Shown: positions 1 to 37,238 of the stretch, piece after piece | Position numbering within the stretch: the stretch's first letter is position 1 | How the letters are laid out: each line of letters begins with the position of its first letter | Assembly: GCA_002869005.1 (NCBI GenBank) | Contig: PKTU01000144.1 | Location: forward strand, 1-37,238 | Length of the DNA stretch: 37,238 bases | Direction of reading: 5' to 3' | Origin: Deltaproteobacteria bacterium | GTDB lineage: Bacteria > Desulfobacterota > Deferrisomatia > Deferrisomatales > BM512 | The notes under the pieces: generated by a model | What the model was told of the DNA's origin: nothing | What the model saw: the letters and a program-made list of their open reading frames with translations, nothing else | Databases searched by the model: none | Made by a program: the position numbers and the translations under genes

Positions 1-1
1 C

Positions 2-412
2 AAGGCGGGAGTCTCTGAAAAGCTCGAAGAGGAGGACTTCTCAACCCACTACGACCTAGGCGTGGCTTACAAAGAGATGGGTTTACTGGAGGAGGCCCTC
101 GCGGAATTTCAGATAGCAGCAAAGAGTCCTAAAAAAGCCAGAGATTCCTATGCTTCGATGGCGATGATTTTTCAGTCCACCGGGCAGCTCAAGGAGGCCC
201 GGGCGGCCCTATTGAAGTCCCTTGACTCCCTAGGAGAAGTTGGCGGCGAGGATCGCGCAGCGGTACTCTTCGAGCTTGGTATCCTATGTGAAAATATGGG
301 AGAGCTAGAAAGGGCGCGGGCTTATTATACGGAGACAAATGAAATAAGCCCGGACATGCGGGATGTCGCCGCCCGCTTAGAGGCCATTTCAGCTCTGCTT
401 GGCACCAATTAA
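2..412 (+). CDS. TPR-repeat protein, C-terminal part (5' truncated)
   Basis: The open frame enters from the left edge in frame 2 and closes with TAA. A GTG at 62 lies inside the frame, but in-frame coding sequence continues upstream to the window edge, so it is not the likely start. About 136 residues are visible. They form helical tetratricopeptide-like repeats, with segments such as HYDLGVAYKEMGLLEEALAE and a later YASMAMIFQSTGQ repeat. TPRs are protein-interaction scaffolds. In deltaproteobacteria, large TPR proteins with this type of C-terminus are often linked to pili, secretion or gliding functions, but the N-terminal domains that would decide are outside the window. The gene is followed by a 246-base gap before secA, so it probably ends the preceding transcription unit. 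The TPR assignment is secure; the specific role is unknown. Confidence 0.8.
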   Translation, partial: KAGVSEKLEEEDFSTHYDLGVAYKEMGLLEEALAEFQIAAKSPKKARDSYASMAMIFQSTGQLKEARAALLKSLDSLGEVGGEDRAAVLFELGILCENMGELERARAYYTETNEISPDMRDVAARLEAISALLGTN

Positions 413-447
413 CCCCTCACAACGACTTGCAAATAGCCCCTTAGAAA

Positions 448-477
448 CTTACATTTCCCTGACGATGTAATTATAAG
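448..477 (+). promoter_or_regulatory. candidate sigma-70-type promoter upstream of secA
   Basis: A -35-like CTTACA (448-453) and a -10-like TATAAG (472-477) are separated by 18 bases in the gap between the TPR gene and secA. The -10 matches TATAAT at 5 of 6 positions and the -35 matches TTGACA at 4 of 6. Transcription from here would give a leader of about 175 nt before secA. This is pattern-matching by eye only. Confidence 0.3.
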
Positions 478-490
478 GATGCTGGCGTGA

Positions 491-519
491 GGCGCCCACC
501 CCTTTTGGGGCGTGGCGCC
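491..519 (+). other. imperfect GC-rich stem-loop in the secA leader
   Basis: The outer arms GGCG (491-494) and CGCC (516-519) pair, CCA (496-498) pairs with TGG (513-515), and CCCC (499-502) pairs with GGGG (507-510) around a TTTT loop. C495 and C511-G512 are bulged. No T-tract follows, so it is not a canonical intrinsic terminator for the TPR gene, though it could end transcription with help or act as a leader structure. Confidence 0.45.
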
Positions 520-571
520 TGACGTTAAACCGGGTATGGCGCGGCTGTTCCCATTTTGACTGGCTCTTTTT

Positions 572-587
572 CCGGTGTTAACATCGG
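572..587. repeat. 16-bp imperfect palindrome centred on GTTAAC
   Basis: CCGGTGTTAACATCGG is a palindrome apart from one symmetric mismatch pair (G575 against T584). It lies between the two leader hairpins of secA. It could be an operator or chance; no regulator is encoded next to it. Confidence 0.25.
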
Positions 588-623
588 AAATTCACAGCAT
601 TTTTTAACCCCGCCCCAAAAAAT

Positions 624-648
624 CGAGCATGCCTGGAAAGGCCGCTCG
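624..648 (+). promoter_or_regulatory. GNRA-capped hairpin abutting the secA Shine-Dalgarno
   Basis: CGAGC (624-628) pairs with GCTCG (644-648), and GCCT (631-634) pairs with AGGC (639-642) around the tetraloop GGAA (635-638), which fits GNRA. The internal loop is AT on one side and C on the other. The 3' arm ends at 648, the first base of the Shine-Dalgarno GGGAG (648-652). The helix therefore stacks directly on the ribosome-binding site, where folding or protein binding could tune secA translation. Pairing is read from the sequence; the regulatory role is inferred. Confidence 0.45.
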
Positions 649-658
649 GGAGCTTTAG

Positions 659-3364
659 ATGATTAACTCCATAATGAAAAAAGTCTTCGGCACCCGTAAT
701 GATCGGGAGCTAAAGAGGATTAACTTAATAGTTGAGCAGATAAATGCTTTGGAAGAGCAAATCTCCTCCCTCTCCGACGAAGACTTGAAGGGAAAAACCG
801 AGGAGTTCAAGGCGCGCCTAAAAGAGGGAGAGGCGCTTGACGACCTTTTGCCTGAAGCCTTTGCCGTAGTCAGAGAGGCCGCCGTTCGTACCCTCCAGAT
901 GCGTCACTTTGACTGCCAGTTAATCGGCGGCGTCGTTTTGCATGAAGGCAAGATAGCGGAGATGAAGACAGGTGAAGGTAAGACTTTGGTGGCTACTTTA
1001 CCCGTCTACCTGAACGCGCTCACCGGGGATGGAGTGCATGTAGTCACCGTCAACGACTATCTGGCGCGGCGCGATGCCGAATGGATGGGAGAGGTTTACG
1101 CATTTCTTGGGATCAGTACCGGCGTTGTAGTTCCCGGCTTGTCCGATTCCGAACGTCGCACCGCTTATGCGAGTGACGTAGTTTACGGGACGAACAATGA
1201 GTTCGGATTTGACCATCTGCGCGACAATATGAAGTACCGTCTGGAGGACTACGTACAACGTGGTTACTGCTTTGCCATCGTCGATGAGGTCGACTCCATT
1301 CTGGTGGACGAGGCAAGGACACCGCTGATCATCTCCGGCCCCTCTGAGGACTCTACCGATAAATATTACATTATCAACAAGGTGATCCCATATCTTAAGC
1401 GCTCCGAAACCGAAGAGGGAGGAGACGGGGATTTCAATGTCGACGAAAAGGACAAAGCGGTTACCTTGACCGAGCAAGGCGTTGAGAAGGTCGAGCGCCT
1501 CTTGAAGATACAGAACCTCTACGATCCGAAGAACATAGAGGTTCTTCACCACGTAAATCAGGCGCTGAAAGCACATAACCTTTTCAAGCGTGACGTTGAT
1601 TACGTGGTCAAAGACGGCGAGGTGATGATAGTCGATGAGTTCACAGGAAGGCTTATGGCTGGCCGCCGATGGAGTGACGGTCTTCACCAAGCGGTTGAGG
1701 CTAAGGAGGGTGTGAATATAGCCAGCGAGAACCAGACGCTGGCCTCGGTAACCTTCCAGAACTATTTTCGCATGTACAAAAAGCTCTCCGGCATGACAGG
1801 CACCGCGGATACGGAGGCTACGGAGTTCCAGGAGACTTACGGGCTTGAGGTGGTGGTGATTCCAACCAACAAACCGATGGCGAGGAAAGACTACCCGGAT
1901 GTCGTATACAGGAGTAAGCGGGAGAAGTACAACGCCGTCATCGAAGAGATAAAGGAGCTCCATGAGAAGGGACAGCCGGTACTTGTCGGCACTATCTCCA
2001 TCGAGGACTCTGAGCGCATATCACATATGCTCAAGAAGCAGAAGGTGAAGCATCACGTTTTAAACGCCAAATACCATGAGCAGGAAGCTGAGATCGTCGC
2101 CCAGGCAGGCCGAAAGGGCTCGATAACGATCTCCACCAACATGGCAGGCCGCGGCACCGACATCATGCTCGGCGGCAACCCCGTTTTCATGGCTAAAAGC
2201 GAAGTCGATCCAGCGGCTGAACCGGAAAAATACAAAGAAGGCCTTGAGAAATACAGAAAGCAGTGCGCGCTGGAACATGAAGAAGTTCTTGCCGCGGGAG
2301 GGCTACATATCCTGGGTACGGAGCGACATGAATCGAGGCGGATAGATAATCAGCTCAGGGGGCGTTCCGGCAGGCAGGGAGATCCCGGCTCAAGCCGTTT
2401 CTACCTCAGCCTCGAAGATGACCTCATGCGCATCTTCGGCTCGGAGCGTATCGGCGGCCTGCTAACAAAGCTCGGCCTACAAGAGGGTGAGGATATACAA
2501 CATCCCTGGATATCCAAAGCCATCGAAAACGCCCAGAAAAAGGTGGAAGGACACAACTACGATATACGTAAACACCTCCTTGAATATGACGATGTGATGA
2601 ACCGCCAAAGAGAGGCCATCTATACCTGGCGTAGAGAGGTCCTTGGCTCCGATGACCTTGCGCCCCACGTAAGGGAGTTGGCGGAAGCGGTTGCCGGAGA
2701 CATCTTCGATGCGCGTTGTCCAAAGGGAGAGGAGTCGAAGTGGGATATACCGGGTCTCAAAGAAGCCATATACAATCAGTTCTTCTTCACCATTGAAGAG
2801 GACGATTCGGAACTCCTGGCTTTAAAAGAGACTCTGGACAGTGAAATAATAAAGCGCGTGCTGGACCGCTATGAAGAGAAGCTTGCCGAATTCGGGCCTC
2901 ATGCGAATCAGCTTCACCGCTATGTGCTGATCAATAACATAGATTCAAGCTGGAAAGATCACCTCCTGGGGATGGACCACCTCAAATCCGGTATAGGGCT
3001 AAGGGGTTACGCACAGGAGAACCCCCTCACCGTGTATAAGCGCGAGGGGTACGATATGTTTATCGACATGCGCCAGCGCGTTGAAGAGACCGCTTTAAGC
3101 CAGATCTTCCGCATTCAGATTGAGGAAGAGAGCGCCGTCGCGGAAGAGATTAAACAGGAGGCGGCGGATATTCCGAGTTCTGAGCCCTCCACCCCTGTAG
3201 GACCAAGGGCTTCAGCGGTAAGGGGTATTCCGAAAGCTCCGGGCGGCATCCAAAAAGCGCCCCCGGTAAAGGGTTCCGCTCCAAAGGTCGGGCGTAATGA
3301 CCCCTGCCCCTGTGGCAGCGGGAAAAAATACAAGAAATGTTGCGGCAGGAATAAAGGGGTGTAG
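659..3364 (+). CDS. secA: preprotein translocase ATPase SecA
   Basis: SecA is the peripheral ATPase that drives unfolded preproteins through SecYEG at the cytoplasmic membrane. The 901-residue product has the family's usual length and order. The Walker A segment MKTGEGKT is at about residues 102-109, the DEVD Walker B box at 209-212, and the helicase-like second nucleotide-binding fold contains NMAGRGTDI and the [12 protein letters not shown] segment. The C-terminus has a variable Pro/Ala-rich linker and the zinc-binding [13 protein letters not shown] motif used for SecB and ribosome contact. The ATG at 659 follows GGGAG at 648-652; an ATG five codons in (674) is an alternative. The stop codon is immediately followed by the argJ start. 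No SecM-like arrest peptide is evident upstream; the leader instead carries hairpins. Identification is firm. Confidence 0.98.
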
Positions 3365-4522
3365 ATGATTCCCAAGGGTTTCAGGTTCGCCGCCGTGGAA
3401 GCGGGGATAAAATATTCGGGTCGATTGGATCTTGGGCTAATTCTTTGTGAGCGCGAGGCAACGGTAGCGGCAACCTTTACGAAGAACACCATCGTCGCAG
3501 CGCCGGTTACCCTATCAAAAGAACGGGTCAAGAACGGCTACACCAGAGGGGTTTTAGTAAACGCGGGAAATGCCAATGCCTGTAATGGCGAAGAGGGCAT
3601 GGAGGCTGCGAAAAAGACTAGCGCCATGGTCGCGGATGCGCTTGGCATAGCGAGTGAAAACTTGCTTGTGTGCTCAACCGGGGTCATTGGCCTTCCCCTC
3701 CCTGCCGACAAATTCAAAGCCGCTACGCCAGCGCTTATCGGCTCCCTTGGAGATGATGTTGACTCCTTCGCCAGGTCGATAATGACTACCGACCTTGTGC
3801 CGAAGGTGGCTTCACGCACCTTCGAGAGCGGCGGTAAAACTATTACGGTTACCGGCGTCGCGAAGGGTTCGGGAATGATAAAGCCGAATATGGCTACGAT
3901 GCTTGCTTTCATCGTTACCGACGCCGCGATTGAGCCTGAAATCCTTAAGTCCTCCCTTGGCGGCGCCGTCGAACTCTCCTTCAACCGGATAACAGTCGAC
4001 GGAGATACCTCTACCAACGATACGGCCATACTGATGGCGAGCGGTGCCGGAGGAAAATTGGAGGATATGCGGCCCTTTGATGAAGCCTTAAAAGCAGTTT
4101 TAAAAGAGCTTGCGAGGATGATAGTCAAAGATGGCGAGGGCGCTACCAAGGTCGTCGATATAACCGTTTCCGGGGCCAAAGATGAAGAGACCGCGAAACG
4201 CGCTGCCTTCACCATCGCGGAATCACCGTTGGTCAAAACCGCCTTATACGGTGAGGACCCCAACTGGGGGAGGATCGCCGGCGCTTTAGGCAGGAGCGGC
4301 GCTCATGACGGAGGCCCCTTCTCCATAAAAGTTGATGATGTGGAGATTGTCATAGGGGGTGTAGGAGTAGGCGCTGAGGCTGAACGAAGGGCGCACGAGA
4401 TAATGACGGGGGATGAATTTTCGATAACGGTCAATGTCGGCGAGGGCCCGGGTGAGGCAACGGTAACCACCTGCGACTTTTCCGAAAAATACATAACGAT
4501 AAATGCTGATTACCGTTCCTGA
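3365..4522 (+). CDS. argJ: bifunctional ornithine acetyltransferase / N-acetylglutamate synthase ArgJ
   Basis: ArgJ moves the acetyl group from N-acetylornithine to glutamate in the cyclic arginine pathway. Bifunctional forms also make N-acetylglutamate from acetyl-CoA. The 385-residue length is typical. The autoproteolytic site KPNMATML is present, with the nucleophilic Thr at residue 178 that becomes the N-terminus of the beta chain. Other conserved segments include NAGNANACNG (66-75), CSTGVIG (103-109) and NRITVDGDTSTND. The ATG directly follows the secA TAG with no gap, and AAAGGGG inside the end of secA serves as ribosome-binding site, so the two genes are probably translationally coupled. 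A secA-argJ pair occurs in Geobacter-type genomes. The sequence alone does not show whether the enzyme is mono- or bifunctional. Confidence 0.95.
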   Translation: MIPKGFRFAAVEAGIKYSGRLDLGLILCEREATVAATFTKNTIVAAPVTLSKERVKNGYTRGVLVNAGNANACNGEEGMEAAKKTSAMVADALGIASENLLVCSTGVIGLPLPADKFKAATPALIGSLGDDVDSFARSIMTTDLVPKVASRTFESGGKTITVTGVAKGSGMIKPNMATMLAFIVTDAAIEPEILKSSLGGAVELSFNRITVDGDTSTNDTAILMASGAGGKLEDMRPFDEALKAVLKELARMIVKDGEGATKVVDITVSGAKDEETAKRAAFTIAESPLVKTALYGEDPNWGRIAGALGRSGAHDGGPFSIKVDDVEIVIGGVGVGAEAERRAHEIMTGDEFSITVNVGEGPGEATVTTCDFSEKYITINADYRS

Positions 4523-4542
4523 GGGGACGCGGGAGATAAGAG

Positions 4543-5613
4543 ATGAACAAGGACGTATTTAATTTTTTTAAAAAATTCGCCGACAGCCCAAGCCCTTCCG
4601 GTTTTGAGCAGCCTGCCCAGCGATTGTGGCGCGAATATGTAGGGAAATTTGCCGACTCGATTGAGAGCGATGTAATGGGCAACACTTGGGGCGTTCTGAA
4701 TGGCGCCGCCAAAGGACCCAAAGTCATGCTGGCGGGCCACGCCGACGAAGTTGGCCTCATGGTCAAATACATAGATGACGACGGCTTTATCTTCTTCGCC
4801 CCCATTGGCGGCGTAGACAGCCACTTGATGCCGGGCAAGCGCGTACTTATTCATGGCGCAGGCGGCCCCGTTGCAGGAGTCATTGGGAGAAAGCCGATAC
4901 ACCTCCTGGAGGTTGAGGAGCGCTCCAAGGTCTCAAAAGTCAAGGACATGGCAATCGATATAGGAGCAGAGAACCGTGCGGCGGCGGAAGCGGTTATATC
5001 CATCGGCGACCCCGTCACCTTCTATGGAGAGGTCGAGCCCCTTTTAGGCGACCTTGTCATGGGACGCGGCTTTGATGACAAAGTAGGTTCGCTCATAGTG
5101 GCTGAGGTGCTGCGCCTTTCAGCAAAAAAGAAAAAGAGCCTTAATTGCTCGGTCTACGGCGTCTCCACGGTTCAGGAAGAACTAGGACTAAGGGGTGCGC
5201 ACACCAGCACTTTTGGTATCGACCCGCAGATAGGTATTTGCGTCGAAGTTACCTTCGCTACCGACCATCCCGGGACCGATAAAAGATCAACCGGCGACGT
5301 CAAGGTTGGAAAGGGCCCTGTAATTTCAAGGGGCGCTAATATAAACCACCGCCTCTTCGACCTTTTCTGTGAAGTCGCGAAAAAGGGCAAGATTCCCCAC
5401 CAGATTGACGCTGCGCCACGCGCCACAGGCACAGACGCCAACGTCATACAGCTGACGCGCGCAGGCGTAGCCACATCTCTTATATCGATACCGCTTCGCT
5501 ACATGCACACTTCGGGCGAAGTCCTAAGCCTCTCCGATGTGGAGAACGCGGCCAAGCTTATTTCAGGCGTAATAGCAAAAATCGATGGAGATATCAGCTG
5601 GATTCCGGAGTAG
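4543..5613 (+). CDS. M42-family metallo-aminopeptidase (FrvX/glutamyl aminopeptidase-like)
   Basis: This is a cytoplasmic dinuclear-metal exopeptidase of the M42 family, which forms large tetrahedral complexes that trim peptides. Its 356 residues match the family. Expected metal and catalytic residues are visible: AGHADEVG (His66, Asp68), the FDDK segment at 177-180, the Glu pair in QEELG (212-213), Glu235 in CVEVTFATDH and His322 in MHTSGE. No signal peptide is seen. GGGAG precedes the ATG by about 8 bases, 20 bases after argJ. Older annotations call such proteins endoglucanase M, which is misleading. The exact substrate (acidic, deblocking or leucyl residues) cannot be told from sequence. 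Peptide trimming would fit the peptide-type importer encoded at the far end of the window, though nothing links them directly. Confidence 0.9.
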   Translation: MNKDVFNFFKKFADSPSPSGFEQPAQRLWREYVGKFADSIESDVMGNTWGVLNGAAKGPKVMLAGHADEVGLMVKYIDDDGFIFFAPIGGVDSHLMPGKRVLIHGAGGPVAGVIGRKPIHLLEVEERSKVSKVKDMAIDIGAENRAAAEAVISIGDPVTFYGEVEPLLGDLVMGRGFDDKVGSLIVAEVLRLSAKKKKSLNCSVYGVSTVQEELGLRGAHTSTFGIDPQIGICVEVTFATDHPGTDKRSTGDVKVGKGPVISRGANINHRLFDLFCEVAKKGKIPHQIDAAPRATGTDANVIQLTRAGVATSLISIPLRYMHTSGEVLSLSDVENAAKLISGVIAKIDGDISWIPE

Positions 5614-5619
5614 CCATCA

Positions 5620-6051
5620 ATGATTGAGGAATCGGCGCTGGTTGTGGAGACGGCAGAGGGTAAGGCGCTTGTCTCGACTATGCGCAACGGCGCATGCGGC
5701 AGTTGCCAAGCGCAATCAGGTTGCAAAGCGCTCGGCGGCGGTCGCGAGGCCAGGGTTTGGGTAGAGGACCCCATAGGGGTAAAGAATGGGGATTCTGTAG
5801 TCGTAGCAATTTCAGAGACTGCCTTCGTCAAAGCAGGGGTCGCGGTATATCTCGTCCCGGTAGCCGCTCTTTTGGCGGGCGCGATTATAGGAAACAAATT
5901 GGGTCCGGCACTGGGCCTGAACGCGGACCTGGCTGCATTCATTTTGGGCACTGCCGCCCTTGGAATGGCGCTTTTTGTAGCTCGTATCTGGGGTAACCGG
6001 AACGCCAAGGGACCGATAATTGTAAGAAAAGAGGTTGTGCAAGATGGCTAA
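5620..6051 (+). CDS. rseC: RseC/MucC-family SoxR-reducing system protein
   Basis: The 143-residue membrane protein has an N-terminal soluble part with clustered cysteines (Cys26, Cys29, Cys35 in CGSCQAQSGC) followed by two hydrophobic segments at about residues 70-90 and 100-122. This layout matches the RseC/MucC family, which in enterobacteria acts with the Rsx/Rnf complex to re-reduce SoxR and also touches sigma-E control. No rnf/rsx genes occur in the window, so its partner here is unknown. The ATG at 5620 lies six bases after the M42 gene, and the stop codon overlaps the smpB start. The family assignment is good; the physiological role in this organism is inferred. Confidence 0.8.
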   Translation: MIEESALVVETAEGKALVSTMRNGACGSCQAQSGCKALGGGREARVWVEDPIGVKNGDSVVVAISETAFVKAGVAVYLVPVAALLAGAIIGNKLGPALGLNADLAAFILGTAALGMALFVARIWGNRNAKGPIIVRKEVVQDG

Positions 6052-6517
6052 GGCCGGTCCCGATAAGGGGATCAAGACCGCCTGCACGAACAAGAAGGCT
6101 CGCCGTGACTATCAGATTGAGGAGGTCATTGAGGCCGGGCTCGTTCTGTGGGGAAATGAAGTAAAAAGTTTGCGGGACGGCCGCGCCAACCTCACCGATG
6201 CCTACGCCAAGTTCAGCGGCGGTGAGGTGTGGCTCACCGGGCTGCACATAACCCCCTACTCCCATACCAGGATTGAGGAGCAGGACCCGACAAGGGAGCG
6301 CAAGCTCCTCCTCCATGCCCGCGAGATAAGAAAGCTGGGCCAGAAGGTTAAGGAACGGGGCTATACTCTCGTGCCCTTAAAGATTTATTTCAAGCGAGGC
6401 ATAGCCAAGGTGGAGCTTGGGCTCGGCAAGGGCAAGAAGTTCTACGACAAGCGAGAGGATATGAAAACGCGCGACGCCAAGCGCGAGATGGATCGGCAGG
6501 CAGCGTCGCGCGGTTGA
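6044..6517 (+). CDS. smpB: tmRNA-binding protein SmpB
   Basis: SmpB binds tmRNA and brings it to stalled ribosomes for trans-translation. The 157-residue product has the family core: KKARRDYQIEE near the N-terminus, GNEVKSLRDG, the HITPYSH segment, and the basic C-terminal tail with KKFYDKRE that probes the empty mRNA channel. I chose the ATG at 6044, preceded by GAGG at 6031-6034, over an in-frame TTG three codons upstream. It overlaps the end of the RseC-like gene by 8 bases, implying coupled translation. The tmRNA gene (ssrA) is not next to it; the next gene is convergent, with a single base between the two stop codons. Confidence 0.96.
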   Translation: MAKAGPDKGIKTACTNKKARRDYQIEEVIEAGLVLWGNEVKSLRDGRANLTDAYAKFSGGEVWLTGLHITPYSHTRIEEQDPTRERKLLLHAREIRKLGQKVKERGYTLVPLKIYFKRGIAKVELGLGKGKKFYDKREDMKTRDAKREMDRQAASRG

Positions 6518-6518
6518 C

Positions 6519-7805
6519 CTATTTGTCTTTACCGTGGTCGAGCGTCCTGTAGCCGACTGGTAGGTCCAGCTCTTCTCCATCGCGGATGATTTTAAGGATG
6601 CCATCGCCGCCGGCCTCTTTTTTGGAAAGCTCAAAGGTAAGGTCGAAGACCTCCTTAAGGGGAACCCCATCCAGCGAGGTCAAAACGTCACCCTCCTGTA
6701 GCCCCGCTTTAGCTGCTGCGGAGTCGTCAACGACGCCTAGTACAGCGACCCCTGCCGGGTCTTCCGAGTCCGCTATTTGGATTCCAAGCAGGATCCGCCC
6801 CTCCTCAAGGTCCTCGTAACCTACACCCCAGGCGAAATCAGCGACGCGAAGCGGCAGCTCCGGTACGTCAACATCCATTAGTTGCGCTTTTTTCTCCTCG
6901 GGGTATTCGACAACCCAGGGTGAGACGATTGCGTATGGCGCTGGGTGCCTCCTAAAGAGGCGGCGGGGAATTCCGAACGAGTAGCGCACGTGGTTGCCGC
7001 CCGCGAGGACAATTAGCTTCTTATCGGGGTGCTCGTCCAGATACTTTGCACCCATCTCTGCCATCGTCTCATCCCATAACATCTGGCTCTTTATGAACAT
7101 GCGCGCGATTTCCGGCTTCCCATCCCCGTGGCCTTTGAAAAACGCGCCGATGTACTCCTCGTAGTAGGGGTCGTCCTCACTTAGCTCGGGTTCATATGGT
7201 TTTGGAGGTTCCTTCATTTTCTCGACGGCCTCCGCCATCTCCGCCGGAATTTTCATCTCCGACTCGCCCTCCTTCGCCTCTTCCACCATCTTTTTCATTT
7301 TGCCATGGCCCATCTGGCTCTTGGCCCTGTTCATGGCAAGGAGGGGTATTTTATTGTCACGCGCGTAGGCGAGGATATCTTTGTAATATTCGTATCGGCC
7401 CCATGATTTGGAAAAGGTCCGCACAAACTCCTTTTCATCCATTTCGCCTGCCACCCAGCTGTCCGCATCCTCCTGAAAGGGGCGGCGCAGCATCTCCATT
7501 CCGACGGCTATTTTTCCAGGGAAGCGCTCATTTAAGGCGGCGATGATCTTCAGCTGGACCTCATGGTCATTGACGGAATCATGAGACTCGCCTACGTAGA
7601 TGACTTGCTGGGTTCCGAGGTAAGCATAGAGCTCCTGCTCTGTAAAATCCCTGCCGGTGGGGAGATGGAGTATTTTACCGACTTCCAGCTCCTCGGAGAG
7701 GTGTGTGTAGGGTGCGGAAACTTGCCCGGAGGTTAGCTGCGGGCCAGCGCAGCCTCCTAAGATGGCGAGGGATATAAAAAGCAGTATCGGTAAAAACCTT
7801 TTCAT
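6519..7805 (-). CDS. ChaN-family lipoprotein with C-terminal PDZ domain
   Basis: The 428-residue product begins with a lipoprotein signal peptide (MKRFLPILLF... with LGGC, Cys19). It continues into a ChaN/DUF399-type domain containing YVGESHDSVNDHE. ChaN-like proteins are outer-membrane lipoproteins that bind haem or iron; ChaN of Campylobacter is the studied example. A PDZ domain follows near the C-terminus (GVVDDSAAAKAGLQEGDVLTS and onward), giving a combination seen in deltaproteobacteria. The middle contains a charged Glu/Pro/Lys-rich insertion. I chose the ATG at 7805, with GGAG at 7813-7816 and a 7-base spacer; upstream in-frame starts lie inside lgt and would bury the signal peptide. 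It sits 4 bases after lgt, so the enzyme that lipidates it is co-transcribed. Function in haem handling is inferred from the family. Confidence 0.82.
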   Translation of the reverse strand: MKRFLPILLFISLAILGGCAGPQLTSGQVSAPYTHLSEELEVGKILHLPTGRDFTEQELYAYLGTQQVIYVGESHDSVNDHEVQLKIIAALNERFPGKIAVGMEMLRRPFQEDADSWVAGEMDEKEFVRTFSKSWGRYEYYKDILAYARDNKIPLLAMNRAKSQMGHGKMKKMVEEAKEGESEMKIPAEMAEAVEKMKEPPKPYEPELSEDDPYYEEYIGAFFKGHGDGKPEIARMFIKSQMLWDETMAEMGAKYLDEHPDKKLIVLAGGNHVRYSFGIPRRLFRRHPAPYAIVSPWVVEYPEEKKAQLMDVDVPELPLRVADFAWGVGYEDLEEGRILLGIQIADSEDPAGVAVLGVVDDSAAAKAGLQEGDVLTSLDGVPLKEVFDLTFELSKKEAGGDGILKIIRDGEELDLPVGYRTLDHGKDK

Positions 7806-7809
7806 AAAA

Positions 7810-8586
7810 CTACTCCGAGTTGGCATGTACGGATTTGTTGGCAAATAGAATTAGCAGCGCCGCGCCGGCGAAGAAGAGGGGGATCGATATGAGTTGGCTT
7901 GTAGATAGCCCCCAGATCGCTCCTCTTTCGTCTCCCCGATAGAACTCAAGCACAAAGCGAAAGAGCGGATAGAGGAGAAGATACCCGGCAAAGACTGCAC
8001 CATCAAGGTGCTTGCGCCTCTTCTGCCAATCAAAGACGAAGAGGAAGAGAAGAAAGTTTACGGCCGCTTCGTAAAGCTGTACGGGGTTAAGCGGCACTCC
8101 CAGGCGCGCCTGGGAGGAGAGGTCGGTAAAGGTCACGGCCCAAGGCAAAGAGCATTCACTCCCGTAGCAGCAGCCTGCGGCAAAGCAGCCCAGCCGCCCA
8201 ACCGCATGGGCTATCGCAATGGACGGGGCGGTTATGTCAAGTATGGTGAGCGCTTCGGCGCGCGGCAAGTTTTTTAAGTAGATAAAACCAGCCGCCATGG
8301 CGCCAAGCAGCCCCCCGTAATAGACCATCCCGCCCTGCCATATCTCAAAGATCAATGCGGGATCGTCAAGAAAAGTATCCCATTCGAGCAGGACGTAAAA
8401 GAGCCTGGCGCCCAGGATGGCGCTGATTATGGTTAATAGCGCGAAGGCCTTGAAGGCGGATTGGTTTATTCCGGAGCGCTTTACGAGGTGAAGCCCGATG
8501 AACCATCCCGACAAAATCGCCGCGAGGATCAGCGTTCCGTAAGTGTAGATGACCAGCGGGCCGTACTCGAAAAGCGTAGGCAGCAT
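7810..8586 (-). CDS. lgt: prolipoprotein diacylglyceryl transferase Lgt
   Basis: Lgt attaches diacylglycerol from phosphatidylglycerol to the lipobox Cys of prelipoproteins at the inner membrane. The 258-residue product is highly hydrophobic with about seven membrane segments. The Lgt signature appears as GRLGCFAAGCCYG, the Cys-rich variant common in deltaproteobacteria and Gram-positives, rather than the GRxGNFxxGE form of enterobacteria. The conserved GGMVYYGGLLG and the C-terminal FRFVLEFYRGDER are also present. It lies between lspA and a ChaN-like lipoprotein, so two successive lipoprotein-maturation enzymes and a substrate share an operon. Identification is firm. Confidence 0.95.
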   Translation of the reverse strand: MLPTLFEYGPLVIYTYGTLILAAILSGWFIGLHLVKRSGINQSAFKAFALLTIISAILGARLFYVLLEWDTFLDDPALIFEIWQGGMVYYGGLLGAMAAGFIYLKNLPRAEALTILDITAPSIAIAHAVGRLGCFAAGCCYGSECSLPWAVTFTDLSSQARLGVPLNPVQLYEAAVNFLLFLFVFDWQKRRKHLDGAVFAGYLLLYPLFRFVLEFYRGDERGAIWGLSTSQLISIPLFFAGAALLILFANKSVHANSE

Positions 8587-8590
8587 TGTA

Positions 8591-9067
8591 TCAGGCAGAT
8601 TTTTTGCCGTGGTTAAGCTCCTTTATAAGGAGCAACCCGACCCCGACGCAGATGGCGGCGTCCGCTATATTGAAGGCGGGCCAGTGGTAACCGCTCCAAT
8701 GCAGATCTATGAAGTCAACCACTGCCCCATAGCGGATGCGGTCCACCAGGTTTCCAACCGCGCCGCCGAAAATCAACCCCAACGAAACAATGCCGGTTCT
8801 ACTGCCGCCGTGCCGCTTTAGGAACCAGAGGATAAAGCCCATCGCCACGACCGTTATGCTGATAAAGAACGGCACCCGCATTGAGCCGCTTGTTGAGAGG
8901 AAGCCGAAGGCCGCGCCCTTGTTCTTTAAATAGGTTAGGTTAAATAACCCCTCTATAACCGGCGAGGATTGGTATAGTGTAAAGGAGGCCTCGACGAGGG
9001 CTTTTGTTCCCAGGTCGAGGCCAGCCGTTACAATTGCCGTCAAGACGAAGAGGAGATAACGTCCCAT
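8591..9067 (-). CDS. lspA: lipoprotein signal peptidase LspA (signal peptidase II)
   Basis: LspA is a membrane aspartyl protease that removes the signal peptide from diacylglyceryl-prolipoproteins. From the ATG at 9067 the product has 158 residues with four hydrophobic segments. The catalytic pair is visible as Asp118 in VVDFIDLHW and Asp136 in FNIADAAI; GNLVDR (105-110) and YLKNKGAAFG are conserved. The start lies 5 bases after the ileS stop; the AGGAG at 9070-9074 is unusually close (2 bases), so another start is not excluded. A longer frame to 9100 would overlap ileS. The ileS-lspA linkage is conserved across many bacteria. Confidence 0.94.
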   Translation of the reverse strand: MGRYLLFVLTAIVTAGLDLGTKALVEASFTLYQSSPVIEGLFNLTYLKNKGAAFGFLSTSGSMRVPFFISITVVAMGFILWFLKRHGGSRTGIVSLGLIFGGAVGNLVDRIRYGAVVDFIDLHWSGYHWPAFNIADAAICVGVGLLLIKELNHGKKSA

Positions 9068-9072
9068 CTCTC

Positions 9073-11850
9073 CTACAGGTGCCCCACGCAACGGGCGCAA
9101 GCTTCCGGGTGGTCGCTCGATTCACCAACGGAAGTTGAATAGTTCCAGCAACGCTGGCACTTCTCGCCATCAGCGCGCGCCACTTCAACGCCTATGCCGG
9201 GCAGGCCGTCGTCCTTGAAGTCGCCACCGTCACTCTCAACAAGTTCAACTTGGCTCACGATGAAGAGAAAGGGCAGCTCTTCATTGTAAGGTGACAGGAA
9301 GTCCTCCCAGCGATTATCGACATGGAGGATTATCTTTGCATCCAGGGAGTGGCCGATAACCTTCGCGGCGCGCTGTTCCTCCGCTGCCTTGGAGACGAGT
9401 TTCCGAAGTTCGCGCAGCTTCTCCCACCTGGAGGAGAGCTCGTCGTTTAGGCGCGCATCTTCAACCTCCGGGAACTTGGTTAGGTGCACAGAGCCAGCTT
9501 TTGCCGGTATATGCCCCCATACCTCTTCGGAGGTGAAGGCGAGTATTGGCGCCATTATACGGGTGAGTTTGTCCACTATCTCGTAAAGGACGGTTTGCGC
9601 CGCGCGCCTGCCCTGGCTATCCGCAGGGAATGTGTAAAGGCGGTCCTTTAGAATGTCGAGATAAAACGCCGACAGGTCTACCGAGCAGTAGTTGTGGAGC
9701 CTGTGGAAGATAGTGTGGAACTGATAATTGTCATAGGCGGCAAGCGCTTTGCCTATTGTCCTGTTCAACGTGTCCAGGGCGTATCGGTCTATCTCCCAAA
9801 GCTCCTCAAAGGGTACTGCGTCCTTATCGGGGTCGAAGTCGCTCACGGTGCCGAGGAGGAAACGGCAGGTGTTTCTGATGCGCCTGTAAGCCTCCTCAAG
9901 TCTTTTAAGTATCTCCTCGCTGACCCTTATGTCGTCGCGATAATCTTCCGCGGCAACCCAGAGGCGCAAAACCTCCGCGCCGCGCTGCTTTACTATCTTT
10001 TCAGGCGCCAGGGCGTTGCCGGACGACTTTGACATCTTTCTGCCATTTTTATCCACCACGAAGCCATGGGTAAGTACTGTGCGGTATGGCGCCGCGCCGC
10101 GCGTGCCGACGGATGCCAGGAGGCTTGAATGGAACCAACCCCTGTGTTGGTCCGAGCCCTCGAGGTAGAGGTCCGCGGGTGAGGAGAGCAGGGGGTTGTT
10201 CTCCATAACCGCCGCAAAGGAGACCCCGGAGTCGAACCAGACGTCGAGAATATCTTCCTCCTTTATAAAGGTCTCATTGCCGCACTTATCGCAGGCAGTC
10301 CCTTCGGGAAGGAAGTCTTCCACGGGGCGCTCGAACCATGCGTCTGCGCCCTCCTTCTCAAAATAGGAAGCGGCGCGCTCGGCGATATCCATGCCCATCT
10401 TGGTCTCCCCGCACCTTTCGCAGTCCACGGCTACAATGGGTACTCCCCAGCTGCGCTGGCGGGAGATGCACCAGTCGGGTCTGGCAGCTATCATTCCGTA
10501 GATTCTCTCGCGACCCCAATGAGGTATCCACTTAACCTTGTCAATCTCTTTTAAGGCTTTCTCCCTTAACCCGGTCTTCTCCATAGAGACGAACCACTGG
10601 GTGGTTGAGCGGAAAATGACCGGTTTTTTACAACGCCAACAGTGGGGGTAGGAGTGCTTCACCTTTGCGGAGGAGAGTAAATATCCGTTCTCGTCCAGCC
10701 GCTCCACAACCAGATTATTGGCGGTGAAGACGTCGACCCCCTCTAGGTCGGCAACGTCAACGGTGAACTTGCCCTCGTCATTTACGGGGGCGTATATTTC
10801 AAGGCCGTATTTAAGCCCGATCTCATAGTCCTCCTGACCGTGGCCGGGTGCCGTGTGTACGCAGCCGGTGCCCGCGTCAAGGGTGACGTGGTCGCCCAGG
10901 ATAATGAGGCTGGGGCGATCATATAGTGGATGCCTGGCTTCTATACGCTCAAGCGAGGCCGGGTCTATCTCGGCCAGTTCCTTGTAACCTTCCGTGCCCA
11001 TCTCCTCGAAAACTATTGGCGCGAGGCGTTTGGCCAGGATGTACGCCTTGCCGGGGCGCTCCTTAAGCTCATAGGCCGCGTACTCAATTTCGGGGCCAAG
11101 CGCTACTGCCAGGTTTGACGGGATCGTCCAGGGTGTCGTTGTCCAGATAACGACGTGGCTCTCCATACCTTTTAACGCCGGGGCGATATCGCCAAGGTCG
11201 CGGGGGATCGGGAAGGCCACCGTTATAGCCAGATCTTTCCTATCTGCATACTCAACCTCAGCTTCAGCGAGCGCGGTGCCGCAGTCGATGCACCAGTAGA
11301 CAGGTTTTTTGCCCTGGTAGACCGCGCCGGACTCCATTAATTTACCTAGCTCTCTTACCGTTTGGGCTTCATAGTCGAAGCTCATGGTGAGGTAGGGCGT
11401 ATCCCAGTACCCGAAGATCCCAAGGCGTTTGAACTCGTCGCGCTGTATCGATACGAACTTGTCCGCGTATTTGCGGCAGTAGCGGCGAAAGTCCGCCTTG
11501 GACATGCCCGCCTTCTCTTTTCCGAGTTCCTTATCAACCTGATGCTCGATGGGCAGTCCATGACAATCCCACCCCGGTATGTAAGGTGAATGAAACCCCT
11601 GCATGGAGCGCATCTTTACGATAATGTCTTTTAGCACCTTGTTTATGGTGTGCCCCATGTGAATGTGACCATTGGCGTATGGAGGGCCATCGTGGAGGAT
11701 AAAGGTCTCTTTGCCTTCACCTGCCGCCATAAGGGCTTCGTAGGTTTTATCCGCCTCCCAGCGCTCAATCATTTCAGGCTCGCGCTTGGGCAGGTTTCCC
11801 CTCATTGGGAACTCGGTTTTGGGAAGGTTTAGTGTGTCTTTGTAATCCAT
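9073..11850 (-). CDS. ileS: isoleucyl-tRNA synthetase
   Basis: IleRS charges tRNA-Ile and edits misactivated valine. The 925-residue product has the class I HIGH element as GHIHMGH (61-67), the KMSKS loop in GRKMSKSSGN, the editing-domain segment TTTPWTIPSN, and a C-terminal zinc-binding module with CQRC and CARC. This is the bacterial ileS1 type. The ATG at 11850 (reading MDYKDTLNLPK) has GGGAG about 11 bases upstream; a start nine codons earlier is possible but poorly supported. The gap to rpe is only 58 bases, and no T-box leader fits in it. The gene is in a run with rpe upstream and lspA downstream. Confidence 0.97.
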   Translation of the reverse strand: MDYKDTLNLPKTEFPMRGNLPKREPEMIERWEADKTYEALMAAGEGKETFILHDGPPYANGHIHMGHTINKVLKDIIVKMRSMQGFHSPYIPGWDCHGLPIEHQVDKELGKEKAGMSKADFRRYCRKYADKFVSIQRDEFKRLGIFGYWDTPYLTMSFDYEAQTVRELGKLMESGAVYQGKKPVYWCIDCGTALAEAEVEYADRKDLAITVAFPIPRDLGDIAPALKGMESHVVIWTTTPWTIPSNLAVALGPEIEYAAYELKERPGKAYILAKRLAPIVFEEMGTEGYKELAEIDPASLERIEARHPLYDRPSLIILGDHVTLDAGTGCVHTAPGHGQEDYEIGLKYGLEIYAPVNDEGKFTVDVADLEGVDVFTANNLVVERLDENGYLLSSAKVKHSYPHCWRCKKPVIFRSTTQWFVSMEKTGLREKALKEIDKVKWIPHWGRERIYGMIAARPDWCISRQRSWGVPIVAVDCERCGETKMGMDIAERAASYFEKEGADAWFERPVEDFLPEGTACDKCGNETFIKEEDILDVWFDSGVSFAAVMENNPLLSSPADLYLEGSDQHRGWFHSSLLASVGTRGAAPYRTVLTHGFVVDKNGRKMSKSSGNALAPEKIVKQRGAEVLRLWVAAEDYRDDIRVSEEILKRLEEAYRRIRNTCRFLLGTVSDFDPDKDAVPFEELWEIDRYALDTLNRTIGKALAAYDNYQFHTIFHRLHNYCSVDLSAFYLDILKDRLYTFPADSQGRRAAQTVLYEIVDKLTRIMAPILAFTSEEVWGHIPAKAGSVHLTKFPEVEDARLNDELSSRWEKLRELRKLVSKAAEEQRAAKVIGHSLDAKIILHVDNRWEDFLSPYNEELPFLFIVSQVELVESDGGDFKDDGLPGIGVEVARADGEKCQRCWNYSTSVGESSDHPEACARCVGHL

Positions 11851-11908
11851 AAGGGAACTTCTCCCGAAGTTTGGCAAATATATATTTAAGTTGAAGAAAT
11901 ACTCTTAA

Positions 11909-12568
11909 TTAAATTGAGTTGAAGGCGTCTTTCAAGGAGCTAATAGCCTGCGCATAGGACGACGCGCCGAAAACGTAGCTCCCTGCTACCAGCGCATCGG
12001 CCCCGGCGCTTACCACCTCCTTGGCCGTGGAATCATTGATGCCCCCATCCACCTGAATCGTAAGGGCGAGGTCGCGAGAGGTTGCAAGCTCCCTAAGGCT
12101 CCTTATCTTCTCCGTCGCGGAGGGGATGAAGGATTGGCCTCCGAAGCCGGGGTTCACGCTCATAATAAGCACCATGTCCAGCTCTTCCAAAACGTATTTA
12201 AGAACATCAAGCGGTGTGGAAGGGTTCAGCGCGACCCCTGCCTTTGCGCCTGCCTGCTTAATCTGCTGAACAGTACGGTGAAGGTGCGGACATGTTTCGG
12301 CGTGCACTGTTATGTAGTCGGCACCTGCTTTTGCGAACTCATCTATATACCGCTCAGGTTCAACGATCATCAGGTGGACGTCCATTGTAAGGTCGGTTAT
12401 GGTCCTTACCGCCTTTGCAACCAGAGGCCCGATGGTGATGTTCGGGACAAAGCGTCCGTCCATAACATCGACATGTACCCAGTCGGCGCCGGCGGCGGCT
12501 ATCGCCCTCACCTCATCCCCAAGGTTGGCGAAATCCGCGGAGAGTATAGAGGTAGCTATTATCGACAT
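11909..12568 (-). CDS. rpe: ribulose-phosphate 3-epimerase
   Basis: Rpe interconverts ribulose 5-phosphate and xylulose 5-phosphate in the pentose phosphate pathway. The 219-residue TIM-barrel protein shows [11 protein letters not shown] at the N-terminus, the metal and catalytic segment [14 protein letters not shown], the [10 protein letters not shown] loop and VDGGI, covering the expected His and Asp ligands. AAGGAA lies about 11 bases before the ATG. A 102-base gap with a hairpin separates it from the upstream PASTA gene. The rsmB-PASTA-rpe order is one I associate with Geobacter-like genomes, although the genes share no obvious pathway. Confidence 0.96.
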
Positions 12569-12637
12569 TTAAAGGCGTTCCTTCCCAACTAAAATTTTAG
12601 AAGTTTAGAGGTCAAAGATTATAGGGTTAAATGGTGC

Positions 12638-12652
12638 TTGTGGGAACCACAA
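12638..12652 (-). other. short perfect hairpin between the PASTA gene and rpe
   Basis: TTGTGG and CCACAA form a 6-bp perfect stem with a 3-base loop. A competing pairing of GGGAA with TTCCC overlaps it. There is no T-run on the minus strand after it, so it is not a canonical terminator. It may process or stabilise the mRNA between the two genes, or be chance. Confidence 0.3.
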
Positions 12653-12670
12653 ATTCCCTTTCGGGGCGGG

Positions 12671-13594
12671 TTATTTCTCTTTCCCGTCCACGAATACGCG
12701 TATGCGCTCTCCAGGTCTTAGCTCAACGAGTTCGCGGAGTGCTCCCCCTGAAGGGATCATCTCCCTTAATATAACACGCCGTCCCGAAACTGATTGGGCT
12801 ACAACCTCGACTTCGCGGGTGGTGAATCCAGCTGGGATGAGCTGCTCCACCAATACCATCCTCCCAGGTGAGGAGGATATGTTCCGTTCCGCCACCGAGA
12901 GAGAGACTCTCGTCCCCTGTGGAATGGGACTGCCCGGCATCGGCTCCTGGCTTAGAATTCTACCGGCCCTTGAAGGGTCCCCGATCCGGACCTCTTCCAC
13001 GCGCTCGACTCCCACCCCCAGGGATTCGAGTTGCGCTTCGGCTTTGTGGAGCTCTAAACCCTGAAGGTTTGGCATCCTCATGAGCTTGGGCTCCGGGGCG
13101 GTGGAGGCAATGAGTGGTATCGCTATTCCACTTTCAAGAGGAGCGCCGGGCTCAAACGCCTGGGCCAGTACCAGCCCCTCCTCTTTGCCCGGTATCCTTA
13201 TGGCAACTTCAGGCGCGAGTCCTGCCTGTGTGAGCAGGATCGTTGCGTCTTCAAGAGTTCTGCCTACCACATTCGGCATGGAGTGGCGCTCGGGCCCACG
13301 CGATAGAATTACTCCTATTCCTCTCCCTGCCTTGACTATTACCCCAGCCGCCGGACGTTGTCTGACAACCCTGTTTTTGGCAACCTCGTCGGAGAAGGAA
13401 AAGCCTCTGACCTCAAGGTCGAGCTCATTTTCGGTCAATACCTCTAGGGCGGCAGTCAGCTCTAGCCCCTCTATGGCGGGCACGGAGACCTCCGGGGCGT
13501 TTTCTACCATAAAGGCTACGACCAGATATCCGCCGAGCCCAGCTATTGCAAGCGCCAAGAGAGCGTAGAAGATGAAAAAAGGAAGCTTTCTCAT
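12671..13594 (-). CDS. membrane-anchored PASTA-domain protein
   Basis: The 307-residue product has one N-terminal transmembrane segment (about residues 5-31) and at least three PASTA repeats outside the membrane: about 37-98 (VPAIEGLELTAALEVL onset), 103-168 (MPNVVGRTLEDA onset) and 173-235 (MPNLQGLELHKA onset). A less regular C-terminal part follows. PASTA domains bind peptidoglycan fragments or beta-lactams in serine/threonine kinases and PBPs, but here neither a kinase nor a transpeptidase domain is attached. The gene starts immediately after rsmB ends, so it is in the same operon. The role is probably cell-wall sensing or scaffolding in the periplasm; this is inferred from the domain alone. 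Confidence 0.85.
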   Translation of the reverse strand: MRKLPFFIFYALLALAIAGLGGYLVVAFMVENAPEVSVPAIEGLELTAALEVLTENELDLEVRGFSFSDEVAKNRVVRQRPAAGVIVKAGRGIGVILSRGPERHSMPNVVGRTLEDATILLTQAGLAPEVAIRIPGKEEGLVLAQAFEPGAPLESGIAIPLIASTAPEPKLMRMPNLQGLELHKAEAQLESLGVGVERVEEVRIGDPSRAGRILSQEPMPGSPIPQGTRVSLSVAERNISSSPGRMVLVEQLIPAGFTTREVEVVAQSVSGRRVILREMIPSGGALRELVELRPGERIRVFVDGKEK

Positions 13595-14980
13595 CTAGCC
13601 TCTCCTCCGTAACCTTGCGCCAAAGAATCCATCCAAATGTCCACCATTATCGACGGCGGGCTCCATCGGAAAAGTTTTGAAAAAGCCCTCTTTGTTTATT
13701 AAAGAGGGAGCGACGAAGGTTTCAGGGTGTTCAAGCGTCCAGCTTTTATTCTCAGATAGGAATCGCTTAATGACTCCCTCATTCTCCGCTCTTGCCGTGG
13801 TGCATGTAGAGTAAACTATTACTCCGCCCACCCTTACCAGCTTCGCCGCGTTTTCGATTATCGCATACTGTAGGGGCGGGAAGGTAGAAAGCTCTTTAGG
13901 CGACAGCCTCCATTTTCTCTCAGGATTGTGCGCCAATACTCCCAGCCCGGAGCACGGGACATCGAGCAGGGCCGCGTCAAAGGGCCGCGCTTCTTTATAG
14001 ATCCTTGCGTCACCCTTGACGGCCTTTATCGATAAATATCCCAAAGATTGGGCGAGCGCTTCAACCGCCCGTACTCTTTTTTCGTGTATATCGAGGGCTA
14101 CTATCTCTCCGGAATCTCCCATAAGCTCCGCGATATGGGTGGTCTTTAGCCCCGGCGCCGCGCAGCAGTCAAGGACTCTGGCCCCCGGTTCAGGCGAAAG
14201 CAAAAGCGGCACCAGTTGTGATGCTTGCCCCTGAATAATTGCCTTGCCTGAGGTAACCAATTCACTTTCAGATAGCTCTCCGCCTCCCACGCACCAGAAA
14301 CTGCCGGGTGCGTAGAGGCCCTTCCCCTTTGCCCTCGGCGTGTCAAGGCATTGAAGCAGCGCCTCCACCCCTCCTTCGCCGGTAGCCCTGAAGAATGCCG
14401 GGGGGGTCGCGGAGAGCGCACGCGCGATAAGGGTCGCGCCTGCAAGACCTTCTTCTTCGCGCCAAAGTTCGATAAGCCACCTTGGCATCCCTGTTTCCAG
14501 AGATAGGTTCTCTAGCTCATCCTCGGCTCCGGGAAGCTCGCCCCCATTTCTTGAGGCAGACCTAAGCACAGCATTTACAAAGCCCGCTCCCTTTGAATAG
14601 CCAAGCGTCTTGACAGCTTCGACGGTCTCCGAGACGGCTGCGGCGGCATGGACCCTGTCTAGAAATATTAGTTGGTAAACCCCTACTCTGAGTGGATTTA
14701 AGAGCGCACGCTGGATTTTCGAGATGGGCCGCCCGGCGCAGTGTGCGATTATGGCATCCAGACGGTTTCGCCACCTTAGCACCCCATACACGAGCATTGT
14801 GGCTAGGGCTTTATCTCGCGGATCGCCGAAGGGTACCTCTGTCCATTTTTTCTTAAGATAAATGTCCGCGTAGGCTTTTCTCCGCTCAATATCATTTAGT
14901 GCGCTTATAGCGGCGCAGCGCGGCTCGCCATTTTTTATTGGCGCACCCTTTGACCTCTTTTTATTAACGGCGCTCCTCAT
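13595..14980 (-). CDS. rsmB: 16S rRNA (cytosine-967-C5)-methyltransferase RsmB
   Basis: RsmB (Sun/Fmu) methylates C967 of 16S rRNA using S-adenosylmethionine. The 461-residue product has an N-terminal NusB-like RNA-binding helical domain (about 20-150) and a C-terminal Rossmann methyltransferase. The latter shows the SAM loop VLDCCAAPGLKT, the DVPCSGLG motif IV and the STCTT motif VI that carries the catalytic Cys. The ATG at 14980 lies 6 bases after the stop of the RelA/SpoT-like gene; the ribosome-binding site is weak, consistent with coupled translation. The first 20 residues are Lys/Arg-rich and may be an extension. Confidence 0.95.
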   Translation of the reverse strand: MRSAVNKKRSKGAPIKNGEPRCAAISALNDIERRKAYADIYLKKKWTEVPFGDPRDKALATMLVYGVLRWRNRLDAIIAHCAGRPISKIQRALLNPLRVGVYQLIFLDRVHAAAAVSETVEAVKTLGYSKGAGFVNAVLRSASRNGGELPGAEDELENLSLETGMPRWLIELWREEEGLAGATLIARALSATPPAFFRATGEGGVEALLQCLDTPRAKGKGLYAPGSFWCVGGGELSESELVTSGKAIIQGQASQLVPLLLSPEPGARVLDCCAAPGLKTTHIAELMGDSGEIVALDIHEKRVRAVEALAQSLGYLSIKAVKGDARIYKEARPFDAALLDVPCSGLGVLAHNPERKWRLSPKELSTFPPLQYAIIENAAKLVRVGGVIVYSTCTTARAENEGVIKRFLSENKSWTLEHPETFVAPSLINKEGFFKTFPMEPAVDNGGHLDGFFGARLRRRG

Positions 14981-14986
14981 CCGATG

Positions 14987-17065
14987 CTAATTCTTTGCGG
15001 TGCCGGGCTGGATTTGAATATCGTGAATGAAGTCCATCTTGCGAAGGTCGCGTAGTATCCTGTCAAGCGCGCGGGAGGTGCCGGGGCTGAATTCGAGTCT
15101 AAGAATATCATCCTCGTCGGGAAGGGTGATGGAGCTGAGGTCTATGTCAAGGCTCCTGAAGGGCGCGACGACGTGGTATAGAAGGCCAGGAACGTTTGTG
15201 GTCCAAATATTGAGTTTTATAGGGCCCGGGTCGCGAAGCTCTATCTTTTTTTGTTTGTCCCACTGGAGGGGAACCTTCGTCTCCGCGGTGTCAAGCACGC
15301 ACCCCTTTCTGTGGACGAGTAGCCGCCTGCCGTCCGGCACCCCCTCTATATCATCCCCAGACACGGGGACGCAGCGCTGGCAGAACTTCCTCGTCTTGGA
15401 TTCGAAGTCATAACGTCTAACTTTGCGAACCGGTATGGGTTTGCCCGGGATGACCTTTTGTAGAAGGGCGCTCACGGGGTTCCTTCCAGGCTTTGCGAGG
15501 GGCCCAAGCACTCGCTCTAAAGGCAGATTTCCCAGATATACATCCTGGTATATTTTCTCGATTTTTTCACCGCTCTGGGCGGCGATGGTGTTGGCGCGCG
15601 TTTCGACCTCCCACGCGTCCATATTGGCGGCGCTCCCTACGCCGAGGAGCAGTTTTTTACCCTCCGCCGCCGCCTTGTGGTACTCCTCCTGGCGAAGGTG
15701 CTTTTTTATCGCTGTTACAGCTCGCCTGGTATGAGCCCAGTCGAGAAAATTATCAGTGCAGACATTTCTCGTTGAGGGGATTATCTCAACCCTGTCATTC
15801 ATGTTGAGAGGGGTTGAGAGGTGAACTGTCTTGTCGTTTACTTTGGTGCCCGCGGCTCTTAAGCCAAGCTCCTTGTGGACGGCAAAAGCAAAATCAAGCG
15901 CGGTTGCGCCCTCTTCCAGGTTTATTATTAGCCCTTTAGGCGTTATTACCTGAATCCCATCGGGCTGGTTGAAACGCAGATAGTCTTGAATGCTGGTCTG
16001 CTCATCGGCCTCAAGAAACTCCCGGAGGTCCTTAAGGTATCTAGAGTTGAATTGAGCTGATTCTATATCCATTGAGAGCAGGCCAAGCCGGTTGAAGCGG
16101 TCGTCGTCGCGGCTTGAAATTGTAAAGCGTACGATCATTCCCTTGTATGTTACTTGTGTTTCAAGGGCTCTAAAGCCATTTTCCCTGGGATTTGAAATGT
16201 TGTCTCGAAAGCTGCCCGGCACCGACGGGAAAGTTAAGTGGACTCTTCCTAGTGCTTGGTACGCAGCTTCGCGGCTCTCCGTTATGATCCTTACAGAGAA
16301 GAGGTTTTCACGTTTAATAGGTAGGTCGGGGTCAAAACGCGCCCAGTTCACCTCAATGCGTACTGTTAGATTGCCGGGGAAAGCCTCCGCAAGCCGGGTT
16401 CGAAGGTTACCGATGGGTTTTTCCAGCTCAACTTTCGCTTTTGCTTGGACATCCTGAAATTCGTGGAATTTTTCAGGAGATAGATACTCCCCCAATTGCT
16501 CTCTTAAGCGACTTGCCAAGTCCATCATGCACAGACGTTCACAGATGTTGGCGTACATCGAGGCCGATTCACCGGCGATTCTAATCTGTTTTTCGCGGTT
16601 GAATATGTGGAGGGTGTCCAGGTTGTCAACCCTGTCGGCAATCTTGACGAGGAGCACCCTGATATCCTTTAAGGCATGCTCAAATAGGCGCCGGTAGGTG
16701 AGTCCTTTGTCTTCCTTAATTTTGGTCAGCGCCTCAACAAGGTCCGCGCACTCGGGGAAATCTCTCCGGAGCTCCTCCTGGGTATAATCTGTGTCTTCAA
16801 CCGTATCGTGGAGTATGGCGGCTTCAATGGAGGGCCAGTCGACTATCCTGCCGAAGCGGCTAACCTCCTGCGCGGTCCTTAGCGGATGGTAGATATAGGG
16901 CTCGCCAGTCTTTCTTGTCACACCTGTATGAAGGCGCTCAGCGGTGTCAACCGCGCGCTCCAGTCTGTCTGAGAGCTCCTGTACTTCATTATCGTCCACC
17001 GAGTGGTGGAGGATGTACCAGGAGAGAATGCTGTCTTTTTCTTCTGCGAAGGTGCTCGTTGCCAT
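14987..17065 (-). CDS. RelA/SpoT-like (p)ppGpp hydrolase with degenerate synthetase domain
   Basis: The 692-residue protein has the long RSH order: HD hydrolase domain (about 25-200), a synthetase-like region (about 215-345), TGS (about 367-431), a helical part, a Cys-containing CQRCVPVSGDDIEG segment (562-575) and a C-terminal ACT domain (about 615-690). Hydrolase residues are intact: GEPYIYHP (His60), HDTVEDT (His86, Asp87) and KIADR (Asp144). The synthetase core is eroded. The usual YQSxHT is FRALET (298-303), the EIQIRT strand is RFTISS (313-318), the acidic Asp before AxRI is missing at KRENLFSVRI (251-260), and no AAHWxYK follows. I infer a (p)ppGpp hydrolase or nucleotide-binding regulator, not a synthetase. 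AGGAAGAGG precedes the ATG. It heads the eight-gene minus-strand run. Confidence 0.85.
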   Translation of the reverse strand: MATSTFAEEKDSILSWYILHHSVDDNEVQELSDRLERAVDTAERLHTGVTRKTGEPYIYHPLRTAQEVSRFGRIVDWPSIEAAILHDTVEDTDYTQEELRRDFPECADLVEALTKIKEDKGLTYRRLFEHALKDIRVLLVKIADRVDNLDTLHIFNREKQIRIAGESASMYANICERLCMMDLASRLREQLGEYLSPEKFHEFQDVQAKAKVELEKPIGNLRTRLAEAFPGNLTVRIEVNWARFDPDLPIKRENLFSVRIITESREAAYQALGRVHLTFPSVPGSFRDNISNPRENGFRALETQVTYKGMIVRFTISSRDDDRFNRLGLLSMDIESAQFNSRYLKDLREFLEADEQTSIQDYLRFNQPDGIQVITPKGLIINLEEGATALDFAFAVHKELGLRAAGTKVNDKTVHLSTPLNMNDRVEIIPSTRNVCTDNFLDWAHTRRAVTAIKKHLRQEEYHKAAAEGKKLLLGVGSAANMDAWEVETRANTIAAQSGEKIEKIYQDVYLGNLPLERVLGPLAKPGRNPVSALLQKVIPGKPIPVRKVRRYDFESKTRKFCQRCVPVSGDDIEGVPDGRRLLVHRKGCVLDTAETKVPLQWDKQKKIELRDPGPIKLNIWTTNVPGLLYHVVAPFRSLDIDLSSITLPDEDDILRLEFSPGTSRALDRILRDLRKMDFIHDIQIQPGTAKN

Positions 17066-17514
17066 TGCCTCTTCCTCTTATGTGAGGATCATTTATGGAT
17101 TATTGCAGAATGGAGCCGTAAACGGAACATTAATGGTAAAAATATTCTTGGGTTAGACGGCAAAGCAAGTTGCCGGAATTAATCGTTGCGGTAGATTTTA
17201 AATTAACAAGGTTTGTTTGCAGTAAAACTTACCGAGAGTACAGCTCAAATTAGCTTTAGCCACTATTTTGAGAGCAGACTTCCTGGAGCTTTTATTTGAA
17301 AAACTTATTGAGGGAATCAGGTGAAAAGTATATAAAATTTAGTTTAGCTAAAATGGCTTAGATTTGGTCAAAAGATATGGCAGAACAATGTTTTAATTGT
17401 AAAAATCTTAATTATTTACGTCTGAGGTCTAACGACAGTGCATTGGTGGGGTTACGCGGCAATCAGTAATTGTAGGTGCCTTTAACTCCAACAAATTTCA
17501 AAGCAGGAGGAATT
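17066..17514. other. divergent AT-rich intergenic region between the RSH gene and the hydrogenase operon
   Basis: No credible gene was found in these 449 bases, which are visibly more AT-rich than the surrounding genes. The region must hold the promoters for the leftward RSH run and the rightward hydrogenase operon. A 10-bp palindrome TTTAGCTAAA lies at 17343-17352, and an inverted repeat at 17158-17175 is listed separately. I looked for sigma-54 (GG-N10-GC) and FNR-type sites and found no correct match. Confidence 0.5.
17158..17175. repeat. inverted repeat CGGCAA-N6-TTGCCG, possible operator
   Basis: Two perfect 6-bp arms flank AGCAAG, about 93 bases upstream of the RSH start and 340 bases upstream of the hydrogenase start. 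The form is typical of a dimeric regulator's site, but no regulator gene is adjacent and no second copy was noticed in the window. Confidence 0.3.
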
Positions 17515-18612
17515 ATGAGCAAGGATGAGAGTGTCTGGACAGAGGCTTCTCTGGAAGAATATTTAGAGAGCAGGGGAGTAAGTCGCCGGGGATTCCTCGG
17601 ATTTATGACCACTGTGGCTGCAACTTTAGCACTTCCCGTTTCATTCGCTGAAAAAGCTGCGGCAGCCGTAACCGCTGACAATCGCCCCCCGGTGGTTTGG
17701 ATGGAGTATCAGGACTGCGCGGGCGATTCCGAGTCGCTCTTACGGGCCTCCCGCCCCTCGGTTGGAGACCTGATCCTCAATTACCTCTCAGTTGACTACC
17801 ATGAGACCATCATGGCGGCCGCAGGCCATCAGGCCGAAGAGGCCCTTGAAAATACGCTGACGAAATACAAGGGTAAATACATAGCAGTCGTTGAAGGGTC
17901 CATCCCTGTGAACAAAGACGGCATCTACTGTATGGTCGGCGGGCGTACCGCGCTCTCTTCAGCGAAAGAGGTTTGTGGGAACGCTGCTGCGGTGATTGCA
18001 GTGGGTACATGCGCTGCATTTGGCGGTATCGCCGCTGGAGAGCCCAACCCCACAGGGGCTAAGGGTGTCATGGATGTAATTAAGGGTGTGCCGATTATAA
18101 ATCTCCCCGGTTGCCCGATGAACGTAGTGAATCTTACCGCGACCATAGTGCACTTCCTCACCTTTGGGACACTCCCCCCCACCGACAGATATAAGCGCCC
18201 CCTCTTCGCCTACGGCAAGCGAATTCATGACAACTGCGAGCGCCGCGCCCACTTCGATCAGGGCCAATATGTCGAGGCATGGGGAGACAGTGGGCACCGT
18301 CAGGGTTGGTGCCTCTATAAAATGGGTTGCAAGGGCCCGAGCACATTCCACAACTGTCCGACAGTGCGTTGGAACGACGGGATCTCCTGGCCCGTCCAGG
18401 CCGGGCATGGCTGCGTCGGCTGCTCGGAGCCGGGCTTCTGGGATACGATGGGCCCCTTCTATGACCGCTTGCCCGACGTTCCCGGCTTCGGCGCCGATGT
18501 GACGGCGACAAAAGTAGGCCTTGGCCTCACCGCCGCCGCCGCCGTAGGTGTAGCGGTGCATGGGGTCGCCAAGACAATGCAACTCAAAGCCTCCGGTGGC
18601 GATAAAGAATAA
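17515..18612 (+). CDS. hyaA: periplasmic [NiFe] hydrogenase small subunit with Tat signal
   Basis: This subunit carries the three Fe-S clusters that take electrons from the NiFe site. The ATG at 17515 follows AGGAGG with a 4-base spacer; an upstream in-frame ATG at 17476 is rejected. The N-terminus has the twin-arginine motif SRRGFLGF (23-30) and a hydrophobic stretch; a C-terminal membrane anchor spans about 331-356. Medial-cluster ligands (Cys281, Cys300, Cys303) and distal ligands (His238, Cys241, Cys266, Cys272) are visible. At the proximal cluster the usual CxxC is Cys68-Ala-Gly-Asp71, with Cys166 and Cys200 kept, so one Cys is replaced by Asp. Residue 171, where oxygen-tolerant 6-Cys enzymes have an extra Cys, is Gly. 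The small-large-cytochrome-protease order matches Geobacter hyaSLBP. Confidence 0.95.
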   Translation: MSKDESVWTEASLEEYLESRGVSRRGFLGFMTTVAATLALPVSFAEKAAAAVTADNRPPVVWMEYQDCAGDSESLLRASRPSVGDLILNYLSVDYHETIMAAAGHQAEEALENTLTKYKGKYIAVVEGSIPVNKDGIYCMVGGRTALSSAKEVCGNAAAVIAVGTCAAFGGIAAGEPNPTGAKGVMDVIKGVPIINLPGCPMNVVNLTATIVHFLTFGTLPPTDRYKRPLFAYGKRIHDNCERRAHFDQGQYVEAWGDSGHRQGWCLYKMGCKGPSTFHNCPTVRWNDGISWPVQAGHGCVGCSEPGFWDTMGPFYDRLPDVPGFGADVTATKVGLGLTAAAAVGVAVHGVAKTMQLKASGGDKE

Positions 18613-18652
18613 TAGACGCTGCGATGCAGCTTCATATAAGGAGTAATATCTG

Positions 18653-20419
18653 ATGGCTAAAAAGATTGTTGTCGATCCGTTGACCCGCATCGAAGGCCAC
18701 CTCCGCATAGAGGCGGTGGTTGAAAACGGCGTGATAAAAGACGCCTGGAGCTCTTCGACCATGTGGCGCGGTATTGAGCAGATACTTCAGGGCCGTGATC
18801 CGCGTGAGCTCTGGTACTGGACGCAGCGTTTTTGTGGTGTGTGCACCACGGTCCACTCCATTGCCTCCGTGCGCGCGGTTGAGGATGCACTTGACATCGT
18901 CCCTCCGCTTAATGCCGAGCTTATCCGGAATATCATAATCGGCATACAGGCGGTACAGGACCACGTGATCCATTTTTATCACCTCCATGCCCTGGACTGG
19001 GTGGATATCACCTCCGCCCTTGAGGCGGACCCCGCCAAGACGGCCGCCCTTGCGCAAGGCGTAGCCAAGAAGTATGCGGTTGATGTTTTGGGCAACCGCC
19101 CTTACGCGAAGAACTCCGCGCAGTATTTCGAAACGATTAAGCAGAGAGTTGCCGCATTCGTCGGCACCAAACGGCTTGGACCCTTTGCAAACGCATACTG
19201 GGGACATAAAGCGTACAAGCTCCCAGCCGAGGCGAACCTCATGGCCGTCGCCCACTACCTTGAAGCCCTAGACTGGCAGCGTGAGGTGATAAAGATTCAC
19301 GCCCTGCTCGGCTCCAAGAACCCCCACCCGCAGACCTTCCTCGTCGGCGGCATGGCGATACCAATCGATACAAACAGCCAGAACGCGATAAACGCGGATA
19401 TGTTGGCGCACATAAAAGAGCTTCTGGTCTCAGCGAAGAACTTTGTTGAACAGGTTTATATTCCGGACCTCCTCGCAGTTGCATCCTTCTACAAGGAGTG
19501 GGGCAGCTATGGCGGCGGCGGCGGAGAGTTCGATTTTATCTCCTTTGGTGATTTCCCCACGACCACCGGCCCACGCTTCCACGACAGGGGACTGTGGTTA
19601 AAACCCGGCCGCGTCACCGTTGCCGACTTCCCGACGTTGCATGAGGTTAAAGCCGAGGATATCACTGAATACGTGACGCATTCCTGGTACTCCTACAAAG
19701 AGGGCGACGATAAGGGGTTAAACCCTCTCTCCGGTGAAACAACCCAAAACTACACAGGGCCATCGCCGGGGGACGGGAAGTATGAATACCTTGATACCGA
19801 TGGCAAATACTCCTGGGTAAAGGCGCCGCGTTACATGGACCGCCCCGCAGAGGTCGGCCCCCTTGCCAGGTGCCTTGTCGCTTACGCAAACGGACAGCCT
19901 GAATATAAGAAGGTCGTTGATCTAGTGCTCGGCGACCTCAATATTCCCGCCACGGCGCTCTTTTCGACTCTCGGGCGCACTGCGGCCCGCGGCATCGAGA
20001 CGCTTATATATGCCGCCAAGAACCTTGATTGGCTTGATATGCTTATCGCAAACATCAAGACGGGAGATATCCGCATACATACAGGCGACAAGTGGAATCC
20101 ATCGACCTGGCCCAAAGAGGCGCGCGGCGTGGGCTTTCACGAAGCGCCACGCGGGATGCTCAGCCACTGGGTAAACATTCGTGATGCCAAGATCGCCAAC
20201 TTCCAGGCGGTTGTTCCCTCAACGTGGAATGCTTCCCCACGGGATGCGAAAAAGCAGCGCGGCCCCTACGAATCAGCCCTCATCGGGACACCTGTAGCGG
20301 ATCCCGAGAAGCCCATCGAGATCTTGAGGACTATCCACTCCTACGACCCTTGCCTTGCCTGCGCGGTGCATCTCTTGGACGAGGATGGTAATGAAGTTTC
20401 ACGGGTGAAGGTGCTTTAA
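18653..20419 (+). CDS. hyaB: [NiFe] hydrogenase large subunit
   Basis: This is the catalytic subunit that splits H2 at a NiFe(CN)2CO centre. The 588-residue precursor has both nickel-ligand motifs: RFCGVCTTVHS (Cys61, Cys64) and DPCLACAVH (Cys567, Cys570, His573). After His573 a 15-residue tail remains, which a specific protease removes once nickel is inserted; such a protease is encoded two genes downstream. RIEGHL (12-17) and the active-site arginine segment EAPRG are conserved. It has no signal peptide and should cross the membrane with the Tat-bearing small subunit. AAGGAG lies 9 bases before the ATG and 40 bases separate it from the small-subunit gene. The hypA-F accessory genes are not in this window. 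Confidence 0.96.
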   Translation: MAKKIVVDPLTRIEGHLRIEAVVENGVIKDAWSSSTMWRGIEQILQGRDPRELWYWTQRFCGVCTTVHSIASVRAVEDALDIVPPLNAELIRNIIIGIQAVQDHVIHFYHLHALDWVDITSALEADPAKTAALAQGVAKKYAVDVLGNRPYAKNSAQYFETIKQRVAAFVGTKRLGPFANAYWGHKAYKLPAEANLMAVAHYLEALDWQREVIKIHALLGSKNPHPQTFLVGGMAIPIDTNSQNAINADMLAHIKELLVSAKNFVEQVYIPDLLAVASFYKEWGSYGGGGGEFDFISFGDFPTTTGPRFHDRGLWLKPGRVTVADFPTLHEVKAEDITEYVTHSWYSYKEGDDKGLNPLSGETTQNYTGPSPGDGKYEYLDTDGKYSWVKAPRYMDRPAEVGPLARCLVAYANGQPEYKKVVDLVLGDLNIPATALFSTLGRTAARGIETLIYAAKNLDWLDMLIANIKTGDIRIHTGDKWNPSTWPKEARGVGFHEAPRGMLSHWVNIRDAKIANFQAVVPSTWNASPRDAKKQRGPYESALIGTPVADPEKPIEILRTIHSYDPCLACAVHLLDEDGNEVSRVKVL

Positions 20420-20434
20420 CCTAGGGAGACGACC

Positions 20435-21100
20435 ATGCAGAAAATTAAAGCGATAAAGGTTTGGGAGTTTCCGATAAGGGTGATTCACTGGACCAACTTT
20501 GTGTCGGTGGTGGGCCTCTCTATCACCGGGGCATACATACATTTCCCCTTTCTATCGACCGCAAATAATCCCGACGCATTTGTTATGGGTTACGCTAGGG
20601 CGATCCATCTTTCATTGGGATGGCTGCTAATGCTTGGAGTTATCGGCAGGGTGTTATGGGGCGTAATAGGTAACCGTTTTGCGCGTTTAAGAAACTTTCT
20701 GCCCTTTACCTATCCCGAGGGCAGGGAGAACCTGGTGGATGTGGTAAAATACTATACCTTTGCTTCTCCACGGCCTAAAGCAACCCTGGGTCACAACGCC
20801 ATGGCTAGCCTGGCCTATCTATCGATTGGCCTTATAATGGTCTTTCAAGTGGTCTCAGGCTTCGCCCTCTATTCGCAGGCGGACCCGGCGGGAACGGCCT
20901 ACTCGCTATTCGGGTGGGTATTCGGTTTCATGAACAACGGTTATCTGAGGCTCGCGCACTACTTTTCAATGTTTATTTTCGCAAGCTTTTTCATCACACA
21001 CATCTATGCGATGTGGATGTCCGATGTAGCGGAGCGTAACGGCAGCGGCGGTTCTATGTTCAATGGATATAAGTACGGTGACCCAGACTCAAAAATCTAA
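20435..21100 (+). CDS. hyaC: Ni/Fe-hydrogenase b-type cytochrome subunit
   Basis: This four-helix di-haem cytochrome anchors the hydrogenase dimer and passes electrons from the distal Fe-S cluster to the quinone pool. The 221-residue product has hydrophobic helices at about 19-38, 55-78, 122-146 and 172-194. Histidines at the expected positions are His18, His58, His120, His175 and His189, of which four would bind the haems. The gene starts 15 bases after the large subunit stop, with GGGAG upstream, and its 3' end overlaps the protease gene. Its presence supports a quinone-linked, respiratory H2-uptake role. Geobacter nomenclature would call it hyaB. Confidence 0.93.
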   Translation: MQKIKAIKVWEFPIRVIHWTNFVSVVGLSITGAYIHFPFLSTANNPDAFVMGYARAIHLSLGWLLMLGVIGRVLWGVIGNRFARLRNFLPFTYPEGRENLVDVVKYYTFASPRPKATLGHNAMASLAYLSIGLIMVFQVVSGFALYSQADPAGTAYSLFGWVFGFMNNGYLRLAHYFSMFIFASFFITHIYAMWMSDVAERNGSGGSMFNGYKYGDPDSKI

Positions 21101-21584
21101 CCGTACCCTCATCCTTGGCCTTGGCAACCGGGTTATGTCCGATGATTCGGCAGGCCCGGTTGCCCTTGACCTCCTCCTCGAAAGATATGAACTTCCTCCC
21201 ACGGTAGATACACTCGATGGCGGAACCCTGGGCCTTGAACTCCTCACCTATATGGAGGGGTATGGCGCTATAATCCTACTCGATTGTGTGATGAGGGGCG
21301 GCATCCCCGGCGATTTGGTCGAGGTTGACGAGGAGGAGATAGAGACCGTCTTCGAAAGAGCTCTTTCTCCTCACCAGATGGGTATAAAGGACCTTGTTGC
21401 CGTGCTTCGCCTACAGGGGAGGACCCCCGAAAAGATGGTGGTCGTGGGTGTCGAGGGGGAGAGCGTATTGCCCGGTATCGAGTTAAGCGCTCCGGTGAAA
21501 GCGTCAATGGATGTTTTGGTGGAGAGGGTCGTATCTGTGCTCAAACGTTGGGGTAACAGCGGCGTGACCTTAAAGGGTGCCTGA
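21063..21584 (+). CDS. hyaD: hydrogenase maturation protease (HyaD/HybD family)
   Basis: This nickel-dependent endopeptidase removes the C-terminal tail of the large subunit after cofactor assembly. The 173-residue product shows LGLGNRVMSDDSAGP near the N-terminus, LDCVMRGG in the middle and SPHQMG carrying the conserved His. Together these supply the acidic and His residues that probe the nickel site. The ATG at 21063 overlaps the cytochrome gene by 38 bases; an in-frame GTG at 21078 is an alternative and neither has a strong ribosome-binding site, so translation is probably coupled. It closes the operon: the next gene is convergent, 8 bases away. Confidence 0.93.
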   Translation: MDISTVTQTQKSNRTLILGLGNRVMSDDSAGPVALDLLLERYELPPTVDTLDGGTLGLELLTYMEGYGAIILLDCVMRGGIPGDLVEVDEEEIETVFERALSPHQMGIKDLVAVLRLQGRTPEKMVVVGVEGESVLPGIELSAPVKASMDVLVERVVSVLKRWGNSGVTLKGA

Positions 21585-21592
21585 GGCAAACG

Positions 21593-21880
21593 CTATTTCT
21601 CTGCCGGCCTAATCCTGTAAAGGTAATTTACTATCTTCTCTGCCTCTTGATCTGAGATCCTGGCGCCCCTCGACCTCATTGCTTTTACCGTGCGCCTCCA
21701 CCCTTCAAGGGTCTTTCTCTTTGAAAGAGGAGTGTCGGTCGAGTGGCAAACGCCGCACCCTACCTCCAACAGATGCTCCTCCCCAGAACGGTCCTCGGAC
21801 GTACAAGAAAGGTCCAGTAGAGTGAAAGCTGCGACAAGGAGCAGCGCAACTATCTGCGGTAATCGTTTTCTCCACGCCAT
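21593..21880 (-). CDS. small exported monoheme c-type cytochrome
   Basis: The 95-residue product has a hydrophobic N-terminal segment (about 8-24) followed by Cys26 and a single haem-c motif CGVCH (42-46). Downstream is the Trp-containing LEGWRRTVKAM segment and a final helix EKIVNYLYRIRP, typical of small cytochromes with Met as the sixth ligand. Cys26 could be a lipidation site, but the preceding DLS is not a good lipobox, so lipoprotein status is uncertain. GAGG lies 7 bases before the ATG, and the start overlaps the upstream gene by 31 bases. It sits tail-to-tail with the hydrogenase operon, which makes a periplasmic electron carrier for H2 oxidation possible but unproven. Confidence 0.82.
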   Translation of the reverse strand: MAWRKRLPQIVALLLVAAFTLLDLSCTSEDRSGEEHLLEVGCGVCHSTDTPLSKRKTLEGWRRTVKAMRSRGARISDQEAEKIVNYLYRIRPAEK

Positions 21881-22320
21881 TTAGTTACCTCTTCGGGGGT
21901 CAGCGCCCAGAATTGCTCCAAACGTTTGTGAAAGTATTCAGCCGAAGCCAAAAGCGCCGACACATCGCATGCCTTGTCAGCTATTATTTTCCCTGTTTTT
22001 TCACCCCATTCATGTAAAAGCGCCAGCGAGGTGGCGATGAGGTCGATTTCCTCATGTGACGGTTCCAGGGTATTTATTGGGTACCAGTTGCCTATGTAGG
22101 TTTTAACGTGCATTGCGGAGCTTTCCTTCGCGGGAGTCTCCATTATGTCTACCAGGAAGTCACGCAGGTATCTATCGGCGGCGTGGGCCAGCGGGCTTGC
22201 TGTTTCAGGAGATAAACCCTTCCCCGGGTCGCTCTGTAGCCATTCATAGTATTCGACCAAAAGGGCGCCGGCCTCCTTGTCCATTTTGGCGAATCGCTGA
22301 AAAAGAGGTTCTCTCTCCAT
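21850..22320 (-). CDS. hypothetical protein, no recognised family
   Basis: I do not recognise this 156-residue protein. It is acidic, predicted mostly helical and has no signal peptide, membrane segment or haem motif. Trp and Tyr clusters (VEYYEWLQ, YIGNWYP, KRLEQFW) stand out. I chose the ATG at 22320, with GGAG nine bases upstream, over a longer frame from a TTG at 22362 that overlaps the Nudix gene. It starts one base after the Nudix gene ends and overlaps the small cytochrome gene at its 3' end, so the three are a translationally coupled unit. A helical chaperone of the TorD kind was considered, but the sequence does not show that family's motifs. Confidence 0.65.
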   Translation of the reverse strand: MEREPLFQRFAKMDKEAGALLVEYYEWLQSDPGKGLSPETASPLAHAADRYLRDFLVDIMETPAKESSAMHVKTYIGNWYPINTLEPSHEEIDLIATSLALLHEWGEKTGKIIADKACDVSALLASAEYFHKRLEQFWALTPEEVTKWRGENDYRR

Positions 22321-22321
22321 T

Positions 22322-22909
22322 TCATCGGTCTCCACAGGAGGGGAAGTCAAATACAAGCTCAAGAAACTGGTTCATAATGGCCCCGGTTAGACCCCAGATT
22401 TCATGGTGGCCCCATGTAAACCTATGTATTGCAATACCAGAGTAAGTGGAGGTGTCCAGCCTGTAGTTATTGGCATTTGACAAGTGTGACAGGGGCACCC
22501 GGATTATCTCTTCGACCTCGCGGGGTTCTGGCTTGAAAGGGTAGTTCTCTCGCTCAAGGTAGACTACAACCGGAGTGACGAGGTACCCGCTTATGGAGAT
22601 GCGGTCGTCCATATAGCCAAGAATTTCAAGTTCATGGGGCTCAATGCCTACCTCCTCCCATGTCTCACGCAGCGCTGCGTCGGTGAGTGAGGCGTCACCT
22701 GATTCTACCCTGCCCCCAGGGAATGATATCTCGCCTTTGTGATGCTCCACATCATCGGTACGCTTTGTAAAGAGCACCTCTATGCCATTTTGTGAATTCA
22801 GGAGCGTCAAGGCTACCGCTGCCGGGTCATGCGACCCGGGCGGCTCCACATGCCTTGGAAAGGCTTTTAGCTTTTGGCGGATACCTTCAAGGATTGAGCT
22901 TTCTTGCAT
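22322..22909 (-). CDS. Nudix hydrolase, CoA pyrophosphatase (NudL) type
   Basis: Enzymes of this type cleave coenzyme A and its derivatives to phosphopantetheine and 3',5'-ADP. The 195-residue product has the Nudix box over about residues 65-89, with the catalytic core RETWEEVG (81-88) and Asp where many Nudix boxes have the first Glu. Just upstream is LFTKR...HHKGEISFPGG, the CoA-Nudix signature region. A C-terminal segment (WGHHEIWGLTGAIM) is also typical of the NudL group. The ribosome-binding site is weak. It lies 65 bases downstream of the 31-heme cytochrome and directly upstream of the unknown protein. The substrate is inferred from the family. Confidence 0.88.
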   Translation of the reverse strand: MQESSILEGIRQKLKAFPRHVEPPGSHDPAAVALTLLNSQNGIEVLFTKRTDDVEHHKGEISFPGGRVESGDASLTDAALRETWEEVGIEPHELEILGYMDDRISISGYLVTPVVVYLERENYPFKPEPREVEEIIRVPLSHLSNANNYRLDTSTYSGIAIHRFTWGHHEIWGLTGAIMNQFLELVFDFPSCGDR

Positions 22910-22974
22910 CTGCTCTTTCTTGGAGTGTGTAGAAGGCCCCTCCCTGCTTTACCTCGCGGAGAGGGGTTCGTTCA

Positions 22975-25470
22975 TCAGTGACAGCTGGTGCAGAGGTCAT
23001 CCTCAGGGGCGGCGAATAGAGCGCCCTCGTCCGCCGAGTGGGGGGCGTGACAACCTGTGCATGCCAGCTCTCCGCCTGATACGGGGAAGGGTGTAGCCCC
23101 GCCCCACTCGGACGCGTAGGAGCCGTCAAGAGTGTGCGCGTCATGGTCCTCATGACACTCTTTACAAAGCTCGTTTACGGGTGAAGTGAGGAGGTTTGCG
23201 TTTGAAGACGCGTGGGGGAGATGACAAGTGGTGCATCCCTCGTCCAAAGCATCGTGTGTTATCGGCTTGTCGTCGGTAATATCGTCGTGGCAGTCCGTGC
23301 ATATTTCGTCAGGAGAAGCTGAGAGCATGTTCTCATTTGCCGAGCCGTGTGGGTTGTGGCATGCAGTGCAGCCCTCCTCAAGGGCGGAGTGGGCTTCGCC
23401 TTCTTCGGCCGGGTTGTCATGACACTCAAAGCACATGTCGTTGTCCGGGCTGATAAGGAGGTTGGCGTTATCGGAAGAGTGTGGGTTGTGGCATGCGGTG
23501 CAGCCCTCTTCAAGCCCGCTGTGCAGGACGGCATACTCATCTTCGGGGTTGTCATGACACTCAATGCAAAGCTCATCGCCTTTCACATTAAGGAGCTTTT
23601 CATTCTCGGAAGAGTGCGGATTATGGCAAGCGGTGCAGCCATCATCCAGAGCAGGGTGTACATGTTCCTTTTCAGTCGGGTCGTCATGGCACTCGCTGCA
23701 TACGGCGGTCATCTCATCGACGAGCAATCCGCTGCCGACTCCGGCGTGGGGGTTATGGCAAGTAGCGCAACCCTCATCAAGCGCGTCGTGGGTTACCGGC
23801 TTGTCATCGACCGGGTCATCATGGCACTCAAGGCAGAGTCTGGAACCTTCTGCTATCAGCATCTTGCTTTTTTGCCCGCCGTGAGGCTTGTGGCAGTCGG
23901 TGCAGGTCTCCGCAGCCGGGTGCAGCGTTTTACCGTCGCCCCCCTCGGGTATATCGTCGTGACACTGCCTGCAAACGCCTGGTTCTTTTAACTCCAGGTA
24001 AGCCCTGTTGGGAGACATGTGTGGGTTGTGACATACCTGGCAGCCATCATCTACTACCGGAGAGTGAGGCTCGGTGCCCGTGGTCTCAAGGTCACGTAGA
24101 ATGGAATGGCATGTTCCGCACTTTGTTGAGGTGTCGTCGATCTTCCTTGAGGTGGCGCTGCCGGCTCCGTGACAAGAGTCGCATTTTCCCTGAGTGAGAG
24201 GGAAGTGTGTCTTGGCCCGCACCAGAATATTCTCATCGGAATTATGAGCAGGGTGGCACATGAGGCAATCGTCAAGGCCCAGGGGCAGGTTGCCGTGGAT
24301 TGCGGCGATTTCAAGATCCTGCTGGAAATTATGGCACTCAAGGCACATCTCTCTCGCCCGTGAGAGATTAGTGTCGCTGTGTGGGCTATGGCAGAGTTGG
24401 CAACCCTCCTCAACGGGTGGATGCACAGTGGCGCCGTCAGTCATGCCGTCGTGGCATTCAGCGCAGCCTGCGGGAAATTCCCCATTAAGCAGTCCAGTGC
24501 CAACTGCTCTGTGAGGGTCATGGCAGAGGGTGCATTCCTCAAGCTCGTCGCCGTGACCGGCGCTAAGAACTTGTTGGTGGCAGGTTGTACAGAGTGACAT
24601 GGTAGAGTTGGCAATTAACTTGTCGCTTTCAGAGTGCGGGTCGTGGCATGTTACGCACCACGTTTTATCAAGCGCGGCACCGGGGGGATGAAATTGAGCT
24701 TCATCTACATCGTCGCCCTGTGAGTGACATTGGTGGCAGAGCTCCGGCATATACGAATAGAGGCCCTTCGGGAAGCCGGAATAGTGTGCATCGTGGCACG
24801 CCATGCACCCCCCCTCATCAAAAGCCGCGTGATTGTCCCATCCCACGTACTTTTGAGAGTGGCATTTTTTGCAGGGGCCCTCTTCGCTGCTCTCCTTGAG
24901 CATCTTTTTGCTGTCGCTTATATGTGAATCATGGCAGCTTCCGCACTTGGAGATGACGGAGCTGAAGTGCGAATCTTCCATTGGATCTGTGCTGTTTGCC
25001 GGATTTTGAGAGAAGACTACATGGCATGCCAGGCAAACATAGGGATATCCTCCGTCAGCCAACGCCCCGCCGGCTTCATGGCAATCCTGGCATTGGGATA
25101 TATCCCCCGCGTGGTGTCTTTTTGGAAAGAACCCCATAGGCAGAGGGGTAGAGCCGTCATCGAAAAAGAGCTCCAGATACTGACCAGAGATATTGAGCCT
25201 GTTTATGCCTGGGTCGAGTTCAGTTGTAAGGTTGAAAAAGCCGTCGCCGCCAACGGTTGCCTCGGCCTGGTCCACGCTTGTCGCCCGTATGTGTTGCCAG
25301 AGGATTGCTTCCCCGGGATTACCCTTGCCGATCACAGTTATAAATTCGGAGTCGAAGGCGCTCCTCGGCTTGGGAAGTAATATTTCAGCGCCAAACGTAA
25401 ATGGCGCAATGAAAAAAACAGATAGGGCAAGGCATAGGATTAACGCTGATGTCGCCCGGGGATTCAGCAT
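22975..25470 (-). CDS. 31-heme c-type cytochrome with doubled CXXCH repeats
   Basis: The 831-residue product has an export signal (about 1-28) and an Ig-like beta domain (about 30-115). It then has 31 CXXCH motifs, the first at Cys127 and the last at Cys827-His831, about one haem per 23 residues. From Cys477 on, pairs of motifs recur every 44-46 residues with the pattern GCTACHNPH ... CxECHDxP, the doubled-CXXCH family. Extra His residues (NPH, LHP, HSA) could be axial ligands. Such proteins carry electrons through the periplasm or across the outer membrane in metal- and sulfur-respiring deltaproteobacteria. The frame ends with TGA TGA directly after the last haem His. The start has only a weak AAGAG. 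Its electron partners are unknown; hydrogenase genes lie about 1.4 kb downstream on the opposite strand. Confidence 0.93.
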   Translation of the reverse strand: MLNPRATSALILCLALSVFFIAPFTFGAEILLPKPRSAFDSEFITVIGKGNPGEAILWQHIRATSVDQAEATVGGDGFFNLTTELDPGINRLNISGQYLELFFDDGSTPLPMGFFPKRHHAGDISQCQDCHEAGGALADGGYPYVCLACHVVFSQNPANSTDPMEDSHFSSVISKCGSCHDSHISDSKKMLKESSEEGPCKKCHSQKYVGWDNHAAFDEGGCMACHDAHYSGFPKGLYSYMPELCHQCHSQGDDVDEAQFHPPGAALDKTWCVTCHDPHSESDKLIANSTMSLCTTCHQQVLSAGHGDELEECTLCHDPHRAVGTGLLNGEFPAGCAECHDGMTDGATVHPPVEEGCQLCHSPHSDTNLSRAREMCLECHNFQQDLEIAAIHGNLPLGLDDCLMCHPAHNSDENILVRAKTHFPLTQGKCDSCHGAGSATSRKIDDTSTKCGTCHSILRDLETTGTEPHSPVVDDGCQVCHNPHMSPNRAYLELKEPGVCRQCHDDIPEGGDGKTLHPAAETCTDCHKPHGGQKSKMLIAEGSRLCLECHDDPVDDKPVTHDALDEGCATCHNPHAGVGSGLLVDEMTAVCSECHDDPTEKEHVHPALDDGCTACHNPHSSENEKLLNVKGDELCIECHDNPEDEYAVLHSGLEEGCTACHNPHSSDNANLLISPDNDMCFECHDNPAEEGEAHSALEEGCTACHNPHGSANENMLSASPDEICTDCHDDITDDKPITHDALDEGCTTCHLPHASSNANLLTSPVNELCKECHEDHDAHTLDGSYASEWGGATPFPVSGGELACTGCHAPHSADEGALFAAPEDDLCTSCH
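23155..24042 (-). repeat. tandem 44-46-codon haem-pair repeats inside the 31-heme cytochrome
   Basis: The first Cys of successive CxxCHxPH units falls at residues 477, 523, 568, 612, 657, 701 and 746, a regular spacing of 44-46 codons. At the DNA level near-identical blocks recur about 132 bases apart (for example from 23351 and from 23483). This suggests growth of the protein by tandem duplication of a two-haem unit. Confidence 0.8.
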
Positions 25471-25519
25471 GACGAAGCTCTTTTACCTTAAATATTAAAA
25501 TGATTTAAACCGCCACCAA

Positions 25520-25539
25520 GTATAAGATTTCTCTTATAC
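25520..25539. repeat. perfect 8-bp inverted repeat GTATAAGA-TTTC-TCTTATAC
   Basis: The repeat lies 50 bases upstream of the 31-heme cytochrome start, in the 346-base divergent gap (25471-25816). It is AT-rich and has no T-tract beyond it, so an operator or a promoter-overlapping site is more likely than a terminator. It would be well placed to control the cytochrome gene. The rest of the gap holds the two hairpins listed separately and no gene that I can see. Confidence 0.4.
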
Positions 25540-25699
25540 CTTATTCCGCGCCAACACTGCAAGAATTGCGGCTGTTATTTAAGGGCGGGCCAAGAATGAA
25601 GATTTTGGTTCTGATTTGGAAAGGATACGGTCCATCAGCCAAGGCGCAGGCACCTATTTTTAACGGCCTGGGAGATTGAGTTTTATTGCACAAAACCAA

Positions 25700-25728
25700 C
25701 TTGCGTGTTTGTAAGCAAGCTCGTTTTT
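25700..25728 (+). terminator. terminator-like hairpin with T-run in a divergent intergenic gap
   Basis: CTTGC (25700-25704) pairs with GCAAG (25715-25719), the inner bases partly extend the stem, and TTTTT follows at 25724-25728. No annotated gene ends upstream on this strand. It could end a small RNA starting near 25540 or act as an attenuator for the genes that start at 25817. The stem is short, so strength is uncertain. Confidence 0.35.
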
Positions 25729-25759
25729 ATGCTATTAAATAACGGTTGAGGTTTGGGGA

Positions 25760-25798
25760 GTTCAACCGAGTTGTGGGTATTTTCCACCGGCTTGAAAC
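25760..25798 (+). other. 5' leader hairpin before the exported-protein gene at 25817
   Basis: GTTCAA (25760-25765) pairs with the TTGAAAC end with one bulge, CCG pairs with CGG, and GTGG pairs with CCAC around a 7-base loop GTATTTT. The structure ends about 19 bases before the ATG and could influence translation of the first gene of the envelope cluster. Confidence 0.35.
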
Positions 25799-25816
25799 TT
25801 TAAAAAGGGTAAAGTG

Positions 25817-27127
25817 ATGAGAACAAGAAGTCTTGTAGTCGCCTTTGCCATAGGCGTCTTAACCCTTACTGTCTGCACTGATTCCGGCTTTGCAGCTATG
25901 CAGATTCGTAAAAAGTCGACAAAGCCGGCTGCTCCACAGGCTGCGCCTGCACCGGCACCAGCGGCGCCTGCGCCAGCTGCGGCCCCTGCTCCTGCCCCGG
26001 CTCCTGCGCCGGCGCCTGTTGCCAAACCGGCAGCAGCCCCCACAAAAGCCGCTACTCAAAAGCCAAAACCCGTCGTAATCAGCGAGGACAGCTTTGTCGG
26101 CACAGTCATGTATGTGCGGGGTAATCAGCTGTTGGTGGAACTTCAGGCCGGCGCTGTGAAGGGTGCGCGCTATGTGGTTTATAACAAGAGGCTAAAGAGG
26201 GTAGGGCGCGCGGTGGTTTTGCGAGAGGTATCCGAAGGCATGTATATGTTAAGCGTCACAGCTGGTTCAGGCGCTACCGGCGACAGGCTTGCCAAAGAAA
26301 CCGAGCGTGAAGCGTATTCAAGGGTTAGAAGAATGAACTCCCTTGCTGCCTATAGGGATTTTTTACAGTCTTTTCCAAACTCCAAATATGCGGCGAGCGC
26401 TGCAAAACGTATGTTTCGGCTGAATATTCGTGAAAACTATCCCGCCTCCCCCGGAACGACAATCACCGGCAGATTAACTCTAAATGAAAAAGTGAGTCAG
26501 GATATTCCACTTGGCCGGGCTCTCATCAAACTCGATCGCTTTGTCATAGCAATGACAGATGATGTCGGCAATTTTACCATTGAGGGCTTGCCCGCACTTG
26601 AATTGCCTGTGAAGGTTAAAATGCAGGTGCGTGACGAGAAATTCCAAATGGCTGAAGATACATATTTGGAGATACCTGCAAACGAGTCCTCCAAGTTGGA
26701 GCAGGCGCTTAAGGTTAACCTGACCCCCACTGTCCTTACTGGTGAGATTGTTGACAAAAACGGCGATCCGGTTAGGGAGGCTGAGGTCTGGACAAGCCCC
26801 TATACTATGGAAGTGCTAACAGACGAAAACGGCAAGTACCAGATTTCACGCCGTAAGCGGATTGACGCTTCCGGTGGAATACTTGAGGGTGATGAACCGC
26901 TCCTGGGTAGGGACTATACGGTTTATGCCTATAGAAAAGGTTTCGGTGCTGAGCGAGCAGCCCTTGAAGCGAAAAATTTTCAGGTAAATGAAGCCAAGGC
27001 GATAAAGCTTGAGCGGCAAGACCCTTTCGAGGAGGGTGTGCCGGACCTCACAGTTGACCTAAGCGCCAACCTCGACCTTATGCAGTTTGTCGTACCCGCA
27101 GGCAGCGGACCAAAGTTCAACCGCTAA
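25817..27127 (+). CDS. exported Ala/Pro-linker protein with carboxypeptidase-regulatory-like domains
   Basis: The 436-residue product has a Sec signal peptide (about 1-27), then a strongly Ala/Pro-rich linker (about 38-77). A small beta domain follows (about 89-160; FVGTVMYVRGNQLLVEL onset) that resembles FlgT-C-like folds, then a short helical segment. Two carboxypeptidase-regulatory-like beta sandwiches come next, at about 210-300 (ITGRLTLNEK, TDDVGNFTIEG) and 310-400 (LTGEIVDKNGDPVREAEV, TDENGKYQIS). These domains usually serve as structural spacers in envelope proteins. The ATG at 25817 is preceded by a GTG at 25814; both are possible. A 51-base gap precedes the PEGA gene, so the two are probably co-transcribed. 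No enzyme motif is seen; the function is unknown. Confidence 0.75.
   Translation: MRTRSLVVAFAIGVLTLTVCTDSGFAAMQIRKKSTKPAAPQAAPAPAPAAPAPAAAPAPAPAPAPAPVAKPAAAPTKAATQKPKPVVISEDSFVGTVMYVRGNQLLVELQAGAVKGARYVVYNKRLKRVGRAVVLREVSEGMYMLSVTAGSGATGDRLAKETEREAYSRVRRMNSLAAYRDFLQSFPNSKYAASAAKRMFRLNIRENYPASPGTTITGRLTLNEKVSQDIPLGRALIKLDRFVIAMTDDVGNFTIEGLPALELPVKVKMQVRDEKFQMAEDTYLEIPANESSKLEQALKVNLTPTVLTGEIVDKNGDPVREAEVWTSPYTMEVLTDENGKYQISRRKRIDASGGILEGDEPLLGRDYTVYAYRKGFGAERAALEAKNFQVNEAKAIKLERQDPFEEGVPDLTVDLSANLDLMQFVVPAGSGPKFNR
25928..26047 (+). repeat. low-complexity Ala/Pro-coding tract
   Basis: About 40 codons of irregular Ala-Pro alternation encode a stiff linker like those of TonB or the dihydrolipoyl acyltransferases. 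The DNA is a GC-rich degenerate repeat that is prone to length variation between strains. Confidence 0.75.
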
Positions 27128-27178
27128 AGGGCCATGACAATGCCATTTAAGTTCAAGTCTATTTTAATAGAGGGAGCT

Positions 27179-29146
27179 ATGCGTAAATCGCTCATTCCGG
27201 CAGCTTTTAAAAAGCATGTTGCTTTATGCGCCGCACTGGCGCTCTTAGCTTTCGTCCTTGTTGCGGCTGGCAGCGTGGATGCCAATGCCTCCGAAAATTC
27301 GATTCTGGGTGACGACATGGTGGTTGCCGCCTTGAAACTTACCGGCTTCAAGAAAAAAGCTGATACACCCGCTCCGGCGCCCGCGCCAGCTGTTGAAGAG
27401 GCCGCTGCTACGGCGCCGCCTCCAGCCGCTGTAGAGGACGCGGCAGAAGAGGAGGAGCCCGCTTCGGCAGTTGTTGAGGAGCCGCCAGTTGAGGAAACGG
27501 CTGCCGAGGTAGTCGAGGAGGCCCCTGCCGAGGAGCCCGTCGCCGATGTCGCCGAGGAAGCCCCTGTTGAGGAACCCGCCGTCGAGGCAGTTGAGGAGGC
27601 CGCCCCTGTAGCGGAGACACCTGCTCCGGTTCCAGTAGATAATGAGCTGGAGGAGATAGAGGAAGAGGATCTCCCGATGCCGGTGGCTGGCGGAGAACTC
27701 TTAATCGAATCAAAGCCCTCTGGAATTAAGGTTTTCGTCGACGGAGAGGAGCTGGGTGTTACGCCTCTTGCGGTGGAGGGGCTTGCCGATACCTCTCACG
27801 AAGTAATCCTCTACCACCCTGAAAAGGGCGCCTTCAGTCAGATGTCGGAATCAGGTGTGGGCAAGATATTTGTCGACCTGACCGAGGAGGGCGGTCTCGG
27901 CGTCGGCGTTCTTAAAATTGAAAGTGATCCGGACAACGTAAGGGTGGATATAGATGGTAAGCGCGCTGGGTTAACCCCATTGACTCAGCCTGTTGTTGCC
28001 GGACTACATAAAATATTGCTTTCGAAAGATGGCTTCGTGGAAAAGGAGATATCAGTAGAGATCTCGGCGGGCGAGACCGCGACAGTCTCTGAAAAACTCG
28101 ATGAGAGAGCCGGTTCGATGCTTGTAATCGTCCAGCCTTCCGGCGCCGAAGTCATCCTTGACGGGCACTCTTTGGGCGTTGCTCAGGGGCCGCTTAAAAT
28201 CGCGGACGTACCCCCCGGAATCCACGAGCTAACGGCCGTTAAGGATGGCTATGTTTCTTGGAGCAGAAGCAATGTAAAGGTACAGAGGGAGCGTACCGAG
28301 ACAGTCCTCATCTCTCTCCAGCCCCAAACCAGCGAGACAAACGTAAGAATCTATACTGACCCGGAAGGTGCAAGGGTATGGCTCGACGGTAAAGAGATCG
28401 GCGTCGCCGGCCCCGACGGTATCGGCTTCAACACAGAGAAGGGAACTCACATCCTCAGGATGGAGGTAAACCCGGCTGTAACCCCCGGCTACAGGCCTTT
28501 GCAGGTTTCGATATCTTTTAACGAGGATGTGGTCAACTACAAAGACCAGCCTATAAAGCTGCCAATAATTGATGAGGCTTTTATAAACGCCACAAGGCTC
28601 TATGAGCGTGGTGAGAATGAGGAGGCGCTTGCTTTCCTCGACCGTGTCGACCCCGGGCGTGTCAGTTACCCGGAGTCCAGAATTATGGTGGTAAATATAC
28701 TTAATGAGCTTCGCCGGACAACGGAGATTCCAGCCGAATTCGAGAAGCTTTTTGCCCAGCCCATTTACAGAAAAAATCCCGTCCTGAACCTTGCAATGGG
28801 TTACTGGACCATTCAGGCAGCACGACAAGCCGGAAATGCAGAGGCGGTTGACCTCCTGGTAAAGGGTCTGGAGGCGCTGGATCGTTGCGTTGAGTCGATG
28901 GATTATTTCCCGGCCGACGAGCGTCAGGTGCTGGCGCTAAAGGCGCACTACTACTCCGGCATAGCATCGGAACTTCTCTTCGGTTTATCTGCGGAGAAAA
29001 AACACGTCAAAAAAGGTGTCCAGGCTTGGGAGATGTTTTTCGCAAGGTTGAACACCAGTGAGGAGACCCTTGGCAGCGATTGGGTCAACAAGGCGAAAAA
29101 ACACCAGAAAAACCTGGTTTACCTTGAAAAGAAGCTGGGTCGCTAG
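27179..29146 (+). CDS. exported multi-PEGA-domain protein with acidic Pro/Ala/Val-rich linker
   Basis: The 655-residue product has a signal or anchor segment (about 10-36), an acidic low-complexity linker of Glu, Pro, Val and Ala (about 64-165), and four PEGA-type beta domains. These start near residue 172 (LLIESKPSG, VFVDGEELGVTP), 243 (LKIESDPDN, VDIDGKRAGLTP), 313 (MLVIVQPSG, VILDGHSLG) and 387 (VRIYTDPEG, VWLDGKEIG). A helical TPR-like C-terminal part follows (about 460-655). PEGA domains occur in surface and S-layer-associated proteins. I chose the ATG at 27179, with GAGG five bases before it, because the upstream frame adds only a non-signal extension. It overlaps the next gene, implying coupling. 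No enzyme motif is visible. Confidence 0.78.
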   Translation: MRKSLIPAAFKKHVALCAALALLAFVLVAAGSVDANASENSILGDDMVVAALKLTGFKKKADTPAPAPAPAVEEAAATAPPPAAVEDAAEEEEPASAVVEEPPVEETAAEVVEEAPAEEPVADVAEEAPVEEPAVEAVEEAAPVAETPAPVPVDNELEEIEEEDLPMPVAGGELLIESKPSGIKVFVDGEELGVTPLAVEGLADTSHEVILYHPEKGAFSQMSESGVGKIFVDLTEEGGLGVGVLKIESDPDNVRVDIDGKRAGLTPLTQPVVAGLHKILLSKDGFVEKEISVEISAGETATVSEKLDERAGSMLVIVQPSGAEVILDGHSLGVAQGPLKIADVPPGIHELTAVKDGYVSWSRSNVKVQRERTETVLISLQPQTSETNVRIYTDPEGARVWLDGKEIGVAGPDGIGFNTEKGTHILRMEVNPAVTPGYRPLQVSISFNEDVVNYKDQPIKLPIIDEAFINATRLYERGENEEALAFLDRVDPGRVSYPESRIMVVNILNELRRTTEIPAEFEKLFAQPIYRKNPVLNLAMGYWTIQAARQAGNAEAVDLLVKGLEALDRCVESMDYFPADERQVLALKAHYYSGIASELLFGLSAEKKHVKKGVQAWEMFFARLNTSEETLGSDWVNKAKKHQKNLVYLEKKLGR

Positions 29147-30683
29147 CTTTCTGGTTATAGCTTTACTGCTTTCGCTCGTTGGCTGTAATAAGTCCGCGAG
29201 CAAAGCGGAGGCAACGGCTACGTCCGCCGAACAGGCGGATCCGTCTTTACAGCGCCTATCCACCAGCTGGATTGGGCTTTATGCCAACCGTGACGAGAAG
29301 ATAGCAAAGCTCCTGACAGAGGATGAGGGGTGGCTTCACTTCAGGGAGATGGACCTCTTTGAGGCGATCAGATTTTTCTCGTCAGGAAACAGTTATGGAG
29401 ATTTCGCAGGGCTTACCCGCGCATATCTGGAGATGGCGGAGACCTTCAGCGCGATTGATGCCCTTTTTCTAAATATCGAGGCCGCTTATCTTCAGTGCCC
29501 CGATTGTGAAGACACCCCGGACCTCTTGGCGAGAAAGGGCTTGATTCTCCTTAGAAGGGGTGAGCTGGATAAGGCCAAAGAGATTTTTTCTCAAAAGGTC
29601 CCGATGGAGTATGAAGGGTTATGGTTGCTGGGTAATGCAGGCATAGAGCTACTTGGGGGTGATGAGGATTTTGGCAGGGAGCTTCTGGAGAAGAGTTTTA
29701 AAGCGGGCTCCTCAGAGGTGCGGCAATTGGTAGAGGTAGCCGCATTTTCATGGGATTCCCCCCTCTCCGGCATCGCAGAGGGTTACTACAGCGACGCGCT
29801 TTCCTCGTACCGCGAAGGTGCTTTTGCGGAGGGGCTTTTCGCTTTGCAGATGCTTGATTTTGCAGGCGCCGGACAAAAGGCGGAGCCTGGAATATTCGTC
29901 TACCGGATACTTAGCCGGTTTTTTGCAAGCCTTGCCAGAGCGTCAGCAGCTTCACTTCCCGCTGGAGAGAAGAATTATTTCAGCGGAATGGCTTGCAGGT
30001 ACGAAGGCGATTTTCTTGACAGCGAAGGGTTCTTCTCAAAGCTGGAGAGCGAATCTTTTGAGCCAGGCACCGAGGCGCTTATCTTTGGTCCGCTCATAGA
30101 TTCCAGCGACATGCTTGAGTTGTCGACTGTTTACAGGGGCGAATCACTGATTTCCAGAGGCATGATGGCCGAAGGATATGAGGTCTGGCGTAAATTGGCC
30201 GATAGTAAGCCAACCCTTGTTCCGCTCTCTGAGCTGGCAAAACTCCAAGCCTTGAATAATGTGTCCGGGCCCCTTTCGGACCCTTACACCTATGTTGAGA
30301 CGGCGCTCTCCGATTCCAGGGTTTTCAGGATAAAAGCCCTAGAGGGTGAGAGCGGGGAGATGGCTTCAGCCCTCCTCGCTTCAATGCAGGCGGACCTTAG
30401 CAGAAAAGCTGCCTCAGTCTCGATGCTGAGAGGCGCTTATGTAGACGCGCTGGATAAACTTGATGGCGCGCACCAAAAGAGAAATGGTTACAACCCGGAT
30501 TTCATAAATCCCCCCTCATTTTTTGTAGAGCTTGGGGGGGCTTATTTAAGCACGGGGCAGTATGCGCCTGCGGTTGAAATTCTCTTTGAGTTGAGTCGAC
30601 AGTTCCCCTCGGCGCGTCTTTGTTATGAGAGCCTAAAAAGGCTCTACGCGTCTAGGACCGGCGGGGAAGCCCCGCCAAGGTGA
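29124..30683 (+). CDS. TPR-rich lipoprotein
   Basis: From a TTG at 29124 the product has 519 residues and starts with an ideal lipoprotein signal: a basic MKRSW start, a hydrophobic core and the lipobox LVGC (Cys21). The rest is helical, with TPR-like hairpins such as LLARKGLILLRRGELDKAKE and GGAYLSTGQYAPAVEILFEL near the end. A longer frame from a GTG at 29058 would place 22 charged residues before this signal, so I prefer TTG, although its ribosome-binding site is weak. It overlaps the PEGA gene by 23 bases (89 with the longer start). Lgt and LspA encoded in this window would process it. It is probably an outer-membrane scaffold for an envelope complex; the partners are unknown. Confidence 0.72.
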   Translation: MKRSWVASFLVIALLLSLVGCNKSASKAEATATSAEQADPSLQRLSTSWIGLYANRDEKIAKLLTEDEGWLHFREMDLFEAIRFFSSGNSYGDFAGLTRAYLEMAETFSAIDALFLNIEAAYLQCPDCEDTPDLLARKGLILLRRGELDKAKEIFSQKVPMEYEGLWLLGNAGIELLGGDEDFGRELLEKSFKAGSSEVRQLVEVAAFSWDSPLSGIAEGYYSDALSSYREGAFAEGLFALQMLDFAGAGQKAEPGIFVYRILSRFFASLARASAASLPAGEKNYFSGMACRYEGDFLDSEGFFSKLESESFEPGTEALIFGPLIDSSDMLELSTVYRGESLISRGMMAEGYEVWRKLADSKPTLVPLSELAKLQALNNVSGPLSDPYTYVETALSDSRVFRIKALEGESGEMASALLASMQADLSRKAASVSMLRGAYVDALDKLDGAHQKRNGYNPDFINPPSFFVELGGAYLSTGQYAPAVEILFELSRQFPSARLCYESLKRLYASRTGGEAPPR

Positions 30684-30748
30684 TAGAGATTAATTTATTT
30701 GCCGATAAATTTTGCGGCATTTGATTTTACAATGCTGGAGGTATTTAA

Positions 30749-32284
30749 ATGAGACTACGGTTCTGCCTGTTGGTCACGCTTTTGGTGGGTATTACACCCG
30801 CCTTTGCGGGGTTGCGGTACGCGGAATCTACCGCGCCGACAAGCTTGAATCCGATGCTGGTTGCGGATATGCCAAGCCTGCGTGCCACCGAGCTCATGTT
30901 CGAGGGGTTAGTAACCCCCCCTATTGCCGGTGAAGTCGGCCCTGCATTGGCTGAATCCTGGGAGGTCTCCCCGGATGAATCCATGGTCAAATTCAAGCTT
31001 CGCCGGGGTATGAAATGGCATGACGGCAAACCCGTTACCGCCAGAGACGTTGTCTTTACCATAGAAGCTGGCAGGGATCCGAGAACGGCAACAGCTCTTG
31101 GTGCCCAGTTTGAGGCTTTCGACTCCGTTGAGGCTCCCGACGATAATACTGTCATTGTCTTTTTTAAGCGGAAGGTTTTAAATCCGCTGCTTTACTTCGA
31201 TTTTAAGATACTTCCTGCGCATCGTTTTCCAGATGGCTATGTCGCCGCTGAGTCTGCTATAGAATCGCCGGTAGGGAGCGGGCCCTTCGCTTTCAGCGAA
31301 TGGACTCACGCGGGAGAGATCAGATTCAAAAGAAATGAATATTATCCGAGCTCAAAAGAAGGCGCTATCTCCTCGGTGGAGGTTTCGCCGGTACCCGATG
31401 ACAATATAAGAAACGAGCTTCTTAGATATGGCGCGGTTGACCTCCTACCGCAGGTGCGCCCCAAGGATATCCCGGCTCTCGAAGAACTCTCCAGCGTGCG
31501 GCTTTACCCATATTCGACGCTTTCATACAGCTACCTGGGCCTAAATTTCCGCTCAAGCCTCATGCGCCATAAAGGCTTCAGACAGGCGCTGATTTCAGGG
31601 CTTAACCGTGAGGAGATGCTAAAGGCGCACTATGGCAACAGGGGCACCATAATTTCAGGTCCTTTCCCACCGGCATCCTGGGCTTACAATTTCGACGTTA
31701 AGCCCTGGGAATATAATGCTGAAAGGGCTTCAGCCCTGTTGGATGAAGCCGGTATTTCTGACAGTGACGGTGATTCGATACGAGAGTGGGAGGGTGAACC
31801 TGTAACTCTCCGTATTATATCCCTTGCCCAGTCAGAAGTTCAAAAGGCCGTGGTTCTTGACCTCCAGCAGCAGATAAAGAATCTGGGCCTCAATGTGGAC
31901 GTGCGCTTCCTTGAGCCTATGGCATGGAAGAAAGCTGTTTTTGAAGATTACGATTTTGACATGGTTCTTGCGGAGTGGACCTTTGACAACTCCGTTAATA
32001 TCTACACCCTCTTTCACTCCACTCAGACCGGGCCAAACCAGAACAACTTCGGGGCATACGCCAACCCCAGCGTTGACAGACTCCTCGATGAGAGCCGAGA
32101 GGCGGAGAACTCCGAGATGTTGCGAGCAACGTATGGTGAGCTCCACAAAGTCCTCCACGACGATTTGCCCTACGTCTTTCTATGGAGCTTGAACAGGTAC
32201 GCAGCTATCAATAGCCGTATTGAAAATGTGCGGCTCCACCCATTCTACTTCTTCTCCTACATTGCGGACTGGAAGGAGAAGTGA
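30749..32284 (+). CDS. ABC transporter substrate-binding protein, family 5 (peptide type)
   Basis: The 511-residue periplasmic binding protein has a Sec signal peptide (about 1-20, with AFA before the likely cleavage site). It also has the SBP_bac_5 core: LNPMLVADMPSLRATELMFE, ALAESWEVSPDESMVKFKLR, KWHDGKPVTARDVVFT and the C-terminal LPYVFLWSLNRYAAI segment. Members bind peptides, nickel, haem or opines. GGAGG lies 7 bases before the ATG. The four following genes are the matching permeases and ATPases, so the transporter is complete. It is exported without a lipobox. A peptide substrate is the default; nickel (NikA-like) was considered because of the hydrogenase, but no specific feature supports it. 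Confidence 0.9.
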   Translation: MRLRFCLLVTLLVGITPAFAGLRYAESTAPTSLNPMLVADMPSLRATELMFEGLVTPPIAGEVGPALAESWEVSPDESMVKFKLRRGMKWHDGKPVTARDVVFTIEAGRDPRTATALGAQFEAFDSVEAPDDNTVIVFFKRKVLNPLLYFDFKILPAHRFPDGYVAAESAIESPVGSGPFAFSEWTHAGEIRFKRNEYYPSSKEGAISSVEVSPVPDDNIRNELLRYGAVDLLPQVRPKDIPALEELSSVRLYPYSTLSYSYLGLNFRSSLMRHKGFRQALISGLNREEMLKAHYGNRGTIISGPFPPASWAYNFDVKPWEYNAERASALLDEAGISDSDGDSIREWEGEPVTLRIISLAQSEVQKAVVLDLQQQIKNLGLNVDVRFLEPMAWKKAVFEDYDFDMVLAEWTFDNSVNIYTLFHSTQTGPNQNNFGAYANPSVDRLLDESREAENSEMLRATYGELHKVLHDDLPYVFLWSLNRYAAINSRIENVRLHPFYFFSYIADWKEK

Positions 32285-33266
32285 TACCGGGAGGCTGCTT
32301 TTCGGGCTCCTTATCTTCGCCGGCAAGGAGCTCGTCGCCGCCCTCCTGGTTTTGGTGGGCGCAAGCCTCCTGCTCTTCGCCGTTCTCAAGGCGGCTCCCG
32401 CCGACTCGGTAAAAACGCTCAGACTTCAGAGTGAGGTCACCGTAGCGCATGGAGCCGAGGAGGGTGGCTCGGGTTTTATTATTGAATCCAGCAAAGAATA
32501 TCTGCACTGGCTTGGTGGTGCTTCCACCGGTCGATTCGGAATAAGTGAAAGTCTCCAAAAGGGACGTCATGCCAGCGAATTGATATGGCCCGCTGTCGCC
32601 CGCTCATTCTCTCTTTTGATAATGGGCCTTCTGATATCTGTGCTGCTTGCGCTTGGCGCCGCCATTGCTAGAAATATCTACGGGCACTCCTACTTTGTGC
32701 GCGTTCTCTCCTCAACCATCGGAATATTCTCCGCGATTCCTGTTTTTCTCTATGTCTATGGCGCCGTCGCCGGTGGAAATAGATTAATCGCGGCAGGTGC
32801 CCAAGCAGGGTGGTGGACGCCGCCTCACTGGTTTCCCCTCCCAGTTGAGCCTGCTTTCGCGCCATGGATTGTTGCCGCTCTAATCCTGGCCGTGGGGGAT
32901 GGTGGGCTAGTAGACCTTTTTCAGCGTTTTTCAGGTGAGTTAAGGACTGCCTTGAAGGGAGAGCACCTGACCGGCGTCAGAATGCTGGGCCTTAGCCTTC
33001 CAGAGGTCGTTGCACGTGATTTTATCCCGGGGACTTTGTCACATATATCCAGGCGAATATCATTTTTCCTGGGTTCACTCGTCGTCGTCGAGTCGGCGCT
33101 GGGATGGCCCGGGGTTGGTTACCTAGCGTGGCGCGCCGCGGCTGAACGTGACATGGCGGTGCTTCTTGGCGCGGCGTTCATAATGTCCGTGCTACTTAAA
33201 GTCGTGGGGATGGGGTGTGATTTCGCCGGTTACATGGCGGACCCGCGAAGACGGGTAGGTGGGTGA
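32262..33266 (+). CDS. ABC transporter permease, DppB type
   Basis: This is the inner-membrane permease paired with the family-5 binding protein. The first membrane helix lies at about residues 12-38 (the ELVAALLVLVGASLLLF core). Others follow, and the EAA-like loop is at LRTALKGEHLTGVRMLGLSL before RDFIPGTLSH, with the conserved C-terminal VESALGWPGVGYL. The start is uncertain. The annotated TTG at 32262 gives 334 residues and overlaps the binding-protein gene by 23 bases; an ATG at 32226 would overlap it by 59. AAGGAG at 32274-32279 would suit a start about 8 bases downstream, but only non-standard codons occur there. The identity is clear; only the N-terminus is in doubt. Confidence 0.85.
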   Translation: MRTGRRSDTGRLLFGLLIFAGKELVAALLVLVGASLLLFAVLKAAPADSVKTLRLQSEVTVAHGAEEGGSGFIIESSKEYLHWLGGASTGRFGISESLQKGRHASELIWPAVARSFSLLIMGLLISVLLALGAAIARNIYGHSYFVRVLSSTIGIFSAIPVFLYVYGAVAGGNRLIAAGAQAGWWTPPHWFPLPVEPAFAPWIVAALILAVGDGGLVDLFQRFSGELRTALKGEHLTGVRMLGLSLPEVVARDFIPGTLSHISRRISFFLGSLVVVESALGWPGVGYLAWRAAAERDMAVLLGAAFIMSVLLKVVGMGCDFAGYMADPRRRVGG

Positions 33267-34117
33267 TGGGAAAGATCAGCCGTTACCCAAGTGACGAGTC
33301 GAAGAAGAGATTTTTAATCCTTTTTATCGGTATACTCTGCCTGTTACCCGCCACAACCGGTCTCCTGGCGGCAACCTTCGGCTGGATGCCCTTTGACCCC
33401 TTTACCTTCGTGGGCGCACCCAATCAGCTGCCGAATTCAACAACTTGGCTTGGGTGTGATGCCCTTGGCAGGGACCTCTTTTCAAGGCTTGGTTCAGCTG
33501 CCGCTTACTTTACGCCGCCTGGCGCGGTGGCGGTAGCCGTGGCTCTAGTAATTGGCTCCCTGCTTGGTGTCGCGGAGTCTCTGGGCGGAAGATTGTGGGG
33601 TGCCGTATCCTCCTGGTTTTTACAGGTTCTCGACTCCTTGCCCAAATTTGTATTTGTGCTGCTGGTGGCGTCCATCGCCCGTTCCAATCTATTTTGGATA
33701 ATGAGCGCGGTTGGATTGACTTTTGCTCCTCAGATTGCAGCAGCTATTAAATCCAGCGTGATAAAACTTCGCAAAGCAGCCTTTATTGAGGCTGAGCGCT
33801 CACTCGGAGTGAGCATTACGCGCATAGTGTTTGTCCATATTCTCTGGGGCCATGCGAGAAGGGTGATCTTGGCGCAGCTCATGAGTTTGATGGCTTACGC
33901 GCTGCTCGTGGAAACCAGCCTCTCATACCTTGGCGGAGAGCTCGGCCTACAGGAGCCCCTCCCGAGTTGGGGCAATATGCTTGCGTTAGCCAAGGACGGC
34001 GTCTTCACGGGGCAGCTCATGCCGGCGATTTTACCTGCGGTTATGATTTCCCTGACGCTCCTCGGGTTTACACTTGTAGGCCAGGGTTTCCTTGCCGTGG
34101 TAGAGGAGCGTATGTGA
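33266..34117 (+). CDS. ABC transporter permease, DppC type
   Basis: The second permease has 283 residues. The DppC-family mark TWLGCDALGRDLFSRL (usual GTDxLGRD) is near residue 60, and the EAA loop AFIEAERSLGVSITRIVFVH precedes the C-terminal helices. YLGGELGLQEPLPSWGNML is the conserved segment before the last helix. The ATG at 33266 overlaps the DppB stop as TGATG, and the downstream ATPase does the same, so permease and ATPase translation are coupled. About six membrane segments are visible. The usual Thr of GTD is Cys here, which is unusual but not disabling as far as is known. Confidence 0.9.
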   Translation: MGKISRYPSDESKKRFLILFIGILCLLPATTGLLAATFGWMPFDPFTFVGAPNQLPNSTTWLGCDALGRDLFSRLGSAAAYFTPPGAVAVAVALVIGSLLGVAESLGGRLWGAVSSWFLQVLDSLPKFVFVLLVASIARSNLFWIMSAVGLTFAPQIAAAIKSSVIKLRKAAFIEAERSLGVSITRIVFVHILWGHARRVILAQLMSLMAYALLVETSLSYLGGELGLQEPLPSWGNMLALAKDGVFTGQLMPAILPAVMISLTLLGFTLVGQGFLAVVEERM

Positions 34118-35154
34118 TGGAAAACGCTTTATCTACCGAGGGGCTAACCGTTTACCTCCAGGGAAGAAACGATCTCAGGAAGATTCTCTCAGATGTTTCC
34201 ATAAAGGTGATTTCCGGTAGAACCTTTGCGCTCCTTGGCGAGTCCGGTTCCGGTAAAACCTGCCTGGTTCAGTCTGTGCTCGGCATACATCCGGGTCTTC
34301 CCGGCGTGGTGGAAGGCAGCGCAAGAGTGCTGGGCAGGGAGGTCTTCGATGAGCTCAAGCAGTACGTAGAAGTAATCTATGAGCCTACAACGGTGATAAA
34401 GAAAAACATTCCCGGCTGGAAGGGCGCAATGAAAAGGGCCTGGGGGGACTATCTTGGCAGGGAGGTTTCCCTAATACCACAGGACGCTACAACCGCCCTT
34501 TCTCCCTTTCATACCATCGGCCAGATGCTTCAGGTATCCCTCAGGCGGGGAAATCCCAACATCGATAAGGAGGAGGCTGTTAAACAGAGCCTCGAGTGGC
34601 TTCGTAAAGTTGAAATGTACGATGTCGACAAAATATCGGAGCTATACATCCATGAGCTTTCGGGGGGCATGGCGCAGAGGGTTGCCATAGCATTGGCGCT
34701 GGCGCCGGGCCCAAAGCTTTTAATAGCTGATGAACCAACCACGGGCCTCGATGCGACGCTGAAGCTTTCAATTATCTCGCTTCTTTCATCGATCGTAAAA
34801 GAGGAGGGCGCCACTCTGCTCCTCGTAACCCACGACCTCTCCGCTACTCGCATGCTTGCATACGATGTTGCTGTTTTGTATGCCGGAAATATCGTTGAAA
34901 GCGGTGACGTAAGAGCCGTCTTGGACAAGAGCCATAAGCCGAAGCACCCCTATACGTGGTTTTTGCTCGAATCGGAGGCGAGGCTGCTGGCGGGGGAATC
35001 TCCTAGGTTGGGGAGGAAGGACAACGTGGTGTCAGCCGGCTGTTCTTATGCAGTGCATTGCCCAAAGGCGACCTCACGGTGTCTCCTTGAGCAGCCCGAA
35101 CTTCTGGAAGTTTCTGACGGGCATAAAATAGCTTGTTTTGAGGTGAGGCAATGA
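34117..35154 (+). CDS. ABC transporter ATP-binding protein, DppD type
   Basis: This 345-residue ATPase has Walker A GESGSGKT (41-48), a Q-loop in SLIPQDATTALSP (118-130), the signature LSGGMAQR (181-188), Walker B LLIADEP (201-207) and the His switch THD (238-240). The oligopeptide-type C-terminal extension is present, with Cys residues in CSYAVHCPKATSRC. Between the Walker A domain and the Q-loop, residues about 80-112 form an insertion (ELKQYVEVIYEPTTVIKK onward) that is longer than in typical DppD. I chose the ATG at 34117, with GAGGAG eight bases upstream; the longer open frame upstream is DppC read in another frame. The start overlaps the DppC stop (TGATG). Confidence 0.9.
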   Translation: MENALSTEGLTVYLQGRNDLRKILSDVSIKVISGRTFALLGESGSGKTCLVQSVLGIHPGLPGVVEGSARVLGREVFDELKQYVEVIYEPTTVIKKNIPGWKGAMKRAWGDYLGREVSLIPQDATTALSPFHTIGQMLQVSLRRGNPNIDKEEAVKQSLEWLRKVEMYDVDKISELYIHELSGGMAQRVAIALALAPGPKLLIADEPTTGLDATLKLSIISLLSSIVKEEGATLLLVTHDLSATRMLAYDVAVLYAGNIVESGDVRAVLDKSHKPKHPYTWFLLESEARLLAGESPRLGRKDNVVSAGCSYAVHCPKATSRCLLEQPELLEVSDGHKIACFEVRQ

Positions 35155-36119
35155 CGGCGGGCCGAGTTTTCGTAGAGGGGCTCTACAAGTCCTTTGGAAG
35201 CTCTGGGCTTCTCGCAAAGTGGGAGAAGCGAGTGCTCGTTTTGAAAGGGATTAACTTCGAGCTGGCGCCCGGTGAACTTGCCGCCCTCGTAGGAGAGTCC
35301 GGATCGGGCAAAACCACCATCGGCAGGTGTTTGATGGGACTGTTGCCTATAGATAAGGGGACTGTCCGGGTAAACGGATACAACGTAGATGAGCTAAGGG
35401 GCAGGGAGGACAAAGCTTTTCGCCTCTCAGCGCAGATGGTTTTTCAAAACCCCTACGCTAGTTTAAACCCTGCCTTCAGGGGGCGGGATGCGCTCCTTGA
35501 GGCTGTTCGTATACATGACCGCTCAATTTCACGCCACGTTGCAAGGAAAGAGGTAGAGAAGCTTGCCAAGATAGTCCAGCTCCCCCTCCAACGGCTGGAC
35601 GAATTTCCCACAAGCCTATCCGGCGGTGAAAAACGGCGGGTAATCTTTGCCCGCGCCTTGGCTACGAATCCCTCTTTCATAGTGACGGATGAGCCCGTAA
35701 GCGGTCTTGATCAGCCCATACAGACACAACTTCTCGACTTGCTGCGTCAAATACATGAAAAGCAGAGGACCACAATGGTCTTCATCTCGCACGATTTGAG
35801 GCTTGTAAGATATATCTCAACTCGTGTTCTCGTGCTCCTTCATGGGAGGATAGTCGAGGATGCCCCAGCAGAGCTTTTTTTCGGGGCCGAAGGCCCATCG
35901 CACCCCTATTCACAGGAGCTATTGGCAAGTGCCTTCAATCCATATCCTATGCTAAAAGATTCCAGGGTAAGAAAGCCGCCCGCCGGCGGGGAGAGAGGTT
36001 GCTCATTTAGACACAGGTGTAAATTTGCGCAAAGGGGCTCTGAGGGTAAGTGTGATAATATTATCCCCGAGCTAAAAGCGGTCAGTGAAAAACACAAGGT
36101 GGCATGTCATTGCATTTGA
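35151..36119 (+). CDS. ABC transporter ATP-binding protein, DppF type
   Basis: The partner ATPase has 322 residues. Walker A is GESGSGKT (48-55), the Q-loop is in MVFQNPYASLNP (96-107), the signature is LSGGEKRR (156-163), Walker B is FIVTDEP (176-182) and the His switch is SHD. The C-terminal oligo_HPY-type region has the family's Cys spacing (CSFRHRCKF, GKC and a final AC). It overlaps the DppD gene as ATGA, with GAGGTGAGG as ribosome-binding site. With DppD it should form the heterodimeric motor of the importer. Its end overlaps the start of the next exported protein by 16 bases. Confidence 0.92.
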   Translation: MTAGRVFVEGLYKSFGSSGLLAKWEKRVLVLKGINFELAPGELAALVGESGSGKTTIGRCLMGLLPIDKGTVRVNGYNVDELRGREDKAFRLSAQMVFQNPYASLNPAFRGRDALLEAVRIHDRSISRHVARKEVEKLAKIVQLPLQRLDEFPTSLSGGEKRRVIFARALATNPSFIVTDEPVSGLDQPIQTQLLDLLRQIHEKQRTTMVFISHDLRLVRYISTRVLVLLHGRIVEDAPAELFFGAEGPSHPYSQELLASAFNPYPMLKDSRVRKPPAGGERGCSFRHRCKFAQRGSEGKCDNIIPELKAVSEKHKVACHCI

Positions 36120-37238
36120 TTAAGAGACCAGCGTTAATAGCTTTCTTCCTTCTTGTAGCGCTTGCGGTTGCTCATGCTGCTTCTGCGGCGGAGTTTGACA
36201 ATCTCGTGGAGCGGGGGGAGTTTTTTAACGAGAAGGGTCTCGCGTACGCATCCGATGCCGTGCGCGTGCTTGAGAAGGCCAAGGCGGCTGATCCCGCACG
36301 GGCGGAAGTTGATCTGCGTTTCGGCAACGCCATCTCCGACGCTTATATAAAAACTTACCGCTATACGGAGGCGTTTTCGTACCTGCACGCCCTTATGGAG
36401 GGAGGCCGTGGCGACAGCCGCACATCAAGCCTCCTGGATTATCTTCTAAATGAGACGGGTCTTGGTAGATTGCGCCTTGAGAGCGCCGCGCCTGTCGAGG
36501 GTTTGACCGGGGAGATTTATTTAAAGGAGGGCTTCCGGCTGGACAGTGCGGCCAAAAAAGCATTGGACAAGCTGGAGAAGTTTCTCTCCTTGCCCCATTC
36601 ATTCGGTAAAGAGGGGTTGACCCTGCTGATACCCGAAGGGGTATTCAAGGTCTCCTTTTCATTGCCGCTTGATGCCAAGGGCAATCTCAGCACAGAAGTT
36701 GAAATCTGGGCTGGCGATGAGCTCGTCCAAAAGCTGGTAGGATATTATCCGCCCGTCGAAGGCTGGGTAGTGGAGCCTGGGAATCGTCGAGTATCGCTAA
36801 GCTGGTCAATGATAGATGGCGCAGCGGCTTTTGAGCTATATCGTTCTTTAGATTTGGTCAGCTATGAGCTTTTATATGGAGGCAGCGAGACCTCCTTTAC
36901 CGATTCGAACGCTCCTTTGGGAGTGCCTATTTATTATAAACTTTTCTCCTTTGGCCCTCAGGGTGAAGCCTTGGCCGTATCGGAGGTTCAAGCGTGGGCC
37001 GAGTATCCCGTTGCGGCGGCTAAGATTGAGTCATTCCTAAATGGAGATCTAACCATATCAGTGCCCTGGGTAGTAGGGGAGGGCTCGCTGGACTCGATAG
37101 TCATCTGGAAAGTGGCGAATGGTATGGAAGAGGTTGCGATGAACCTATCGGGCGACAATTTATTTAGGTACGGTGAGCTTAAGGATGGCCCGATAAAGCT
37201 TACCACCAGCAACCAGCCTGTTGCTTACAGGTTGGAGG
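36104..37238 (+). CDS. exported FN3-like protein, 3' truncated by window edge
   Basis: An open frame starts at ATG 36104, with AAGGTGG a few bases upstream, and runs without a stop to the right edge (378 complete codons). The N-terminus is a clear Sec signal peptide (residues about 1-29, hydrophobic core IAFFLLVALAVAHA, ASAA before the likely cut). Residues 30-150 are helical and TPR-like (VRVLEKAKAADPARAEVDLR). Residues about 216-290 read as a fibronectin type III domain (NRRVSLSWSMIDGAAAFELY, ETSFTDSNAPLGVPIYYKLF). A further beta domain begins near 296. It overlaps the DppF gene by 16 bases, so it is part of the transporter operon. That is unusual for a standard dpp operon. The function is unknown. 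Confidence 0.82.
   Translation, partial: MSLHLIKRPALIAFFLLVALAVAHAASAAEFDNLVERGEFFNEKGLAYASDAVRVLEKAKAADPARAEVDLRFGNAISDAYIKTYRYTEAFSYLHALMEGGRGDSRTSSLLDYLLNETGLGRLRLESAAPVEGLTGEIYLKEGFRLDSAAKKALDKLEKFLSLPHSFGKEGLTLLIPEGVFKVSFSLPLDAKGNLSTEVEIWAGDELVQKLVGYYPPVEGWVVEPGNRRVSLSWSMIDGAAAFELYRSLDLVSYELLYGGSETSFTDSNAPLGVPIYYKLFSFGPQGEALAVSEVQAWAEYPVAAAKIESFLNGDLTISVPWVVGEGSLDSIVIWKVANGMEEVAMNLSGDNLFRYGELKDGPIKLTTSNQPVAYRLE

Follow-up and report, generated by a model that had tools for sequence, protein, structure and literature searches.

A conserved aspartate at a proximal-cluster ligand position in the small subunit of a putative group 1f [NiFe] hydrogenase

The small subunit of a [NiFe] hydrogenase encoded by a deltaproteobacterial draft genome carries an aspartate, Asp71, at a position where periplasmic enzymes of this type have the second cysteine of the proximal iron-sulfur cluster. 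Since aspartate occurs at this position in homologs from across the clade, sequence comparison identifies it as a fixed clade trait, neither a chance change nor a sequencing error. The enzyme is probably a periplasm-facing, membrane-anchored group 1f hydrogenase whose proximal [4Fe-4S] cluster is held by Cys68, Cys166, Cys200 and the carboxylate of Asp71, the aspartate being an old property of the subfamily and not an oxygen-related device specific to this genome.

The hydrogenase operon and its proximal-cluster motif

The window, by which we mean the whole stretch of 37,238 nucleotides that was analyzed, is one contig of a draft genome (2.6 Mb, 192 contigs, 92% complete) in which one such small subunit was found. 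It contains a four-gene operon on the plus strand encoding the small and large subunits of the hydrogenase, a b-type cytochrome and a maturation protease. The features considered here are the following:

17515..18612, plus strand: [NiFe] hydrogenase small subunit, 365 aa, with a Tat signal, three Fe-S clusters and a C-terminal membrane anchor
17716..17727, plus strand: proximal motif Cys68-Ala-Gly-Asp71 (CxxD replacing CxxC), corresponding in the alignment to CDGD in HofK and CSGN in Huc
18010..18012, plus strand: Cys166, conserved proximal ligand, invariant in a 45-sequence alignment
18112..18114, plus strand: Cys200, conserved proximal ligand, invariant in the same alignment
18653..20419, plus strand: [NiFe] hydrogenase large subunit, 588 aa, matching PF00374 (740 bits)
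20435..21100, plus strand: b-type cytochrome subunit of the HyaC/HyoE type, quinone-side electron partner, matching TIGR02125 (137 bits, above cut-off) and PF01292
21063..21584, plus strand: hydrogenase maturation protease of the HyaD/HybD type, matching TIGR00072 (135 bits) and PF01750

The start codon of the small-subunit gene (ATG, 17515) is preceded by an AGGAGG ribosome-binding site, and its product matched TIGR00391 with 466 bits, as well as PF14720 and PF01058, and retrieved HoxK and Hyd-1 as homologs from the PDB (E~1e-104 to 1e-100). With TIGR00391 and PF00374 scores far above cut-off, a Tat signal, and the CxxC nickel motifs near both termini of the large subunit (FCGVC and DPCLACAVH), the enzyme has the features of a group 1 [NiFe] hydrogenase. 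An earlier note made from the DNA sequence had described a Tat signal, a C-terminal anchor and a small subunit-large subunit-cytochrome b-protease gene order, all of which were confirmed (SRRGFLGF as the Tat motif; a predicted helix spanning residues 331-363). The large subunit retains His225 (KNPHP), the conserved histidine adjoining the proximal cluster, which is kept in 115/115 aligned homologs. Downstream of the operon, the minus strand of the window encodes a multihaem c-type cytochrome of 831 aa that is rich in paired CxxCH motifs (22975-25470).

Counting residues from the ATG at 17515, the codons of the proximal motif read TGC (17716-17718), GCG, GGC and GAT (17725-17727), and the replacement of a proximal cysteine by aspartate with retention of Cys166 and Cys200, on which the earlier note was built, was thus verified. 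The ligands of the distal (His238, Cys241, Cys266 and Cys272) and medial (Cys281, Cys300 and Cys303) clusters are intact. The additional cysteines of the group 1d [4Fe-3S] cluster are missing, Gly70 and Gly171 standing where HoxK and HyaA have Cys. An AlphaFold2 model of the small subunit reached a mean pLDDT of 65, with values of ~53 in residues 71-80 and below 50 across much of the cluster-binding C-terminal region; ligand geometry derived from this model was set aside on account of its low confidence at the motif. Foldseek returned the same matches as the sequence search and nothing further. A search for solved structures or spectroscopy of members of the clade returned none, the closest solved chains being ~50% identical and of the CxxC or CxCC type.

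Distribution of aspartate, cysteine and asparagine among homologs

Among 110 homologous small subunits, some of them from genomes represented twice, the aligned position is occupied by Asp in 63, Cys in 33 and Asn in 13, and one sequence is truncated. In a two-subunit tree, the large-subunit columns of which were built on the window's own large subunit, the window grouped with Deferrisomatia, Deferribacteres and Desulfuromonadia with a support of 97. The earlier note had called for a check of whether the aspartate is universal in this clade; it is nearly so, with Asp in 36 of the 37 rows and Asn in the remaining one (L091). The aspartate is thus fixed across the three lineages, as a functional residue would be. 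L091 (G153:C1:332439-333491), in which Asn stands for Asp within an otherwise Asp-only Desulfuromonadia-type clade, is a natural single-residue variant. Another genome (L115; G246:C11:25500-34800) carries on one contig two Asp-type small subunits, both accompanied by a large subunit; their starts lie ~4 kb apart, which suggests that the operon was duplicated in tandem.

A tree of the small subunit comprised 131 rows. All 49 of those surrounding Hyd-1, Hyd-2 and HoxK have Cys, and Asp and Asn are confined almost entirely to a single superclade. Outside the window's clade, the members of this superclade from Chloroflexota, Actinomycetota and Acidobacteriota alternate between Asn, Asp and Cys, and the tree requires at least eight residue changes. 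Asp and Asn codons are one base apart, and Cys and Asp codons two. Most Asp-type genes are arranged as in the window, with the small subunit-large subunit-cytochrome b-protease order found exactly at 26 Asp loci; the same order is also present in Cys lineages and hence is not exclusive to Asp. Two leads concerning a residue coupled to the aspartate were rejected. The residue following Cys200-Pro201 is Pro in most CxxC lineages and Met, Val, Leu, Ala or Cys in the 1f superclade, but it is a clade marker, common to Chloroflexota members with CxxC. The RGxE position of the large subunit was also inspected.

That Asp71 might stem from faulty sequencing or assembly, or from a gene in decay, is so improbable as to be practically negligible: although the draft genome is fragmented into 192 contigs, the aspartate is found in a 96%-identical congener and in more than 50 other homologs, which refutes an error, and the operon has kept its four genes intact.

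Operon make-up, tree neighborhood and published reports together indicate that the enzyme most likely belongs to group 1f, of the Hya-like (HyoSLE) kind. The placement beside Geobacter Hya proposed in the earlier note is supported by operon order and agrees with the tree, the neighbors in which are Desulfuromonadia and Deferribacteres, lineages whose Hya/Hyo enzymes were called 1f in PMC6896113. That study calls the group polyphyletic and little studied, and found in Deferribacter autotrophicus a group 1f HyoSLE-protease cluster of the same make-up. Asp71 also fits the group, in which the second proximal cysteine is stated to be replaced by Asp or Asn (PMC5364354). The Cys-to-Asp change at proximal position 2 was tabulated for G. 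metallireducens in 2014 (PMC4070099), and a 2016 survey (PMC5364354) reported Asp or Asn there in the group 1f enzymes of Geobacter, Frankia and Roseiflexus. Given these reports, the substitution is an ordinary, documented trait of the subfamily and not unusual within it. What is new here is the distribution over the 1f superclade of the toggling between Cys, Asp and Asn at one position.

Cluster type and the question of oxygen

Asp71 is homologous to the CxxD aspartate of HofK, the group 1h small subunit of R. eutropha, whose proximal cluster is reported to be an Asp-ligated [4Fe4S] cluster (PMC7174314; Asp ligation also in PMC5364354), which makes a role as fourth ligand the likeliest one for it. 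The three-cysteine, one-aspartate ligation put forward in the earlier note thus holds as regards homology and is plausible, the contact between Asp71 and iron being a projection from sequence. In the Alteromonas macleodii hydrogenase, ligand substitutions homologous to the natural ones left the enzyme active, Asp being the best tolerated (PMC4070099). Through its b-type cytochrome the hydrogenase would couple H2 turnover to the quinone pool by electron exchange, either in respiratory H2 uptake or in the disposal of excess electrons as H2, and the aspartate may tune the potential or the lability of the cluster adjoining the active site.

The proximal cluster may alternatively be natively [3Fe-4S], or readily interconvert between [3Fe-4S] and [4Fe-4S], the carboxylate holding the fourth iron weakly and the Asp and Asn members sharing a high-potential cluster like that of Huc. 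Asp71 could also lie close to a [3Fe-4S] cluster and bind no iron. Replacements of Asp by Asn recur in the superclade, one of them within a Desulfuromonadia-type clade (L091); Huc, which has Asn at the homologous position, harbors three [3Fe-4S] clusters (PMC10017518); and one iron of an Asp-ligated cube can be labile, which PMC4070099 mentions for Pyrococcus ferredoxin. Yet the Asp-ligated cluster of group 1h is reported as [4Fe4S], and that bound by Asp60 of the methanogen FrhG is also [4Fe4S], and the residue fixed in the window's clade is Asp, not Asn. We consider this possibility rather unlikely, if one to keep in mind, and retain a [4Fe-4S] cluster with Asp71 as its probable fourth ligand.

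Somewhat less likely still is that the aspartate is an oxygen adaptation, the enzyme working in air or defending the cell against oxidative stress like Hya of Geobacter sulfurreducens. Work cited in PMC6896113 ties that Hya to defence against oxidative stress, the same ligand occurs in group 1h, whose R. eutropha member is O2-insensitive (PMC7174314), and a heme-copper oxidase is encoded in 15/22 examined genomes carrying close homologs. The host itself encodes a bd-like protein that is divergent and carries a haem c motif. However, no heme-copper oxidase and no canonical full-length bd oxidase were found in the host (92% complete), its congener or a 100% complete member of the family, and the aspartate is kept in genomes with and without an oxidase alike. 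The supernumerary [4Fe-3S] cysteines of the O2-tolerant group 1d are absent, and a proteomics study of G. sulfurreducens, in which HyaL was highest on formate, considers that Hya may produce H2 from excess reductant (PMC7894505). FrhG, an enzyme of an anaerobe, is also Asp-ligated (PMC3930138). Because aspartate ligation occurs in a strictly anaerobic enzyme and the residue is shared across the subfamily, Asp by itself does not signal oxygen tolerance. Air-working behavior, suggested in the earlier note, is accordingly not supported by the aspartate, the enzyme being moreover distant from group 1h (118 bits), and the oxygen inference is a weak one.

The bd-like protein of the host (L152:958-2304; G000:C15) is 448 aa long and combines a half-length match to cytochrome bd subunit I (32 bits, above cut-off when scanned as protein) with a C-terminal cytochrome c domain. 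It is possibly a divergent enzyme of the bd superfamily.

We tentatively suggest, as a reading with perhaps a modest chance of being correct, that the 1f superclade represents a natural Cys/Asp/Asn series at one proximal ligand, in which the residue sets the type of cluster and, through it, both the H2 affinity and the working potential of membrane-bound hydrogenases that are otherwise alike. Were this true, four cysteines would go with a [4Fe-4S] cluster, three cysteines and Asp with a labile [4Fe-4S] cluster, and Asn with a Huc-like [3Fe-4S] cluster. The distribution is useful in that concrete predictions of the effects of Asn and Asp on the cluster follow from Huc and HofK, and its value is that of a test system, a widespread and structurally uncharacterized subfamily with natural variation at one ligand of the cluster that lies nearest the active site. 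Comparison of its members could reveal how a single ligand sets cluster type, redox potential and response to oxygen, and whether the aspartate concerns oxygen at all.

Comparison with known hydrogenases

HofK/HofG of R. eutropha (group 1h; PDB 5AA5) shares with the window enzyme a CxxD motif at the homologous position, HofK from pHG1, which is identical to chain 5AA5_A, having CDGD. It differs in that its small subunit matches that of the window with only 118 bits, no Tat signal is seen in its sequence and its operon is without an adjacent cytochrome b. HofK forms with L135 and L136 a separate, long and deep branch; the window enzyme falls outside this clade and so is not a group 1h member. 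L136 (G308), a HofK-like group 1h-type small subunit, has CDGC instead of CDGD, and Asp is thus not universal in the HofK clade. In the plasmid collection, the HofK gene (L112:4963-6018, pHG1) is labelled 'hydrogenase expression protein HypE', a misannotation.

Huc of M. smegmatis (group 2a; PDB 7UUR/7UTD) likewise has a non-Cys residue at this position, in its case Asn, CSGN being present both in Huc (7UUR) and in a relative. Each of its three clusters is of the [3Fe-4S] type (PMC10017518), and the Huc relative L147 has QCLC in place of the distal HCCC of the window. In the methanogen FrhG (group 3a), from an anaerobe, one proximal Cys is also exchanged for Asp, and cryo-EM identified this residue, Asp60, as a ligand of the proximal cluster (PMC3930138); PMC3591093 likewise supports Asp ligation of this [4Fe4S] cluster. 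The exchange, however, affects another of the four ligand positions (position 1 in M. barkeri; PMC4070099), and the N-terminal domain alone is homologous.

E. coli Hyd-1 and R. eutropha HoxK (group 1d) are the closest solved structures, with ~50% identity and the same type of cytochrome b partner. In contrast to the window enzyme, they carry CTCC and one more Cys that serves the [4Fe-3S] cluster; in the window enzyme, Gly occupies both of the additional Cys positions, and the group 1d signature is thus lacking. The closest likeness is to group 1f itself (Geobacter Hya and Deferribacter HyoSLE), where a Tat-exported, anchored small subunit, a large subunit, a HyaC-type cytochrome b and a protease are likewise encoded in one operon, and from which, in a comparison made through tree neighborhood and published papers, no difference was found.
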